From: Pedobacter sp. D749
Lineage (GTDB): Bacteria; Bacteroidota; Bacteroidia; Sphingobacteriales; Sphingobacteriaceae
DNA length: 64,000 nt
Reading direction: 5' to 3'
Assembly: GCF_019317285.1 (NCBI RefSeq)
Contig: NZ_CP079218.1
Location: forward strand, 806,001 to 870,000
The notes under the pieces are model-generated. The model saw only the letters and a program-made list of their open reading frames with translations. It was not told where the DNA came from and did not search any database. Positions within the stretch are counted from its first letter, which is position 1, and the number at the start of each line of letters is the position of its first letter. The position numbers and the translations under genes are program-made. Positions 1 through 64,000 of the stretch are shown here, piece after piece.

Positions 1-195
1 AAGTGCTTTTTGATTGCTAAAATCACCTTTAGCTCCATTTAAATCAATAATATGGATGAAATCTGTACCATTTGAACGATATTTTTCTATCATTTCGGGA
101 ATAGAAACATCATATTCTGTTTTTTGGTTATAGTCGCCTTCACGGAGACGGACAACTTTTCCATCCAAAATATCAATAGCGGGTATTATGTACAT
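1..195 (-). CDS. hisA: HisA, phosphoribosylformimino-5-aminoimidazole carboxamide ribotide isomerase (partial, N-terminus only)
   Basis: Only the first 65 codons are present, read leftwards from an ATG at 195 and cut by the window edge. The N-terminus reads MYIIPAIDILDGKVVRL, followed by a segment with FIHIIDLNGA. This is the start of the HisA (beta/alpha)8 barrel, with the catalytic Asp in PAIDIL and the second phosphate-barrel strand. HisA performs the Amadori isomerisation of ProFAR to PRFAR in histidine synthesis. A single base separates its start from the hisH stop, so it is the next gene of the leftward his operon. The family is near 240 residues, so about three quarters lie outside. 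Identity is secure from the motif and gene order. Confidence 0.93.
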   Translation of the reverse strand, partial: MYIIPAIDILDGKVVRLREGDYNQKTEYDVSIPEMIEKYRSNGTDFIHIIDLNGAKGDFSNQKAL

Positions 196-196
196 T

Positions 197-790
197 TTAT
201 AAGCTTAAGTTTGAAAAATTTTTTAATACTAGTTCGCCGGCTTTTCCCGATTTTTCGGGGTGAAATTGAACGCCGTAGAAATTATCTTTTTGCACAGCTG
301 CCGAAAACTTCAAACCATAATCAGCAGATGCGATGTCAAAAGTAGGGTTATATTCAATAAAGTACGAATGCACAAAGTAAAATTGTGTATTATCTTCAAC
401 ACCTTCAAATAATGAATTGTTTTTCGGGCTAACCGCATTCCAGCCCATGTGTGGTATTTTGATATTCAGTGACTTATCGAATTTTTTGGTTTTAACCGGA
501 ACGACATTCAATAGTGCGGCATCACCCTCTTCTGAGTGTTCCGTAATGAGCTGCATGCCTACGCAGATACCAAGAACGGGTTTCGTCAGTTTTTTAATGG
601 CTTCAACCAGGCCCGTTCCCTTTAACTTTTCCATGGCGGCACCGGCATGGCCCACACCAGGAATGATGATGTGGCTATATTTTTCGAGGTCACTTTCTAT
701 ATTTACCATGCCGTAGGTTACATTTAAGCGATCTAGAGCTGCGGTAAGGGAGAAGATGTTACCTGCTCCGTAGTTTATAATTCCAACCAT
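197..790 (-). CDS. hisH: HisH, imidazole glycerol phosphate synthase glutaminase subunit
   Basis: Full-length class I glutamine amidotransferase of 197 residues, the usual size. The nucleophile Cys76 lies in GICVGMQL, and the partner His177 and Glu179 lie in FHPEKSG. The oxyanion strand IIIPGVGHAG is around residues 41-50. HisH makes ammonia from glutamine and passes it to HisF, which turns PRFAR into IGP and AICAR. It sits between hisB and hisA in the his operon. hisF is expected beyond the left edge, after hisA. The 199-bp gap separating it from hisB holds a hairpin repeat, so hisHA could be partly uncoupled from the upstream genes. Confidence 0.96.
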   Translation of the reverse strand: MVGIINYGAGNIFSLTAALDRLNVTYGMVNIESDLEKYSHIIIPGVGHAGAAMEKLKGTGLVEAIKKLTKPVLGICVGMQLITEHSEEGDAALLNVVPVKTKKFDKSLNIKIPHMGWNAVSPKNNSLFEGVEDNTQFYFVHSYFIEYNPTFDIASADYGLKFSAAVQKDNFYGVQFHPEKSGKAGELVLKNFSNLSL

Positions 791-852
791 AGTTTTGTAT
801 TTCAGATTCCTTTTATTTATGAGGTTTGAAAATGAAAGTCAGCTTTTCATAG

Positions 853-927
853 GGCCTGTAGTCCCGCTATCGCTTATAGTCCTCTCCCGATGAAAAATCG
901 GGATGCGGGCTATTCCGCTCTATCGGG
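853..927. repeat. Intergenic hairpin repeat between hisB and hisH
   Basis: The gap from 791 to 989 has no credible gene. It contains a compact hairpin with arms TCCCGAT (885-891) and ATCGGGA (897-903), flanked by CCCGC on the left and GCGGG on the right, in a block rich in TATCGGG-like words. Its style matches dispersed hairpin repeats common between Bacteroidota genes. No second copy was found in this window, so repeat status is inferred. Inside an operon it may cause pausing or partial termination. Confidence 0.5.
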
Positions 928-989
928 TTTAGTTAACGACGGATGGGCGTCAAAACCCTCCGCCATAAACCTTTCAGCGTTCCACCTTC

Positions 990-2123
990 TTATAACATTC
1001 CCTTTGTGCTCGGTAACACCATTTTCTCCGCATCACGTTTGATTGCCATTTTAATGGCTTTGGCGAATGCTTTAAAAATGGCCTCAATTTTATGATGTTC
1101 GTTATCGCCTTCTGCTTTTATGTTTAAATTGCATTTTGCAGCATCACTGAACGATTTAAAAAAATGATAGAACATCTCTGTAGGCATATCGCCGACCTTT
1201 TCGCGTTTAAAATCAGCATTCCAAACAATCCAGTTTCTTCCTCCAAAATCAATGGCCACCTGTGCCAGACAATCGTCCATTGGTAAGCAAAAACCATACC
1301 TTTCAATGCCTAGTTTGTTGCCTAATCCTTTAGCAAATGCTTCGCCCATGGCAATCCCGGTATCTTCTATCGTGTGGTGTTCGTCAATATGTAAGTCGCC
1401 TTTGGCAATTACCTCTAAATCTACACTTCCATGTCTGGCAATCTGATCGAGCATGTGATCAAAAAAGTTTAAACCCGTTTCAATCTTTGCTTTTCCTGTT
1501 CCGTCCAGATCCAGGTTAATGGTAATGTCGGTTTCGTTGGTTTTACGCTCGTGGTGAATTTTTCTGCTTCCTGCTTTAAGCAAGTTGTAGATATCTTCCC
1601 ATTTCCTGGTTTCCAGAATAATCACATCCAATAAAGTTTCATGCTTATCTAGGGCTTCTGTAGAACCTAATGCATCATTCTGGCGGAGAAAAATTGCCTT
1701 GGCACCTAAATTCTTGGCCAAAACAACATCGTTCAAACGATCGCCGATCACGAAAGAGTTTTTCAGGTCGTAATCTTCACTGAAATATTTTGTTAATAAA
1801 GCAGTGCCGGGTTTACGGGTAGGGGCATTGTCTTTTGCGAAAGTTCTATCAATCACAATCTCGCTAAAATGAACGCCTTCCCCTTCAAAAGTATCTAGCA
1901 TGAAATTATGGATCGGCCAGAAATTTTCTTCAGGATTTGAAAGTGTACCCAGTCCATCCTGATTGGTTACCATTACCAGTTCATAATCCAGTTCGGCTGC
2001 AATTTTAGACAAATAATATAAAGAACGCGGATAAAATTTAAGCTTTGCAAAACTATCTACCTGCTCGTCATCAGGCTCGATATTTAACGTTCCATCACGG
2101 TCGATAAATAATACTCTCTTCAT
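990..2123 (-). CDS. hisB: HisB, bifunctional histidinol-phosphatase / imidazoleglycerol-phosphate dehydratase
   Basis: 377 residues in two domains. Residues 1 to about 165 are a HAD phosphatase with the DxD motif at Asp8 and Asp10 in FIDRDGTLN and a late IGDRLNDV motif. This is the histidinol-phosphate phosphatase. Residues about 188-377 are the dehydratase, with the metal-binding [10 protein letters not shown] motif and its second copy [11 protein letters not shown]. The fused form carries out the sixth and eighth pathway steps and is typical of enterobacteria and Bacteroidota. It starts one base after the hisC stop, so the two are probably translationally coupled. Length and motifs are complete. 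Confidence 0.97.
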
Positions 2124-2124
2124 T

Positions 2125-3165
2125 TTAAAATTTTTCTAAAACAGTTAATAGTTTGTCGTTTTCTTCTTTTGTACCCACGGTGATCCTTAAACAACCTTCG
2201 CATAAAGTTACCTTAGAACGGTCGCGTACAATGATGCCTTGCTCCACTAAAGTATCATAAATTTTTAAGGCATTGGTAACTTCTGTCAGGATAAAATTGG
2301 CATCAGAAGGATATACTTTTTTGACGATGTTTAGTGCGGTTAAAGCCTTGCTTAAACGGTCTCTTTCTGCAACAGATTCTTTAATCCATTCGTTCACCTG
2401 AGCGATGTTTTTTAAAGCTTCAAAAGCTAAATCCTGCGTAGCCTGATTGATGTTATAAGGTGGCTTAATTTTGTTTAAAACATCGATCACTTTTGTTGAA
2501 GAAAATGCCATGCCCAAACGTAAAGCGGCAAGTCCCCAGGCCTTAGAAAAAGTTTGCAAAACTACCAGGTTTCCGTACTCGGTCAACTCCTGTATAAAGG
2601 TCTTCTGACGGGCGTAATTTATATACGCTTCATCCACGACAACGATGCCATTAAAGTTGGCTAAAATGGTTTCAATATCTTCGCGGTTTATCGAATTTCC
2701 GGTTGGATTATTTGGTGAACAAATGAAGATTAATTTTGTGTTTTTATCAATCGTTTCTGCGATCTTTTCCATATCTAATTGGAAGTTTGGAAGCAGGCTC
2801 ACTTTGCGTATTTCTACGTCATTTATATTGGCCGAAACTTCGTACATTCCGTAAGTTGGAGGTAGTATAATTACGTTGTCTTTTCCGGGATTACAGAAAG
2901 CGCGAAACAATAAATCTATCGCTTCATCACTACCATTTCCTAAAAAAGTATTCTCGATTGGCACACCTTTTATTTTGCTGATTGCATCTTTCAAATCAAG
3001 TTGCAATGGATCAGGATAACGGTTATAATTAGCGGGTAATGGCGAACCATAACTGTTCTCGTTTGCATCCAAAAAAACAGATGCCTGACCTTTAAATTCG
3101 TCCCTAGCGGTAGAGTAGGGGCGGAGGTTTTTTATATTTTCTCTTACTAAATTGTTAATGTCCAT
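2125..3165 (-). CDS. hisC: HisC, histidinol-phosphate aminotransferase
   Basis: 346-residue fold-type I PLP enzyme. The Schiff-base lysine is near residue 208 in [13 protein letters not shown]. The substrate and PLP motifs [28 protein letters not shown] and VVDEAYINY are all present, and the C-terminus holds CLRITVGT. It converts imidazole-acetol phosphate plus glutamate to histidinol phosphate. The gene lies between hisD (about 90 bp upstream) and hisB (one base downstream). Length is normal for the family and I see no missing catalytic residue. Confidence 0.97.
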
Positions 3166-3254
3166 GTTAATTAAAATGATTGCACAGATTACTTAGTTCT
3201 TTTACTTCGGTATGATTACACAGATGATGTGATTACACCGATTTGCATTTTCTT

Positions 3255-4577
3255 TTATGTCGTTTTATCTTCGGACTTCGGACTTCCAACTCCTGACTCA
3301 AAGTTCAATCTAATACTAACTGCATTTTTATGTGCTTCCAAACCTTCAGCTGCAGCCAATATCTCTACTGTAGGGCCAATATTGTTTAATCCTGTGGCCG
3401 ATAACTGCTGAAAGGTGATCTTTTTCAGAAAAGCATCGGTAGATACGCCTGAATAAGCTTTTGCAAAGCCACTGGTTGGTAAAGTATGGTTGGTTCCCGA
3501 GGCATAATCGCCAACGCTTTCCGGTGTAAAGTTGCCTAAAAATACCGATCCTGCGTTGATAATCAATGGAGTTAGACTTTTGAAATGCTCCGTAGCTAAT
3601 ATTAAGTGCTCTGGTGCATATTCATTCGAAAATTGCATTGCCTCATCCAGGTTTTCAACTAAAACGGCATAAGAATTGGCTATTGCTTTAGCAGCGATCT
3701 CCTTCCTTGGGAGAATAGCAAGCTGATTTTCAATTGCTTTTAAGGTTTCAGCGATGATTTGATTTGAAGTAGATACTAAAATAGCCTGACTATCAGTTCC
3801 ATGTTCTGCCTGTGCAAGTAGATCAGCAGCAATAAATGACGGATTGGCAGTCTCATCAGCAATGACCAAAACTTCCGATGGTCCGGCAGGCATATCGATA
3901 GCGACTTTATTTTGGACCATGGTTTTTGCCGTGGTTACATAACGGTTGCCAGGGCCAAAGATCTTATATACCTGTGGCACGCTTTCGGTTCCGAAGGCCA
4001 TTGCCGCAACGGCCTGGGCGCCGCCAATTAAGAATAATTTTTCGATCCCCAGCAGCACGGCACAGTAAGCCAGATAACAATTGGTTTTGCCATCACTTTG
4101 TGGAGGAGAACAAACCACTATTTCTTTACATCCTGCAATGATTGCAGGTGTGGCCAGCATTAAAAATGTGCTCGGTAAAACAGCTGTTCCCCCCGGGATG
4201 TAAAGTCCTACTTTTTCAATTGCCCTCGATTCTCGCCAGCACACAACGCCAGGCATCGTTTCGATTTTGTCCTCAGTTTTTAACTGCGACTGGTGAAAAG
4301 TTTTGATATTTTGATAGGCCGTATCAATTGCATTTTTTGCTTCAACTGGTATGGTAGATGCAATTGCTTTTAATTCTTCTGCATTTAAAAACAGCTTCTC
4401 CAAATCAACTTTATCGAATGCTTTTGCAAAGTTGAAAAGTGCCTGGTCGCCATCTTTTTTTACAGTGCTGATGATGTCTCTTACACGTTCTTCAACCAAT
4501 TTATCGTCTTCAATCTGTCTTGAACAAAGTTCTTCAATTTTTGATTTAGATAAATCTGTATAATTGTAGATTTTCAA
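3255..4577 (-). CDS. hisD: HisD, histidinol dehydrogenase, with a repeat-derived C-terminal tail
   Basis: 440 residues. It oxidises histidinol to histidine in two NAD+-dependent steps. Family motifs are intact: GPGNRYVT for the nucleotide, DMPAGPSEVLV, the Zn-site segment AEHGTDSQA, EHLIL, and NHTLPTSG near the end. The native protein appears to end around NAVSIRLN. The last dozen or so residues (after RLN) are encoded by DNA made of the words GAGTCAG, GGAAGTCCGAAG and CCGAAGAT. The same words fill the gap near 28,870-29,020. An intergenic repeat has therefore probably replaced the natural stop and lengthened the protein by about 12 residues. Activity is probably unaffected because the tail is outside the motifs. 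Confidence 0.96.
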   Translation of the reverse strand: MKIYNYTDLSKSKIEELCSRQIEDDKLVEERVRDIISTVKKDGDQALFNFAKAFDKVDLEKLFLNAEELKAIASTIPVEAKNAIDTAYQNIKTFHQSQLKTEDKIETMPGVVCWRESRAIEKVGLYIPGGTAVLPSTFLMLATPAIIAGCKEIVVCSPPQSDGKTNCYLAYCAVLLGIEKLFLIGGAQAVAAMAFGTESVPQVYKIFGPGNRYVTTAKTMVQNKVAIDMPAGPSEVLVIADETANPSFIAADLLAQAEHGTDSQAILVSTSNQIIAETLKAIENQLAILPRKEIAAKAIANSYAVLVENLDEAMQFSNEYAPEHLILATEHFKSLTPLIINAGSVFLGNFTPESVGDYASGTNHTLPTSGFAKAYSGVSTDAFLKKITFQQLSATGLNNIGPTVEILAAAEGLEAHKNAVSIRLNFESGVGSPKSEDKTT

Positions 4578-4625
4578 TGTTTTATAATTTAAAATTAACT
4601 AATAGTTAATATGTGTTTGAACGAT

Positions 4626-5477
4626 TTATTTGATTATTTTCTCGATTGGCATTACCAAAATGCCTTCTGCACCTGCTGCTTTTAAACTGTTTATTTTGTC
4701 CCAGAAATCTTCCTCGGCAATTACAGAATGAACAGCAACCCAGTTTGGTTCGAAGAGCGGAACTACCGTTGGACTTTTTACCCCTGGAAGTAAATCGACT
4801 ACTTTTTGAAGGTTATCTTTTGATACATTTAGTACCACGTATTTGTTAGATTTTGCACTGAGTACAGATCGGATACGTTGAAGCAATTCTGCAACTTCCG
4901 GATTGTCGGCTATCGATTTGTTTCCGATTAAAACCGCTTCAGATTGCATCACATCAGCGAATGGTTTTAGCCCATTGCTCTTCAATGTTCCGCCTGTTGA
5001 TACGATATCAAAAATGGCATCACTTAAGCCTAAACCCGGACCAATTTCTACCGATCCTGAAATGGTTCTGATATCGGATTTAATACCCTTTTCCTGTAAG
5101 AATTTTTCGAGGATTACGGGATAAGAAGTAGCAATCGCTTTGCCGTTCAATTCTTCCAGTTTTTGAATATTGCTGGTGGCCTGAACAGCTATTTTTAAAG
5201 TACATTTTCCGAAGCCTAATTTTTGAAGATAATCTACTTCGGCTTTTGTTTCTACAATTACATTTTCACCAACTATACCCAGATCAGCAATGCCGTCTTG
5301 TACATATTCAGGAATATCATCATCGCGAAGGAAAAGGATTTCTAAAGGAAAATTAGTAACGGTTGAGATGAGTGAGCTTTTGTAGTTTTCGAAAGATAAA
5401 CCACAGTTTTTAAGTATTTCTACAGATTTTTCGTTTAACCTACCCGACTTCTGGATAGCGATTTTAAGTGTTTTCAA
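4626..5477 (-). CDS. hisG: HisG, ATP phosphoribosyltransferase (long form)
   Basis: 283 residues, matching the long HisG form with a C-terminal regulatory ACT-like domain (about residues 205-283), which normally lets histidine inhibit the enzyme. The catalytic part starts KIAIQKSGRL and has DLGIVGENV and the PRPP-binding segment DIVSTGGTLKSNG. PGVKSPTVVPL follows near residue 230. It commits PRPP and ATP to histidine synthesis. Translation appears to begin at TTG (5477-5475); no in-frame ATG fits better. It is the first structural gene of the operon and lies downstream of the leader described at 5,516-5,676. Confidence 0.96.
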   Translation of the reverse strand: MKTLKIAIQKSGRLNEKSVEILKNCGLSFENYKSSLISTVTNFPLEILFLRDDDIPEYVQDGIADLGIVGENVIVETKAEVDYLQKLGFGKCTLKIAVQATSNIQKLEELNGKAIATSYPVILEKFLQEKGIKSDIRTISGSVEIGPGLGLSDAIFDIVSTGGTLKSNGLKPFADVMQSEAVLIGNKSIADNPEVAELLQRIRSVLSAKSNKYVVLNVSKDNLQKVVDLLPGVKSPTVVPLFEPNWVAVHSVIAEEDFWDKINSLKAAGAEGILVMPIEKIIK

Positions 5478-5515
5478 AGTATTGAATATAGAGTGAACAA
5501 GAAATTATTTTACGG

Positions 5516-5538
5516 AAAAAAGTTTTGAAGTACAAAAC
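5516..5538 (-). terminator. Candidate his attenuator terminator
   Basis: Read leftwards, the leader RNA has GTTTTG, a five-base loop and CAAAAC, followed directly by six U residues (A run at 5516-5521). It lies 17 bases after the stop of the His-rich leader peptide and about 40 bases before hisG. The stem has only six pairs, mostly A-U, so it would be a weak terminator. The 3' arm can also pair with TTTGAA at the start of the leader coding sequence (5585-5590), giving a possible competing structure. Confidence 0.5.
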
Positions 5539-5548
5539 AAACATATCA

Positions 5549-5564
5549 TATCGCCTATCGGCGA
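5549..5564 (-). promoter_or_regulatory. Hairpin overlapping the leader-peptide stop
   Basis: A perfect six-base inverted repeat, ATCGCC-GATA-GGCGAT in the leftward reading, covers the last codons and the TAG stop of the leader peptide. A ribosome reaching the stop would mask it, while one stalled on the His codons would not. That is the geometry expected of a pause or anti-terminator element, but I could not fold the RNA. Confidence 0.45.
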
Positions 5565-5602
5565 TGGTGTAAATGTAAGTGATGGTTCAAAGTTAAATTC
5601 AT
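5555..5602 (-). CDS. hisL: His-rich leader peptide of the his operon (hisL-like)
   Basis: A 15-codon reading frame on the leftward strand reads MNLTLNHHLHLHHRR and ends at TAG. Five of its fifteen residues are histidine, including two adjacent pairs. It begins about 38 bases after the predicted transcription start and 125 bases before hisG. It is followed by a hairpin over the stop codon and a weak U-tract terminator. A short His-rich frame in this position is the hallmark of ribosome-mediated attenuation, as in enteric his operons. Stalling at low His-tRNA would favour read-through into hisG. Chance occurrence of five His in fifteen codons exactly upstream of hisG is unlikely, but expression is not shown by sequence. 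Confidence 0.72.
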   Translation of the reverse strand: MNLTLNHHLHLHHRR

Positions 5603-5646
5603 AAATTATTTCTGCCAGTATCAATACGTTAGCTGATAAGCGCTGG

Positions 5647-5676
5647 CAAATATAGTGTTTGAAATGATAAAACAAA
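5647..5676 (-). promoter_or_regulatory. Promoter of the his operon
   Basis: In the leftward reading there is TTTG (5676-5673), an 18-base spacer and TATATTTG (5654-5647). This fits the Bacteroidota housekeeping promoter (TTTG at -33, TAnnTTTG at -7). Predicted start is near 5640, giving a leader of about 160 nt before hisG, which includes the His-rich peptide. Confidence 0.7.
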
Positions 5677-5679
5677 AAA

Positions 5680-5702
5680 TAATGGCACTTAATTTGCCAT
5701 TA
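5680..5702. terminator. Hairpin upstream of the his promoter
   Basis: Arms TAATGGCA (5680-5687) and TGCCATTA (5695-5702) form a perfect eight-pair stem with a seven-base loop. Leftwards it is followed by a T run that merges into the -33 element of the his promoter. Rightwards it is followed by TGCTGTTTTTATT. It could insulate the his promoter from leftward read-through, or act on the divergent transpeptidase transcript. Confidence 0.4.
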
Positions 5703-5751
5703 TGCTGTTTTTATTGTTAATAACCCATATTTATATTAAAATTTTACTCTT

Positions 5752-7314
5752 TTGAAAAAGTTTCGCTTTCTAATTCTGCCCTTTATTTTGTTCATTTCTG
5801 CCTGTGGGTGGTTTAAAAGCCCACCAGAGATTGGGAAAGTGCTTTCTGAGCATTTTAAGAATAAAATCTATAAAGATTTCGATACTGTAGCTTATGACAG
5901 CATTTTTGTGAAAACAATGGACAGTCTTTCGGGCAAATTCGTTAACCCTAAAACTATAAAAGCATTTTATGCCAATAATAATGCTCAACCTAAGTTGGTT
6001 ACGCAATTCTATATTAATGGAGAATTAGATTCATTAGTGAGTTATTTAGATCAAAGTAAGGTGCATGGCTTTAACTCAAAGATCTTTAAAGGGGATGAAA
6101 TTAAAAGCTTGTTAGCAGTGTTAGCAGCCAATAAATTTAAAAAAGTTGACGAAAGTTATCCTGTAATTGCCAAATTAGAGCTGCTATCGGCAAATGCTTA
6201 TTTAAACTATAATAATTACCTTAAATACGGAGTCGTAAATCCCCGAACTATCTTTTCGCGTTATTACATTAAAGTAAAACGCCCGGACAGCTTGGGGATG
6301 ATTAATCTTTTAAGTGGTAAAAGTCTTTTGGATACCTTAAGATCTGTTCAACCAAAATCGGTTCAATATAAAGCTTTACAGTCTGCCTATTTAAATACAG
6401 ATGTGGAAAGTGAGAAGCGTATTTTATTATTGAATATGGAACGTTTCCGTTGGAAAATGCCAGAGACGGGAGGTAACTATGTGCAGGTAAATATTCCTGA
6501 TTTTAGATTAACCTGGCTAGATAAAACAGATACCGTAATTACGATGAAAGTTTGTGTTGGTGGCAAGCGTGAAAATGGTTATGAAGATAAGCTAAAAGCC
6601 TTTGCAAAATCGGGTAATCTGGATGATAAACCAAAGAACCATGAGACACCACTATTGTTCAGTAAAATCAACTCCATTCAGGCCAATCCAATCTGGAATA
6701 TTCCGGTAAGTATTGCCCAAAGTGAGATCTATTGGATGGCTCGAAAAGATCCTTATTATTTATCGAATAGCAACATTAAAGTTTACTATAAAGACAAGCT
6801 AATTGGTGAGCCTGATACCATCAATTGGAACAGGTATTCGCGTGATAAATTGCCCTTCAAATTTAAGCAGGGATCAGGCGGTGGAAACGCTTTAGGGAAG
6901 TTCAAATTTATCTTCGATAACAGCTCGAGTATTTACCTGCACGACACCAATAATAAGAACGGATTTAACCTAACCAATAGAGCGATTAGTCACGGCTGTG
7001 TACGCATCGAAAAGCCGTTAGAATTTGCCGCACTTTTGGTGAAAGATTCTTATGCTTATGATAAGCTTAGGGCAGAGGTAGATTTACCACCGATAGATAG
7101 TGCGCATATGAAATGGTATAGAAAGCGCATGGCCCAAAAGGCAGATACCACTAAAGCATTTCAATTAAAACCAGCTTGGTTTGCCCCAAAGAAAAATGTT
7201 CCATTAATCATTACCTATATCACTGCCTGGTCGCAAAATGACAGGATCGAATACAGACCTGATGTGTACGGTATGGATGAAAAACTTTGGACTGCAATGA
7301 AAAAGTTCAGGTAG
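5752..7314 (+). CDS. L,D-transpeptidase, YkuD family lipoprotein
   Basis: 520 residues. The N-terminus is a lipoprotein signal with a lipobox ending FISACG (Cys18), so the protein should be anchored in a membrane facing the periplasm. The catalytic YkuD motif SHGCVRIEKP lies near residues 412-421, with Cys near 415, preceded by a conserved His in YLHDTNN. The long region before it resembles the scaffold of YcbB/LdtD-type enzymes. Such enzymes make 3-3 cross-links in peptidoglycan or attach proteins to it. The start is TTG at 5752, giving KKFRFLILPF as signal sequence; no in-frame ATG gives a complete signal. It is transcribed alone, divergently from the his operon. Confidence 0.9.
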   Translation: MKKFRFLILPFILFISACGWFKSPPEIGKVLSEHFKNKIYKDFDTVAYDSIFVKTMDSLSGKFVNPKTIKAFYANNNAQPKLVTQFYINGELDSLVSYLDQSKVHGFNSKIFKGDEIKSLLAVLAANKFKKVDESYPVIAKLELLSANAYLNYNNYLKYGVVNPRTIFSRYYIKVKRPDSLGMINLLSGKSLLDTLRSVQPKSVQYKALQSAYLNTDVESEKRILLLNMERFRWKMPETGGNYVQVNIPDFRLTWLDKTDTVITMKVCVGGKRENGYEDKLKAFAKSGNLDDKPKNHETPLLFSKINSIQANPIWNIPVSIAQSEIYWMARKDPYYLSNSNIKVYYKDKLIGEPDTINWNRYSRDKLPFKFKQGSGGGNALGKFKFIFDNSSSIYLHDTNNKNGFNLTNRAISHGCVRIEKPLEFAALLVKDSYAYDKLRAEVDLPPIDSAHMKWYRKRMAQKADTTKAFQLKPAWFAPKKNVPLIITYITAWSQNDRIEYRPDVYGMDEKLWTAMKKFR

Positions 7315-7353
7315 AATTTAATCAACAGTTTCGATCTTCTTGGTTAAAACGAT

Positions 7354-7378
7354 TAACTTTGTGTTGTTTTAACACAAA
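7354..7378 (+). promoter_or_regulatory. nrtR promoter -7 element overlapped by NrtR-box-like palindrome 1
   Basis: TAACTTTG (7354-7361) fits the -7 consensus; the -33 match (TTTC at 7329) is poor. Overlapping it is a perfect 21-bp palindrome, TTTGTGTT-N5-AACACAAA (7358-7378), ending seven bases before the nrtR start. A protein bound here would block the promoter. The same 8-5-8 design recurs twice before the next gene, which suggests autoregulation by NrtR. Confidence 0.7.
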
Positions 7379-7385
7379 TTAAGGG

Positions 7386-8078
7386 ATGATCGATCAAAAT
7401 ATTAAAATTGCTGTTGACGCCATTGTTTTTGGCTACGAAAAAGGAACACTTTATGTGTTGGCTGTTCAGCAGCGATTTGGTAAACTGGCCGATAGATGGG
7501 TTTTACCAGGTGGATTTATTTTAAACGACGAGCCATTGCTTATGGCAGTTGAGCGCGAACTTAAAGAAGAGGCCGGCATAACCGTAAATTACCTGGAGCA
7601 ATTGGGTACTTTTGGTGATGATATTTACCGTGACGAACGATTTAGGGTAATTTCTGTCGCTTACTTTGCACTGGTTAATCCTAAAAATTTTGTGTTAAAA
7701 GCCGATACCGATGCTAAAGATGCCAGGTGGTTTCCTGTTGCTCAAATTCCAAAGTTGGGCTACGATCACAATGAAATGGTTAATCTCGCTCATCAACGTT
7801 TAAAAAGCAAACTCACATACCAACCGATCGGTTTTGATCTGTTGGATCAGGAATTTCTCTTTTCCGATCTTGAAAATCTGTATTGCTCCATTTTAGAAAG
7901 AGATATAGACCGACGAAATTTCAGAAAAAAAATTCTAAGTTTTGGAATTGTTATAGAAACCGATAAAGTAGTTAAAATGGGTGCCAGCGGCAGACCAGGC
8001 AAACTTTTTACCTTTGATAAAACTAAATACAATCAACTTTTAAAGGGGAATTTCCAGTTCGATATTAGTTTTGCGTAA
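7386..8078 (+). CDS. nrtR: NrtR-type transcription regulator (Nudix domain plus winged helix)
   Basis: 230 residues. Residues about 5-140 are a Nudix domain and about 150-230 a winged-helix DNA-binding domain, the two-part layout of the NrtR family that controls NAD genes. In characterised NrtR proteins ADP-ribose or related molecules release the repressor from DNA. The Nudix box here is complete (G x5 E x7 RELKEEAGI, ending near residue 65). Many NrtR members have lost this, so hydrolase activity may remain. The gene leads an NAD/ADP-ribose cluster that ends in nadV. One palindrome lies at its own promoter and two lie before the next gene, one of them across its stop codon. The assignment rests on domain order and context. 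Confidence 0.88.
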   Translation: MIDQNIKIAVDAIVFGYEKGTLYVLAVQQRFGKLADRWVLPGGFILNDEPLLMAVERELKEEAGITVNYLEQLGTFGDDIYRDERFRVISVAYFALVNPKNFVLKADTDAKDARWFPVAQIPKLGYDHNEMVNLAHQRLKSKLTYQPIGFDLLDQEFLFSDLENLYCSILERDIDRRNFRKKILSFGIVIETDKVVKMGASGRPGKLFTFDKTKYNQLLKGNFQFDISFA

Positions 8079-8090
8079 AATAAACACAAA
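8070..8090 (+). promoter_or_regulatory. NrtR-box-like palindrome 2
   Basis: TTTGCGTA-N5-AACACAAA, a 21-bp site of the same 8-5-8 design as the other two, across the stop codon of nrtR. It lies just upstream of the -33 element of the next promoter (8097). Its centre is 53 bp, about five helical turns, from the centre of palindrome 3, so two dimers would bind the same face of the DNA. Confidence 0.62.
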
Positions 8091-8096
8091 TTATTC

Positions 8097-8126
8097 TTTG
8101 TATTCTAAAAATGATTTTTATATTTG
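8097..8126 (+). promoter_or_regulatory. Promoter of the prs-to-nadV operon
   Basis: TTTG (8097-8100), an 18-base spacer and TATATTTG (8119-8126) match the Bacteroidota promoter consensus. The same spacer and -7 element occur at the his promoter in this window. Predicted start is near 8131, about 16 bases before the first codon. Confidence 0.75.
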
Positions 8127-8143
8127 TGTAAATAATACGCAAA
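8123..8143 (+). promoter_or_regulatory. NrtR-box-like palindrome 3
   Basis: TTTGTGTA-N5-TACGCAAA has one mismatch between its arms. It overlaps the last bases of the -7 element and the predicted start site, ending three bases before the ATG of the PRPP synthase. Occupancy would block both transcription start and ribosome access. Confidence 0.68.
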
Positions 8144-8146
8144 TAT

Positions 8147-8980
8147 ATGTTGAATCTTAATCCAAGTTTTACTCCGCTAGGCGAAAATAACTTAATCGAA
8201 TACAAATCTTTCTTATTTGCAGGTGGCGAACCACACATTAAAATTTCAAATAATTTTGATGCTAGCCTTCCGGTTACCATTACACACCGAATAAATTCTT
8301 TTAATGATTTAGGTCTGATCTGCATTACCGTTGATGCCTTGAGAAGAATGGATGTAAAAGAAATCGAACTTTTTATTCCATATTTTCCGGCAGCAAGGCA
8401 AGATCGGGTAATGATTCCTGGTGAGCCTTTATCGGTGAAAGTTTATGCTGATATCATTAATGTCATGGCTTTGGCAAGTGTTACCGTTTTTGATCCGCAT
8501 AGCGAAGTAACACCAGCCTTGCTCAATAACTGTGTGACAGTTTCCAATCACGAATTTATAAAACAGGTAATTGCAAACATTGGAAATAACGTAAAACTGA
8601 TTTCTCCTGACGGAGGTGCTTTAAAGAAAATTTATAAAGTATCTGAATTTTTAGGTGGTGCAGAAGTGGTAGAGTGTTCAAAAAGCCGCGATGTGAAAAC
8701 AGGAAAACTTTCAGGATTTAAAGTATATGCTGAAGATTTAGCTGGTGCCGATTGTTTGATTGTGGATGATATCTGTGATGGTGGCGGTACATTTATCGGC
8801 TTGGCAGAAGCATTAAAAGCTAAAAATGCCGGCAAACTTTATTTAGCGATTAGTCACGGCATATTTAGCAAAGGCTTTGATGAATTAGGTAAATATTTCG
8901 AGCAAATTTTTACAACAGATTCGATCAAAGAAGTTGATCATGAAGGGGTAACACAAATAAAATTAATGGAAATTTTATAA
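8147..8980 (+). CDS. Short ribose-phosphate pyrophosphokinase (PRPP synthase)
   Basis: 277 residues, shorter than housekeeping Prs (about 310). It has the type I phosphoribosyltransferase fold with the family segment YFPAARQDR (near residues 81-89), the FDPHSEVTP motif (around 121) and the PRPP loop LIVDDICDGGGTF (around 204-216). It should make PRPP from ribose-5-phosphate and ATP. PRPP is the co-substrate of NadV at the far end of the same cluster, so this is probably a dedicated copy for NAD salvage. Similar short forms are found next to nadV in phage and bacterial NAD clusters. The N-terminal region is shorter than in housekeeping Prs, so allosteric control may differ. Confidence 0.87.
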   Translation: MLNLNPSFTPLGENNLIEYKSFLFAGGEPHIKISNNFDASLPVTITHRINSFNDLGLICITVDALRRMDVKEIELFIPYFPAARQDRVMIPGEPLSVKVYADIINVMALASVTVFDPHSEVTPALLNNCVTVSNHEFIKQVIANIGNNVKLISPDGGALKKIYKVSEFLGGAEVVECSKSRDVKTGKLSGFKVYAEDLAGADCLIVDDICDGGGTFIGLAEALKAKNAGKLYLAISHGIFSKGFDELGKYFEQIFTTDSIKEVDHEGVTQIKLMEIL

Positions 8981-8986
8981 AATAAT

Positions 8987-9472
8987 ATGAGAGCGATACT
9001 TCCATCAGAGATTATTGCACCATCAAATGTATCGGTATTCATCGCAGGAACAATCGATATGGGGAATTCGATTGATTGGCAACAAAAATTTATTGATCGG
9101 GCAAATAAAGAAGAAACTTTGAACGATGTAGTCGTTTTCAATCCAAGAAGAAAATCCTGGGATCATACCTGGGCGCAGACAATCGAAAATGCAAAATTCA
9201 GCGAACAGGTGAACTGGGAGATGGATGCAATGGAAAATGCTGATGTGATTTTGTTGTTCCTTGAAGCGAATTCTAAATCGCCAATTTCGATGATGGAGTT
9301 AGGTTTATTCGCTGATTCTGGCAAATTAATGGTTTGTTGTGAAGAGGGGTTTTGGAGAAAAGGGAATATCGATATTGTATGCCAAAGAAAAGGGATTGAT
9401 CAGTATAACACATTTGATGAGCTTAGTGAGACAGTAATTACTAAGCTTAAAAAGTTTGTAAATATTAAATAA
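8987..9472 (+). CDS. Nucleoside 2-deoxyribosyltransferase-like protein
   Basis: 161 residues, beginning six bases after the PRPP synthase stop. VFIAGTIDMG near the N-terminus, VVFNPRRKSWDHTW, WEMDAMENADVILLFL and the catalytic-type segment SPISMMELGLFADSG (Glu near 104) fit the second family of nucleoside 2-deoxyribosyltransferase-like proteins. These use the Glu as nucleophile on an N-glycosidic bond. Relatives exchange bases of deoxynucleosides or hydrolyse nucleotides. In this operon a role on NMN, nicotinamide riboside or an ADP-ribose product is plausible but not shown. No signal peptide, so cytoplasmic. Confidence 0.8.
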   Translation: MRAILPSEIIAPSNVSVFIAGTIDMGNSIDWQQKFIDRANKEETLNDVVVFNPRRKSWDHTWAQTIENAKFSEQVNWEMDAMENADVILLFLEANSKSPISMMELGLFADSGKLMVCCEEGFWRKGNIDIVCQRKGIDQYNTFDELSETVITKLKKFVNIK

Positions 9473-9483
9473 ACTCAAAAAAG

Positions 9484-10977
9484 ATGAAAACCACAGTTAT
9501 CCATAGTTCAATATTCGGCCTGGTAGTTGGCGATGCATTGGGAGTGCCCGTAGAATTTAAGAAAAGGGATTTTTTAAAAAGATTTCCGGTAAAGGATATG
9601 CAGGCGTATGGTGTTCATGATCAGCCGTTAGGTACCTGGAGTGATGATAGCTCTCTTACGTTTTGCTTAGCCGAAAGCCTGTGTAGTGGTTATAATTTAG
9701 ATCATATCGCACAGAAATTCCTTCAGTGGTTTAATGCCGAGATTTGGACCCCTCATGGAAAAGTTTTCGACATCGGTATAGCAACAGCTGAAGCCATTAA
9801 AATGATAAAGCATGGTGCTGATCCGATTTTATGTGGTGGAGCATCTGAAATGGATAATGGAAATGGATCTTTAATGAGGATTTTGCCTTTGTTGTTTTAT
9901 TTGCAGGATGAAAAGGATCTTAAAGTTATTTTTAAACGCGTAAAGGAGGTTTCATCCATTACCCATGCCCATTTCCGTTCTGCTTTTGCCTGTTTTATCT
10001 ATGTTGTTTATGGCTTAGAACTATTAAAAGGAATTGATAAAAGAGAGGCATACTTTAATATGCAGATTAAGCTTAAAAAGTTTATTGCAGAGAATGATTT
10101 TGAACAAAAGGAAATTGATCTTTTTAATAGGGTTTTGATGAATGATATCGCTACGCTTCCAGAAAACGAAATTTATTCTTCTGGTTATGTGTTGCACAGT
10201 CTCGAGGCTAGCTTATGGTGTATCCTCAGTACCGGAACTTATGAGGATGCCGTTCTAAAAGCAGTTAATCTTGGTGACGATACTGATACAACTGGGGCAA
10301 TTACAGGTGGGTTGGCAGGTTTAATTTATGGTTTTGAATCTATCCCTGAAAAATGGCTTAATGCAATTGTTAAAAAAAATGAAATTGAAGGACTCTGTGA
10401 AAAAATGAATGCGGTGTTTATGAAAAAGCAGAAATATAATGTTGCAGATATAAAAGAAAGTACTGAATTCCTATTTTTTTGGGGACATCAAGCTCCGAAC
10501 AAAGGAACGATTTCTAAAGCTTGTTTAAGTCAGTGGTGGCCATCTTCATTTGTTGAAAATGACATCATCTATCAAACAGCCGAACATTACATGATGGCAA
10601 AAAAGGCTTTATTGTTTCATGATCAGGAGATTTTTGAGAAAATACTATTAAAAGAATCTCCAAAAGATGTAAAAGACCTTGGTCGACAGATCAGAAACTT
10701 CGATGTTGCAAAATGGGATGCTCATAAATACGAAATAGTAAAACAGGGTAACTTGCTTAAGTTTTCTCAAAACGAAGATTTGAAATCTTTTCTTTTGCAA
10801 ACTAAAGGTAAAGTGCTGGCCGAGGCCAGTCCGGTTGATCCAATTTGGGGAATCGGTTTGGCAGAAGACCATGTAGATGCAAAAATACCAAAGAATTGGA
10901 AAGGTTTAAATCTGCTAGGCTTTGCGCTGATGGAAGTTAGGGATGAGATATCAATTAATAAAATTAATGATCAATGA
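9484..10977 (+). CDS. ADP-ribosylglycohydrolase fused to a NADAR domain
   Basis: 497 residues with two hydrolase domains. Residues about 5-310 are an ARH/DraG domain, with GLVVGDALGVPVEF at the start and the metal-binding acids in WSDDSSLTF (near 52-60) and NLGDDTDTTGAITGG (near 262-276). Residues about 328-490 are a NADAR (YbiA-like) domain: FFWGHQAPNKG, YQTAEHYMMAKKA and a final NLLGFALMEVRD. ARH enzymes remove ADP-ribose from proteins, nucleic acids or small molecules, and NADAR proteins cleave N-glycosidic bonds, including from ADP-ribosylated guanine. Both catalytic motifs look intact. The fusion suggests the two act on one substrate or on related adducts. It is the third gene of the operon, 11 bases after its neighbour. 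Confidence 0.9.
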   Translation: MKTTVIHSSIFGLVVGDALGVPVEFKKRDFLKRFPVKDMQAYGVHDQPLGTWSDDSSLTFCLAESLCSGYNLDHIAQKFLQWFNAEIWTPHGKVFDIGIATAEAIKMIKHGADPILCGGASEMDNGNGSLMRILPLLFYLQDEKDLKVIFKRVKEVSSITHAHFRSAFACFIYVVYGLELLKGIDKREAYFNMQIKLKKFIAENDFEQKEIDLFNRVLMNDIATLPENEIYSSGYVLHSLEASLWCILSTGTYEDAVLKAVNLGDDTDTTGAITGGLAGLIYGFESIPEKWLNAIVKKNEIEGLCEKMNAVFMKKQKYNVADIKESTEFLFFWGHQAPNKGTISKACLSQWWPSSFVENDIIYQTAEHYMMAKKALLFHDQEIFEKILLKESPKDVKDLGRQIRNFDVAKWDAHKYEIVKQGNLLKFSQNEDLKSFLLQTKGKVLAEASPVDPIWGIGLAEDHVDAKIPKNWKGLNLLGFALMEVRDEISINKINDQ

Positions 10978-10994
10978 AATATTTTTCAATCGAC

Positions 10995-11102
10995 CGTCAT
11001 CTCGACTGAAGCGCAGCGGAATGGAGAGATCTATTTAGACAGATTTAGCTTCGCTGAGCACTACGTGGTTCTCGGCCGCGTTGCATTATGCTCAAAATGA
11101 CG
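10995..11102. repeat. CGTCAT-ended intergenic repeat inside the NAD operon
   Basis: A 108-bp element bounded by CGTCAT and ATGACG lies in the 177-bp gap between the ARH-NADAR gene and the macrodomain gene. Two further elements with CGTCA/TGACG ends occur at 15,612 and 39,829. Such elements are probably dispersed, mobile-like repeats. It could separate expression of the first and second halves of the operon. I see no promoter of the usual consensus after it. Confidence 0.55.
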
Positions 11103-11154
11103 ATGTTTTTAAGAAAGTTTGTGGTGGAACAGTTTATAAATAAAAATTCAAAAA

Positions 11155-11673
11155 ATGATTTTAGCCCTAATAAAAGCCGATATAACAACAATTAAAGCCG
11201 ATGCGATTGTTAACGCTGCAAATAGTTCGTTGCTAGGTGGAGGTGGAGTTGATGGTGCCATTCACAGGAAGGGTGGTAAAGCAATTTTACAGGCCTGTGT
11301 AGCCATCAGGAATAGACAAGGTAAATGCAAGACCGGAAATGCAGTAATCACTACGGCAGGCAATTTACCTGCAAAATATGTCATCCATACGGTTGGGCCG
11401 GTTTGGAACGGAGAAAGTGAACAAAATAATGCTTTGCTTGCAGATTGCTACCGAAACAGTTTAACCTTAGCAGTTGAAAATGATGTTAAAATTATTGCTT
11501 TCCCTAATATCAGTACGGGAATTTATCATTTCCCTAAAGATAAAGCAGCAGATATTGCCATTAATGCAGTAAATAATTTTACACAAAAAGAAAAAATAGA
11601 AAAGGTAATCTTCGTTTGTTTCGACGATGAAAATTACCAGCGCTATGAAGAAAAACTTAATCGCATTAACTAA
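11155..11673 (+). CDS. Macrodomain protein, O-acetyl-ADP-ribose deacetylase-like
   Basis: 172 residues, a stand-alone macrodomain of the YmdB/MacroD type. [20 protein letters not shown] (near residues 20-39) is the ADP-ribose-binding and catalytic loop, and [12 protein letters not shown] (near 117-128) is the second loop. The C-terminus carries FVCFDDENY. Proteins of this type hydrolyse O-acetyl-ADP-ribose, remove mono-ADP-ribose from acidic residues, or in some cases act on ADP-ribose-1''-phosphate. KptA, which produces ADP-ribose 1'',2''-cyclic phosphate, is encoded two genes downstream, so the last activity deserves attention. No membrane or secretion signal. Confidence 0.93.
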
Positions 11674-11702
11674 TGAGGTGAGTTTGTTAACAGAATTATA
11701 TA

Positions 11703-12359
11703 ATGAAAATAACAGTAAAAAAATATAAAGAACAGATATTAGAATGGCCAAAATCAGGATGCCATATTATGGCCCAATATGATGACGAAACAATAATTGT
11801 TTATCAGGCATACCGAAAAGAAATCGGTGAATTTGCAGTCAAAAATCAATTTTTCGGCGGTGAGTTCAGTTTAAACAGAATGACATGGATAAAACCCAAT
11901 TTTCTATGGATGATGTACAGAAGTGGTTGGGGAACTAAAGCAGGGCAGGAAATTACTTTAGCCATACACCTTAAAGTGTCTGCATTTCGTAATTACCTGG
12001 AAAATGCAGTTTATACTTCATTCGATCAAACCGATGAAATTTCTTATGATGAATGGAGAAATTCTTTGGAAAACACTAATATCAGGTTGCAATGGGACCC
12101 AGATCACGATCCTTATGGTGCAAAACAGGTAAGAAGGGCTATCCAGATCGGATTAAGGGATAATTTTATCAGATCTTTTGCAAAAGATGATATTTTGTTA
12201 ATTGAAAATATTAGTCAGTTTGTAGAAGAACAATATGAATTTGTGCAAAACAGACAATTGGAAAATTTAACTATACCTGCAGAAAAACCTTTCGTGTTTA
12301 ACAATGAAGCACTAAACAAAAAGTTGAAAATCAAAAATGAATACGCTCATGGACACTAA
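11703..12359 (+). CDS. DUF4291 family protein, function unknown
   Basis: 218 residues. The opening segment MAQYDDETIIVYQAYRKEIG and the block MTWIKPNFLWMMYRSGWG (around residues 60-77) are typical of DUF4291. The second half has HDPYGAKQVRRAIQIGLR. No biochemical role is established that I can cite. There is no signal peptide or membrane segment. It overlaps the start of kptA by 23 bases, so the two are likely made together. Its place among ADP-ribose-handling enzymes suggests it uses or modifies a nucleotide or RNA. It could be a transferase whose products its neighbours process, but I see no diagnostic transferase motif. Confidence 0.82.
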   Translation: MKITVKKYKEQILEWPKSGCHIMAQYDDETIIVYQAYRKEIGEFAVKNQFFGGEFSLNRMTWIKPNFLWMMYRSGWGTKAGQEITLAIHLKVSAFRNYLENAVYTSFDQTDEISYDEWRNSLENTNIRLQWDPDHDPYGAKQVRRAIQIGLRDNFIRSFAKDDILLIENISQFVEEQYEFVQNRQLENLTIPAEKPFVFNNEALNKKLKIKNEYAHGH

Positions 12360-12891
12360 AATAACTAAAGGAATCAGCAAGCTGCTGAGCTATATTTTGA
12401 GACATTCGCCAGAAACCATAAAGCTAAAGCTCGATGAAAATGGCTGGGCAGATGTGAATGAACTGATCGCCAAATTCGACCTTTATGATTTAACATTAGA
12501 TTTTGAACTGCTTCAATACGTTGTTGAAAATAACGACAAAAAGAGATTTGCCTTTAACGAAGATAAAACCAGGATCAGGGCAAGCCAGGGACATTCTATT
12601 GCTGTTGAATTAAATTTAAAAGAAACTGAACCTTTGGAATACCTGTATCATGGTACGGTTGAAAAGTTCCTGACAGATATTAAATTGCAAGGGCTGCAAA
12701 AAATGAGCAGACAGCATGTGCATTTAAGTGCCGACAAGGAAACGGCGAATAAAGTAGGTGGAAGAAGGGGAAAACCGGTTATCCTTACCATTAATAGTGG
12801 AGAGATGCACAAGGCGGGCTATAAATTTTATTTATCAGATAACAATGTGTGGCTTACAGATGTTGTGCCTGCTGAATATATAACGTTTTAA
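12337..12891 (+). CDS. kptA: KptA, RNA 2'-phosphotransferase (Tpt1 family)
   Basis: 184 residues. KptA/Tpt1 moves a 2'-phosphate from an RNA splice junction to NAD+, giving ADP-ribose 1'',2''-cyclic phosphate and nicotinamide. Family motifs are in order: LLSYILRHSP near the N-terminus, DENGWADV, the RASQGHS segment, YHGT, MSRQHVHLS and WLTDVVP. The ATG at 12337 overlaps the DUF4291 gene; an in-frame ATG at 12349 is an alternative. Bacteria usually lack the tRNA splicing reaction that supplies the eukaryotic substrate, so the natural target is unclear. The flanking NadV could recycle the nicotinamide released. Confidence 0.93.
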   Translation: MNTLMDTKITKGISKLLSYILRHSPETIKLKLDENGWADVNELIAKFDLYDLTLDFELLQYVVENNDKKRFAFNEDKTRIRASQGHSIAVELNLKETEPLEYLYHGTVEKFLTDIKLQGLQKMSRQHVHLSADKETANKVGGRRGKPVILTINSGEMHKAGYKFYLSDNNVWLTDVVPAEYITF

Positions 12892-12892
12892 C

Positions 12893-13624
12893 ATGAGCAG
12901 AACATTAGTAATAGGCGATATACATGGTGGATTAAAAGGTCTGGTCCAGTTATTTGAGCGTGCAAAGGTAACAAAATACGACAAACTGATTTTCCTGGGC
13001 GATTATGTGGATGGTTGGAGCGAATCGGCGCAGGTAATCGATTACCTGATGCAGTTAGAAAAAAGTCATCAATGCATCTTTATCAAAGGCAATCACGATG
13101 CCTGGTGTATCGACTGGTTGGAAAAAGATATTGTAGATGAGGTTTGGTTTGTTCACGGTGGTAAATTAACCATGGAGAGTTATCAAGACTTATCTGATGT
13201 GACCAGAAAGGAACACCTGGATTTCTTTAAACGGATGCACGATTATTATCTAGATGGGCAGAACAACCTCTTTATCCATGCCGGTTTTTCTTCTATGCAC
13301 GGACCAGAAAAGGAGCGCTATTCTTCCAATTATTCTTGGGATCGCACCCTTTGGGAAATGGCCCTGACCATGGATACCCGAATTAAAAAAGATTCAGCAA
13401 TTTATCCGAAACGTTTATTGCTCTATCACGAAATCTACATCGGCCATACGCCAACGCTTTATTACAATGTTAATGTACCCATGAAGGGCTGTAATGTTTG
13501 GAATATCGATACCGGTGCTGCATTTACTGGAAAATTGACTTGTTTAGATATCGAAACAAAAGTATTTTGGCAGAGCGATACCCTACAAAGCTTATATCCG
13601 AACGAAAAAGGAAGAAATAAATAA
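12893..13624 (+). CDS. Metallophosphoesterase of the PPP (Ser/Thr phosphatase-like) type
   Basis: 243 residues starting one base after the kptA stop. The calcineurin-type metal motifs are complete: GDIHG near residue 8, GDYVDGW near 40, GNHD near 65, and later His residues in IHAGFS and GHTP. These bind two metal ions and hydrolyse phosphate esters of proteins, nucleotides or RNA ends. Bacterial relatives include PrpE-like diadenosine tetraphosphatases and polynucleotide phosphatases. Tight packing between kptA and nadV makes a nucleotide or RNA-end substrate more likely than a phosphoprotein, by inference only. Confidence 0.88.
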   Translation: MSRTLVIGDIHGGLKGLVQLFERAKVTKYDKLIFLGDYVDGWSESAQVIDYLMQLEKSHQCIFIKGNHDAWCIDWLEKDIVDEVWFVHGGKLTMESYQDLSDVTRKEHLDFFKRMHDYYLDGQNNLFIHAGFSSMHGPEKERYSSNYSWDRTLWEMALTMDTRIKKDSAIYPKRLLLYHEIYIGHTPTLYYNVNVPMKGCNVWNIDTGAAFTGKLTCLDIETKVFWQSDTLQSLYPNEKGRNK

Positions 13625-13644
13625 TATTTAAATACATCAAAACC

Positions 13645-15102
13645 ATGAATCCATTATTATTAACAGACGGTTATAAAGTTGACCACCGCAGACAGTACCC
13701 AGAAAATACCACATTGGTTTATTCTAACTGGACGCCAAGAAAAAGCAGGCTCGAAAATGTAAACCATGTGGTGCTTTTTGGCTTGCAGTATTTTATCAAA
13801 AAATACATTATAGAAGATTTTAATCAAAATTTCTTTAAACAGCCAAAGGAAGAGATTTTAAAGAAATATGCCCGCAGGATCAATAATTACCTGGGCGAAA
13901 ACCTGGTAGGTACGCAACATATTGCCGATCTACACGATCTGGGTTATATTCCAATGGTATTTAAATCGCTGCCAGAAGGCGCAGAAGTGCCTTTGCGTGT
14001 GCCGATGTTTACGATGTATAATACCAAACCCGAATTTTTCTGGCTGACCAATTATTTCGAGACATTACTGTCAGCAGTGGTTTGGTTGCCATGCAATTCT
14101 GCTACTATCGCAAAACAGTACCGTACTATTTTGGATCAATATGCAGCAGAAACTTCATCCGTTCCCGAATTTGTAGATTGGCAAGGACACGATTTCTCTA
14201 TGCGCGGCATGGGTGGAATAGAAGCTGCGGTAACCTCGGCAGCAGGGCATTTATTGAGTTTCACCGGAACTGATACCATCCCGGCTATTGATTTTTTAGA
14301 AGAGTATTACAAGGCAGATTCGGATAAAGAGCTAATTGGTGGATCAGTAGCTGCTACTGAACATTCGGTAATGTGTATGGGGACCAATACCGGAGAACTT
14401 GAAACTTTTAAAAGACTGATTTTAGAAGTGTATCCGAAAGGAATTGTATCTATCGTTTCCGATACCTGGGATTTATGGAAGGTGCTGACGGAGTATCTAC
14501 CTGTTTTAAAAGATGATATTATCGCGCGTCCAGGTAAAGTGGTGATCAGGCCCGATTCAGGAGATCCCGTTGATATCATCTGCGGAAACCCCAATGGCAA
14601 AAACGAAAATGAGAAAAAGGGCGTAATTGAACTGCTTTGGGATGTTTTTGGTGGAAAAACCAACGATAAAGGGTTTAAAGAACTGGTACCGCAAATTGGT
14701 GCTATTTATGGCGATAGCATTACTACAGAGAGGGCTACACAAATCTGTGAACGCTTAAAAGCCAAAGGTTTTGCCTCTACCAATGTTGTTTTTGGCATTG
14801 GCTCATTCACCTATCAATATAATACCCGCGATACTTTTGGTTTCGCAATGAAAGCCACCTATGGAGAAGTAGATGGCGAAGGCCGCGAGATATTTAAAGA
14901 TCCGATTACCGACGATGGTACAAAGAAATCTGCAAAAGGTTTGCTGCAGATTTTTAAAAATGCCAACGGAGATTACGAAATGAAAGACCAATGCACCTGG
15001 GAGGAAGAAGCACAGGGCGAATTGAAGGAAGTTTTCAGGGATGGCAAACTGTTAATTGATTATTCTCTTGCCGACATTAGAGAAAGGCTAAAGAATAGTT
15101 AA
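13645..15102 (+). CDS. nadV: NadV, nicotinamide phosphoribosyltransferase
   Basis: 485 residues, the normal length of bacterial NadV and mammalian NAMPT. The catalytic His is near residue 239 in AATEHSVM. The phosphate-binding RPDSGDP is near 302, GDSITTERATQI near 355 and FGIGSF near 383. It condenses nicotinamide and PRPP into NMN, the first step of the two-step nicotinamide salvage route. It is the last gene of the NrtR-led cluster, 20 bp after the phosphatase and just before a strong terminator. The PRPP synthase at the other end provides its co-substrate. No NMN adenylyltransferase is present in the cluster, so that step must use a gene elsewhere. Confidence 0.96.
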   Translation: MNPLLLTDGYKVDHRRQYPENTTLVYSNWTPRKSRLENVNHVVLFGLQYFIKKYIIEDFNQNFFKQPKEEILKKYARRINNYLGENLVGTQHIADLHDLGYIPMVFKSLPEGAEVPLRVPMFTMYNTKPEFFWLTNYFETLLSAVVWLPCNSATIAKQYRTILDQYAAETSSVPEFVDWQGHDFSMRGMGGIEAAVTSAAGHLLSFTGTDTIPAIDFLEEYYKADSDKELIGGSVAATEHSVMCMGTNTGELETFKRLILEVYPKGIVSIVSDTWDLWKVLTEYLPVLKDDIIARPGKVVIRPDSGDPVDIICGNPNGKNENEKKGVIELLWDVFGGKTNDKGFKELVPQIGAIYGDSITTERATQICERLKAKGFASTNVVFGIGSFTYQYNTRDTFGFAMKATYGEVDGEGREIFKDPITDDGTKKSAKGLLQIFKNANGDYEMKDQCTWEEEAQGELKEVFRDGKLLIDYSLADIRERLKNS

Positions 15103-15115
15103 CTTCGCCAAGTTT

Positions 15116-15152
15116 TTAATCGACCGGCCTTTGGCTGGTCGATTAATTTTTT
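15116..15152 (+). terminator. Strong intrinsic terminator after nadV
   Basis: A 14-pair stem (15116-15129 with 15133-15146; outer arms TTAATCGACC and GGTCGATTAA, inner GGCC/GGCT) closes on a three-base loop and is followed by a T run (15147-15152). It begins 14 bases after nadV and marks the end of the NAD/ADP-ribose operon. Confidence 0.88.
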
Positions 15153-15162
15153 GAAAGATACC

Positions 15163-15567
15163 ATGCAAAACAATTCCACATTTAACCATCAAGCCGATAT
15201 TGTAAATAGTGCCATCAGATTTATAAACGCCTGGTTTAAACAATCGAAGGCCATTACAGACGAGCTGAATGATTTTTTCATTCTTCCAGGTAATAAAATT
15301 ATTGGTAAGGATGTTATTATCGGGCGTTTGAAAGGTGTTTTTGGTCGGTCTGATGAATATGTTGGAGGCAGATATGATATTATTGATGTTAATTTTGAAT
15401 TAATGAATGAGGGTAAAGGCATGGGCTTTGTTGAAGGGGTTGCCGGTTACAGAGATGTTATTCAAAAACAATCGAAAATTGTAAGCGGACCTTTTAAACT
15501 GTACTTTGCACTACACAACAGTAGCTGGAAAATTGTAAATATCGAATTTCCAGGGTTTAGTTATTGA
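15163..15567 (+). CDS. Small NTF2-like (SnoaL-fold) protein, unknown role
   Basis: 134 residues from the ATG at 15163; a TTG at 15151 would add four residues but lies in the terminator U-tract, so the ATG is preferred. The pattern of N-terminal helices (IVNSAIRFINAWFKQ), a middle segment with FGRSDEYVGGRYDIIDVNFE, and C-terminal strands (FKLYFALHNSSWKIVNIEFPG) fits the cone-shaped NTF2-like fold that often binds small hydrophobic ligands. No catalytic residues can be assigned. It follows the nadV terminator and probably has its own promoter. No membrane segment. Confidence 0.6.
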   Translation: MQNNSTFNHQADIVNSAIRFINAWFKQSKAITDELNDFFILPGNKIIGKDVIIGRLKGVFGRSDEYVGGRYDIIDVNFELMNEGKGMGFVEGVAGYRDVIQKQSKIVSGPFKLYFALHNSSWKIVNIEFPGFSY

Positions 15568-15611
15568 TTTGTTATCACATAAATTTTTTACCAATATTTA
15601 AGACTTAAAGT

Positions 15612-15692
15612 CGTCACCCTGATCCGATTGCTATCGGATTTATTTCAGGATCCATCTTGCGAGAAAGATGCTGAAATAAATTCAGCATGACG
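15612..15692. repeat. CGTCA-ended intergenic repeat with nested hairpins
   Basis: The 244-bp gap before the next gene holds an 81-bp element bounded by CGTCA and TGACG. Inside are three small hairpins: ATCCGAT/ATCGGAT, CATCTT/AAGATG and CTGAA/TTCAG. Its ends match the elements at 10,995 and 39,829. Confidence 0.6.
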
Positions 15693-15796
15693 ATCGCATA
15701 GACTAAGAAACTGAAAAATAAGTCTAGCAGATTAACTCTAATCCATTCTAACTGATAATAAATTAAGGAATATTATCTCCAATTCCATAATTTTTC

Positions 15797-15804
15797 TATC
15801 TTTG
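15797..15804 (+). promoter_or_regulatory. -7 element close to the BatA-like gene start
   Basis: TATCTTTG fits the TAnnTTTG consensus and ends seven bases before the ATG at 15812, which would give an almost leaderless transcript. No matching -33 TTTG is present at the usual distance, so confidence is low. Confidence 0.3.
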
Positions 15805-15811
15805 GTTTTTA

Positions 15812-17851
15812 ATGAATTTCCTTTATCCGGGCTTTCTTTTTGCACTATTATCGGTTGCCATCCCGGTTATCATTCATTTATTCAATTTCAGGAAATTTAA
15901 AAAAGTCTATTTCTCTAACGTTCAGCTTTTAAAAGAAGTAGAGCAACAAAATTCATCGAAAGAAAAGCTTAAAAACCTGCTCATTCTCTTATCGCGGATT
16001 TTGGCGATCATCTTTTTGGTGCTGGCATTTGCTCAACCATACATTCCGGCGCACAATCAAAAAAAGACTTCTTTAAAGAATATTGTAAGTATTTATATTG
16101 ATAATTCTTACAGCATGGAAGCCGTTAATAAAGATGGCAATCTGCTCGACGAAGCCAAACGCAGGGCAAAAGAACAGATTAAAGGTTTCGGTATTAACGA
16201 TCGTTTTCAGCTTTTAACGAATGATTTCGAAGGGAAACACCAACGCTTGTTAAATGAGGAAGCATTTTTAAAGGCACTGGATGATGTAAAAATCTCGGCT
16301 GCCAACCGCAATCTCCAGCAGATCTTAAACAGGCAGAGCAATGTTTTAACCGGAGGCGAAAATAAATACAGCTTTCTAATTTCTGATTTTCAGAAAAATA
16401 TTTCATCCATAAAAAAACTCGAAACCAAAGCCGATATTCAGTATTCATTTTTGAAATTGAATGCCAATACCTTACCCAATGTTGCAGTAGATAGCGTTTG
16501 GACACTTTCTCCAAACCACCAGCCTGGCGCGAATGAGCGTTTGGTGATACAGCTAAAAAATTATTCAGAAGAAGAAGCAAAAAATATCCCGCTAAAATTA
16601 AGCATCAACAACCAGCAAAAGGGATTGGGTGCCGTAACCATTCCTGCAGGTAAAACTATTAAGGATACCCTAGATTTCTCAGGACTTAATGCAGGTTGGC
16701 AAAAAGGGATTGTGAGCATCAAAGATTTTCCGGTAACTTTTGATGATACACTATCTTTCAGTTTTAAAGTAGATCAAAGTTTTCCGGTTTTAAGCATCAA
16801 TGGATCTGATGCTGGGAATTATATTAAAGCATTATTCGCAGCCGATGCTTATTATAAACTTACCGAAAACACCGAGAGTAATATAAGCTATAGCAATTTT
16901 GCCAATTATGGTTTGATTGTATTGAATGGATTGAAAAACCCTTCAACCGGTTTGGCGCAACAACTTAAAAATTATCTCAATGCGGGTGGCACAGTAGTGC
17001 TTTTTCCTAATCTCGATGCCGATATCCAGGGATACAACTCATTTTTAAGTGCATTATCGCTTCCAACAATCCAGTCGCTCAATACCACAGCTACAAAAGT
17101 TGATCATATTGATCTGCAAAATCCAATTTTTAAAACTGTTTTCGAAGAAATTCCCAAAAATCTGGATCTTCCCTCAGTTTCCCGTTATTATTCTTTTATA
17201 GAGAAAAATACATCCAATAAAGAAGATATTATGTTGCTGCCGGGCAGAAAACCATTTTTCTCTAAATATATTGTAGGTAACGGACAGGTCTATCTATCAG
17301 CTTCCGGATTAAATACCAGCGATGGAAATTTATCAAAGCACCCTGTTTTTGTGCCGTTAATTTATCGCTTGGCCCTAAGTGGTGGAAATGAATTGCCCCT
17401 ATATTATAATATTGGCAATGATAATACACTGGCCAGTAAAAAAATCAGTTTGGGTAAAAACCAGAACTTAAAAATTACAGCCGAGCATTTTGAAGCGATC
17501 CCTGAAATCCGTCAGGCAAATGGGAAAACATTGATTTACATTGCCGATCAGATTAAAAATGCGGGCTTTTATAATCTGAAACTTACAGATTCGTTGCTTG
17601 CTGTTTATAGTTTTAACAATGGCCGAACCGAATCTGATATGCACTATCTAAGCAAAACAGAACTTGAGCAATTAGCTGGTAAAAGTAATCTGAAAATATT
17701 CGATACCGATAAAGATGCCGTTAAATTAATTGCCGGCGACAATAAAATCGGGCAGACTTTATGGAAACTTTGTCTAATTTTGTCGCTGATTTTTATTGCA
17801 GCAGAAATTTTACTTATCCGATTTTTTAACAACACAAAAAAAACAATATGA
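15812..17851 (+). CDS. BatA-domain membrane protein
   Basis: 679 residues. Residues 1-80 are the BatA (aerotolerance regulator N-terminal) module: a first membrane helix with PGFLFALLSVAIPVIIHLF, then FRKFKKVYFSNVQLL, then a second helix ending LVLAFAQPYIP. A von Willebrand A-like domain follows, with IYIDNSYSME (near 92-101) in place of a standard DxSxS metal site. A middle region has a glutamine-amidotransferase-like strand pattern, and a last membrane helix lies near 645-670. Such proteins occur across Bacteroidota and are thought to be envelope-associated, but their task is unknown. Its stop overlaps the next start by four bases, linking it with a pyrimidine-family pseudoenzyme. Confidence 0.85.
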   Translation: MNFLYPGFLFALLSVAIPVIIHLFNFRKFKKVYFSNVQLLKEVEQQNSSKEKLKNLLILLSRILAIIFLVLAFAQPYIPAHNQKKTSLKNIVSIYIDNSYSMEAVNKDGNLLDEAKRRAKEQIKGFGINDRFQLLTNDFEGKHQRLLNEEAFLKALDDVKISAANRNLQQILNRQSNVLTGGENKYSFLISDFQKNISSIKKLETKADIQYSFLKLNANTLPNVAVDSVWTLSPNHQPGANERLVIQLKNYSEEEAKNIPLKLSINNQQKGLGAVTIPAGKTIKDTLDFSGLNAGWQKGIVSIKDFPVTFDDTLSFSFKVDQSFPVLSINGSDAGNYIKALFAADAYYKLTENTESNISYSNFANYGLIVLNGLKNPSTGLAQQLKNYLNAGGTVVLFPNLDADIQGYNSFLSALSLPTIQSLNTTATKVDHIDLQNPIFKTVFEEIPKNLDLPSVSRYYSFIEKNTSNKEDIMLLPGRKPFFSKYIVGNGQVYLSASGLNTSDGNLSKHPVFVPLIYRLALSGGNELPLYYNIGNDNTLASKKISLGKNQNLKITAEHFEAIPEIRQANGKTLIYIADQIKNAGFYNLKLTDSLLAVYSFNNGRTESDMHYLSKTELEQLAGKSNLKIFDTDKDAVKLIAGDNKIGQTLWKLCLILSLIFIAAEILLIRFFNNTKKTI

Positions 17852-19104
17852 ATCTCCTGGTTAAAAATGTAACCATTGCCGATCCGCAAAGTAAATTTAA
17901 CAATCAACAATGCGATGTCAGGGTAGAAAATGGTAAAATTAAAAACATAGGTAAATTAACTGCCGATAAAAATGAAACCGTTTTCGATGCCCAGGGTGCT
18001 TTTTTAACACCAGGGTTTTTCGATTTAAACTGTGTAGCAGGCGATCCGGGTTTCGAAACGAAGGAAGATATTCAAACGCTAACGGCTACCGCAAAAGCAG
18101 GTGGTTTTACCGGATTGGCCTTATTGCCACAAACCAGCCCGGTTGTACAGTCAAAATCTCAGGTAGAATATATTATTAACAAGGCCAAAAACAATTTGGT
18201 TGATGTTTTGCCTGTTGGCGCCATTAGTCAAAATCGCGAAGCAAAAGAACTTGCTGAATTATTCGATATGCAACAAGCAGGCGCTGTAGCTTTCTCTGAT
18301 GGAGATAAAGCTTTGCAGGATGATGGTTTTATGAGCCGCGCCTTGCAGTATGCAAAAGGTTTCGATGCGCTGTTAATGGTTTATCCTGAAAATAAATCGA
18401 TCGCAGGTAAATCGCAGATTAATGAAAGTAAAAATTCTGTGTTGTTGGGGATGAAAGGCTTACCCGCACTGGCCGAAGAAATGCATATCGCACGCGATAT
18501 CTTCCTGGCTTCTTACAACGAAACCAAAATCCACATCAGCAATATTTCGACTGCAGGAGCTGTGGCTTTGATCCGTAGGGCAAAGAAAGATGGTGTTCAG
18601 GTCTCATGCGATGTAACGGCACATCACCTGGTATTTACAGAAGAACTTTTAAGCGATTTTGATAGTAATTATAAGGTTAAGCCACCATTGCGTGGAAAAG
18701 CTGATGTAAAAGCATTAATTGCCGGTTTAAAAGACGGAACCATAGATGCCATTACTTCTCAGCACAGGCCAGAGGAAATCGAATTTAAAAATGTAGAGTT
18801 CGAAATTGCCCACTACGGCATTATTGCTTTACAAACCGTATTGCCTCTGTTATTAAAAGCCGGACTGGATGTCGCTCTAATTGCAGAGAAATTGGCCATT
18901 AATCCGCGTAAATTATTAAATTTAGCTGTTCCGGTAATAGAAGAAGGATCAGAAGCCAACTTTACAGTTTTTAATATAGCCGAAAAATGGTTGTATAATT
19001 CCGCCAGCAACCACTCAAAATCGGCAAATAGTCCGTTATTGGGGACCGAGCTTATCGGAAAGGTAACTTTGGTTTATAATAATAATCAGTACTGGGAGAA
19101 TTAA
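17848..19104 (+). CDS. Dihydroorotase homologue lacking the metal-binding His pair (probable pseudoenzyme)
   Basis: 418 residues in the amidohydrolase family, closest in style to PyrC/PyrX. The opening NLLVKNVTIADP and TPGFFDLNCVAGDPGFETKEDI (near residues 52-73) align with the dihydroorotase metal motif DxHxHxREPGFE. Here both histidines are missing: D58-L-N60-C-V62. The later metal and catalytic region, usually ATDHAPH, reads ITSQHRPEE. CDVTAHHL is retained. The enzyme therefore cannot hold the usual Zn pair. Non-catalytic dihydroorotase homologues are known as partners of aspartate carbamoyltransferase, a possible role here. Translation is coupled to the BatA-like gene by an ATGA overlap. 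An active PyrC must lie elsewhere if pyrimidines are made. Confidence 0.87.
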   Translation: MNLLVKNVTIADPQSKFNNQQCDVRVENGKIKNIGKLTADKNETVFDAQGAFLTPGFFDLNCVAGDPGFETKEDIQTLTATAKAGGFTGLALLPQTSPVVQSKSQVEYIINKAKNNLVDVLPVGAISQNREAKELAELFDMQQAGAVAFSDGDKALQDDGFMSRALQYAKGFDALLMVYPENKSIAGKSQINESKNSVLLGMKGLPALAEEMHIARDIFLASYNETKIHISNISTAGAVALIRRAKKDGVQVSCDVTAHHLVFTEELLSDFDSNYKVKPPLRGKADVKALIAGLKDGTIDAITSQHRPEEIEFKNVEFEIAHYGIIALQTVLPLLLKAGLDVALIAEKLAINPRKLLNLAVPVIEEGSEANFTVFNIAEKWLYNSASNHSKSANSPLLGTELIGKVTLVYNNNQYWEN

Positions 19105-19140
19105 GGTTGAAGGTTAGAAGGTTGAGGGCATAAGGTTCTT
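19103..19140. repeat. Short degenerate tandem word block
   Basis: Several AAGGTTGA/AAGGTTAGA-like words follow one another just after the pseudo-dihydroorotase stop. Similar low-complexity filler appears at 21,636-21,700, 25,048-25,150 and 28,830-28,870. It looks like dispersed intergenic filler with no gene. Confidence 0.4.
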
Positions 19141-19282
19141 AACCATGTCTCAAAAGATAGTAGTTCAAAAAAAATATTGATAAATTAACAGGTTATAAGA
19201 ACTAAAAGACAAAAGCAAAAATTACAATTTTGTTGTTCAGGTCATACAATCTTATTATCCTAAAATTCTAAAAATCTTAATC

Positions 19283-19951
19283 ATGGATAACAGAGTAAAA
19301 AAAGCACTAAGTGCAGCCATTAATAAGTATGCTGAGGTTTCAGCTACCAATGTAGAAGGTTTTGAAACGGAATTACTGGCTGCTTTTGAGCTGGATGTTA
19401 ACTTTTTAGATAAAGCTACGGCTTTCGATGTGGTTTTCGATTCTCACCCTAAATTTGAAGAATTACGCGAAGTATTTTTTGATTTATTGATGGTGAATTT
19501 CTTCAGCAGTGATGTACAGAAACTGGAAGACGATTACTTAGAAAGTGAAGAATGGGCAAACATTGAAGAGGAAACCATTGATAGAGGAACTGAACTGTTA
19601 AACTTGTTGCTTTATATTAAAGAATGTAAAGATGAAGACCTGGATCCTGAATTGGGCGATTTCTTAAAAGAATTTTTGTTGGTAGAGGACGATGAGTTTC
19701 AGGATGAATTTGAAATTTATGAAGAACTGATCAGCAACCAGCAACTGGCAGAAAGTAGTGTAGAGGAGATCTGTAAAACAGCCACTAATTTAAATATCAG
19801 CGAGGAAATGCAGGAATTATTTGTGCCATTTATGGCTTTTTTCCTTGATGTTGAAGGAAGTGCAGAAACCACGAAAGAAATAATTCAATTTAGCAGTAAC
19901 AAATCGTTTGATTCTGCTACTTATATATTAATTACAACAATTAATAATTAA
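19283..19951 (+). CDS. Acidic protein of unknown function
   Basis: 222 residues, predicted all-helical and very rich in Asp and Glu (for example in the segments DDYLESEEWANIEEE and VEDDEFQDEFEIYEE). I do not recognise the family. No signal peptide or membrane segment is seen, so it should be cytoplasmic. The gene is followed after 11 bases by a DUF4199 membrane protein and probably shares a transcript with it. Acidic, helix-rich proteins of this kind can act as chaperones, decoys or subunit stabilisers, but nothing here points to one of these. The frame is long, starts with ATG and has normal neighbour spacing, so it is very likely a real gene. Confidence 0.75.
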   Translation: MDNRVKKALSAAINKYAEVSATNVEGFETELLAAFELDVNFLDKATAFDVVFDSHPKFEELREVFFDLLMVNFFSSDVQKLEDDYLESEEWANIEEETIDRGTELLNLLLYIKECKDEDLDPELGDFLKEFLLVEDDEFQDEFEIYEELISNQQLAESSVEEICKTATNLNISEEMQELFVPFMAFFLDVEGSAETTKEIIQFSSNKSFDSATYILITTINN

Positions 19952-19962
19952 ATTAATTTATC

Positions 19963-20568
19963 ATGGAACAACAATTACTCCAAGAAGAAAAAACACCAAA
20001 GGTTTATGAAGAAATTATTAAGCATGGTCTGATTTTAGGTATCGCGATGTTTATCTTAGGAATTGCTTTGCTTTTTCTAATTCAGGGCGCAGATTCATTT
20101 ATGACGATGGTTATTGTTTATCCATTAATACTGCTGGTCGTTTTCCCAATTGTGGTTTCGGTTTTCTTATGCCGTAATCTCCGTAAAAGTATTGGAGGTT
20201 ATTGGACCTTTAAACAGGCTTTAAAATCAATCTTTATTGTGTTTTTTGTAGGATGGCTAGTCTCATTTGGCTTAAATTTAGTTTATACCAAGGTAATAGA
20301 CACCACATCAACTGAAAAAATGCAGAATCACATTAAAGAAAAAACACTTGCATTTATGAAAAATCAAAATGTGGATGATGATAAACTGAACGAAGAAAGT
20401 GCAAAAATGGATGAACAGTTTGCCAAGCAGAACGAATTTACGGCTAAATCTGTATTTAAAAACATTACTATCGGGATTTCGATCATTTTTGTATTTGCTT
20501 TAATTTTTGCTGCAATCTTTAAAAGAGAAAGACCGATTAGATTGGAAGATTTTCCAACTCAGGCTTAA
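19963..20568 (+). CDS. DUF4199 family membrane protein
   Basis: 201 residues with four predicted membrane helices at about 22-42, 47-70, 85-108 and 165-187. A long soluble stretch rich in Lys, Glu and Asp lies between the third and fourth. The order, the GGYWTFKQALKSIFIVFFVGW motif and the size fit DUF4199, a Bacteroidota membrane family without known function. It is often found beside a family 2 glycosyltransferase, as here (next gene at 20,685). The terminator after it separates the two transcripts. Confidence 0.8.
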   Translation: MEQQLLQEEKTPKVYEEIIKHGLILGIAMFILGIALLFLIQGADSFMTMVIVYPLILLVVFPIVVSVFLCRNLRKSIGGYWTFKQALKSIFIVFFVGWLVSFGLNLVYTKVIDTTSTEKMQNHIKEKTLAFMKNQNVDDDKLNEESAKMDEQFAKQNEFTAKSVFKNITIGISIIFVFALIFAAIFKRERPIRLEDFPTQA

Positions 20569-20587
20569 TTTCTTTTATAAAATTTTG

Positions 20588-20634
20588 AACGTGCAGGTTT
20601 TATCATTTAATTTGATGAAATTTGCACGTTTTAA
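20588..20634 (+). terminator. Terminator after the DUF4199 gene
   Basis: Arms AACGTGCA (20588-20595) and TGCACGTT (20623-20630) are perfectly complementary, and the inner bases TTTTATCA/TGATGAAA extend the stem. T-rich sequence follows. Confidence 0.75.
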
Positions 20635-20640
20635 TTTAAC

Positions 20641-20673
20641 AAACCTCGCAGGTTTCTAAAACCTGCGAGGTTT
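20641..20673. repeat. Perfect 15-bp inverted repeat before the glycosyltransferase
   Basis: Arms AAACCTCGCAGGTTT and AAACCTGCGAGGTTT with a three-base loop end 11 bases before the next ATG. Each arm itself contains AACCT/AGGTT words. This AACCTGCGAGGTT palindrome resembles dispersed Bacteroidota repeats, and as RNA it could also terminate or hide the ribosome site of the next gene. Confidence 0.65.
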
Positions 20674-20684
20674 ATGCTTAAAAA

Positions 20685-21635
20685 ATGGATATATCAGTTG
20701 TAGTACCCTTATTTAATGAAGATGAATCTTTGCCGGAATTAACGGCCTGGATTGATAAAGTGATGATTGATAATAATTTCAGCTATGAGGTTATTTTGGT
20801 TGATGATGGTAGTACCGATAGATCCTGGGAGGTAATTGAAGAATTAAGATCTCAAAATCCTGCCATAAAAGGCATTAAGTTTAGAAGAAATTACGGTAAA
20901 TCTGCAGCATTGAACGTTGGATTCGAAGCCACGCAAGGCAATGTTGTAATTACAATGGATGCCGATTTACAGGATAGTCCGGATGAAATCCCTGAATTAT
21001 ACCGTCGCATAAAAGAAGAAAAGCTTGATATCATTTCAGGCTGGAAGAAAAAACGTTACGATCCGATTACCAAAACAATCCCGACCAAACTCTTCAACGC
21101 AGCTACCCGCAAAATGAGCGGTATAGAACTGAATGATTTTAACTGTGGCTTAAAAGCTTACCGGAGCGATGTAATCAAAACCATTGAAGTTTACGGCGAG
21201 ATGCACCGGTATATTCCGGTAATTGCTAAATGGGCCGGATTTAGTAAAATAGCCGAGCAGGTGGTAGAACACCGTGCACGTAAATATGGTACAACAAAAT
21301 TTGGTTTCAGCAGGTTTATCAACGGCTTTTTAGATTTACTTTCTATTTTCTTTGTGGGTAAATTCGGCAAACGTCCAATGCACTTTTTTGGTTCGCTGGG
21401 CGTATTGAGTTTCTTTATCGGTATCATTATGGCTTTATACATTTTATTCGAAAAGAAATATTTGATATGGCAGGGCCTGGCTTATCGTGATGTAACCGAT
21501 CAGCCTTTGTTTTACTTATCGCTGGTTGCCATTGTGGTCGGTTCGCAGATGTTCCTGGCAGGCTTTATTGCAGAGTTATTATCGCGTAACGCACCAGAAA
21601 GAAACCAATACCTAATAGAAAAAGAACTTAAGTAA
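20685..21635 (+). CDS. Family 2 glycosyltransferase with C-terminal membrane helices (GtrB/ArnC-like)
   Basis: 316 residues. The GT-A domain (1 to about 225) has VVPLFNEDESLPEL, the nucleotide-sugar acid motifs VDDGSTDRSW and MDADLQDSPDEI, and GRNYGKSAALN-like FRRNYGKSAALN. Two membrane helices follow at about 232-255 and 270-300. This is the layout of enzymes that load a sugar onto a polyprenyl phosphate on the inner face of the cytoplasmic membrane. A second glycosyltransferase gene follows after about 70 bp of repeat-like filler. The sugar and lipid acceptor cannot be read from the sequence. Confidence 0.9.
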   Translation: MDISVVVPLFNEDESLPELTAWIDKVMIDNNFSYEVILVDDGSTDRSWEVIEELRSQNPAIKGIKFRRNYGKSAALNVGFEATQGNVVITMDADLQDSPDEIPELYRRIKEEKLDIISGWKKKRYDPITKTIPTKLFNAATRKMSGIELNDFNCGLKAYRSDVIKTIEVYGEMHRYIPVIAKWAGFSKIAEQVVEHRARKYGTTKFGFSRFINGFLDLLSIFFVGKFGKRPMHFFGSLGVLSFFIGIIMALYILFEKKYLIWQGLAYRDVTDQPLFYLSLVAIVVGSQMFLAGFIAELLSRNAPERNQYLIEKELK

Positions 21636-21704
21636 ATGTAAAATGTAAGATGTAAAATGGAATTGCCATCATACATCTTACATCTTCCCTTTTCCATTTT
21701 AAAC

Positions 21705-22673
21705 ATGTTTTTCTCCATCATAATCCCCCTTTACAATCGTCCACAGGAAATTGACGAATTGTTAAACACCTTAACCAAACAGACTTATTTACAGTTTGAA
21801 GTGTTGGTTATTGAAGATGGTTCGAAAAACGATGCAAAGGCAATTGTGGCTTCTTATGCAGATAAACTGGATATTAAATATTACTTTAAAGAAAATGCCG
21901 GACAGGGCTTTGCCCGTAATTTCGGCTTCGAAAGGGCTACAGGCGATTACTTTGTGATTTTCGATTCAGATTGTTTAATCCCTGCAAATTATCTTGAAAC
22001 GGTTAAAAACTATTTGTACGAGCATCATTTAGATGCCTATGGAGGTCCGGATGCGGCACACGATAGTTTCACACCTGTGCAAAAAGCAATCAGTTATGCT
22101 ATGACCTCGCCTTTCACCACTGGTGGAATCCGCGGCAACAAACAACATGTTGGGCAATTTCATCCACGCAGCTTTAACATGGGCGTTTCACGTCAGGCCT
22201 GGGAGAAAGTTGGGGGCTTTATCCTTACCCGATTGGGTGAAGATATTGAGTATAGCATCCGTATTCATGAAAATGGTTTTAAAATTGGGTTGATCCCAGA
22301 TGCAAAGGTTTACCATAAAAGAAGAACAAGTTTCGGGCAATTTTACAAACAACTGCATTTCTTTGGCAGGGCCAGAATTAATATTTATAAACACTTTCCA
22401 AAAGAGTTGAAACTGATTCATTTTTTTCCGGCAGTAGCAACCGTTGGTATGATAACAACATTGCTATTGAACATCTTTTATCCGCCTTTGGCGTATATTT
22501 TCGATTTTCTGGTAGTATTGTACTTTTTGTTAATATTTTTTCACTCCTGGTCAGTAAATAAATCTTTAAAAGTTGCATTTTTGAGCATTATATCTTCATT
22601 CATCCAATTAACCGCTTATGGTTTAGGATTTATACAGGATTTATTTAAACGTGTGGTATTCAAACAACAATGA
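21705..22673 (+). CDS. Family 2 glycosyltransferase
   Basis: 322 residues from the ATG at 21705, giving MFFSIIIPLYNRPQEI. A longer frame from 21657 would add 16 residues translated from repeat-like filler, so it is rejected. GT-A motifs are VIEDGSKNDAKAI, FDSDCLIP as the metal-binding acid motif, FNMGVSRQAWEKVGGF and the late LGEDIEYSIR. Two hydrophobic segments near the C-terminus (about 240-300) suggest membrane attachment. It overlaps the next membrane-protein gene by four bases, so the two are coupled. It may act on envelope polysaccharide or lipid. Confidence 0.9.
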   Translation: MFFSIIIPLYNRPQEIDELLNTLTKQTYLQFEVLVIEDGSKNDAKAIVASYADKLDIKYYFKENAGQGFARNFGFERATGDYFVIFDSDCLIPANYLETVKNYLYEHHLDAYGGPDAAHDSFTPVQKAISYAMTSPFTTGGIRGNKQHVGQFHPRSFNMGVSRQAWEKVGGFILTRLGEDIEYSIRIHENGFKIGLIPDAKVYHKRRTSFGQFYKQLHFFGRARINIYKHFPKELKLIHFFPAVATVGMITTLLLNIFYPPLAYIFDFLVVLYFLLIFFHSWSVNKSLKVAFLSIISSFIQLTAYGLGFIQDLFKRVVFKQQ

Positions 22674-23458
22674 TCAATTATTTAAAAGAAAGTACGTTTG
22701 CCGTTAACGATGTAATGCAAAAAGCATGGGGCATTACTAAGAAACATTATCTATCGATTGCTACATTATGTTTTTTAATGTTTATTACCGCTAGTGCATC
22801 AAGTTTGATGGCTTTTTTTATTAAGGATGTAAGCAAAGCTTTAAGCATTATCATGGTGATTATTTTCGTTTTGCTCTATTTTACCATTAATCTTTCACTG
22901 TTTAAGTATATTTTTCATTTAATGGATGATGAAGAAAACGATGTGAAAATTGTGGATACCCTCCCAACCAGGCAGCAGATCATCAGGTTTTTGGTTGCTA
23001 CGCTATATTTCGTAGGCTGCATTTTGGGTGTTTACCTGGTAGTGATCTTAGTTGCCTTTCCTTTTATTTATACTGGAATTAATGTGTCAATTGTTAAAAA
23101 TGTAGCCATTTCAGTAGGCATTATTGCCATTTTTATTACCTGGTTAAGAATTTCATTCTTTCCGTTTTTTATCATAGATAAAGGAGCAACGCCTTTCGAT
23201 TCGATTAAATTAAGTTTGGCTACTACTAAAGGGAATTTTACTAAGATTTTATTGTTATTGGTTGTTTTAGGAGGCGGATATCTTATTTATCTGTTGTTAA
23301 ACTACCTACAATGGCCGTTAATCGCTTTCATTGTAAATATTTTAAGTTCATTTATCATTGTTCCGCTTTCTAGTGTAGCTTTAACCGTTGCATATCGTAA
23401 AATTTCGAGCGAGTATAAAGGCGACGAACATCCGGATATTTTACATAATATCGTTTAA
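22670..23458 (+). CDS. Polytopic membrane protein, unknown function
   Basis: 262 residues with six predicted membrane helices (about 27-52, 57-80, 103-130, 140-160, 185-207 and 213-240). It begins on the last bases of the glycosyltransferase gene (ATGA overlap), so it is translated with it. Gly-rich and Leu-rich helices with small soluble loops, and no catalytic motif, are all that can be read. The style resembles the broad DUF975/glycerophosphoryl-diester-phosphodiesterase membrane-domain group, but I would not assign it. A function in envelope lipid or glycan handling is suggested only by its partner gene. Confidence 0.75.
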   Translation: MINYLKESTFAVNDVMQKAWGITKKHYLSIATLCFLMFITASASSLMAFFIKDVSKALSIIMVIIFVLLYFTINLSLFKYIFHLMDDEENDVKIVDTLPTRQQIIRFLVATLYFVGCILGVYLVVILVAFPFIYTGINVSIVKNVAISVGIIAIFITWLRISFFPFFIIDKGATPFDSIKLSLATTKGNFTKILLLLVVLGGGYLIYLLLNYLQWPLIAFIVNILSSFIIVPLSSVALTVAYRKISSEYKGDEHPDILHNIV

Positions 23459-23560
23459 CCCCCAGTCCCTGAAGGGGAGTTAAAAATCAGATTAAAATGA
23501 TGGAAAAAGAAAAGAACGGTAGAAAGGAAAAGTCCCCTTCAGGGGGTTGGGGACTTAAGG
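23455..23560. repeat. Inverted repeat pair running into the GH3 reading frame
   Basis: Two G+C-rich arms lie in opposite orientation: 23455-23483, with AACCCCCAGTCCCTGAAGG, and 23529-23558, with AAGTCCCC, TTCAGGGGG and GGGGACTT. Each arm is itself a partial palindrome. The second arm lies inside the reading frame of the next gene (residues 11-21), where it supplies part of the N-terminus. Confidence 0.7.
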
Positions 23561-25047
23561 CAGCATTAAGTAAACCCTTTGCGGCATTTGCAGTTTGGCA
23601 GATCAACAAATGGAAAAATAATGCGGTTAATGCCCAAAATAAGATTCTGAAAAATCTTATTGACGAAGCCAGACGTACAGCGTTCGGGAAAGACCATCAT
23701 TTCTCCGAAATTAAAACCTATGCTGATTTTAAAAAATATGTTCCTGTTCAGGATTACGAAGGTTTAAAACCTTATATAGATCGTGTTGTAGCAGGAGAAG
23801 CAGATGTAATTTGGAAAGGTAAACCGGTTTATTTTGCCAAAACCTCAGGCACCACTTCAGGTGTAAAGTATATTCCACTTTCTAAAGAATCGATGCCAGA
23901 GCACATCAAAGCTGCCCGTAATGCCATTTTAACTTACATTAATGAAACGGGCAAGGCTGATTTTGTAAATGGAAAAATGATTTTTCTTCAGGGGAGTCCG
24001 GTTTTAAATGTGAAAAATGGGATCAATGTTGGACGTTTATCTGGAATTGTGGCCCATCATGTACCAGCCTATCTGCAAAAGAACCGTTTGCCTTCTTACG
24101 AAACCAATATTATAGAAGATTGGGAACAGAAAGTGGATGCCATTGTGGAGGAAACCATTAATGAGGACATGACTTTGATATCGGGCATTCCACCATGGGT
24201 TCAGATGTATTTTGATAAATTGTCTGAGAAATCCGGAGGAAAGAAAATTGCTGAAATATTCAGGAATTTTAGCCTGTTTATCTATGGAGGGGTAAATTTC
24301 GAACCTTATCGCGCAAAGATTGAACAGAGCATCGGAAAAAAAATTGATGCCATTGAAACCTATCCAGCTTCAGAAGGATTTATTGCCTATCAGGATTCGC
24401 AAAAAGATAAAGGATTATTGTTACTGGCCGATGCAGGGATTTTTTACGAATTTGTTCCTGCTGATGAATATTACAATGATCATCCAACACGGTTATCACT
24501 TGGCGAGGTTGAGCTGGATACGAATTATGCGCTGATTTTAAATACCAATGCAGGTTTATGGGGTTATAGTATTGGCGATACCGTGAAATTTGTGTCGAAA
24601 AACCCTTATAAAATTGTAGTTACCGGGCGGATTAAACATTTTATTTCTGCCTTCGGTGAGCATGTAATAGGAGAAGAGGTAGAACAGGCCATTTTAAGTG
24701 TGGCCAATGCAGAACAGGTAGAAATTACAGAATTTACAGTGGCACCGCAGGTTAATCCGAAAACTGGTCAATTGCCTTATCATGAGTGGTTTGTGGAATT
24801 TTCATCTGCACCAAAAGATATGGCTGCTTTTAGCAAAAAGGTTGATGAAGCTTTACAAAAGAAAAATATTTATTACTTTGACCTGATCGAAGGAAACATC
24901 CTTCAGCCATTGATTATACGTACTTTGCAAAAAGATGCTTTTGTAAACTATATGAAAAGTGAAGGAAAGTTAGGTGGGCAGAATAAAGTACCGCGTTTGA
25001 GTAATGATCGGAAACTGGCGGATGCTTTAGTGGTATATATTGTTTGA
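23497..25047 (+). CDS. GH3-family acyl-adenylating enzyme (auxin-responsive GH3-like)
   Basis: 516 residues of the GH3 branch of adenylate-forming enzymes, best known from plant hormone-amino acid synthetases and common, with unknown substrate, in Bacteroidota. Motifs are FAKTSGTTSGVKYIPLS (ATP loop, near residues 113-129), ETYPASEGF (near 287-295), and GYSIGDTVKF with VTGRIKHFISAFGEH (near 350-385). Residues 11-21 are encoded by an inverted-repeat element, and there is no start codon between that element and the conserved LKAALSKPFAAFAVWQ. The start therefore has to lie in or before the repeat (ATG at 23497 or 23500). It should couple a carboxylic acid to an amine using ATP. Confidence 0.9.
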   Translation: MMEKEKNGRKEKSPSGGWGLKAALSKPFAAFAVWQINKWKNNAVNAQNKILKNLIDEARRTAFGKDHHFSEIKTYADFKKYVPVQDYEGLKPYIDRVVAGEADVIWKGKPVYFAKTSGTTSGVKYIPLSKESMPEHIKAARNAILTYINETGKADFVNGKMIFLQGSPVLNVKNGINVGRLSGIVAHHVPAYLQKNRLPSYETNIIEDWEQKVDAIVEETINEDMTLISGIPPWVQMYFDKLSEKSGGKKIAEIFRNFSLFIYGGVNFEPYRAKIEQSIGKKIDAIETYPASEGFIAYQDSQKDKGLLLLADAGIFYEFVPADEYYNDHPTRLSLGEVELDTNYALILNTNAGLWGYSIGDTVKFVSKNPYKIVVTGRIKHFISAFGEHVIGEEVEQAILSVANAEQVEITEFTVAPQVNPKTGQLPYHEWFVEFSSAPKDMAAFSKKVDEALQKKNIYYFDLIEGNILQPLIIRTLQKDAFVNYMKSEGKLGGQNKVPRLSNDRKLADALVVYIV

Positions 25048-25169
25048 TTGCTACATTGTTGAATTGTTAGTACTGGCGCCTTAACCGTGGCGGTAGAATA
25101 TTGTTGGATTGTTTAGCATTGTGCAGATGAAAATTGCTAAATTGTTGTTAATGATTAACGTTCAACGAT
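25048..25169. repeat. Low-complexity filler rich in ATTGTTG words
   Basis: ATTGTTGAATTGTT-like words recur with small changes through this gap. No gene is visible. It is of the same kind as the filler at 19,103 and 28,830. Confidence 0.4.
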
Positions 25170-25562
25170 ATGGAAAAGAATTATTGACAGTTAAATCAGA
25201 TAACTGCTTATACAAAATCGTTTCATCTTAGCAATTTTGTATGGGATTTGGTATCTGGTTGGGATAGCTTTGCAAAGTATACCATCGGGCAACAGTTTGT
25301 TGATGCTGTTGATTCTATTTCAGCTAATATTGCTGAAGGCTTTGGTCGTTATCATAAGAAAGATAAGATCAAGTTTTATTATTATAGCTTTGGTTCTGTT
25401 AAGGAATGTTTAGACTGGAACGAAAAAGCAAGAGTTCGAAAGTTGGTAAATGAGGAAACGTATTCAAAGATTTTTGCAACTTTGGAAACTTTGCCGAAAG
25501 AAAATTCATCAACTGATAAAATTTACAAACGAAAAATTGAAAATTTAATCGAATGCAATTAA
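25170..25562 (+). pseudogene. Four-helix-bundle protein (23S rRNA intervening-sequence type), interrupted by TGA
   Basis: From an ATG at 25170 the frame reads MEKNY, then TGA (25185-25187), then QLNQITAYTKSFHLSNF and on without further stops to 25562. The family normally has an aligned segment across this point, so the TGA probably replaced a Trp codon (TGG). The rest is well kept: SISANIAEGFGRYHKKDK, FYYYSFGSVKEC and the C-terminal IYKRKIENLIE. The first start after the stop is TTG at 25248, which would remove most of helix 1. The family is named after insertions in rRNA genes but is usually free-standing, with unclear function. A sequencing error or read-through cannot be excluded. Confidence 0.6.
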
Positions 25563-25598
25563 AACAATTAAATTTTTAATACGAGAGAAAGAAAACAA

Positions 25599-26786
25599 TT
25601 GAACAATATAACAATACAGCAATCTGTAAAAAGAATAACCATATTAGGTTCTACAGGGAGCATAGGTACACAAGCACTTGAAGTTGTTAAGGATCATCCT
25701 ACAGTTTTTAAAGTTGCCGTATTATCTGCACTGAAGAATGCAGCTTTACTGATTCAACAAGCAAAGGAATTTAAACCGGCAATTGTTGTAATATGTGATG
25801 AAAGCAAATACAGCGAAGTTAAGGATGCTTTGTTTGGCCTTGATGTTAAAGTTTTGGCTGGCGAAGCGGCTTTATCAGAAGTTGCCGCTTACGCTGATAG
25901 CGATGTAGTGCTTACTGCATTAATGGGATCGGTTGGTTTAAAACCAACCATTGCTGCCATAAAAGCAGGGAAAAACATTGCTTTGGCTAACAAAGAAACT
26001 TTAGTGGTTGCCGGCGAACTGATTACACAATTGGCAACTGAACACCGGGTTAAAATTTTACCGGTTGATTCTGAGCATTCGGCCATATTCCAGTGTTTAG
26101 TGGGTGAGGAGCAAAATGAGATTGAGAAAATTTATTTAACGGCATCCGGCGGACCATTTTTGGGCAAAACAAAAGACTTTTTAGCGACCGTAAAAAAGGA
26201 GCAGGCTTTAAAACATCCCAATTGGGTGATGGGGGCAAAAATCACGATCGATTCTGCATCTCTAATGAATAAGGGTTTAGAGGTAATTGAGGCAAAATGG
26301 TTGTTTAACCTCGATGTAGATCAGATTGATGTCATCGTTCATCCTCAATCTATCATCCATTCCATCGTTCAGTTTACTGATGGCTCTATGAAGGCACAGA
26401 TGGGCGTTCCCGATATGAAACTGCCTATTCAGTATGCTTTAAATTATCCCGATAGGCTAAAAAACAATTTTAAGCGTTTTAACTTCTTAGATTATCCAAG
26501 TTTTAGCTTTCAGAAAGCCGATATGGAAACATTCAGAAATTTAGACCTGGCATTTGCTGCTTTACGAAAAGGAGGGAATATGCCTTGTATTTTGAATGCC
26601 GCGAATGAAATTGTTGTAGAAGCGTTTTTGACGGATAAAATTGGTTTTCTGCAAATGAGCGAGGTTATTGAAAGATGTATGGAAGAAATCAGTTATGTTG
26701 AAAAACCGCAATTGAGTGATTATTTAGAAACTGACAAACATAGCCGTATCTTAGCCGGCGAATTAGTAACAAAAAGTATAGTTTAA
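25599..26786 (+). CDS. dxr: Dxr, 1-deoxy-D-xylulose 5-phosphate reductoisomerase
   Basis: 395 residues. The NADPH motif GSTGSIGTQALEV, the metal and substrate residues in LPVDSEHSAIFQCL, the SASLMNKGLEVIEA block and VHPQSIIHSIVQFTDGS are all present. It converts DXP to MEP, the committed step of the non-mevalonate isoprenoid route. The only plausible start is TTG at 25599 (NNITIQQSVKRITILG), since no ATG or GTG occurs before the nucleotide-binding motif. rseP follows after 28 bases. The dxr-rseP pair is common in bacteria and fits an envelope or isoprenoid cluster. Length is normal. Confidence 0.97.
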   Translation: MNNITIQQSVKRITILGSTGSIGTQALEVVKDHPTVFKVAVLSALKNAALLIQQAKEFKPAIVVICDESKYSEVKDALFGLDVKVLAGEAALSEVAAYADSDVVLTALMGSVGLKPTIAAIKAGKNIALANKETLVVAGELITQLATEHRVKILPVDSEHSAIFQCLVGEEQNEIEKIYLTASGGPFLGKTKDFLATVKKEQALKHPNWVMGAKITIDSASLMNKGLEVIEAKWLFNLDVDQIDVIVHPQSIIHSIVQFTDGSMKAQMGVPDMKLPIQYALNYPDRLKNNFKRFNFLDYPSFSFQKADMETFRNLDLAFAALRKGGNMPCILNAANEIVVEAFLTDKIGFLQMSEVIERCMEEISYVEKPQLSDYLETDKHSRILAGELVTKSIV

Positions 26787-26814
26787 CATCTAACATAAAA
26801 TTTTATAAGAAAAT

Positions 26815-28203
26815 ATGAATGGATTGATTATGGCGGGGCAGCTGCTGCTCGGATTGTCTTTATTGGTAATATTACACGAATTAGGGCATTTCCTGGCAGC
26901 CAGAGCATTTGGTATTAAAGTAGAAAAGTTTTATTTATTTTTTGATGCATGGGGTTTCAAACTTTTTAGTTTCAAAAAGGGTGATGTTGAATATGGAGTG
27001 GGATGGTTGCCACTTGGGGGTTATGTAAAAATTGCCGGAATGATTGATGAGAGTATGGACACTGAGCAAATGGCCCAGCCAGCTCAACCCTGGGAATTCC
27101 GTTCTAAACCAGCCTGGCAACGTTTAATTGTAATGCTTGGCGGTATTATTGTAAATGTAATTGTAGGTATTTTTATCTTTTGGATGTTAACTTTCAACAT
27201 CGGGCAGAACTATACGGTTAACAGTAAACTAAATGATGGTATTTCTGTAGGTGCGATCGGTAAAGAAATTGGTTTGAAAAACGGAGATAAAATTTTGGCC
27301 ATCAATGGGAACAAATTAATCCGTTTTGAAGATGCGATATCAAGCAAAGTATTGTTTGATGGTGCACAATTAACCATTTTAAGGGATAATAAAGCTCTTT
27401 ATATTTCTGTTCCGGATACTATTTTAAACAAAATATCGAAAAACGATAAAGAGAATTTTATCTCGCCACGGTATATCATGGAGCGTGTTGATAAGGTAAG
27501 CGCACCTGATGAAAAAGCAGATAAACCATCATTTTTTGATAAGCTATTTGGCAGAAAGTTTGAGAAACCAGTATATCCTGCTTATGCTGCCGGCATTAAA
27601 CCGGGCGATAGTATTTTATCGGTTAATGGCAAACAGATCACTTTTTTCGATCAGTTTAAAGAAGAGGTGTCTACAAATAAGCTAAAACCCATTACCATTA
27701 AAGCATTGCGCAAGGGAAAAGAAGTAACATTCGATCTTAAAGTAAGTAAAGACGGAACAATTGGAATTGGTCCTAACCTGAAAATGCCTGAAACTGCACA
27801 TGTAGATTTTGGCTTTATCGAGTCGTTACCAGTTGGTGCGAACATGGCATGGAGCACTTTTGTAGATAATGCGAAGGGCATTGGTAAAATGATCACGGGA
27901 AAGTTAAGTGCACGTAACATCAGCAGTCCGATTGGAATTGCGAAGGTGTATGGAAGTACTTTCGACTGGGTTAAATTCTGGACTTTAACAGGATTAATTT
28001 CGATGGCATTGGCATTTATGAATTTATTGCCTATTCCAGGCTTAGATGGAGGCCATGTCGTGTTTCTTTTGATCGAAATGGTGCAACGTAAGCCGGTAAG
28101 CGAAAAAGTACTGGAAAAGGCGCAGATTGTGGGTTTTGTAATCCTGATCTGTTTAATGGTGTTTGCTTTTGGTAATGATATTTTAAAATCCTTCGGTAAG
28201 TAA
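26815..28203 (+). CDS. rseP: RseP, site-2 intramembrane metalloprotease
   Basis: 462 residues. The zinc motif HELGHFLAA is near residue 21 in the first membrane helix, and the second ligand motif NLLPIPGLDGGHV is near 402-414, so both halves of the active site are intact. Two PDZ-like segments lie between them (around 140-170 and 250-300, for example GIKPGDSILSVNG). The last helix is at the C-terminus. It cleaves membrane-bound anti-sigma factors or signal remnants within the membrane. It sits immediately behind dxr and is followed by a good terminator. Confidence 0.95.
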   Translation: MNGLIMAGQLLLGLSLLVILHELGHFLAARAFGIKVEKFYLFFDAWGFKLFSFKKGDVEYGVGWLPLGGYVKIAGMIDESMDTEQMAQPAQPWEFRSKPAWQRLIVMLGGIIVNVIVGIFIFWMLTFNIGQNYTVNSKLNDGISVGAIGKEIGLKNGDKILAINGNKLIRFEDAISSKVLFDGAQLTILRDNKALYISVPDTILNKISKNDKENFISPRYIMERVDKVSAPDEKADKPSFFDKLFGRKFEKPVYPAYAAGIKPGDSILSVNGKQITFFDQFKEEVSTNKLKPITIKALRKGKEVTFDLKVSKDGTIGIGPNLKMPETAHVDFGFIESLPVGANMAWSTFVDNAKGIGKMITGKLSARNISSPIGIAKVYGSTFDWVKFWTLTGLISMALAFMNLLPIPGLDGGHVVFLLIEMVQRKPVSEKVLEKAQIVGFVILICLMVFAFGNDILKSFGK

Positions 28204-28221
28204 AACCAAATTTATATCATT

Positions 28222-28271
28222 GCCGCAGATGCGCAGATTTGACCAGTCGATCTGAACATCTGCGGCTTTTT
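28222..28271 (+). terminator. Terminator after rseP
   Basis: GCCGCAGATG (28222-28231) and CATCTGCGGC (28257-28266) form a perfect ten-pair stem followed by five T residues. It ends 16 bases before the hscB start. Confidence 0.88.
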
Positions 28272-28286
28272 AATTTAATACATAGT

Positions 28287-28829
28287 ATGAGCGAAGCAAA
28301 ACCAGATACTAATTATTTCGATTTTTACGAGTTACCGATCCAGTTTAATCCGGACCAAAGTGCGGTAAAAACAAAGTTTTATGCTTTAAGCAAACAGTTT
28401 CACCCCGATTTTTATGCCAATGAAAGCGAAGTGAAGCAGCAGGAAGTGCTAAACCTGTCAACATTGAACAATAAGGCTTACCAAACGCTGAGCAATGCTA
28501 AAAAACGCTTAAAATACGTGCTCGAGTTGAAAGGGATAGTAGAAACAGACGAGGGTTATCAACTGCCGCAATCTTTTCTAATGGAAATGATGGATGTAAA
28601 TGAGGCTTTAATGGATCTGGAGTTTGAACCGGATGCCGAAAAGCTAGCACAGGTAAAAGGAGATGTTGATGCCATAGAAAAAGGCTTGGCTAACGAATTG
28701 AATGATTTGATAGCTCGTTTTGATAGCAATCCAACAGCATCCGATGCACTACTGCCTTCGATTAAGGATAATTTTTACCGACAGAAATATATTGATAGGA
28801 TTAGAGAGCGATTGGTGAAACAGAAGTAG
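28287..28829 (+). CDS. hscB: HscB-like J-domain co-chaperone for Fe-S cluster assembly
   Basis: 180 residues from the ATG at 28287; a longer frame from TTG at 28239 runs through the terminator and is rejected. The N-terminal J domain (about 1-70) has NYFDFYELP and the HPD tripeptide in FHPDFY, and its last part AYQTLSNAKKRLKYVLEL matches HscB. The C-terminal three-helix region (about 80-180), with MEMMDVNEALMDL, is where HscB binds IscU. HscB delivers the scaffold to the Hsp70 HscA. It is encoded alone here; hscA and iscU are not in the window. Confidence 0.9.
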   Translation: MSEAKPDTNYFDFYELPIQFNPDQSAVKTKFYALSKQFHPDFYANESEVKQQEVLNLSTLNNKAYQTLSNAKKRLKYVLELKGIVETDEGYQLPQSFLMEMMDVNEALMDLEFEPDAEKLAQVKGDVDAIEKGLANELNDLIARFDSNPTASDALLPSIKDNFYRQKYIDRIRERLVKQK

Positions 28830-29138
28830 ATGGAAGATGGGGAATGGAAAATGGATGAGGGCATTAGGCCGAAGTCGGACGGCGGAAAGTCCGAAGATAA
28901 TGATGTCAAAGAAATAGTCTCCTAAATATGTTCGTTACTCTTTAACTCATGACCCTTTGCAATTAAATGGTATATGATGAGTGAGTCAGAAGTCCGATAT
29001 CGGAAGTCCGAAGATATGTTGCAAATGAATAGTCTCCTAACTCTGCGTTCTCTGTGCCTTCACTCTGTGCGCTTTGTGGTTAAATGATAGGAGCGTCTTC
29101 AGCGTTAAACACCCGATTGTAAAATCATTTTTTAGTTT
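28830..29138. repeat. Repeat-filled gap with GTCCGAAGATA and AGTCTCCTAA words
   Basis: This gap of about 350 bases has no gene I can support. It holds two related direct copies: one has GGAAAGTCCGAAGATAATG (near 28,885) followed by AATAGTCTCCTAA. The other has GGAAGTCCGAAGATATG (near 29,000) followed by the same AATAGTCTCCTAA. GTCAG and GAAGTCCG words continue around them. The same words make up the 3' end of hisD. This is a dispersed, expanding intergenic repeat. Confidence 0.55.
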
Positions 29139-29186
29139 TTGCCAGGCAAAAGCTTTGTTTTACTTTCGGAACAAACAATCAGATTT

Positions 29187-29480
29187 ATGAATAGCTCCCT
29201 TTCTATTTTTCGTAAAGTAGCCGTAGCAGAAGGCATATCCTACCTGCTTTTGTTATTTGTGGCCATGCCCTTAAAGTATTTTGCAGGCCTTCCTCTGTAT
29301 GTAAAATATACTGGCTGGGCCCACGGATTATTATTTGTACTATACGCAGCTACCTTAGTTTTGGCCTGGCAAGAGCAAAAATGGAAGTTTGGTAAAGCAA
29401 TTCTCATCTTTTTGGCATCACTTTTACCATTTATGCCCTTTGTGGTAGATCGCAAATTAAAAGACGAAAGACCAAAATAA
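29187..29480 (+). CDS. DUF3817 family small membrane protein
   Basis: 97 residues from the ATG at 29187; a longer frame from 29139 has no support. Three hydrophobic segments (about 12-32, 40-60 and 68-88) and the motifs FRKVAVAEGISYLLLLFVAMPLK and GWAHGLLFVLY fit DUF3817, also seen at the end of some transporters and of unknown function. A His in the HG pair of WAHG is conserved. It stands alone between a repeat-filled gap and a tRNA gene. Confidence 0.87.
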   Translation: MNSSLSIFRKVAVAEGISYLLLLFVAMPLKYFAGLPLYVKYTGWAHGLLFVLYAATLVLAWQEQKWKFGKAILIFLASLLPFMPFVVDRKLKDERPK

Positions 29481-29516
29481 TTGCTTTTCAGTAAGTTAAA
29501 TTTAATTGAAAATAAT

Positions 29517-29548
29517 TTTGTGAATTAAGGTTTCATTATCTACATTTG
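29517..29548 (+). promoter_or_regulatory. Promoter of tRNA-Leu
   Basis: TTTG (29517-29520), a 20-base spacer and TACATTTG (29541-29548) match the Bacteroidota consensus. The tRNA begins 21 bases after the -7 element. Confidence 0.65.
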
Positions 29549-29568
29549 CAACCCCGTCCAACAAGAAT

Positions 29569-29648
29569 GCCCGGATGGCGGAATTGGTAGACGCGCTGGT
29601 CTCAAACACCTGTGGGAAACCGTGCCGGTTCGACTCCGGCTCCGGGTA
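29569..29648 (+). tRNA. tRNA-Leu (anticodon CAA)
   Basis: Acceptor GCCCGGA (29569-29575) pairs with TCCGGGT (29641-29647), ending in discriminator A. The D arm has GGTAGA, and the T arm is GCCGG-TTCGACT-CCGGC. The anticodon loop CTCAAAC gives CAA at 29603-29605, reading UUG. The variable arm is short for tRNA-Leu (about 11 bases) and the anticodon stem has one T-T mismatch (29597 with 29611). CCA is not encoded and must be added. A promoter precedes it and a terminator follows. Confidence 0.94.
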
Positions 29649-29656
29649 CACTTTTT

Positions 29657-29690
29657 AAACCCTAACAATCTGATTGTTAGGGTTTTGTGT
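29657..29690 (+). terminator. Terminator after tRNA-Leu
   Basis: Arms AAACCCTAACAATC (29657-29670) and GATTGTTAGGGTTT (29672-29685) form a long perfect stem followed by T-rich sequence. Confidence 0.85.
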
Positions 29691-29755
29691 TTTTAAAGGT
29701 TTTATTTAAATTTTAACCTTGTAACTTGTATGCGCTTAACTTAAATGCCAGACAT

Positions 29756-30475
29756 ATGAAAGATCTCGGACACGGCTTCACGCTTGTAGACAGAAGCATT
29801 TATCTGTATGATTCGGAAAAATTTACCAGCCTAAAAAAGACAATCGATTACGATTCGTTTGAGATGGTCGAAGCTTTTGAGGACAAGACTTTTTATTTCA
29901 GGGATCAAAATAGGGTGTATGTTACCAGCTATATGTGCAACGCTTCTGTTATTGAGGGAGCAAAGCCTGAAACATTTAAAGTTATAAATGCCGCAGATGG
30001 CATTGGTTATGACGGGAACAATTATTATTGGTACGACCGGTGCCTGCCATATGATTACAGCAAGGCGGAAAAATATAATGAGTATTATCTTCGGGCAGGT
30101 AATAAAGTTTATTTTCTTACAGATATTGTGGAAGGAGCTGATACAAAGACCTTCAGCATTATCTGGCAAAATGTTGCCCGGGACAGGGAAAGCCTGTTTT
30201 TTAGGGGCAGGAATGTACCTGGCGTAGATGTTGACACTTTTAAGAAAGTGCCTGGCTGCTTTGATGCTGATCATCTTGACCAAAGCCACACTTATTATGC
30301 AGCCGACCGGAACAATGTTTATTTTGTGAATACCATAGGCAAAGCCCTGAAGAGGCTGACCGGTGTAAAGCCTTCGGACTTTTCGGTAAAGATTGTCGAT
30401 AACAGGCTTTACGGGATAAGCGGTAAGGATATTTACTTTTTTGGCATTAAAAAGAAAGGCTTAGTGCTAGAATAA
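29756..30475 (+). CDS. DKNYY-family repeat protein
   Basis: 239 residues from the ATG at 29756; a TTG at 29726 would add ten unsupported residues. Repeated motifs such as KTFYFRDQNRVYV, GNNYYWYDRC, AGNKVYFL, RESLFFRGRNVPGVDVDTFK and DRNNVYFVN are DKNYY-type repeats (about 35-45 residues each). They are thought to form a beta-rich, propeller-like or solenoid fold. Four or five copies are present. No signal peptide is visible, so the protein may be cytoplasmic. Role unknown. It is convergent with the next gene and shares a terminator with it. Confidence 0.8.
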   Translation: MKDLGHGFTLVDRSIYLYDSEKFTSLKKTIDYDSFEMVEAFEDKTFYFRDQNRVYVTSYMCNASVIEGAKPETFKVINAADGIGYDGNNYYWYDRCLPYDYSKAEKYNEYYLRAGNKVYFLTDIVEGADTKTFSIIWQNVARDRESLFFRGRNVPGVDVDTFKKVPGCFDADHLDQSHTYYAADRNNVYFVNTIGKALKRLTGVKPSDFSVKIVDNRLYGISGKDIYFFGIKKKGLVLE

Positions 30476-30540
30476 GGATGTTTAGGATGAGCATTATCAA
30501 AAATGGTTATCTCAGATTATTAGTTTGATATGAAACTGGC

Positions 30541-30572
30541 AAGGCGCTAACAATATACCAGCGCCTTTTAAA
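30541..30572. terminator. Bidirectional terminator between convergent genes
   Basis: AAGGCGCT (30541-30548) and AGCGCCTT (30560-30567) form an eight-pair stem in the short gap between the convergent DKNYY and NTF2-like genes, with T-rich sequence on the right. Confidence 0.7.
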
Positions 30573-30591
30573 TATTAGTATTTATCCTATT

Positions 30592-31005
30592 TTATAGCAT
30601 TCGATCTTTTTCATCAATGGCCAGATCATTGATGCTTGCGAACCGTTTCTCCATTAGCCCGTATTTATCAAATTCCCAAAGCTCATTACCAAAGCTGCGG
30701 AACCATTGCCCTTGATGGTTATGCCATTCATATTCAAAGCGAACTGCTATACGGTTATCAGTAAATGCCCAAAGTTCTTTTTTAAGCTTGTAGTCAAGTT
30801 CATTCTCCCATTTGTTTGCTAAAAATACTTTGACTTCTTCACGGCCGGAGATAAATTCCGACCGATTGCGCCATTCTGTATTAAGGGTATAGGCCATGCA
30901 TACTACTTCAGGATTGCGGCTATTCCATGCGTGCTCTGCAAGCATAACTTTCTTCACCGCGGAATCGTAGTTAAACGGTGGTACTGGGTTTTTAATTTCC
31001 ATCAA
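30592..31005 (-). CDS. NTF2-like protein of the DUF1348 type
   Basis: 137 residues. The conserved pattern [57 protein letters not shown] and [13 protein letters not shown] matches DUF1348, an NTF2/SnoaL-fold family of small soluble proteins whose activity is not established. No signal or membrane segment. It faces the DKNYY gene and ends near a shared terminator. It may belong with the hydrolase and LysR genes to its right, but nothing in the spacing (about 180 bp) demands it. Confidence 0.82.
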
Positions 31006-31183
31006 TCATTTGATTTATTTGTATTTGAAAAATTCCGGCTTATGCGCGGCTTGCTTTGATCATTGTATTTTCGATATCTTAAGACGCTCTACCAACATGA
31101 TTAAATACACATAACCATTCTCTTCAACCTGCCAACTCCAGGTACAAAGTTTTCACATTTAGGCAGTATTATACCCGAAGATC

Positions 31184-32152
31184 TTATTTTGGAAGGGTGG
31201 AGAGAAACTTCAGTATTTCATTTCCTATCTGCTGTGCATGGGTTTCTAACGCAAAGTGGCCGGTATCATAAAATTTTACTATTGCGTTTGGAATATCTTT
31301 TTTATAGGCCTCAGCTCCGGCTGGAAGAAAAAATGGATCTTTATTTCCCCACACAGCAAGCAATTTTGGTTTATTGGTTCTAAAATACTTTTGAAACGAT
31401 GGATACAGATCAACATTTGTTTTATAGTCTTTCAACAGGTCAAGCTGAATTTCTGCAGATTCTGGTCTATCTAGAAAATACTGATCCAAAATGTAAGCTT
31501 CGGGAGCTATAAGCGATGAATCGGTAACACCAGTAAAATATTGGAATTTCGTTCCCTCCTTGCTATAAAAAGACCTTAGTGCATCTCTATTTTCCTGGGT
31601 GTCATTTTTCCAATATTTCTGAATTGGATTCCACCCCGTACTCAATCCTTCTACATAGGCATTACCATTCTGCGAAATAATCCCCGTAATTTTCTCTGGA
31701 TTTGCAAGTGCCAGACGAAATCCGGTTGGTGCACCATAATCGAATACATAAATTGCAAACCTTTTTAAACCTAATTCATCAATAAAACCCTGCATTGTTT
31801 TGGCCAGATTTTCAAAAGTATAGTTATAAGTTGTACGGTCTGGCAGATCAGTATTTCCAAATCCAGGAAGATCAGGGGCTATAACGTGATATTTTTTGTT
31901 TAACACCGGTATCAGATTGCGGAACATATGTGACGATGTTGGGTAACCATGCAATAATAATATTGTGGGTGCTCCTGCCGGGCCTGACTCTCTATAAGCT
32001 ACGCAAAGTCCGTTTACATTTACTTTGCGGTGATGAACAAGCCCAACTTCTAAAGCAGGACTTGTTTTAACTGTGTTTGATTGTGCCATAATTTCTGTTC
32101 TTCCTAATAAGCCAGTTAAGATGATCGTGAAGGCTATTTTTAGTTTTTTCAT
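31184..32152 (-). CDS. Exported alpha/beta hydrolase, epoxide-hydrolase-like
   Basis: 322 residues with an N-terminal signal peptide ending near MAQS (around residue 24), so periplasmic or secreted. The core has the oxyanion motif LLHGYPTSSHMFRNL, DLPGFGNTDLP, the nucleophile-elbow region FAIYVFDYGAPTGFRLA (Asp in YDYG-type position) and the late HFALETH histidine. An Asp nucleophile in FDYGA is typical of epoxide hydrolases and haloalkane dehalogenases rather than esterases. A LysR regulator is divergently encoded on the other side of a shared promoter interval, suggesting regulation by a small aromatic or lipophilic substrate. The substrate is unknown. Confidence 0.85.
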   Translation of the reverse strand: MKKLKIAFTIILTGLLGRTEIMAQSNTVKTSPALEVGLVHHRKVNVNGLCVAYRESGPAGAPTILLLHGYPTSSHMFRNLIPVLNKKYHVIAPDLPGFGNTDLPDRTTYNYTFENLAKTMQGFIDELGLKRFAIYVFDYGAPTGFRLALANPEKITGIISQNGNAYVEGLSTGWNPIQKYWKNDTQENRDALRSFYSKEGTKFQYFTGVTDSSLIAPEAYILDQYFLDRPESAEIQLDLLKDYKTNVDLYPSFQKYFRTNKPKLLAVWGNKDPFFLPAGAEAYKKDIPNAIVKFYDTGHFALETHAQQIGNEILKFLSTLPK

Positions 32153-32169
32153 TTTTCCTTTTTTTTATT

Positions 32170-32200
32170 CAAAAGTAAACCTGATATTTAATCTTTCAAA
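32170..32200 (-). promoter_or_regulatory. Promoter of the alpha/beta hydrolase
   Basis: Leftward reading: TTTG (32200-32197), a 19-base spacer and TACTTTTG (32177-32170) match the Bacteroidota consensus. The start would be about 12 bases before the ATG, so the leader is very short. It lies in the divergent interval with the LysR gene. Confidence 0.68.
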
Positions 32201-32239
32201 ATGATTTATAAAGATACTATGTATCTCAATTTAAGATTT

Positions 32240-33124
32240 ATGAACACGAATGACCTTAATTTATTTGAAGCCGTTGCGCATTATGGCAGTTTTACAAAGG
32301 CTGCTGAAGCCATGTTTACAGTTCAATCAAATGTAACTACCCGTATAAAAAATTTGGAAGAGGAGTTTGGCGCACTACTTTTTACCAGAAACAACCGCAA
32401 GGTCGAATTAACTCCGGAAGGCGAAAAACTTATTAGGTATACCAAGCAAATCAACCATATTTTGGATGAGGCAAAAAGGTCGATTGGTAAAAGTGACATC
32501 GTAAAGGGCCAGATTAAAATTGGATTTTTGGAAACGATGATGACCCTGAAAGGGCCTGAACTTGTTAATGAACTTGCCTCTAAATTCCCTTTTGTTGACC
32601 TGGATTTTAGATCCGCGATGAGAGCCAGCTTAATTAGTGATGTGTTGAATTATAAACTAGATGCTGCATTTATCCCTGCTCCACTTGACATTCCTGAGCT
32701 TGAACAAATTAAAATAAAGGACGAACAGGTTGTAATTGTTGCTCCGGCAGATTGTGAAAACCTGGATGTTTTACTTAAAAAAAATCCGCTTAAAACAATA
32801 GTTTTCGATCAGGGCTGCGTCTTTAGAGCTAAACTTGACTCTTGGCTTGTAAGTAAAGGTATTGCCGAATATCATAAAACAGTAATGAATTCCATTGAAG
32901 GCGTTGTAAATTTCATTGAATCCGGTATTGGATTTAGTGTTCTGCCAGAAGAAATCATAAGTACGTTTTATGGTAATAGAAATATAAAAACATTCCCTCT
33001 GCCAAAGGAGTTGGGTCTTATGACAACGATTTTGGTCTACAGAAAAGATGTTCCACTTTCCCCTGCTTTAAAAGCCTTTATCAGCATCAGTAGCGGAACA
33101 AAAAGTAACAATATCGACAAATAA
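32240..33124 (+). CDS. LysR-family transcription regulator
   Basis: 294 residues from the ATG at 32240 (MNTNDLNLFEAVAHYGS); a longer frame from 32201 adds 13 residues unlike the family. The N-terminal winged helix (about 1-60) has the LysR signature FTKAAEAMFTVQSNVTTRI and TRIKNLEEEFGALLFTR. The C-terminal part (about 90-290) is the substrate-binding fold, with IKIGFLETMMTL. It is divergent from the hydrolase, the usual arrangement for a LysR regulator and its target, which it probably activates in the presence of a small ligand. Confidence 0.9.
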   Translation: MNTNDLNLFEAVAHYGSFTKAAEAMFTVQSNVTTRIKNLEEEFGALLFTRNNRKVELTPEGEKLIRYTKQINHILDEAKRSIGKSDIVKGQIKIGFLETMMTLKGPELVNELASKFPFVDLDFRSAMRASLISDVLNYKLDAAFIPAPLDIPELEQIKIKDEQVVIVAPADCENLDVLLKKNPLKTIVFDQGCVFRAKLDSWLVSKGIAEYHKTVMNSIEGVVNFIESGIGFSVLPEEIISTFYGNRNIKTFPLPKELGLMTTILVYRKDVPLSPALKAFISISSGTKSNNIDK

Positions 33125-33269
33125 AGATTTCACATTCAAGTCTCAAACTGTTTCAAATAAAATACTTGATCTTATGGAAGCAGCGGAAAAACTTAAGCAA
33201 CATTTTTTGGCAAACACAACAATTACCCTCTGCTATGGTAAGCAGAAAGCATTTTCATAGCCAATTGGT

Positions 33270-35690
33270 TTATTTAATAGTAATGGGCAACGATGCAGAA
33301 GGTAAGCCATCGGCTGTTGCTGTTATTGTAACGGTACCCGGTTTATTTTTAGCGCCAATAATTGCCAGAGCCAAACCATTGAATGCTTTATGATGATCGG
33401 CTTTGAATGATTCGTGGCTGGTTTGGCTTCCATTATCAACACCCGCAAGGAAGCTGTCGGCTCCTGACAGTTTGAATTTGACATCATTATCTGCATTCGG
33501 CACCATTATGCCATTTTTATCTACAATTTTAACGGTAATAAAAGAAAGATCATGATCGTTTGAACGTATGGTGCTCCTGTCGGCACTTAATTCTATCCTG
33601 GCTGGCGCACCTGCAGTTTTAACCTCGGTAGTTTTCACCACTTTGCCATTTTTGCGCGATACGGCCTTTAAGGTTCCCGGCGCATAGTTTACTTTCCAGG
33701 CAATGTGCAGACTGTCTCCCTGTTTCGATTTTGTACCTAATGATTTGCCGTTTAAAAACAGTTCAACCTCATCAGCATTACTGTAATAGGCCCAAACATC
33801 AACAACTTTACCAGCTTCCCAGTTCCAGTGCGGTAATATGTGGAGCACTGTTTTATTGGTCCATTCGCCCTGATATAAATAATAAACGTCCTTAGGAAAG
33901 CCAGCCAGATCTACTATCCCGAAGTATGAACTGCGGGACGGCCACTGGTAAGGCCATGGTTCGCCTATATAATCAAACCCGGTCCATACGAACTGACCTG
34001 ATAGAAAAGCATGTTTTTTATATATTTTCAAGGTTTCCTCATGGGTATGACCCCAGGGTGCCGAAATATTATCATAAGCATTAACGGTATGATCAGCATT
34101 CATTTTCCAGCTTACCCTTTTGCCATTCACTACCCCGCCTCCCGGCCACCGTTTAATGGTATCGGGCGAAGTATTGTAAACACCACGGCTTTCCAGCGCC
34201 GAAGCAGTTTCCGTACCAATGAATTTTTTACCGGGGTAATCCTTCTGAAAATTGGCCAGTTTATCGTTATGGTAATTGTAACCTAAGAGGTCAACAGCGC
34301 CCGATTCGACAATTTTATTGCCCGGGCCGGGTTCGTTATTGCCTGTAGTGATTGGCCTTGTGGTATCCAGTTGATGAATGATACCGGCAAGCTCGCGGGC
34401 TATACGTGTCGCGCTGGTATCTCTTTGCTCGGGTATTTCATTTCCAATACTCCATATGATCACCGAAGGGTGGTTCCTGTCGCGCAATATCTGATCTGTC
34501 AGGTCGCGCTTGTGCCATTCCTTAAAGAAAAGATGAGCGTCAAACTGAGGCCTCTTATGAACCTGCCATACGTCAAATGCTTCGTCCATAATAATAAGGC
34601 CCATGCGGTCTGCAAGGTCTAAAAACTGTGGTGCGGGTGGGTTGTGTGAAGTGCGTATCGCATTTACGCCCATTTCCTTTAATATTTTAAACTGCCTCTC
34701 CAGCGCGTGCACATTAAATGCTGTGCCCAGCGCGCCCAGGTCATGGTGTTGGCAAACGCCGTTTATTTTCATGTAAACACCGTTAAGGCTGAAGCCTTTA
34801 TCGGCATCAAAATTGAAATAACGGATACCCAGCGGTGTTTCATACTGATCAACAACAACATTATCCACCAATATTTTGGTTTGTACTTTATACAGGAATG
34901 GTTTGTTAACCGACCATAATACCGGTTTATTAACACCGAAATTTTGGCTTATGGTAGTAACCGTATCCTTTAAACTAAGGCCAGTAAGGGTTTTGCTTGC
35001 TACTACTTTGCCGTTGGCATATATGCTGCTGACAACAGTGGCAAGTTGAGTATTGCCTGCCGCGTTTTTTATGCTAACGCTCAGGTTAACATCGGCATGA
35101 CTGGTGCTTACCTTTGGTGTGGTTACAAAAGTACCCCAATGGTTAATGGCAATTTTGTTGGTGCTTATCAGCCAAACATTGCGGTAAATGCCCGAACCAG
35201 AATACCAGCGGGAATTTGGTTGTAAAGAATTATCAGCCTTTACAGCTATCACATTTTTACCGCCATAATTTAAATAGGGCGTAAGTTCATATCTGAAACT
35301 GATATAACCGTTTGGTCTGTAACCTAAATGATGACCGTTTATCCATACATCGCTTTTTTGATAAACACCGTCAAAAGCAATATAGATCAATTTGCCTTTA
35401 TCCGTTTGCGGGATGGTAAAGGTTTTACGGTACCAGCCTATACCGCCTGGCAAAGCGCCACCTTCCACAGTGGCCGGGTTTTCTTTTTTAAATTCGCCTT
35501 CTATGCTCCAGTCATGAGGTAAATTTAATTTTCGCCAGCTGGCATCATTAAAATCAACGTTTTGGCCGTTGGGTATGTCGCCCAGGTTAAACATCCAATT
35601 TTGGTCAAAATCCAAAACCGACCGCCCGCTTTGCGCATGCACAGCAGCTGATAAACTGATAAGGATAAACAAGTAAAATAATTTTTTCAT
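33270..35690 (-). CDS. Exported GH2 beta-galactosidase-like glycoside hydrolase
   Basis: 806 residues with an N-terminal signal peptide (cut near AVHAQS), so periplasmic. The order is sugar-binding jelly-roll, immunoglobulin-like domain and TIM barrel, then C-terminal immunoglobulin-like modules, a typical GH2 layout. The acid/base Glu is near 416 in IIWSIGNEIPEQ and the nucleophile Glu near 491 in FIGTETASAL. It would remove non-reducing beta-galactose or a related sugar. Its DNA looks slightly richer in G+C by eye than neighbouring genes, consistent with but not proof of transfer. No SusCD pair lies with it, so it may work on diffusible oligosaccharides. Confidence 0.9.
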   Translation of the reverse strand: MKKLFYLFILISLSAAVHAQSGRSVLDFDQNWMFNLGDIPNGQNVDFNDASWRKLNLPHDWSIEGEFKKENPATVEGGALPGGIGWYRKTFTIPQTDKGKLIYIAFDGVYQKSDVWINGHHLGYRPNGYISFRYELTPYLNYGGKNVIAVKADNSLQPNSRWYSGSGIYRNVWLISTNKIAINHWGTFVTTPKVSTSHADVNLSVSIKNAAGNTQLATVVSSIYANGKVVASKTLTGLSLKDTVTTISQNFGVNKPVLWSVNKPFLYKVQTKILVDNVVVDQYETPLGIRYFNFDADKGFSLNGVYMKINGVCQHHDLGALGTAFNVHALERQFKILKEMGVNAIRTSHNPPAPQFLDLADRMGLIIMDEAFDVWQVHKRPQFDAHLFFKEWHKRDLTDQILRDRNHPSVIIWSIGNEIPEQRDTSATRIARELAGIIHQLDTTRPITTGNNEPGPGNKIVESGAVDLLGYNYHNDKLANFQKDYPGKKFIGTETASALESRGVYNTSPDTIKRWPGGGVVNGKRVSWKMNADHTVNAYDNISAPWGHTHEETLKIYKKHAFLSGQFVWTGFDYIGEPWPYQWPSRSSYFGIVDLAGFPKDVYYLYQGEWTNKTVLHILPHWNWEAGKVVDVWAYYSNADEVELFLNGKSLGTKSKQGDSLHIAWKVNYAPGTLKAVSRKNGKVVKTTEVKTAGAPARIELSADRSTIRSNDHDLSFITVKIVDKNGIMVPNADNDVKFKLSGADSFLAGVDNGSQTSHESFKADHHKAFNGLALAIIGAKNKPGTVTITATADGLPSASLPITIK

Positions 35691-35967
35691 TTTGGTTAGA
35701 AATAATTATTAAATGTATCTATAACGTTTATTTATAGCAAGTGATTTAACGTAAATTATATGTTATATTGGATATTCCGGCTCTTCAGCAGATGTGGTTC
35801 GCATATATGATATTTATAAAAATGGATTTAACTTTTCGCATAACAATTAATTATCGCATTGTCCTAATTTATGTTCTATCGATAAACAAAGAAGTTGGAT
35901 ATTTTAAAGGTGAAAAATGACTTCTGAAGTAATGGCGAAACATGTTTTCAGTCATCACTTTATTTGT
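35691..35967. other. Gap without a visible gene
   Basis: About 280 A+T-rich bases between the beta-galactosidase and the cyclase. I see no consensus promoter, terminator or ORF in it that I would defend. It must hold the promoter of the beta-galactosidase. Confidence 0.5.
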
Positions 35968-37065
35968 CTATTTAATTCTTCTCGAAATGGAAAATAGCTC
36001 CGTTGATTTGCTTCTGCCTTTTAAAACGTTATCCCCAACTGATGTTATGATGTAATTGTTGGGAAACTGAATTATTTTTGCCAGATCTTCAGATAAAAGC
36101 AGATCAGTATTGAAATGGTTACAAAGTCCCTGGATCCTTGCTGAAGTATTGAGCACATCTCCCGTAAAAATAATTTCTTTTTTAAGCGATCCGATTTCCC
36201 CGGTAGTTACCATACCGTAATGCAATCCCGCTTTGAAGCTTGGCAAGCAACCATACCTGTTGTTGTACTTTTCAGTTTCCTTTTCTAAAACATGTTTCAT
36301 AGCAAAAAAGCACTCGATGCAATTATTGTTTTTTAACCCGTCTTTCAGCTTCCAGCATATAATCATTTCATCACCAGCATACTGATAAATCGTGCCGGCA
36401 TAGTCAATAACTGCACTTGAAAGGTCAAAGAAATATTCTCTTAACATTTCGAAGTATTGGACATGCCCCAGCTTTTCGGCTATTGTAGTTGATGACTTCA
36501 TATCCAGAAACATAAATATCCTTTCTTCCTGCACAGGTTGATGGTATGTTCCCAAAAAAAAATTACGCAGTGTACCCTGGCCCAAACTAGCGCTAAATTC
36601 AGCATAGAATTGGGTAATCAAAATTATTGCACCCATATAGATCATAATACCGATCATTGCGTAGTCAGTTAAAAAGGCCAAAGCTGGCGATGAAAGGATT
36701 TTGAAAGGATATCCTTTCTGTGTGTAAAGCACATTAATTAGCGTAATGACAGTAAGGAATGTGATTACAATGAACAGATAAATGACCGATTTAGATACAA
36801 TTTTCCTGGTGAAGCTTTTTTTGATGAACCACTTGCTAAAATAACCAATCTCCAGGATCCCGGTAAGTATCCCCATGAGCATTCCTGCAGTCGGGATTGC
36901 AATTATACTTCTTCCAAAATTATAGGGAACACCGGTAGCTGGATAAGCGTCTAAATGGCCCATAATACCTTTTTCCAGTACGCAATAAACAAGGCTAAAG
37001 ATAAACCACAATACGCCGAAAGGAATAACGCGTTCTATATTTCTTTTCGTTTTTGGTGACAGCAT
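35968..37065 (-). CDS. Membrane-bound class III adenylate cyclase
   Basis: 365 residues. Four to five predicted membrane helices (about 13-35, 48-70, 88-112 and 128-155) precede a cytoplasmic class III cyclase domain (about 178-350). The metal-binding Asp residues are in IFMFLDMKSSTT and YAGDEMIICW, and the transition-state region is FTGDVLNTSARIQ, with the conserved Asn and Arg. The motif LHYGMVTTGEIG is also typical. All catalytic positions look present, so it probably makes cAMP. The membrane part has no recognised sensor. No neighbouring cAMP receptor gene is visible. Confidence 0.86.
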   Translation of the reverse strand: MLSPKTKRNIERVIPFGVLWFIFSLVYCVLEKGIMGHLDAYPATGVPYNFGRSIIAIPTAGMLMGILTGILEIGYFSKWFIKKSFTRKIVSKSVIYLFIVITFLTVITLINVLYTQKGYPFKILSSPALAFLTDYAMIGIMIYMGAIILITQFYAEFSASLGQGTLRNFFLGTYHQPVQEERIFMFLDMKSSTTIAEKLGHVQYFEMLREYFFDLSSAVIDYAGTIYQYAGDEMIICWKLKDGLKNNNCIECFFAMKHVLEKETEKYNNRYGCLPSFKAGLHYGMVTTGEIGSLKKEIIFTGDVLNTSARIQGLCNHFNTDLLLSEDLAKIIQFPNNYIITSVGDNVLKGRSKSTELFSISRRIK

Positions 37066-37616
37066 AGACTAGAATTTTATTTAAGCTCCATCTAAAAAGA
37101 CCTTCCCGGCTTTTATTATAAGTTTAATATACTGGTGGCCAGTTCAAGGTACTGAAATATATTAAATATTTTCAGTTGGCCGATATCCCTTAAGATATTG
37201 TTTATTTCTTGACTTTTGACAAAACTGGTGTCGGTAATCTAGCTATTTTCATATTTTAGATATTCTGCGGGCAAATTAGAAATCCATTAGTGAGGATAAA
37301 AGGTTAAGACAATCCTTTTAAAAGAAGTTTCATACCTGCCAATGAAGTAAAATAGGCATTATGGAATACACCATTAAAATAAGGGATGTCAGAAAGTTCA
37401 AAGTTACAGGCTATTACAAAAGCCGAAGATAAGAAGTTAATCAGGCAGATCGTTTTCATCGTTTCGAATTAGTTTTTAGTGTTTAACATCAGTGTTAGCA
37501 TTGCATCAAGGCAGATGCATTTGGGTATGTATTAATTGACTTGTAATCATTAAATTTGATAAGGCAAACATAACCTGCTTGCGGATCCCGGAATTGTAAG
37601 AAAACGAAATGAAGTA
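37066..37616. other. 551-bp gap with a small ORF and a candidate promoter element
   Basis: No established family gene is seen. The leftward small ORF at 37304-37459 is listed separately. A -7-like TAAATTTG (37551-37558) lies 58 bases before the AraC gene but lacks a good -33 TTTG at the usual spacing. The interval also contains a TATTAAATATT-like A+T-rich stretch and short inverted words with no clear structure. Confidence 0.45.
37304..37459 (-). CDS. Small putative protein, 51 residues
   Basis: An ATG at 37459 opens MKTICLINFLSSAFVIACNF, then LSDIPYFNGVFHNAYFTSL and a C-terminus GMKLLLKGLS. The beginning resembles a signal peptide with a possible lipobox Cys (VIAC). I do not recognise a family, and the codon pattern alone is not decisive. 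It could be a real small exported protein or the remnant of a larger gene. It lies in a long gap between the cyclase and the AraC regulator. Confidence 0.3.
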   Translation of the reverse strand: MKTICLINFLSSAFVIACNFELSDIPYFNGVFHNAYFTSLAGMKLLLKGLS

Positions 37617-38477
37617 ATGGAAGAAACGGACATAAATGAAGCATTATTTTTCGTAGAGCCACCTTTAGAAGATGTAATTACTAGCTTCTATCACATGCTG
37701 GTTGCCCCAGGCGGAACACCTATTACCAGGCATGTTTGTCCGAATTTGGAAATGATGTTGGTATTTAACTTTGGTGTACCTGTACGCATTTCCTTTCACA
37801 ATAATCTTCTGGATACTGAAGTGATCAGTCGTAGCGCTGTAATCGGTCCGCTCCGACAGATGCTGAACTATGAACTGCTGCCCGGTGCAGATGCTCTGGT
37901 TGTTAATTTTAAGTTCAATGGTTTTCAGCGCTTGTTTGGCATGCCTTTAACGGGACTGACTGGCGAGGAACTGAAAGGTGCAGAGATTTTAAAGGATGAT
38001 GGTCTTTTTGATCGCCTTTGGGAAGAATTAGCAGCCCTGCCTACAACAGAGCAAAAAGTGGGTTTACTTAAGCAGTCAGCCGTAGGTTTGTTAAAGGAAA
38101 ACGATCAGGTACTGCAGACGATAATCAGTAACCTTGCCCAGTTTTTCGACCCCTGTGTTGATCCGGTAAAGGCTATAGCGGCTGATACCCGTCTTTCAGA
38201 AAGAAGTATTCAGCTGAAATTTCAAAAGCATACCGGCTATTCTGTTAAAGAGTTGCTGCGCTTTTTACGTTTTAAAGAAGTTATTGCGTATATCCTTGCC
38301 CGGAGCAATCAGAAGATAGCAATTTTTGACCTGATCACCAGGCACGATTACCATGACCAGAGTCACCTGATCAAAGACTTTAAGTATTTCTTAGGTCTTG
38401 CACCTCAACAGTTTATTAAAAACTTAAACAATGGAAGTTTCTGTGTAGTGAGTGATACCTATCCATCCCAGCCATAA
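37617..38477 (+). CDS. AraC-family transcription regulator
   Basis: 286 residues. The N-terminal half (about 1-170) is a beta-rich sensing region of the type found with DUF6597-like domains. The C-terminal helix-turn-helix region (about 180-275) has DTRLSERSIQLKFQKHTGYSVKELLRFLRF and the second helix motif HDYHDQSHLIKDFKYFLGLAPQQF, the AraC signature. It is followed in the same direction by the oxidoreductase gene, which it may control, but the 178-bp gap contains a separate promoter-like element. Confidence 0.87.
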   Translation: MEETDINEALFFVEPPLEDVITSFYHMLVAPGGTPITRHVCPNLEMMLVFNFGVPVRISFHNNLLDTEVISRSAVIGPLRQMLNYELLPGADALVVNFKFNGFQRLFGMPLTGLTGEELKGAEILKDDGLFDRLWEELAALPTTEQKVGLLKQSAVGLLKENDQVLQTIISNLAQFFDPCVDPVKAIAADTRLSERSIQLKFQKHTGYSVKELLRFLRFKEVIAYILARSNQKIAIFDLITRHDYHDQSHLIKDFKYFLGLAPQQFIKNLNNGSFCVVSDTYPSQP

Positions 38478-38616
38478 TATAATTATTCCAGCAGTGTATT
38501 ACTTAGTTAGATTGAGGATGATCAGCCTGATCTGAAATAGCTACCTGAGGATATTTAATATAAGAAAATTGAGCAGCCATTTCGTTTTCTTACAATTTCC
38601 CCGCGGTCTGTTCCTA

Positions 38617-38624
38617 TACATTTG
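38617..38624 (+). promoter_or_regulatory. -7 promoter element before the oxidoreductase
   Basis: TACATTTG matches the TAnnTTTG -7 consensus and lies 31 bases before the ATG. A -33 TTTG is not seen at the usual spacing, which would fit a promoter needing an activator such as the upstream AraC protein. Confidence 0.45.
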
Positions 38625-38655
38625 TACTGTTCATTCAAATTAAACAGAGGCAAAT

Positions 38656-39756
38656 ATGGAATCACTTACAAAAAATGGAAACAGTATTCAGGATAATACT
38701 GAAAATCATCAAAACACTAAACATTTAGGACAAACCAGCTTCAATACGACAGAAGTAATTATGCCAGGCATCATTGAGCCGGACGGATTATTAGTTAGAA
38801 GCCGTGTACTAGATAGCCCTGCTGCCGGGCAGGTAATGGTAAAAATGGAAGCCAGCGGCATAGCTTTTGCCGAGCAGTCCATGCGCCGTGGCAGGTATTA
38901 TGAGCAGCCCAAGTTTCCTTTCGTTCCGGGCTATGATCTTGTTGGTAGGGTGGTTGCAACAGGGCCAGGCGTTGACCCAGCTTTAATGGGTAAACGCGTA
39001 GCTGCCATGACAAAGATTGGGGGCTGGGCAAGCTATGTGCTGCTTTCGGCCAGCGATTTGCTACCTGTTCCTGAAGCTATTGATCCGCTCGAAGCTGAAA
39101 CACTAATTGTTAATGGCATCACTGCCTGGCAAATGCTGCACCTAAAAGCCCAGATCAAGCGTGGACAAACGATCCTGGTTCACGGTGCCAATGGTGGAGT
39201 TGGAACAATTCTGACACAACTGGCCCTTTATGCCGGTGTTAAGGTAATTGGAACTGCTTCACCTCGTCACCATGAAACATTGCGGGCACAAGGCGTGCTG
39301 CCGGTAGATTATAACGATATTGATTTAGCGGGGAGTGTGCTTAAACTTTCACCCGGTGGAGTAGATTCGGTTTTTGACCATTTGGGCGGAGCGAGTTTTG
39401 CCAGGTCTTTTGGCCTGCTTGCTAAAGGTGGTGTACTTGTTTGTTATGCCATTGCCTCGGCATTGAATGACAAGGGTAATGTTTTGATCCCGTTTTTAAA
39501 AGTATTGATACAGTTAGGTTGGTGGAACATCATGCCTAATGGTCGCAAAGCCTATTTCTACAATATCTGGGATGGAAAAGGCAGCGAAGCTTTCCAGGAA
39601 CAACTCAGGGAAACTTTTACGGAGCTCACCACTTTGCTCGCCAGTGGAGCGCTTAAACCGCAAATTGCTGCCCGGTTTCCCCTAGCTCAAATTACAGCGG
39701 CCATGAAATTGGCGGAATCACGGACGGCTTATGGCAAGGTTGTGCTTGTACCCTGA
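38656..39756 (+). CDS. Medium-chain oxidoreductase (quinone-oxidoreductase type)
   Basis: 366 residues. The N-terminal GroES-like domain has EASGIAFAEQSMRRGRY and FVPGYDLVGRVVATG, and the NAD(P)H site is HGANGGVGTILTQLALYAG (near 176-194), followed by VFDHLGGASFARSF. No structural or catalytic zinc ligands are evident, which points to the quinone-oxidoreductase branch of the medium-chain family. It probably reduces quinones or conjugated carbonyls with NADPH. An ATG at 38761 is a possible shorter start, but it would remove the first strands of the domain, so 38656 is preferred. Downstream of an AraC regulator. Confidence 0.88.
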   Translation: MESLTKNGNSIQDNTENHQNTKHLGQTSFNTTEVIMPGIIEPDGLLVRSRVLDSPAAGQVMVKMEASGIAFAEQSMRRGRYYEQPKFPFVPGYDLVGRVVATGPGVDPALMGKRVAAMTKIGGWASYVLLSASDLLPVPEAIDPLEAETLIVNGITAWQMLHLKAQIKRGQTILVHGANGGVGTILTQLALYAGVKVIGTASPRHHETLRAQGVLPVDYNDIDLAGSVLKLSPGGVDSVFDHLGGASFARSFGLLAKGGVLVCYAIASALNDKGNVLIPFLKVLIQLGWWNIMPNGRKAYFYNIWDGKGSEAFQEQLRETFTELTTLLASGALKPQIAARFPLAQITAAMKLAESRTAYGKVVLVP

Positions 39757-40144
39757 ATTAAGGAGTTGTATTGTTAATATTAATGTGGTATTCGACTCCG
39801 CTACCATAGGCAGAATCACTAGCACGACCGTCATTCCCGCGCAGGCGGGAATCTTAAAGCACTTGCATTACGATTCCCAATCTAGTTGGGAATGACGATC
39901 TCGCGCAGCCTGCCATTTGCCAAAAAGATCTGTCTTTAATATTGATTTATGAATTAATTATCCTTCAGGATGACAATCTATATTTATGATTTAGCCTCAC
40001 TGCGGTCGAAAAGACGATTTATCTTCAACTGTCATTTCTACTCCTTTGTTTTGTGAAAAAACGGACCAATCAGATTCAGCTACAATTAAACCTGTTTTGG
40101 TCACATTCTACTGATTATTACAAGGAGATTTGTATAAATGCAAA
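39757..40144. other. Intergenic gap with dispersed repeat elements
   Basis: About 500 bases between convergent genes hold no credible gene. It contains the CGTCAT-ended element (39829-39897), a partial second copy of similar words near 39,980-40,060, and the terminator at 40,145. Nothing else is apparent. Confidence 0.5.
39829..39897. repeat. CGTCATTCCC-ended repeat with inner hairpins
   Basis: A 69-bp element bounded by CGTCATTCCC and GGGAATGACG. It includes CCCGCGCAGGCGGG and ATTCCCAA/TTGGGAAT hairpins. It shares its terminal bases with the elements at 10,995 and 15,612. Confidence 0.65.
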
Positions 40145-40173
40145 AGTCTGCCCGGCTAAATGCCAGGCAGACT
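40145..40173 (-). terminator. Terminator of the fructan locus
   Basis: AGTCTGCC (40145-40152) and GGCAGACT (40166-40173) form an eight-pair stem, extended by GGC/GCC inside after one mismatch. Leftward, T-rich sequence follows. It lies about 90 bases after the last GH32 gene and may work in both directions. Confidence 0.78.
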
Positions 40174-40262
40174 CTTTCTTAAGGTATTAACCTTGCTGAT
40201 CGCAAAGCCGGATCACTCTCTTAGAAACTTAGTGACATTGTACTGTTTCATTTGTGGCCGAT

Positions 40263-41780
40263 TTAGTTAATGCGTGTAACCGTAGAAACCTTTACCATTG
40301 GAACATCAATTTTCTGCGGACTTTTTATTTGCAGTAAGGTGTTTTTTTGAATTGGAAAAAATACTTCAGTCATTGCAGTAAGTCCATTGTCTGCAAATAG
40401 CTCTACAGATGCTGCGTCAATGTATATCACTACCTTTTTGGTGGCCGCATTTGAAATTCTTGGCGAACTATATTTTTTTGCGAAATCTTTCTCGAAACTA
40501 CTATTTCCGGCATGACTGCGGTCAATAAAATAACCTTTATCCTGTTCGAAACCGATAATAAGCTTCTGGTTTTTTCCATCTCCAAGTTCAATGCTGAAGT
40601 CGCCCGGACTATTAACCTGCATCTCAATCTTAGTACCTTTCCCATCTTTTAAACCTGCTGAAAGATCTAACGAATTAATTCCAGTCAATTCTTTGCGTTC
40701 AAATACCACTTTCTCCAGCTTAGATACTTCATTAACAGGAGTAGAAGCAAGATAAATCTCTTGACCAACTTTTTTAAGGGTCAAATCGCGGGGTAGGGTG
40801 GTTGCGCCTCGCCAGGATCCGGTAGGTATGACATTGGCATAGTTCCAATTGTTCATCCATCCCATCAGCACTTTTCTTGTTCCGGTATTGGAAAAAGTAA
40901 CACCCGCATAATTGTCAGTGCCGTAATCCATCCATTTTTGCTTTTCAGCATCTGGTTTAAAAGTTTTTCCGTCAAAATCACCGGTAAAATACTGTGTGGC
41001 TGAACCACCATTAGGCCCGCCCGGATTGATGCTCACCAGGAGTACCCAATGTGTTTTGCCGTCAAGTTCGAGTGGAAATAAGTCAGGACATTCCCAAACG
41101 CCACCATGAGCACCCAGCTTTTCGCCAAACTCGCTTTCCTTGCTCCATTTCTTTAAATTAGGAGAGGAATAAAATGTGATCCGGTCTTTTGTGGCCAAGG
41201 TCATGATCCATTTTCCGGTAGCGGCATGCCACATTACTTTTGGATCTCTGAAATCCCAGATGCCGGGATTTGGAAGAACAGGATTTCCAGCGTACTTCGT
41301 CCAGGTTTTACCTTCATCAAGACTATAAGCGAGACTTTGATATTGGTGAAGCCCTGTCTTCTGATCTTCAATTTTCTTGTTGTGATGAGTAAAGATTGCG
41401 ACCATCGCATTTTTACCAAATCCCGCCGTATTATCCTTATCTATGACCGCGCTACCAGAGAATATCGTTCCAAGGCTGTCCGGATATAGCGCTATCGGCT
41501 GCTCTTCCCAGTGGATCATATCCTTACTTATTGCATGCGCCCAATGCATGGGCCCCCAAATAGTGGAATCGGGATTGTACTGAAAAAACAAATGGTATTT
41601 TCCATTCAAATAGACCATTCCATTTGGATCGTTCATCCAATGGGCTTTAGGCGTAAAATGGTATTTTGGGCGATAGGGTTCCGTATCTGCACTTTTTTGA
41701 TGCACCATCCTCGTCGACGTGCATCCATAAAAAAAAGATGCAATGAGTAAACCAAAGTATAAAATTCTTTTTATTTCCAT
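40263..41780 (-). CDS. GH32 fructan hydrolase lipoprotein
   Basis: 505 residues with a lipoprotein signal (FFYGC, Cys near 20), so anchored at a membrane. The catalytic five-bladed propeller has the nucleophile Asp in HWMNDPNGMVY (near 50), the RDP motif in WDFRDPKVMW (near 175) and the acid/base Glu in WECPDLFPL (near 228). These are the three canonical GH32 residues. FFQYNPDSTIWGPMHWAHA is also kept. A beta-sandwich domain follows from about 360. It should hydrolyse levan, inulin or fructo-oligosaccharides. It is the last gene of the leftward fructan operon. Confidence 0.93.
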   Translation of the reverse strand: MEIKRILYFGLLIASFFYGCTSTRMVHQKSADTEPYRPKYHFTPKAHWMNDPNGMVYLNGKYHLFFQYNPDSTIWGPMHWAHAISKDMIHWEEQPIALYPDSLGTIFSGSAVIDKDNTAGFGKNAMVAIFTHHNKKIEDQKTGLHQYQSLAYSLDEGKTWTKYAGNPVLPNPGIWDFRDPKVMWHAATGKWIMTLATKDRITFYSSPNLKKWSKESEFGEKLGAHGGVWECPDLFPLELDGKTHWVLLVSINPGGPNGGSATQYFTGDFDGKTFKPDAEKQKWMDYGTDNYAGVTFSNTGTRKVLMGWMNNWNYANVIPTGSWRGATTLPRDLTLKKVGQEIYLASTPVNEVSKLEKVVFERKELTGINSLDLSAGLKDGKGTKIEMQVNSPGDFSIELGDGKNQKLIIGFEQDKGYFIDRSHAGNSSFEKDFAKKYSSPRISNAATKKVVIYIDAASVELFADNGLTAMTEVFFPIQKNTLLQIKSPQKIDVPMVKVSTVTRIN

Positions 41781-41815
41781 TTCTGTAAGTTTAAAATATA
41801 ATTAATTATTAGTGC

Positions 41816-43777
41816 TTACCATATGCTTTTGAGTTTCCAGGCCCGGATATTTAATTTTGTATTTCCACCCTCGGAAAAAGTTTCCAGACCAAGTTGAGTG
41901 TCAGCGGCAAATGTTGTGGCACTCACCACCTTTCCTCCATCATTCGCGAATATTTCAATCGAAGAACGATCGATAAAGATATGTAAACGAAGGCTACCAT
42001 TATTCAAATCTAAGGGTACAGCATACTTTTTTGCAAACGATTTTGTAAAAGCGGTATCCGTAATGAAGTTGGTGCAGTTGCGACGGTCTAAGGTAAGTTC
42101 ACCAAGCTGCGGATCATATCTTAGTTCCAGTTTTCTGCCTTCACCAACGAGCAGGTTAAATCCAAATGCCTTAGCGGTTCCAACGGTGAACGTGGCGTCG
42201 AGTTCATAAGAATTCACACCGGGCTTAAAGTTTTTGATAGACTGAACATCTTTTAGCTGTAATTGTTGACGAATACCACTATCACGAAGTTGGGCAAGCT
42301 GCGGTATCGGCTGCTGAAAAACCCTCAGTCCGGATGGCGTTTCTCTTAAAGTCATTACCCTGGGAATGGATTGAAAGCCTTTTCCCCATTTTGATGGTGC
42401 CCTGCGTGCATAATCCCAGTTCCCCATCCAGCCTATGGCATGAACGGTGTCGGCCAGGCCGTTTTTGTTGTCATAGTCCCTCCAGGTTCTGGTGGCATAA
42501 TAATCAGGTCCATCATCCAGCCATAAGGCGTGTTCAAGATGTTGATTGCTTAATTGATCAGAAAACAGGATATGATCTACAGCGATGAACCCCGTAGTCG
42601 TATCTTTGCTCAGATCTACAAGTTCCAGTTGTGCTTTCTTGCCTACCCAGGGGCGTACATCCCATCCGTTCCATTTAAATACTTTGGTATTATCTCCAGT
42701 GGTTGTCCTTACTACCTTGCCATCGACCAAAAGATTTATGCAGGTGCTATCCTGGTGATTTCCACCCATAAGCAAAAAATTAATGGCTTTAGTGGTTATG
42801 GTGAAAGCCTGGGATTTTGACCGGACAATTGCCCCAGTAACATTTGCTGTACTGAGGTAATGATTACCTAAATAATCAGTGACACCAGATACTTTGTTTT
42901 CATGCGCTTCGGGAAACTCAGACCATTTTGAATTTTTACCCTCAAAATTCTCAAAAACAGACCCGTTGATGCCTTTTCCAACACTAAGGTAATCAGCGAG
43001 CTTTTCATCGGTCACAAAAGTTTTTCCATTAAAATCACCCACAAAATACTGCACTCTATTCGGACCTCGTCCGATGATCAGCACCCATTTCTTCTTATTG
43101 CTTCCTTCAATCGGAAGTTCGAAAAGGTCAGGACATTCCCAGAATGAGTTTTTGGCACCCAGGCCTTTAAAGCTGCTGCAAAAAGTCCAGTTTTTGAGAT
43201 CCGATGACTGATAAATATGAATCTGCTGGACGTCAGGTCTGGAAACGACCATCTTCCAGCTTTTATCCTGCTCATACCAGAAAACCTGTGGATCCCTGAA
43301 AAACACTTTATTGATATCCAGAATCGGATTCCCCTGGTAATAGTCAAAACTCCGTCCCTCATTATTACTGATGGAAATGGCTTGTGTTTCTGGAAGTGAA
43401 TCACCAGGAAGGTGTTTGGTATAGAAAGCGATCATACTATTCTTTCCAAATCCTCCGGTGTTCATTTTGTCTACGACCACCGAACCGCTGAAGTAAGAAA
43501 ATCCCATTCCCTCTTTCATAGGTCTGCGCATTTCCTGCCAGTGAACCAGATCCTTTGAAACCGCATGGCCCCACCAAAAAAGATGATAAATATTGTTATA
43601 ATGAATAAGTCCATCCGGGTCGCCCATCCATCCTTTTGCTGGGCTGAAATGATACATAGGTCGGTATTCCTGTGCTTTTCTATCGATTTCCTGGGCATAT
43701 ACGCATCCGCCCACCAATAAAAACAGTCCGAGGATATACCTCAAATCAAACCTATAATCAAATTTAATGCTCATCAT
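41816..43777 (-). CDS. Atypical GH32 enzyme with an inserted beta-sandwich
   Basis: 653 residues with a signal peptide, possibly lipidated (VGGC). The nucleophile region reads WMGDPDGLIHYN rather than WMNDPNG, and the strand after it goes directly from YHLF to WWGHAVSKDLVHW. The FQYNP...W loop of classical GH32 enzymes is therefore absent. The Asp nucleophile, the RDP motif (FFRDPQVFW) and the acid/base ECPDLFEL are kept. A region of about 110 residues with carbohydrate-binding style (residues about 300-415, including AFTITTKAINFLLMGG) is inserted in the propeller, and a C-terminal sandwich follows. The changed pocket suggests a different fructan linkage or exo/endo preference. Between two other GH32-type genes. 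Confidence 0.88.
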   Translation of the reverse strand: MMSIKFDYRFDLRYILGLFLLVGGCVYAQEIDRKAQEYRPMYHFSPAKGWMGDPDGLIHYNNIYHLFWWGHAVSKDLVHWQEMRRPMKEGMGFSYFSGSVVVDKMNTGGFGKNSMIAFYTKHLPGDSLPETQAISISNNEGRSFDYYQGNPILDINKVFFRDPQVFWYEQDKSWKMVVSRPDVQQIHIYQSSDLKNWTFCSSFKGLGAKNSFWECPDLFELPIEGSNKKKWVLIIGRGPNRVQYFVGDFNGKTFVTDEKLADYLSVGKGINGSVFENFEGKNSKWSEFPEAHENKVSGVTDYLGNHYLSTANVTGAIVRSKSQAFTITTKAINFLLMGGNHQDSTCINLLVDGKVVRTTTGDNTKVFKWNGWDVRPWVGKKAQLELVDLSKDTTTGFIAVDHILFSDQLSNQHLEHALWLDDGPDYYATRTWRDYDNKNGLADTVHAIGWMGNWDYARRAPSKWGKGFQSIPRVMTLRETPSGLRVFQQPIPQLAQLRDSGIRQQLQLKDVQSIKNFKPGVNSYELDATFTVGTAKAFGFNLLVGEGRKLELRYDPQLGELTLDRRNCTNFITDTAFTKSFAKKYAVPLDLNNGSLRLHIFIDRSSIEIFANDGGKVVSATTFAADTQLGLETFSEGGNTKLNIRAWKLKSIW

Positions 43778-43785
43778 CCTGACGA

Positions 43786-45345
43786 TTAATGGGTTGATAC
43801 CTTCAAATTAGTAACTTTTGCCTCTAAACCATTAGCAGTCAGCGACCATGGTGTACCTTTTGCACTATAACTTCTGTTTGTTAGTGCAACCTGATCGTTG
43901 AGATAGAGTACGATGATCGATCCATCCACAATAATACTAAAGTCGTATGTTTTTCCCTGTTCGAAAACAAATGGAACGCGGGTAACTTCCTGGCCATTAT
44001 TATAGGCGGCAATACGATTTGATGCCGGTTCGAACCTGATCTGGTAGGATCCGTTAAGGTCAGTTTTTGCATTAAAGTTTAAGGAGGCTGTTCCGTTAAG
44101 ATTGCTTAAAGATAGTTTTCCTTTAACCATAGTTGTTCCGTTAAGCGTTGCAAACCTGTATCCTGAAGCTGAAGAGGTTCCGGTTAGGGTATAGTTCCCA
44201 GCCGATCCGCTAACGGTGCCGGTCTGAGTGCTCACCACGGCATCTGCATCTTTACTAAAATAACTTTTTACGCTAATTGGGGCTTTCACCGCAAGCTTAT
44301 CATTGCCCAGCTTAGTAATCTGCTGGCTGATGAGGTTTCCTCCCCAGGTGCGAACACCATTGTCGTTTTCCGGACTGCGGCGGTGTGCCCAACCGAAAGC
44401 ATAACGTTCAGTACCATTACTTGCTGTTTTACCGGCATAAAACTGATGCCCGTCAAACATATCCATTCCATCTGCTGGTTTTAACCATGGCCCTGCTGAA
44501 GACGATGCAACCCTGTAATGCGTTCCCGGGCTTGTGCTCCAGTCTTCTGCAAAAAGCATAAAATACTTGTCATCAATTTTGAAAACATCTGCACATTCAA
44601 GCATCAGATAATCGCCTTCAACAGAAAGAGGTCCTCTTAATTGCCAGTTATCACTTGCCGGATCGCTACTGGTGTAAACGAGTATTACACCTTTGTTTTC
44701 TTTTTGAGCGCTCACCATCATCCAGTAGGTAGAAAACTCTGTATTATAGAATACATACGGATCTCTAAAGTCTGTGGTTGCATAACCTTCTGGTGCTTTG
44801 AGCGCAAAACCAGACTTCTTTGTCCATCCTGTAGTTGTGCTGCAGGTGGCGTACATGATCGCTTCACGTGTATTGCCCGTTACAAATGCACTGTTGGCAT
44901 TCTGCAACCAGCTGTTATTTGCATTATAACCTGTATAGTAAAAGTAATTTGTATTTCCAGCCTTTACCATAGAGCCTGTACCAATGAGGTTATCCTGAGT
45001 AGATTTATTGCCATAAGGAATCATCTCGCCATCATAGCTGAAGTCGAGCAGGTTTTTAGAACTCAGCTTGTGGATAGCATGCTGACCAGTGCTACTTTGC
45101 TTCACCTGATCAGGATCATCGTGCAGAAAAAACAGTTCGAACTGTCCGTTCACATAGCTAGGCATCACATCACCAACCCAACCTGTCGACTGGCCTGTAG
45201 TGGAATTCGGGCTTATTTGTGGTTTCGGGAAGATGTTAAATTTCTCTTCGCTAAAAGGTTCAGCCGGGGCGTAGGTTTTTTCTTTGGTGCAAGACAGGAA
45301 AAGCGAAATCGCCATTCCTGCTAATAATATTCTTTTCAATGCCAT
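43786..45345 (-). CDS. GH32-like lipoprotein, probable fructan-binding or hydrolysing protein
   Basis: 519 residues with a lipobox (LFLSC, Cys near 19), so outer-membrane or periplasmic lipoprotein. It has propeller motifs with an Asp in TGWVGDVMPSYVNG, an RDP motif in TTDFRDPYVFY and an acid in LMLECADVFKID. The surrounding sequence is far from classical GH32. A laminin-G/concanavalin-like C-terminal domain (about 365-519), with LSNLNGTASLNFNAKTDL and IIVDGSIIVLYLND, is the DUF4975-like type. It may hydrolyse or only bind fructan. In related loci a surface GH32 endo-enzyme sits here. Directly downstream of the DUF4960 gene in the operon. Confidence 0.8.
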   Translation of the reverse strand: MALKRILLAGMAISLFLSCTKEKTYAPAEPFSEEKFNIFPKPQISPNSTTGQSTGWVGDVMPSYVNGQFELFFLHDDPDQVKQSSTGQHAIHKLSSKNLLDFSYDGEMIPYGNKSTQDNLIGTGSMVKAGNTNYFYYTGYNANNSWLQNANSAFVTGNTREAIMYATCSTTTGWTKKSGFALKAPEGYATTDFRDPYVFYNTEFSTYWMMVSAQKENKGVILVYTSSDPASDNWQLRGPLSVEGDYLMLECADVFKIDDKYFMLFAEDWSTSPGTHYRVASSSAGPWLKPADGMDMFDGHQFYAGKTASNGTERYAFGWAHRRSPENDNGVRTWGGNLISQQITKLGNDKLAVKAPISVKSYFSKDADAVVSTQTGTVSGSAGNYTLTGTSSASGYRFATLNGTTMVKGKLSLSNLNGTASLNFNAKTDLNGSYQIRFEPASNRIAAYNNGQEVTRVPFVFEQGKTYDFSIIVDGSIIVLYLNDQVALTNRSYSAKGTPWSLTANGLEAKVTNLKVSTH

Positions 45346-45370
45346 ATTAAATCACTATTTAATTGTGAAA

Positions 45371-46750
45371 TTATTTTTTTAGATAGTCGATCGCATTTTT
45401 GGTAAGTCTGCGAATGTTCGTGATGAATCTATTACTGGTAGGCGCACCATTTTGAGGTTCTGAATACCAATCGTATGCACCAAAGGTGATTACGACTACA
45501 TTTCCAGGGCCATTTGCCTGAGGCCATTCAGCAATGCCAACGCGGCCGTCGAGGTTATCGTCCCATGCCTCAGATGCCAGGTTTATTCCACCTGTCTGCT
45601 GACGCCATCCTGCACCATTCATGTAACCTCCCCAGTCTGGAAGAAACCACCAGGCCGTGTGGTTAAGTCTGAATGTTCCTTTTTGCAAAAGATTAGCCTT
45701 CCCGGTTTCATAGGTCTCCAGCCCCTGAAAGAGGGGATGAGATTCCTTGCCTTTGAAAGAGATCCCCCAATCGCTACCATTTTCGATAAAGCCAGCGCCA
45801 AGGGCAAAATCTCCAAAAACATTGTTTGGCCCTTTACCAGCCGGCACCACGCCTAAAGCCTCTACGTACCTACCCGCCATTGAGGTTAGCAGCAAACTTC
45901 CGCCTCCATTTCTGTATGCCTTGAGCGCATTGATAACGGCTGCACTAGTTGCCTGGGCTGGGAGATCCTGTGCAGAATCGAAATGCCACCAAATTACTTT
46001 ATAATTGGAAAGACGCTTTCCGGTTTCCAATGCGGCAAATGAAATATAGTCTGCAGTAGGGTAGGTGGCAAAAAACCAGTCACTTGCTGCTTTTTCATCC
46101 GGGTTAGTTATTGCCGATCTTGAACTTGCTGTACCTAAAAACGCATACTCGCTTATAGAATTGCTGATAAAGGTGACCTGGTAACTTGTGGTAAAATTAC
46201 CCTTGGTGAAAGTGTAGGTTACTGGTTGATTGAAATCCTGTGCTGTACCACTTAGCGGGCTAACCACAACATCTTGCTCTGCTTCTATGATTGGCTTAAT
46301 TCCAGCTAAATCTGTTCCGTCGGGAAGAATTAACGTTGCGGTACGGTTATCGTGATTTATCGATGCTTTTAAGCTACCCACAGAGACGCTTTTGAGTGGA
46401 GGAATAATTTTCACCGTTGTTGAATAATCTTTAAAAAGATTTCCATTCACTACCCTGAAATCTACGGCACCTGTAAAATTAATGGGTTTATTAAAATTCA
46501 TGGAACTTGTTGCGCCATCTGGCATTTCCACTTTAGGTGTCAAATTTGAAATATCTGTGCCAAAAGGAACATTAACGCTTATCGCACCCGTTTTTTGGTC
46601 GATAGTAGCAACAATACCATTAATCGAATAAGACACGAGCTGTACCTGGCTGTCAAGTTTAAAATCATTGTTCTTATCCTTTTTGCAGCCTATGAATGGT
46701 AAGACCATTACAAAGACTAAAAATGCTTTCAATATTTGCTTTAATTTCAT
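45371..46750 (-). CDS. DUF4960-like surface glycan-binding lipoprotein (SusE/F position)
   Basis: 459 residues with a lipoprotein signal (PFIGC, Cys near 22). Two immunoglobulin-like repeats of DUF5018 type occupy about 30-195 (for example LVSYSINGIVATIDQKTGAISVNVP). The C-terminal half (about 205-459) matches the DUF4960 glutamine-amidotransferase-like fold, with IWWHFDSAQDLP and GGGSLLLTSMAGRY. In the levan locus of Bacteroides thetaiotaomicron a DUF4960 protein at this position is a surface levan-binding protein. The role here is the same by inference. It stands between SusD and the GH32-like lipoprotein. Confidence 0.83.
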   Translation of the reverse strand: MKLKQILKAFLVFVMVLPFIGCKKDKNNDFKLDSQVQLVSYSINGIVATIDQKTGAISVNVPFGTDISNLTPKVEMPDGATSSMNFNKPINFTGAVDFRVVNGNLFKDYSTTVKIIPPLKSVSVGSLKASINHDNRTATLILPDGTDLAGIKPIIEAEQDVVVSPLSGTAQDFNQPVTYTFTKGNFTTSYQVTFISNSISEYAFLGTASSRSAITNPDEKAASDWFFATYPTADYISFAALETGKRLSNYKVIWWHFDSAQDLPAQATSAAVINALKAYRNGGGSLLLTSMAGRYVEALGVVPAGKGPNNVFGDFALGAGFIENGSDWGISFKGKESHPLFQGLETYETGKANLLQKGTFRLNHTAWWFLPDWGGYMNGAGWRQQTGGINLASEAWDDNLDGRVGIAEWPQANGPGNVVVITFGAYDWYSEPQNGAPTSNRFITNIRRLTKNAIDYLKK

Positions 46751-46769
46751 TTTCTAATCATTTAGAGGT

Positions 46770-48467
46770 TTAGTAACCTGGATTTTGAACATAGTTGTTT
46801 TCACTAAAGAAGATTTGGTTTTGAGGAATTGGTAAGTATTCGTCTCTTCCTTTTGTAAATCTTGCAGTAGTATAAATACTTCTGAAGCTCTTTTCTGAAT
46901 CAAAAAACGAGTTGATCACCTGATCGGCTACGCCCCAACGGATGAGATCAAAAAACCTTTCTCCTTCCAGTGCCATTTCTAAACGGCGTTCAAATCGCAA
47001 AGCTTTTCTGGCGTTTGCCTGATCCCAAACGATGTTTGTTCCCGGAACATATTGCTGTACATTGTATTTGGAGGTCGGCTGTCCGTTGGCCATCACCAGT
47101 TTTGCTGTGCTTTTAGATGCCCGGTCTCTTATTGCATTAATAATCGGTAAAGCCTCAGTCTGCCTGCCCAGTTCAATCAGTGCCTCTGCTTTAAATAACA
47201 TCACATCAGCCAACCTGATCATGATTCTGGCTTTTGTATTGCCGAAAAAGGGAGCAACATTTATAAAACAGTCACAATCAGGTGATACGTTTTCTTTCAT
47301 AGAATTATAAGTTCCGTATAGCGGAATATTTCTGCTCCAGCTTGCTGTAACCACTCTTGAAGGATCATATTTCCATGGAGCTCCAGGTCTGGATATGGTA
47401 TGGTCTACCCTTGGATCGACTGTATTTGTAGTAAAATCGACATTCTGTTGGTTGAAAGTATCGAATAGCGGTATCCCGGTAGTTGTTGTTCTGAAAGCAT
47501 TCATCAGGGTTTGTGACGGTTTTTGGAAATCGCAGCATCCAATACCTTGTGGTACCGTAAGCATATCACCAAAGTTTACCCGGCCTCGTCCTGCGCCATC
47601 ATTACTCGAAAACTGAACAGACATAATCGCTTCAGTACCATTCTCAAATGTTCCAGAGGTGAAATTATTTGCAAAATCTGCCTGTAACTTATAAGATGAG
47701 GCCAGCACCTGATCGGATGCATCAATAACCTGTTGTAACCTGTTCTGGTCGATTCCTGTTACGGCATGTGTTGCATTTTGCGTGTAAGCCTGGAACAAAC
47801 GTGTTTTCGCTAAAAAAGCATAAGCAGCAAATTTATTGGCTCTTCCTATTTGTGGTTGGGTTGCTGGTAATGCCTCGGCAGCAGCCTGAAAGTCACCGGC
47901 AATCTTCTCCAGAATCTGATCTCTGCTTAGTGCATTGTTCTTCACTAATTTGTAGTCATCTGAAGGTACTGTATCATCAATATACGGGATATTCTTAAAC
48001 AGGTTTTCTACCATCAGGTACCAGTATCCGCGTAAGAAACGAAGCTCTGCTAAACGGGTTTTAACCAAGGGATATTCCGCTTCGCTAAATTTGCTTAATA
48101 CTCTAATGCCTTCATTTGCCCGCCTGATGCCTACATAGATATTAAACCAGATGCCATCATAGTTCCATTGATCAGGTCTGGAGGCAATAAAAGTCTCCAT
48201 ATTATGGAAAACATCTCCATCATTGATACCGCCACCTCCTTTATAGGCATCATCAGCGCGGATATTTCCATACTGATACATACTAAATGCCCTGTTGATT
48301 TCATCGTTTCCTAATTGTGAATAAGCGGCGGTTACAAAACCCTCGGCCTGTGCCGGAGTTGCAACCTGGCTTTCGTTAAGCGAACCTTTAGGTCCAACTT
48401 CAAGTGCTTTTTTGCAGCCCGTGGCTAATATTAGCGAGACAGCAAGGGTGATTATATATTTTTTCAT
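46770..48467 (-). CDS. SusD/RagB-family outer-membrane lipoprotein
   Basis: 565 residues. Lipoprotein signal ending ATGC (Cys near 18), then the SusD start ALEVGPKGSLNESQ and alpha-helical TPR-like repeats with FVTAAYSQLGNDEI, LRFLRGYWYLMVENLF and YAFLAKTRLFQAYTQ. The C-terminus has ARKALRFERRLEMALEGERFFDLIRWG, a strong SusD signature. It forms the lid of the TonB-dependent transporter encoded just upstream and binds oligosaccharide at the cell surface. The gene follows susC by 18 bases in the operon, the standard arrangement. Confidence 0.95.
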   Translation of the reverse strand: MKKYIITLAVSLILATGCKKALEVGPKGSLNESQVATPAQAEGFVTAAYSQLGNDEINRAFSMYQYGNIRADDAYKGGGGINDGDVFHNMETFIASRPDQWNYDGIWFNIYVGIRRANEGIRVLSKFSEAEYPLVKTRLAELRFLRGYWYLMVENLFKNIPYIDDTVPSDDYKLVKNNALSRDQILEKIAGDFQAAAEALPATQPQIGRANKFAAYAFLAKTRLFQAYTQNATHAVTGIDQNRLQQVIDASDQVLASSYKLQADFANNFTSGTFENGTEAIMSVQFSSNDGAGRGRVNFGDMLTVPQGIGCCDFQKPSQTLMNAFRTTTTGIPLFDTFNQQNVDFTTNTVDPRVDHTISRPGAPWKYDPSRVVTASWSRNIPLYGTYNSMKENVSPDCDCFINVAPFFGNTKARIMIRLADVMLFKAEALIELGRQTEALPIINAIRDRASKSTAKLVMANGQPTSKYNVQQYVPGTNIVWDQANARKALRFERRLEMALEGERFFDLIRWGVADQVINSFFDSEKSFRSIYTTARFTKGRDEYLPIPQNQIFFSENNYVQNPGY

Positions 48468-48485
48468 AATAAAATCTTCAATTAT

Positions 48486-51400
48486 TTAAAATCTTACGTT
48501 AATTCCGGCTGTAACAACCAATGGATTAGGGTAGCCAAATCCTGGGGTCTCCGGATCCAGACCAGTAAAGGATTTTGACTTCATTAAAATGGCTAAATTG
48601 TCTCCTCCGATGTAAACACGAAGATTCTGCATTTTTAACTTGCTGATCAGCTGTTTGTTAAATGTATAGCCGATTTGAGCGTTTCTCAGTTTAAGATAAG
48701 ATCCATTTTCGATAAAATAGGTCGAAAGACGAGATTCGAAATTATCATCTGTAAGCGCTACTGCCGGAATATCGGAGTTCGGATTGGAAGGTGACCATGC
48801 GTTTAATAACCTTGCTCCTTTATTTGAGGAAGATTCAACGGCACTCCAGAAATCCGTATAGGATTTGGCCTCATTTTGTACGGCTACATCACCTATACCC
48901 TGCAGAAGAAAAGAGAAATCAAAATTTTTGTAGTTGATATTTGCGTTAAACCCATATGTATATTTAGGTAGTGGATTTCCAATCCAGGTACGGTCATTTA
49001 CATCGATAACACCGTCATGGTTTAAATCCACGTAACGGATTCTTCCAAGTCCTTTGTTGGGTTGCGCAGCATGATTATCTACTTCAGCCTGAGTCCTGAA
49101 AAGACCATCGGCAACATAACCGAAGAAAGATCCAATGGTTCTTCCCAGAATATTCTGTCCCTTGCCATCACCTCCGTAGGCGTTCACTACTGCCGGAGGC
49201 AAATAGGTAACCTTATTTCTAACCATATCGAAATTCCCGTTCACATCAATGCTTAAATCATCAGTTAAGCGGCTTTTGTGTCCCAGGGATAGTTCAAATC
49301 CACGGTTTTCCATTGATGCCCCGTTTACATAGGTATTACCGCCTTCGCCAAGTACGCCAATGTATGGAGGAAGTAATAATATGCCGGTGGTTTTCTTAAT
49401 GTAATAGCCAACACTACCATAAAGTTTTTGTTTCCAGAGCGAAAAGTCGAGTGCGACATTGCTCATTTCTGTTGCTTCCCAACGCAGGTTTGGATTGGCA
49501 TTCTGGGATAGATAAAACCCGGAAGGAAGCACACCGCTTTTGTTTCCATTGATATCGTAAGAAGTGATATTGTAATTGGACAGGTAAATATTATAAATCG
49601 CGTTATTATTAATCTCCTGATTACCGGTTTTCCCCCATCCTGCATGAAGTTTCAAATCGTCTACAATGGAGGTATTATTCTTTACGAAAGATTCTTCGCT
49701 AATTCTCCAGGCACCTGAGAATGCAGGGAACCAACCATATTTATTATTTGCTCCAAACCTGGAAGAACCGTCTCTTCTGATGGTTGCAGACAGGAGGTAG
49801 CGATCCATATAAGAATAGTTCGCTCTACCTATATAAGACATAAGCACGTTTTTTGCGCCACTGCCGCTGTTGTCTTTTATTCCTGTACCGGCATCTAAAT
49901 ACAGGTAGTCAGGATCTTCTAAAACAAATCCTTCCCGTGATGCCATAAAAGTATTGTTATTCTCAACAAAGTGTTCCGTTCCTGCAAAGGCATTAAGGCG
50001 ATGATTGCCTGACTCCAGGCTATAATTCAGGGTATTGGTCCAGGTAGTTTTTACATTGTGTGTCTGGGTATTGATTACTTTGTTCACATCATTAACCAGG
50101 TAACCGCTCTGGTATTTTTTTTGCCAGTTCCGGCTGGTATAGTCACCGTAATCAATCCCGAAATTGGATTTGAATACCAAACCCTTGGCGATTTTAACAT
50201 CTGCAAAGAAATTACCAAATAACCTCATATAGTCATAACCATTCTGTTGATTATCCTCCAGCACGCGAACAGGGTTCTGGCGATCGTTCATCCCGTCAAC
50301 AGGACCGCCCCAGCCTATGCCGTCTACGGTATGCACCGGTATAATAGGCAATGCCTGCAGTGCGGAATTGATAATATCGGCAGCAACTTCTTTTGTTTTG
50401 GTTATGCTCAGGTTCTGACCTATCGTCAAGCCACCATTGAATAACTTATAGTCTGAATTTATTCTTGCTGAAATACGGTTGAATCCGGTCGTTCTTACAA
50501 TGCCTTTGTTGTCAAAGTATCCGAGGGAAAGTAAATAGTGTCCGTTTTCAGTGCCGCTTGAAACCTGCGCATCATAATTCTGAATGATACCAAGCTGGGA
50601 TATTTCTTTAAACCAATCTGTATTTGAAGTGCGAAGGGTTTGGGTAGAATTAAGAAATTCGGGTAAAAGAACCTTGTTCAATACAGGCTGATTGGTGTTT
50701 GGGTCAACCTTCCAGTCGAATTGATAACGCAATCCATTCGAATTAGGATCGAGGTTTTTGTTAACATAAGCCTGCCACAAAATTTTACCATAACCTTGCG
50801 CATCCAGCATATCCAACTTATTGACATAGGTAGAAAGCGATGAGTAAGCGTTCCCACTTAACTGTGTCTTACCGGTTTTACCCTTTTTAGTGGTAATTAC
50901 AATTACGCCGTTTCCTGCCCTGGCACCATAGATACTGGCAGATGAAGCATCTTTAAGAATCTGCATCGATTCGATATCAGCTTGATTGAGTTCATGCATG
51001 CCTGACTTGGTAGGTACGCCATCGATAATGTATAGGGGATCATTGTTATTTAAAGTTCCGATACCCCTGATTCTGATGGTTGCCGGAGCGCTGGGGGCTC
51101 CGTTTCCTGTGATGTATACGCCCGCTACCTGGCCCTGCAATGCTTTCATCGGGTTGGCTACAGATTGCTTTTTAAGTTCATCTACATCCACAATGGCCAC
51201 ATCACCTGTCAGATCTTTTTTTCTTTCCGTCTGGTAGCCCGTTACCACCACATCGTTCAGGTTGGTAGCGGAAACTTCCAGTTGTGCGTCTACTACCGAA
51301 GTAGGGCCAACCTTGGAACTAACTGTCTGAGCACCCATGTAAATAAAGCGGAGGGTTTGCCCTGCGGCGGCCTGGATTATAAATTTCCCTTTTTCGTCTG

Positions 51401-51557
51401 TTTGTGTGGATTTACCGGTCTCTACATTATAGACGGAAGCTCCCGGAACAGGTTTTGAGGATTTATCGGTAACCGTCCCGGTAATGTTTCGGATTTGTGC
51501 GTATGTACTTGCCATAAAGCAAAACACAAGAACACAGCAAAGTATTACTTTTCTCAT
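48486..51557 (-). CDS. SusC/RagA-family TonB-dependent transporter
   Basis: 1023 residues. Signal peptide (about 1-20), carboxypeptidase-D-like domain (about 24-105; ITGTVTDKSSKPVPGASVYN), TonB plug (about 110-225) with DVVVTGYQT and the SusC signature ADIESMQILKDASSASIYGARAGNGVIVITT, and a 22-strand barrel ending with an aromatic residue (VRF). It imports large oligosaccharides across the outer membrane using TonB energy, here probably fructan fragments. Paired with the SusD gene 18 bases downstream. Complete, with no frame break. Confidence 0.95.
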   Translation of the reverse strand: MRKVILCCVLVFCFMASTYAQIRNITGTVTDKSSKPVPGASVYNVETGKSTQTDEKGKFIIQAAAGQTLRFIYMGAQTVSSKVGPTSVVDAQLEVSATNLNDVVVTGYQTERKKDLTGDVAIVDVDELKKQSVANPMKALQGQVAGVYITGNGAPSAPATIRIRGIGTLNNNDPLYIIDGVPTKSGMHELNQADIESMQILKDASSASIYGARAGNGVIVITTKKGKTGKTQLSGNAYSSLSTYVNKLDMLDAQGYGKILWQAYVNKNLDPNSNGLRYQFDWKVDPNTNQPVLNKVLLPEFLNSTQTLRTSNTDWFKEISQLGIIQNYDAQVSSGTENGHYLLSLGYFDNKGIVRTTGFNRISARINSDYKLFNGGLTIGQNLSITKTKEVAADIINSALQALPIIPVHTVDGIGWGGPVDGMNDRQNPVRVLEDNQQNGYDYMRLFGNFFADVKIAKGLVFKSNFGIDYGDYTSRNWQKKYQSGYLVNDVNKVINTQTHNVKTTWTNTLNYSLESGNHRLNAFAGTEHFVENNNTFMASREGFVLEDPDYLYLDAGTGIKDNSGSGAKNVLMSYIGRANYSYMDRYLLSATIRRDGSSRFGANNKYGWFPAFSGAWRISEESFVKNNTSIVDDLKLHAGWGKTGNQEINNNAIYNIYLSNYNITSYDINGNKSGVLPSGFYLSQNANPNLRWEATEMSNVALDFSLWKQKLYGSVGYYIKKTTGILLLPPYIGVLGEGGNTYVNGASMENRGFELSLGHKSRLTDDLSIDVNGNFDMVRNKVTYLPPAVVNAYGGDGKGQNILGRTIGSFFGYVADGLFRTQAEVDNHAAQPNKGLGRIRYVDLNHDGVIDVNDRTWIGNPLPKYTYGFNANINYKNFDFSFLLQGIGDVAVQNEAKSYTDFWSAVESSSNKGARLLNAWSPSNPNSDIPAVALTDDNFESRLSTYFIENGSYLKLRNAQIGYTFNKQLISKLKMQNLRVYIGGDNLAILMKSKSFTGLDPETPGFGYPNPLVVTAGINVRF

Positions 51558-51635
51558 AAAATATGGTTTATAATGGTTAGTTTCTCTCTATATAATCAGC
51601 ATTTGCCGGTTATGTAGTTTATTTGTTTTTATCCT

Positions 51636-52595
51636 CTAAGCAGCAGTGTGTGAACTGTTACTTTCAGTTTTTGTCGTAAATAATTCGTTATAGAAAGCCT
51701 GGTATTCGTCAAATTTGTATTCGGGGCATCCGCCTTTCTTCGTTGCGATAAATGCACCCATCGCAATCGCTTTTTTAAGTATTTGCAATGGTTGATCCCG
51801 GCGGCTGTGGGCAGCAATAAAGGCAGCCAAAAAGGAATCGCCGCTGCCAATCGTGTCCTTTACTTTAACCTCATTTCCCCAAACATTATAGGTTTTATCT
51901 AAATTATAGTATGAGGCACCGAATTCACCTTTGGTTACAATAACCTCGGGGATTTTAAACCGGTCCTGTATAAACCGTACCTGATCAGCTTCCCCTTTTA
52001 AAGAACCACCGAACATGATTTGTACAATACCCAGCTCAGCCTCATTAAACTTAACGATGTCTGCTTTTGATAATAAATGACCTAATTGAGCCTGGTTGAT
52101 AAAGGGCGCACGAAGATTGATATCGAACACTTTAATCGCGTCATTATCCAAAAGATTATAAAGGGTATTCCTTGAGGTTTCGTTTCTGGACGCTAAACTT
52201 CCAAAAATAAAGTATGTTGCTGGTTTTATGTGCTGGAGGAGTTGTTGACCCTGATCAATAAAATCCCAGGCCACCGGAAACACGATTTCATAACTTACTT
52301 CATTACCATTGTTCATTTTGGCCAGAACCTGACTAGTTTCATATTGCTCATCAATTTGTAAGAGTCCGGTATTTATTCCCCAGTTTTCCATCAATCCAAG
52401 GAGTTTCCGGCCATTTTCATCGTTCCCAATCCGGCTGATCAGGCTTGAGCCTATGCCCAGCTTATTGAGGTGATAAGCAACATTTAATGGTGCTCCTCCA
52501 GGCTGTGGCCCGTCTGGCAGTACGTCCCACAGAATTTCTCCATAACATGTGGCTGGAGTAGAACTATAGTTTGGGTTATTTATCATATTATTCAC
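51636..52595 (-). CDS. PfkB-family fructokinase
   Basis: 319 residues. The substrate motif GGAPLNVAYHLNKLG is near 33-47, the ATP-side motif VIVTKGEFGASYY near 220, and the catalytic motif DTIGSGDSFLAAF near 246-258 with its Asp. The family phosphorylates sugars; in a locus of fructan enzymes with a sugar porter next to it, fructose is the likely substrate (giving fructose-6-phosphate). The gene stands seven bases after the porter gene and before susC, and is part of the operon. Confidence 0.9.
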   Translation of the reverse strand: MNNMINNPNYSSTPATCYGEILWDVLPDGPQPGGAPLNVAYHLNKLGIGSSLISRIGNDENGRKLLGLMENWGINTGLLQIDEQYETSQVLAKMNNGNEVSYEIVFPVAWDFIDQGQQLLQHIKPATYFIFGSLASRNETSRNTLYNLLDNDAIKVFDINLRAPFINQAQLGHLLSKADIVKFNEAELGIVQIMFGGSLKGEADQVRFIQDRFKIPEVIVTKGEFGASYYNLDKTYNVWGNEVKVKDTIGSGDSFLAAFIAAHSRRDQPLQILKKAIAMGAFIATKKGGCPEYKFDEYQAFYNELFTTKTESNSSHTAA

Positions 52596-52602
52596 GTATC
52601 AT

Positions 52603-53967
52603 TTAATGCATCAAAACAACATTTTCTCCGATCTGCTCAAGTGATCTTCCTTTAGTTTCCGGCATCATCTTCCATACAAAAATCAGTTGTAAGACCATCA
52701 TCCCTGAGAAAAAGAAAAATATATTGGCACCTCCAAATGATTCTGCCAGATAAGGAAAGCAGAATGCAATCAGTGCTGCCATTACCCAGTGGGTAGAACT
52801 ACCAAGTGTTTGTCCTTTTGCCCTAACCTGATTTGGGAAGATTTCTGAAATGAATACCCAAATCACCGCGCCCTGAGAAAAAGCAAAGAAAGCAATAAAG
52901 AGCATTACATAAATCGGGATTTCGAAACCGCTGGATGAACCACCCAGAAAAGCAAATGCAACAAGTCCAAGGGATACGATAAGGCCTACAGAACCAATAA
53001 GCATCAAGGTTTTTCGACCAACTTTATCGATGATATTGATGGCCAGTAGCGTAAAGATAAAGTTGACCATTCCGATACCGACCGTGGATAAAAGCGAAGA
53101 ATGCGCACCAAGCCCTGCCATCTCAAAAATTCTTGGCGCGTAATAAATGATGGCATTTATGCCAGATACCTGATTAAAGAAAGCAAAAAGCACGGCCAGG
53201 ATAACAGGTGTTTTGTACTTACCTGAAAAAAGTCCGTCCGTAGATTTATCCCGTTGCATATCCTCACCTGACTTTTTGATAGCGGCAAGCTCTTCATTGC
53301 AGTTTAGCGGATTGATGATGCGCAGGATTTCCAGTGCTTTATCGTATGCACCACGTTTGAGTATAAGCCATCTCGGACTTTCAGGAATAAAATAGATTAG
53401 CACCAGGAATATTATTGAAGGAAATGCCTGAACACCAAGCATCCATCTCCATGATGCCTCGCCTCCCTGGCTGAGCAAATAGTTTGAAAGATAGGATATC
53501 AATATACCCAGTACAACATTGAACTGGAAAAGCCCTACAAGCCGTCCCCGTCTGTGTGCCGGAGATACTTCGGAAATATAAATAGGTGCGGTTACAGAAG
53601 ATATACCTACGCCTAGGCCACCTAAGAAGCGGAATGCTAAAAAAATATACCAGTTATCTGCCAGGGCGGTACCCAGCGAAGAGAGTAAGTATGCAGCAGC
53701 TACGAAATAAAGTGTATTTTTTCTTCCGAAATAATCAGATGGACGGGAGCCTACGAGTGATCCGATTACCGTACCAATAAGTGCAATGGAGATGGTTAGA
53801 CCATGAGAGAAAGCAGAGAGATTCCAAAACTGCTGTATCGATTTTTCAGCACCTGAAATTACTGCCGTGTCAAAGCCAAACAAAAAGCCGCCTAGGGCCA
53901 CAACCATGGACCACGCCAGGACAGAATGTTTTTTCATAAAAAGTTTATTATTGGTTAACGATCGCAA
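52603..53967 (-). CDS. MFS sugar porter, probable fructose transporter
   Basis: 454 residues with twelve predicted membrane helices. Sugar-porter motifs are GFDTAVISGAE in helix 1, RPSDYFGRK in loop 2, AHRRGRLVGLFQ, PESPRWLI after helix 6, KVGRKTLML and PETKGRSLEQIGE at the end of helix 12. These place it in the sugar porter branch of the major facilitator superfamily, which takes up monosaccharides by proton symport or facilitated diffusion. Being first in the fructan operon next to a fructokinase, it probably imports fructose across the inner membrane. The start could be ATG at 53967 or 53937; MKKHSVLAW at the latter looks more natural. Confidence 0.92.
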   Translation of the reverse strand: MRSLTNNKLFMKKHSVLAWSMVVALGGFLFGFDTAVISGAEKSIQQFWNLSAFSHGLTISIALIGTVIGSLVGSRPSDYFGRKNTLYFVAAAYLLSSLGTALADNWYIFLAFRFLGGLGVGISSVTAPIYISEVSPAHRRGRLVGLFQFNVVLGILISYLSNYLLSQGGEASWRWMLGVQAFPSIIFLVLIYFIPESPRWLILKRGAYDKALEILRIINPLNCNEELAAIKKSGEDMQRDKSTDGLFSGKYKTPVILAVLFAFFNQVSGINAIIYYAPRIFEMAGLGAHSSLLSTVGIGMVNFIFTLLAINIIDKVGRKTLMLIGSVGLIVSLGLVAFAFLGGSSSGFEIPIYVMLFIAFFAFSQGAVIWVFISEIFPNQVRAKGQTLGSSTHWVMAALIAFCFPYLAESFGGANIFFFFSGMMVLQLIFVWKMMPETKGRSLEQIGENVVLMH

Positions 53968-54100
53968 ATTAGGCCAAATGGCTTCGTGGCACTATTAAAA
54001 ATCTTTCAAAAACGTTAAAAAATTAAATCAACATAAGTTGTTGTTTATGAGTAATTTGAGCTTTGTCTGCTTCGGCTGTTAGGTTCAACCTTAAATATTG

Positions 54101-54121
54101 TAACATCAGATGTTAAATTTG
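54101..54121. promoter_or_regulatory. Palindrome and -7 element in the divergent fructan interval
   Basis: TAACATC-A-GATGTTA (54101-54115) is a perfect 15-bp palindrome. The -7-like TAAATTTG (54114-54121) overlaps its end. TGTAAC and GTTACA (54099-54104 and 54122-54127) form a wider inverted pair around it. The site lies 70 bases before the HTCS start, so it may serve the HTCS gene or the porter-led operon on the other side. It could be an operator for the HTCS itself or another regulator. Confidence 0.42.
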
Positions 54122-54190
54122 GTTACATGATGCCAGGTGAGGATTTATCACTCATTTCCAATATTGAAAAGTAATCTATAGCTTTATTAA

Positions 54191-56986
54191 ATGAATAATC
54201 AAATATTCCGGAAAATAGCTAATATCCAGGGTGTCAAAGTTTGGCTTTTCGGTCTGATCACTACGCTGTTTTTCTTTAGTTCCTGTTCGGAAAAGAAAGA
54301 AGAAAAAAAGTTTACCATCGGTTTTTCGCAATGTGTGGGTTCTGATTTATGGAGGAAAACGATGCTGGAAGAAATGAAAATGGAACTTTCCCTTCGGTCA
54401 GGAACCAACTTCATTTATATGGATGCTAACAATAGCAGCAAGAAACAGATTGAGCAGGTGGAAGAATTGGTCGATAATCATATTGATCTGTTAATCATAT
54501 CTCCAAACGAAGCATCTCCATTAACAGATATCGTTGAAAAAGTATATAATAAAGGAATTCCCGTAATTGTTCTTGATCGGAAAACTTCCTCCTCCCAATA
54601 CACCGCTTATGTGGGTGCCGAAAACCATCAGGTAGGCAAAATGGCTGGCCAATACATCACTAAGCTACTCAAGGGAAATGGAAAAGTGGTTGAGATATTG
54701 GGGTTACCGGGATCTTCTCCGGCCATGGAGCGTGATAAAGGATTTTCTGATGAGTTAAATAAATCACCGGGAATAAAATTAGCAGCTCAGGTTTATGGTA
54801 ATTGGGTTGCCCGAAGTACACTTTTGGAACTGGAAAAGAATAAAGAAACGATCCTGCAATCTGATGCTATTTTTGCACACAATGATGTTATGGCGGCGAG
54901 TGCAAAAGATTTTCTTCGTCATCATAAAGCCTCAGAACATATTAAGGTAATAGGAGTGGATGCGCTTCCTGGTCCGGGTGGTGGGCTACAGCTGATCAGT
55001 GAAGGGAAAATATCCGCCAGCGTGTTATATCCCACAGGAGGCAAAGAAGCCATTAGTATTGCTTTCAAAGTTTTAAATAAAGAACCTTTCTCAAAAGAAA
55101 ATATCCTGCAGAGCTTAGTGATCGACAGTTCTTTAGTTCAGCTAATGAAACTTCAATGGGCAAAGGTATCCAGCCAGCAAAGAGATATTGAACGCCAGCA
55201 AACCATGTTATCTGATCAGCTGCGAATCTACGATAATCAAAAGCTGGTGCTTAATTTTATTGTGATCACACTGGTATTGGCCGTGATATTTGGAGGCCTG
55301 GCATTTTTCTCCCTATTGGAGAACCGGAAAATTAACAAAAGCCTTGAGCAGAAAAACGTCCAGATTCTGGATCAGCGAAATAAGCTAATCGATGCCTCGG
55401 CTAAAATAGAGGCAGCGACTGAGGCCAAGCTTAATTTTTTTACCAATATATCTCATGAGTTCAGAACCCCGCTAACTTTGATTTTATCTCCATTGGAAGA
55501 TCTCCTTGAAAGCGATAAAATCCAGAGCGGGGAAAAGCGTGAACTGACGATGATTCAAAAGAATGCATATCGGTTACTGAAGCTGATCAATGAACTTATT
55601 GATTACAGAAAGATAGAACATCAGAAATTTCATGTGCAACCAACAAGCAATAACGTTCAGTCTTTCCTGAATGAAATAATAGAAAGCTTTAGATACGGCG
55701 CACTTAAAAAAGATATTGCTTTGAAATTTTCCTTTCCACAACATGATATCATAGCCAATTTTGACGTAAATATTCTTGAAAAAATCATTCTCAATCTGTT
55801 GAGTAATGCATTGAAATTTACCCCGGCGCATGGAAGAATACATATGGATTTAACCACTGAAGCGAATAATTTTATTATTTCTGTTTCTGACAATGGCAGC
55901 GGGATGAATCCAGAGGAATTGCAGCAGGTTTGGGACCAATTTTATCAATCCAATACTAGCGAATCAAGAGGATCTGGCCTCGGCCTTTCCCTTACACGTG
56001 AACTGGTACATTTGCACGGTGGCACTATTGAGGTACAGAGCAGAAAATGGCAGGGAAGTACATTCACGGTCACAATGCCATACGGTGAGCCTATAGATTC
56101 AAAGCTTTCTCTTATAAGCACAGATGACAGAAATGTTTCACTAACTGAACAAGTAAAAGTTTATATCACCGAAGAATTACCAGCGGAGAATAGGCAGATT
56201 GATCCGATAGGTGAATACATCAAAGAATATTCCGTCCTGATCATTGAGGATAACCTCGACTTGTTAAATTATCTTCAGGAAAAATTTTCAGTCAATTATG
56301 AGGTGTTCACCGCCACAACCGGTAACCAGGGGCTTCATGAAGCTTTTGAAAAAATTCCTGACATCATTGTTTCTGATGTGATTATACCGGGGATGTCGGG
56401 CAAAGAAATTGCAAAGAAACTTAAAACAGATCTGCGAACCTCCCATATTCCACTTATCCTGCTCACGGCACAAGCTAGCCCTGAACAGCAGATCGAGGGC
56501 ATAAACAGTATGGCCGATCTTTATATGACCAAACCTTTTCATTTTGACTTCCTTCAGGCAAATGTACGAAACCTGCTTGCCAACCGTATGTTACTAAAGG
56601 AGCATTACATCAGCGATATCAGCTCTGGTGTAGAGAAAAAATCAACATTAAGCGTTCTTGATAAGAAGTTTCTGAATGATTTTGCAGGCATTGTAGAACA
56701 TCACCTTGGGAATGAAACACTGAATGTGGAAGACCTGGCAAAGATGATCGGTATTTCCCGTATTCAGCTTTACAGAAAGGTGAAAGCATTACTTGACTGC
56801 AGCATTACGGACTACATTTTAAACCGTAGATTGAAAAAGGCTACTTACCTGCTGACGAATGAAGATTATTCCATTTCGGAAATCGCCTTCAAAATAGGTA
56901 TTTCCTCACCAACCTACTTTTCAACCTTGTTTAAAGGAAAATATGGAATGAGCCCCAGTGAGTTTAAGAAAAAACAGAATAATTGA
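54191..56986 (+). CDS. Hybrid two-component system (HTCS) with a LacI-type sugar sensor
   Basis: 931 residues that combine sensor kinase and response regulator. Residues about 40-320 are a periplasmic sugar-binding (Peripla_BP type) domain beginning after FFSSCSEK; it has DANNSSKKQIEQVEELV and VIGVDALPGPGG. A membrane helix is near 355-376. HisKA follows with the phospho-His near 421 in ISHEFRTPLT, then the HATPase (about 520-640; NLLSNALKF). The receiver has LIIEDNLDLL and the phospho-Asp near 728 in VSDVIIPGMSG. An AraC helix-turn-helix ends the protein (about 840-931). The same layout occurs in B. thetaiotaomicron BT1754, which binds fructose. It likely switches on the divergent fructan operon. 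Confidence 0.93.
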   Translation: MNNQIFRKIANIQGVKVWLFGLITTLFFFSSCSEKKEEKKFTIGFSQCVGSDLWRKTMLEEMKMELSLRSGTNFIYMDANNSSKKQIEQVEELVDNHIDLLIISPNEASPLTDIVEKVYNKGIPVIVLDRKTSSSQYTAYVGAENHQVGKMAGQYITKLLKGNGKVVEILGLPGSSPAMERDKGFSDELNKSPGIKLAAQVYGNWVARSTLLELEKNKETILQSDAIFAHNDVMAASAKDFLRHHKASEHIKVIGVDALPGPGGGLQLISEGKISASVLYPTGGKEAISIAFKVLNKEPFSKENILQSLVIDSSLVQLMKLQWAKVSSQQRDIERQQTMLSDQLRIYDNQKLVLNFIVITLVLAVIFGGLAFFSLLENRKINKSLEQKNVQILDQRNKLIDASAKIEAATEAKLNFFTNISHEFRTPLTLILSPLEDLLESDKIQSGEKRELTMIQKNAYRLLKLINELIDYRKIEHQKFHVQPTSNNVQSFLNEIIESFRYGALKKDIALKFSFPQHDIIANFDVNILEKIILNLLSNALKFTPAHGRIHMDLTTEANNFIISVSDNGSGMNPEELQQVWDQFYQSNTSESRGSGLGLSLTRELVHLHGGTIEVQSRKWQGSTFTVTMPYGEPIDSKLSLISTDDRNVSLTEQVKVYITEELPAENRQIDPIGEYIKEYSVLIIEDNLDLLNYLQEKFSVNYEVFTATTGNQGLHEAFEKIPDIIVSDVIIPGMSGKEIAKKLKTDLRTSHIPLILLTAQASPEQQIEGINSMADLYMTKPFHFDFLQANVRNLLANRMLLKEHYISDISSGVEKKSTLSVLDKKFLNDFAGIVEHHLGNETLNVEDLAKMIGISRIQLYRKVKALLDCSITDYILNRRLKKATYLLTNEDYSISEIAFKIGISSPTYFSTLFKGKYGMSPSEFKKKQNN

Positions 56987-57128
56987 TGATGAATAGTTCG
57001 AGTGTTATAAATTCCGGACTCTTTTAAATCATTGGCGAAGAATAATAATGATATACTTTTTTCTTTGGTCAGGATACTCAAACGTGGAAAAAACATTTAG
57101 GAAGAATGATTTTTTGAAATATCTTCAA

Positions 57129-57136
57129 TAAATTTG
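57129..57136 (+). promoter_or_regulatory. -7-like element before the histidine kinase
   Basis: TAAATTTG fits the -7 consensus 37 bases before the ATG. The -33 TTTG found at 57,113 is too near (12 bases), so the match is weak. Confidence 0.3.
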
Positions 57137-57172
57137 ATAGGTTTTTTCGATGGATCTTAATCCACAATAATT

Positions 57173-59137
57173 ATGATAAAATCAGCGCACCTGCCTGACC
57201 TCTTCACATTACAATCTATTTTTGAAGGCATTCAGGATGCCATATACTGTCATGACCTTGACTTCAGGATTACCAATTGGAGCCCGGCTGCAGAACGTAT
57301 GTTTGGTTATACCGAACAAGAGATATTGGGCCAATCTGTTTTTATGCTGATTCCTGATGACAAGTATTCAGAGAAGGAAAGGCTGATGCAGGAGGTTTTG
57401 AACGATAAGCGTATCAGCCAGTACAGAACAGTGCGTCTTAGTCGCTCGGGGAAACAAATACCTGTCACCTTATCCCTTTCGCCGATCAAAGACGATAAGG
57501 GGCGAATTATTGGCATGTCTCAAATTGCCCATGATGTTTCCTTCGAACACCAGGCAGAGGAAAAACAATCCATGCTTGCCGCTATTATAGAAAGTTCTGA
57601 AGACGCCATTATTAGTAAAACGCTTGATGGAATCATAACGACCTGGAATAAAGGAGCAGAGCATATTTTTGGCTATTCCGAAGACGAGGCCGTTGGCCAG
57701 CCGATCACAATACTTCTCCCTGCTGATCGTTTGAGCGAAGAAGAAGTTATCATTGAAAACATTCGACGTGGCGAAAAGGTAGGCCACATACAGACCATTA
57801 GAAAAACAAAAGATGGGCGCTTACTCAATATTTCACTCACCGTATCTCCTATTAAAAATCGTGATGGAGTTGTTATTGGGGCATCGAAAGTCGCCCGCAA
57901 CATTACTTCGCAAAAGGAGTCTGAAAAATTAATTGCCAAGCACATGGAACGCCTGGAATTGTTGAATGTAGTGGGCAGGAGCATTAATGAATCGTTAGAC
58001 CTTCAGCAAATATTACAGCAGGTAACTGATTCCACTACCAAGCTAACTGGTGCAGCCTTTGGAGCGTTTTTTTATAATCAAGTTAACCAGGAAGGGGAAT
58101 CTTACTGGTTATACACCATATCAGGTGTTCCGAGTGAGGCTTTGGCGGACTTCCCGATGCCACGTAATACCGCTTTATTTCATCCTACTTTCAGCGGAGA
58201 AGGAATCGTTCGCTCAGACGACATCACCCAGGATGCCCGATATGGTAAAAATGCGCCATTTTTCGGAAAACCTTCCGGACATTTACCTGTGATCAGTTAT
58301 CTGGCAGTTCCGGTTAAAACCAAATCAGGTGAAGTGATAGGCGGGCTGTTTTTTGGTCATCAGGAAAAGGCAATTTTCAAAAAAGAGCATGAGGAACTTG
58401 TCCTTACGGTGGCTTCCCAGGCGGCCATCGCTATAGAAAATTCGATGCTTTTTAAAGAGGTACAGGAACTGAGTGCGAAAAAGGACGAATTCATTGCAAT
58501 GGCTTCCCATGAACTAAAAACACCAATGACCTCTCTTTTTGGTTTTTTGCAGTTGGCCAATCGCAACACGGGTGAAGGTATTGCAAAAAATCTACTTGAA
58601 AGGGCGATCAGACAACTGGAAAAAATGATTGTTCTGGTTAGTGATCTTTTTGATGTCTCCAAAATCCATTCCGGAAAACTACAACTGAATATGGAATACC
58701 TTAACCTGGCCATCCTTATTCAGGAAATGAAAGAATCTTTTTTACAAGCCCATCCGGCGCATATTCTAACTATTGAAATGCCGGAAGAAAGCTTTGTTAA
58801 TGCTGACCGCATGCGCCTTGAACAGGTACTCACGAATTTATTGAACAATGCAGTTAAATACGCAACTCAGGAAAAAACAATTGAATTGAAGGTTCAACAT
58901 TTAGATAATGTGGTACTTACTTCGGTTAAAGATTTTGGACCAGGTATTAGCGAAGAAAACCAGCGTCATATATTCAGCCAGTTTTACCAGGCCAAGGAAA
59001 ATAAAGACGGTTCATCAGGATTAGGCCTGGGGCTTTTTATATCGAAAGATATTATTGAACGCCATGGCGGCCAGATTTGGGTGGAAAGCGAGCCTGGTAA
59101 AGGTGCAACGTTTAATTTTTCTTTACCATTAGCATAA
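57173..59137 (+). CDS. Cytoplasmic PAS-PAS-GAF histidine kinase (orphan)
   Basis: 654 residues without membrane helices. Two PAS domains (about 10-125 and 135-250), both with the NWSPAAERMFGYTEQEILGQ and TWNKGAEHIFGYSEDEAVGQ type of repeat, precede a GAF domain (about 265-415) and a HisKA domain with the phospho-His near 445 in MASHELKTPMTS. The HATPase (about 540-652) has NLLNNAVKYA and GLGLFISKDIIERHGG. No receiver or output domain, and no response regulator gene, is adjacent. The PAS/GAF ligand (haem, flavin or small molecule) is not predictable. It follows the HTCS gene in the same direction but has a separate 186-bp gap. Confidence 0.9.
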   Translation: MIKSAHLPDLFTLQSIFEGIQDAIYCHDLDFRITNWSPAAERMFGYTEQEILGQSVFMLIPDDKYSEKERLMQEVLNDKRISQYRTVRLSRSGKQIPVTLSLSPIKDDKGRIIGMSQIAHDVSFEHQAEEKQSMLAAIIESSEDAIISKTLDGIITTWNKGAEHIFGYSEDEAVGQPITILLPADRLSEEEVIIENIRRGEKVGHIQTIRKTKDGRLLNISLTVSPIKNRDGVVIGASKVARNITSQKESEKLIAKHMERLELLNVVGRSINESLDLQQILQQVTDSTTKLTGAAFGAFFYNQVNQEGESYWLYTISGVPSEALADFPMPRNTALFHPTFSGEGIVRSDDITQDARYGKNAPFFGKPSGHLPVISYLAVPVKTKSGEVIGGLFFGHQEKAIFKKEHEELVLTVASQAAIAIENSMLFKEVQELSAKKDEFIAMASHELKTPMTSLFGFLQLANRNTGEGIAKNLLERAIRQLEKMIVLVSDLFDVSKIHSGKLQLNMEYLNLAILIQEMKESFLQAHPAHILTIEMPEESFVNADRMRLEQVLTNLLNNAVKYATQEKTIELKVQHLDNVVLTSVKDFGPGISEENQRHIFSQFYQAKENKDGSSGLGLGLFISKDIIERHGGQIWVESEPGKGATFNFSLPLA

Positions 59138-59776
59138 ACTATCAGTGCTTAAATAAATGAGGGGGCTTAGCGCCTGTTTAAAATTAAATAAAATATTTCA
59201 TATGTCATTCTGAGGGATAATTTATTGTATAAAATCAATATAAGTGACGTAGAATTGTTTTCTCTTGTCCTACGGCGCAGTCTTGCCTCGGCTCACCGCC
59301 GCCAAAGGGCTCTTTCTTTTTGGCATCAAAAAGAAACAAAAACTGCCGGCTGAAAATTTTTCTTTCGAAGCTAGTAGTTTGGCTTAGGCAGTGCAGCCCG
59401 AAAAATTTGTTAGGCCGGATTTAAGTAGAACGGGGATACCGTGCTATGGCCTAGCTGTATGGAAATGCAAAAATAGTTAAATGCCGATTAATAATAATTT
59501 ATAAAATAACGTCAATTGTAGCGTAATCGAGGACCATTTCAACTCCCAAAAAAGGTCGTCATTATAAGGAGGAACGACGAAGCAATCTATCATGCTAGTA
59601 ATTTTTGCTATAAAGATTGCTTCGTCGGCTGAAAAAGCCTTACAGCAATGGCAGCGCAATAATAACTAGCGTAAGTGTAACCAATCATTTGTATTAGTAG
59701 TTGCCAATTAATTATAATCAAAGGGTTATTTGGTTTTGAGTCAAAGCTAACAAAGCCTTAATCACTTAAGATGTAA
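59138..59776. repeat. Repeat-rich gap of about 640 bases
   Basis: No gene can be supported. The gap holds a G+C-rich block (near 59,270-59,420) with CTACGGCGCAGTCTTGCC, TTTTTGGCATCAAAAAGA and neighbouring words in the style of a dispersed Bacteroidota repeat. A perfect 14-bp inverted repeat follows: CGACGAAGCAATCT (59575-59588) and AGATTGCTTCGTCG (59614-59627). A longer ORF of 60 codons over the second repeat has no family resemblance. Such blocks are often remnants of mobile or REP-like elements. Confidence 0.55.
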
Positions 59777-60664
59777 TTATAAAGTGAAACCTACAGTATA
59801 AACCTGTTTTTTATAGACACTGGGAGACATGCCCGTAATTTTTTTAAAGGACTTAGAAAAGTAGGAGAGATTATCAAATCCGGTTTGTGTTGCAATATCC
59901 GAATAGGCAAGCCTGCTGGTGGCTAATAAATATTGTGCCCGTTCAATCCGTTTTTCAAGAATATAGGTAACTGGCCGCTGGCCGGTAAAAGTTTTGAATA
60001 AACGGGAGAAATAATCAGGGTGCTGATTAACACGCGAGGCCAGACTGGTTACAGATAGTTCCTGCTGTAAATTTACAAGGATATAACCTACTGTTTCAGC
60101 TATTTTGGCTGGCGCATGTCGTTCCTCATGTTTTCGATGTAACTGTGGTTGGAGTAAACGTCCCATCAATTGAAGTAATATGCCCTGTGTTTCAAGGTAA
60201 CTGGCTAAGCCCTGCATATTGTTCAATTCCTGGTATTCTTTATAGAAAATATTTTTCTCGTAAATTTTTGGGTCATCAGATCGGTTAATGCCACGACCAG
60301 GATTTATTTCGAGCAGCCGCTTAAAAAGATCAATGTCCATCTGTGTTGCCTTAATTTTTGAAACATTGCGGCTTCGCGCAAATAGAGAAGTGCCATTTGC
60401 AGATTCTTCAAAAAACTGTACAAAATATTGGCTCAAATATCCGTTGCAATGCAGATTACAAAGTGTGAAACTGGGTATTATATACAGATATCCCGGTTCG
60501 AGTTTTAAAGATCCCGACGGGTCAGATACCTCACCATTTCCATCATCTATATAATAAATCCGGAAATATGGACTGATCACGTTCAGGTAATTCCATTTTT
60601 CAGTTAATTTCACATAATCTACATTGAGCAGCGAAAAGGTATTTTGCAGGACTCTTTTGATCAT
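59777..60664 (-). CDS. AraC-family regulator divergent from the fucosidase
   Basis: 295 residues. The N-terminal cupin-like sensing domain (about 20-150) has EPGYLYIIPSFTLCNLHC, and the C-terminal helix-turn-helix pair (about 195-290) has LAYSDIATQTGFDNLSYFSKSFKKITGMSPSVYKK, a strong AraC signature. It is transcribed away from the fucosidase gene across a 210-bp interval holding two GTCGGAT repeats. It probably controls the fucosidase pair in response to a sugar, with fucose a candidate ligand. Confidence 0.88.
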   Translation of the reverse strand: MIKRVLQNTFSLLNVDYVKLTEKWNYLNVISPYFRIYYIDDGNGEVSDPSGSLKLEPGYLYIIPSFTLCNLHCNGYLSQYFVQFFEESANGTSLFARSRNVSKIKATQMDIDLFKRLLEINPGRGINRSDDPKIYEKNIFYKEYQELNNMQGLASYLETQGILLQLMGRLLQPQLHRKHEERHAPAKIAETVGYILVNLQQELSVTSLASRVNQHPDYFSRLFKTFTGQRPVTYILEKRIERAQYLLATSRLAYSDIATQTGFDNLSYFSKSFKKITGMSPSVYKKQVYTVGFTL

Positions 60665-60673
60665 TTTCTAAAT

Positions 60674-60738
60674 GTCGGATTTTTACAATAAAAAGTCTAA
60701 TTTATTCAAAAATAGGTCGGATAAGATGTTTATTTTTG
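60674..60738. promoter_or_regulatory. Divergent regulatory interval with GTCGGAT repeats
   Basis: GTCGGAT occurs twice in direct orientation (60674-60680 and 60716-60722), 42 bp apart, about four helical turns. The -7 elements TATTTTTG (60731-60738, rightward) and, leftward, TATTTTTG (60714-60707) flank the second copy. This suits an AraC protein binding two sites and acting on both genes. -33 matches are poor, as expected for activator-dependent promoters. Confidence 0.4.
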
Positions 60739-60874
60739 ATTATAATACCAAGTATAAACCTTTAGGGAGGCAGGAGTCTTGCAATTATCATCATCTGATT
60801 ATTGCTGCCAGATATTTAGCAGCCCGATCTTCACAATATTGAAACCGGAATAGTAGCTTTTAAATGATCACACA

Positions 60875-62392
60875 ATGAAAAAAAGAATATTCTTAAGCAT
60901 CATTACAATTTCCATGTTGTTAAATGCACAAGCTCAGCAAAAGACCACTACTACTGAGCAAGGTAAATTCAGCCCTACCGATGAATCCTTACAACAGTAT
61001 AAATATCCCGACTGGTTCCGTGATGCCAAATTTGGTATCTGGTCGCATTGGGGTCCTCAGGCGGTTCCTCGTCAGGGCGATTGGTATGCCAAAAACATGT
61101 ATTTACAGGGTAATAATCAAAATAAATATCATGTAGAACATTATGGAACACCATCCAAATTTGGTTACAAAGATATTATTCCGCTTTGGAAGGCAGAAAA
61201 ATGGAATCCTGAACAATTAATGGCGCTTTATAAAAAAGCGGGTGCCAAATATTTTGTAAGCATGGGTTCGCACCATGATATGTTCTTTTTGTGGAATTCG
61301 AAGATACATAAATGGAATTCGGTAAATATGGGGCCACATAAAGATGTAGTTGGACTTTGGCAGAAAGCAGCAAAAAAAGAAGGTCTCCGTTTTGGGGTTT
61401 CTGAGCATCTTGCTGCAAGTTTCAACTGGTTCCAGCCCAGCCATGGGTCGGATACAACCGGCCAGTTTGCCGGTGTTCCGTATGATGGCCGCGATCCTCA
61501 ATATTCAGACCTGTATCATTTACCTGCCGACTCGAGCAATATCAAAGAATGGTTGACCAATAATCCTGCATGGCATAAAAAATGGTTAGAATATGTAACT
61601 GAACTTATTGATCTCTATCACCCTGATCTGCTTTATTCTGATAGCAAAGTTCCTTTTGAAGAATATGGACGTAAAATGGTGGCACATTATTACAATCAGG
61701 ATATGGTTAAAAATAAAGGTAAACTGGAAGCAGTTTACACGCCTAAAGAAGCTTCCGGAGGTAAGTGGGCCCAGGATGTAGAACGTGGTGTGCTGGATTC
61801 AATCAGCCCTTTTCCGTGGCAGACCGATACCTCAATTGGCGATTGGTATTACAGAACCGGACAACGTTACAAGAGTGCAAATGGAATTGCCCAGCTTTTA
61901 ATTGATGTAGTCAGTAAAAATGGAAATTTACTGATTAATGTTGTACAAACACCGGAAGGAGATTTAGAGCCTGATGTAATCAAAATAGTAACGGAAATAG
62001 GCGAATGGACCAAGACTTATGGAGAAGGAATTTATGCTACAAGGCCTTGGAAAGTCTACGGCGAAGGACCATCTACAATTAAATCGAACCAGAAAAAAGG
62101 CGTTTTCGGCGGATTGACAGACACCCGTGAATACGAGGCTACAGATATCCGTTATACAACAAAGGGCCGCGACCTTTTTGCATTCTGTTTAGCTGTTCCC
62201 AAAACCGATATAAAAATGGAATTGTTGGGAAAAAATTCTAAATATCTGGATAAACCGATCAGTTCGGTTACCCTTTTGGGTAGTAAAGAAAAATTGGACT
62301 GGACACAAACAGATGGTTCACTGGTGATCAAAAAACCGAAAAATTATCCAGCCTGGGCGGTAACAGGATATAAAATAGAATTTAAGAAATAA
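60875..62392 (+). CDS. Exported GH29 alpha-L-fucosidase
   Basis: 505 residues with an N-terminal signal peptide cut near LNAQAQ (residue 21), so periplasmic. The catalytic TIM barrel (about 30-390) has WFRDAKFGIWSHWGP, GAKYFVSMGSHHDMFFLWNS and YHPDLLYSDSKVPFEE, where the Asp is the likely nucleophile (near 256), and a C-terminal sandwich follows. GH29 releases alpha-L-fucose from glycans with retention. It is followed by a mutarotase gene, which suggests that fucose enters central metabolism as its beta form. The divergent AraC gene probably regulates it. Confidence 0.92.
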   Translation: MKKRIFLSIITISMLLNAQAQQKTTTTEQGKFSPTDESLQQYKYPDWFRDAKFGIWSHWGPQAVPRQGDWYAKNMYLQGNNQNKYHVEHYGTPSKFGYKDIIPLWKAEKWNPEQLMALYKKAGAKYFVSMGSHHDMFFLWNSKIHKWNSVNMGPHKDVVGLWQKAAKKEGLRFGVSEHLAASFNWFQPSHGSDTTGQFAGVPYDGRDPQYSDLYHLPADSSNIKEWLTNNPAWHKKWLEYVTELIDLYHPDLLYSDSKVPFEEYGRKMVAHYYNQDMVKNKGKLEAVYTPKEASGGKWAQDVERGVLDSISPFPWQTDTSIGDWYYRTGQRYKSANGIAQLLIDVVSKNGNLLINVVQTPEGDLEPDVIKIVTEIGEWTKTYGEGIYATRPWKVYGEGPSTIKSNQKKGVFGGLTDTREYEATDIRYTTKGRDLFAFCLAVPKTDIKMELLGKNSKYLDKPISSVTLLGSKEKLDWTQTDGSLVIKKPKNYPAWAVTGYKIEFKK

Positions 62393-62505
62393 CACTATCA
62401 TATTAAATCCGCTTTGGTAGAAACTGAACGCTGCATATTGGTGAGCTTGGAAGTAGTTTAATTATCATGTCAATAATTAACCTAATGGAAATTTTATAAT
62501 TACAA

Positions 62506-62841
62506 ATGAAAAGATACTGTTTGGCCCTTGATCTGGTTGATGATGAAAAACTTATCGCAGAATATGAAGCGTACCATGTTAATGGATGGCCTGAAATTAA
62601 ACGAAGCATAACTGACTCTGGAATACTGGATATGGAAATCTACCGCATTTCCAACCGCTTATTTATGGTGATGGAAACACAAGACGATTTCAGTTTCGAA
62701 AAAAAGGCACTTATGGATGCTTCTAACCCACGGGTTGAGGAGTGGGAAATGTTAATGTGGAAATATCAGCAGGCACTGCCTTTTGCAAAACCAGGAGAAA
62801 AGTGGGTGTTGATGAAAAATATATTCCAGCTAAAAGGCTAA
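62506..62841 (+). CDS. L-rhamnose/L-fucose mutarotase (RhaM type)
   Basis: 111 residues. LALDLVDDEKLIAEYEAYHVNGWPEI with its conserved His, IYRISNRLFMVMET and EEWEMLMWKYQQALPFAK match the RhaM/DUF718 sugar mutarotase family, which speeds conversion of alpha and beta anomers of 6-deoxyhexoses. It follows the alpha-L-fucosidase in the same direction with a gap of about 110 bases, so L-fucose is the likely substrate here; the family is named for rhamnose. No signal peptide, so it works in the cytoplasm. Confidence 0.85.
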   Translation: MKRYCLALDLVDDEKLIAEYEAYHVNGWPEIKRSITDSGILDMEIYRISNRLFMVMETQDDFSFEKKALMDASNPRVEEWEMLMWKYQQALPFAKPGEKWVLMKNIFQLKG

Positions 62842-62859
62842 CGATAATAAAAACGAACC

Positions 62860-62890
62860 GAGGGCCTAATTTGCCCCTCTTTATTTTCGG
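62860..62890 (+). terminator. Possible terminator after the mutarotase
   Basis: GAGGGC (62860-62865) and GCCCCTC (62873-62879) pair with one bulge and are followed by TTTATTTT. The stem is short and imperfect, so confidence is moderate. Confidence 0.45.
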
Positions 62891-63003
62891 GACCAGTAGT
62901 TTAAGATCTCTATCAGGCGGTATGATTAAGGTGTTAACCTTTAAGCATTCCTACAAATGCCAAATCGAATCCAATAAACTTAATTTAGAGTAGGAGGAGG
63001 GTT

Positions 63004-63897
63004 TTAAGCGTTAATTTCAAGCCTATATCCTTTAGACCGTATCACAACAATGTTGATCGCAGGATCGGCCTCTAGTTTTTTTCTAAGTTTTGATATAAAC
63101 ATATCCAGGCTACGCCCTACAATAACACCTTCGTCTTCCCATATTTTTTTCTGCAGCCGGCTTCTCTCTATAAGTTCGTTAGGAGACCGCGCGAAGATGA
63201 GCAGTAACCTGGTTTCAGTTCCGGTTAATTCTATCATCTTTTCGTTTATGGTGAGTTTACGATTTTTCGCATCAAATAAAACCGACCCCAACGTAATCAT
63301 GTTTGGATGCTGATCATCAATGGGTAAAGCTCTTCGCGGTTTAACAGATCTGAAAAAAATAAAACCAACAAAAGCTAAAAATGGCAGGCTGCCCAAAAGA
63401 TATCCATTCTTTGTGGTATTTATGCCTGTCGGTTTCAGTTTAATGTCAATCATGTAACGTGCTTTTGGCTGTTTTCTTCCTATGCAAGCTATAATTTCAT
63501 CTTTTTTATTTTTGGATATCGCGTAAGCATAGGCTACGCTGGAGTCGCTAAAGTTCAAAACTTTAACAACATAATCATCCGCCAGCGGGTCATTGGCCAA
63601 CAAACGTTTAGTGGTATTCACCAGGGAGATGGGGTCGAAAGTAAACTCCTTCTCAAATCTGATCAGGTACTCATTTTCAGCGACCTTTTTTATCGGAAGT
63701 ACCCTTGATGTGCTGTCGCCCGACTGCAAAAGTAGTTCATGTCCGATCCTGCGTAGCAAAACTTCTCTTCTGGCGAAATCAAAGTCCTCGCTGCCAGTCA
63801 TACTGAAAGCTGCACCGGTGACAGCGATAAATAAAACCAGCATGAATCCAAATAGATATTTACCTTTCCCGTAGAAGTAATTTCGGCTATCAAGCAT
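63004..63897 (-). CDS. Membrane-anchored winged-helix regulator (ToxR-like order reversed)
   Basis: 297 residues. A first membrane helix (about 14-34) is followed by a periplasmic part (about 35-165), with LLLQSGDSTSRVLPI and FEKEFTFDPISLVNTTKRLL. A second helix (about 168-185) precedes a cytoplasmic OmpR/PhoB-type winged helix (about 200-297): NRKLTINEKMIELTGTETRL, RSRLQKKIWEDEGVIVGRSL and VIRSKGYRLEINA. In ToxR-type proteins the DNA-binding domain precedes the membrane helix; here it comes at the end. It should sense an envelope or external cue directly, without a phosphorelay. Two identical 13-bp repeats lie upstream of its start. Confidence 0.85.
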   Translation of the reverse strand: MLDSRNYFYGKGKYLFGFMLVLFIAVTGAAFSMTGSEDFDFARREVLLRRIGHELLLQSGDSTSRVLPIKKVAENEYLIRFEKEFTFDPISLVNTTKRLLANDPLADDYVVKVLNFSDSSVAYAYAISKNKKDEIIACIGRKQPKARYMIDIKLKPTGINTTKNGYLLGSLPFLAFVGFIFFRSVKPRRALPIDDQHPNMITLGSVLFDAKNRKLTINEKMIELTGTETRLLLIFARSPNELIERSRLQKKIWEDEGVIVGRSLDMFISKLRKKLEADPAINIVVIRSKGYRLEINA

Positions 63898-63906
63898 AGT
63901 GTCAGC

Positions 63907-63940
63907 TTTTTATTTACAAAGTTTACATTTTTATTTACAA
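63907..63940. promoter_or_regulatory. Direct repeats upstream of the membrane regulator
   Basis: The 13-mer TTTTTATTTACAA occurs twice (63907-63919 and 63928-63940), with start points 21 bp apart, two helical turns. It lies 10-43 bases before the ATG of the winged-helix regulator, a good position for autoregulation by a protein of the OmpR type, which often binds tandem direct repeats. Confidence 0.5.
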
Positions 63941-64000
63941 TTCAAATGTCTCAAGCCGGAAAATGTCATAGTAATTTTGCTGCATCAACTTTGGTAGCAT

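Follow-up and report, generated by a model that had tools for sequence, protein, structure and literature searches.

In the erm type of translational attenuator, stalling of the leader ribosome is believed to expose the start of the gene that follows. The enterobacterial his operon leader (Rfam RF00514) consists of a short His-rich leader peptide before hisG and of structures that compete with each other in a ribosome-dependent manner. In Flavobacterium psychrophilum, amino-acid operons have been inferred to be preceded by leader-peptide attenuators; the same study noted, ahead of hisG, a structured 5′ element that is kept in the Flavobacteriaceae (PMC9723704). The actinobacterial LEU element before leuA has a leader peptide with regulatory codons and no terminator in the described structures, and its codon-bearing RNA pairs close to where the first gene begins (PMC1262725).

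The leader upstream of hisG in Pedobacter sp. D749 shares features with each of these systems. As in the enterobacterial his leader, a short His-rich peptide precedes hisG and the competing structures depend on the ribosome; however, the Pedobacter leader has no Rfam match, no stable terminator and a different peptide, and its conserved competitors are the helices P1 and H2, together with P0, which joins the 5′ UTR to the strand before hisG. Like a translational attenuator, it combines stall codons in a leader ORF with the lack of a terminator, but in contrast to the erm type it would sense an amino acid rather than a drug, and one stalled ribosome is not predicted to free hisG. The regulatory-codon leader, the lack of a terminator and the pairing near the start of the first gene are shared with the LEU element, which differs in amino acid and phylum and uses a pseudoknot and Shine-Dalgarno pairing instead of a P0/P1/H2 rod (PMC1262725). 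The his attenuators of Bacteroidota outside the family (the F. psychrophilum hisG 5′ element, PMC9723704, and our loci L100–L118) also have a His-rich leader before hisG and are probably of the same ancestry, but they contain a strong terminator and a covarying antiterminator, whereas the Sphingobacteriaceae leader contains neither.

The his leader of Pedobacter sp. D749

The window is a stretch of 64,000 nucleotides (positions 806001–870000 of the 5.84 Mb single-contig genome), and its features are given in Table 1 by their positions within it. Among named relatives, Pedobacter alluvionis and P. borealis are the nearest by hisG. An earlier note on this DNA had described a complete-looking his attenuator, made up of a promoter, a leader frame with five His codons, a hairpin across the leader stop codon (H1) and a second hairpin followed by six U (H2), taken as a terminator. 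All of these elements are present, although H2 as a terminator does not bear out the word complete (see below). The promoter (TTTG-N18-TATATTTG, 5676–5647, minus strand) is conserved throughout, and transcription is predicted to start at about 5642–5643 (minus strand). The flavobacterial sigma-A motif is TAnnTTTG, at −12 to −5 (PMC9723704).

Table 1. Features of the his leader locus (positions in the window)
Feature	Position	Strand	Remarks
Conserved box CAAATTAAGTGCCAT	5682..5696	-	directly 5′ of the −33 element; same position in most sampled Pedobacter
−33 promoter element TTTG	5673..5676	-	
−7 promoter element TATATTTG	5647..5654	-	18 bases 3′ of TTTG; kept before nearly all sampled family leaders
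P0 strand A	5603..5628	-	5′ UTR adjoining leader ATG; pairs with 5478–5511
Leader peptide ORF MNLTLNHHLHLHHRR	5555..5602	-	five His codons; ATG 5602 to TAG 5555
P1 5′ strand TTTGAA	5586..5591	-	leader codons 4–6; pairs with 5524–5529 (H2 3′ arm)
H1 hairpin ATCGCC-GATA-GGCGAT	5550..5565	-	over leader stop codon; −8.8 kcal/mol
H2 hairpin GTTTTG-TACTT-CAAAAC	5522..5538	-	−2.9 kcal/mol; 'terminator' of the earlier note
Six-U run	5516..5521	-	3′ of H2; restricted to closest relatives
P0 strand B	5478..5511	-	ends at hisG start codon
hisG	4626..5477	-	TTG start; first gene of his operon; Pfam HisG, E 1e-51

When the 250 bases upstream were shuffled 20,000 times, only 3 shuffles contained an ATG frame with five or more His codons within 25 codons or fewer, which argues that the leader ORF is not due to chance. 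Within the five aligned His codons, variation is greatest at the third position (entropy 0.70 versus 0.37 and 0.21), as expected from selection on the peptide.

The genome contains two exact copies of the box upstream of the promoter (CAAATWAARTGCCAT, 5682–5696, minus strand), the second of them at 3046445–3046459. It is absent at the equivalent position in the sampled genera other than Pedobacter and is a possible regulator site. A hairpin at 5679–5703, picked up by the terminator scan, was rejected, as its left arm is unconserved and it lies upstream of the promoter.

Distribution of the His-rich leader

Besides that of D749, the sample of hisG upstream regions comprised 57 from Pedobacter genomes and 40 from other Sphingobacteriaceae genera; a further 20 represent the class outside this family, and 20 the rest of the phylum. 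A His-rich frame lies ahead of hisG in all 58 Pedobacter (core LNHHLHLHHR), each with the five His codons kept, in nearly all other sampled Sphingobacteriaceae (core FTHHVHFHHR), in 20/20 class loci and in most phylum loci carrying the same HisG type. Conserved frames of this kind in related Sphingobacteriaceae had been proposed as a check of the attenuator, and they are found. By contrast, the suggestion that the Pedobacter leader was shaped independently does not hold: His-rich leaders before hisG span the Bacteroidota, usually as classic attenuators. The sensor is therefore old, and the leader of the Sphingobacteriaceae is a derived branch of an ancient line. On sequence grounds, the His-codon-sensing leader peptide upstream of hisG is real, ancient and under selection.

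A covariance model of H1 plus H2 matches one copy per genome, before hisG, in 39/61 family genomes, a figure that is not independent because the model was trained on part of the searched genomes. These matches cover 17 of the 25 family genera, with many of the remainder lacking hisG, and there were none in 96 genomes from other families of the class. His_leader (RF00514) has no match at or above its gathering cut-off in the window, in the 20 other-family loci or in 4 further loci, and no Rfam family corresponds to the leader; sub-gathering Rfam matches at the locus are all at chance level and were rejected. Nor does Rfam report a T-box at the his leader locus.

Covarying structures of the leader RNA

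Folding of the full-length leader gives a rod consisting of P0, P1 and a weaker helix P2, in which His codons 8–10 pair with the strand before H2, capped by H1. In the fold of the leader sequence from the window, P0 is present in the centroid and only partly in the minimum-energy structure. P1 and H2 draw on one shared strand and are mutually exclusive.

In a 72-sequence alignment, 99.3% of cells are paired in H1 and 96.2% in H2, the latter with two-sided changes. When own partners were compared with permuted ones in 39 sequences, z was −9.0 for P0 (0/10000 permutations), −7.9 for P1, −4.1 for P2 and −6.3 for H2; with one sequence per genus, the values were −4.5, −4.7, −2.6 and −3.0, respectively. 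Most control segment pairs gave z near zero in both sets, the exceptions being the 5′ UTR versus the strand before H2 (−2.1, one sequence per genus) and leader codons 1–7 versus the strand before hisG (−2.4, larger set). Pair counts on the 72-sequence alignment agree and exceed both shuffled and slid controls. The compensatory changes that the earlier note had proposed to look for thus support P0, P1 and H2 each. Support is weaker within Pedobacter (P1 z −3.2, P2 z −1.3), and one Pedobacter subclade has lost P1 in this register.

At the base that P1 and H2 share, a leader base, an H2 5′ base and an H2 3′ base also covary three ways (G,G,C in 34 sequences and C,C,G in 20), as expected of a switch, although much of this contrast is a single split between Pedobacter and other genera. 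Two further candidates were rejected: a helix of His codons CACGTACAT with the H2 loop TACGTG, for which the leader varies without matching changes, and a second upstream ORF over H2 (ATGTTTCTACGTGAA, MFLRE), whose frame is shifted in L075 and L081 while the stem is kept. Conservation in 58/58 Pedobacter, covariation and shuffling are all contrary to the idea that the His-rich frame and its structures are accidental and lack a regulatory function, which we regard as scarcely credible.

We modelled a ribosome as a footprint held unpaired, using three footprint sizes and 86 sequences. The probability of H2 is about 0.08 in the free RNA, 0.9 with a ribosome at the first His codon and 0.11–0.21 with a ribosome at the stop codon, and this response is robust across the three footprint sizes. 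For RNA ending 10 nt past H2 the contrast is weaker (0.14 free, 0.24–0.25 at the stop codon and 0.73–0.80 stalled). In these models, ribosome position selects the structure: the rod is formed when the ribosome is absent or at the stop codon, and H2 when it waits at the His codons.

Absence of a terminator in Sphingobacteriaceae

We scanned the region from leader to hisG for terminators, counting hairpins with an energy of −6 kcal/mol or lower and a U-rich tail behind them. Outside the Sphingobacteriaceae, 26 of 29 loci have a strong terminator, with median energies of −16.5 kcal/mol (class set) and −14.8 kcal/mol (phylum set), and the 5′ arm of the terminator can pair with the end of the leader to form an antiterminator (z −10; 0/10000 permuted partners). 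These leaders look like ordinary ribosome-mediated transcription attenuators. By the same scan, a terminator is found in 0/38 family members and in 2/58 Pedobacter, and both of the latter are H1 itself, leaving no genuine case. The Pedobacter leader has two features of a his/trp-type attenuator, namely a regulatory-codon ORF directly upstream and exclusive structures chosen, by computation, by ribosome position, but not the conserved intrinsic terminator before the first gene.

In some of the loci outside the family (L100, L102, L107, L111, L113 and L132), the strand before hisG could pair with the loop and 5′ arm of the terminator (z −3.9; e.g. TGAGTATATCAAG / CTTGATATACTCA in L107). It is possible that this strand is a third competing strand, which would act after read-through. 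A tRNA-Phe gene lies near the his leader in L104 and L118, both from one other family of the class.

The earlier note had taken H2 plus the six U as an intrinsic terminator under control of the His-rich leader, as in enteric bacteria. GTTTTG/CAAAAC and the six U do form a hairpin followed by a U-run in the window and its close relatives. However, the stem reaches only −2.9 kcal/mol, and the U-run is missing in most Pedobacter, which read TTGTTTC or GGTTTTTA after H2, and in nearly all other genera, which have at most a short U-run (TTTT in a few). What is conserved is thus the H2 stem, with covariation, and not the U-run that the note had expected to be kept along with it. The predicted sign is also wrong for a his operon: because a stalled ribosome favours H2, a terminator at H2 would mean more termination under starvation.

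Genuine terminators occur in other leaders of the same genome. Upstream of trpE (L221), a Trp leader (MINNIHTWLWQSNSNELRWLRMNKI) is followed by a terminator of −21.9 kcal/mol and a U-run; upstream of ilvD (L225), an Ile-rich leader (MNLSTNIISNLIIVISQKRGGNRCV) is followed by one of −11.2 kcal/mol and a U-run. Neither region has an Rfam match. Judged by these elements, the trpE and ilvD leaders are classic leader-peptide attenuators, and the poor documentation of ribosome–polymerase coupling in Bacteroidota, raised earlier as a weak point, is therefore no general obstacle. Taken with the weak stem, the local U-run and the wrong sign, they make termination at H2 improbable.

Proposed output of the switch at hisG

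In most cases, no more than about a dozen bases separate the end of P0 from the start of hisG. This start is TTG or GTG in 58/58 Pedobacter and in 28 of the 29 close-spaced family members, and ATG in 20/20 class loci. The position of P0 and the non-AUG starts suggest control of hisG translation. At equilibrium, a single stalled ribosome leaves the P0/hisG start region unopened (mean change 0 to −0.4 kcal/mol), whereas queuing of a second ribosome at the start of the leader opens it (mean −1.6 to −1.8 kcal/mol); in the window itself the effect of the queue is only about −0.5 kcal/mol.

The best explanation, in which we have moderate confidence, is a ribosome-operated, histidine-sensing RNA switch without an intrinsic terminator that is read out at hisG translation. 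We propose that (i) when His-tRNA is ample, the ribosome would clear the leader and the rod would close, covering the start of the leader as well as the start region of hisG; (ii) the closed rod would reduce hisG translation, and the untranslated mRNA might be exposed to Rho or decay; and (iii) a shortage of His-tRNA would leave stalled and queued ribosomes in place, which hold the rod open, so that H2 forms and hisG is translated.

The least certain step of this model is that translation, rather than transcription, is the level of output. Confidence is only moderate because the modelled opening of P0 needs a ribosome queue, because P0 does not adjoin hisG in all members and because hisD (window position 4577, minus strand; L139–L218) also starts with TTG, in 47 of 53 relatives with a readable start, which weakens the TTG of hisG as a specific sign of translational control. 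P0 adjoins hisG in most members, but in L062, L073 and L074 hisG lies 85–130 nt beyond H2 and P0 is still near H2. In L062, from the genus that includes Parapedobacter, an extra small ORF (MESPISIADGMAGFTDINKPVTHS) lies between P0 and hisG; its TGA overlaps the hisG ATG (ATGA), which suggests translational coupling.

In the displaced members the spacing of P0 is thus kept relative to H2 rather than hisG, as might be the case if the same leader switch were read out by Rho-dependent termination or by RNase attack on the rod, with hisG translation affected indirectly. The lack of an intrinsic terminator and the unchanged P0 under a single stalled ribosome are also consistent with such a readout, and terminator-less leaders with possible Rho sites have been proposed for actinobacterial cys operons (PMC1262725). 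However, strand B is conserved and usually adjoins the hisG start, and an unsystematic look identified no conserved rut-like or nuclease-site sequence. We consider a Rho or RNase readout less probable than translational control, but a serious alternative.

Alternatively, P0 could be a positive element that brings the hisG start to the mRNA 5′ end, giving ribosomes access to hisG past the leader. In the predicted transcript P0 is close to the 5′ end; it also adjoins hisG in most members and stays intact under a stalled ribosome, as this idea would have it. The displacement of hisG in some members argues against it, as does the absence of a bacterial precedent in the literature searched, and a positive role of P0 appears very improbable.

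Implications for Bacteroidota

Leader-peptide control of his genes reaches far through the Bacteroidota, where it has hardly been described before. In one family, a textbook switch seems to have been refitted with another output. We tentatively suggest that the ancestral his attenuator of the Sphingobacteriaceae lost its terminator and became a translational switch, in which a helix joins the mRNA 5′ end to the hisG start, while trp and ilv stayed transcriptional. This family, which kept the amino-acid sensor and discarded the terminator, provides a natural experiment. With the trp and ilv attenuators of the same cell as controls, both ribosome–polymerase coupling in Bacteroidota and the conversion of a transcriptional into a translational switch become directly testable.
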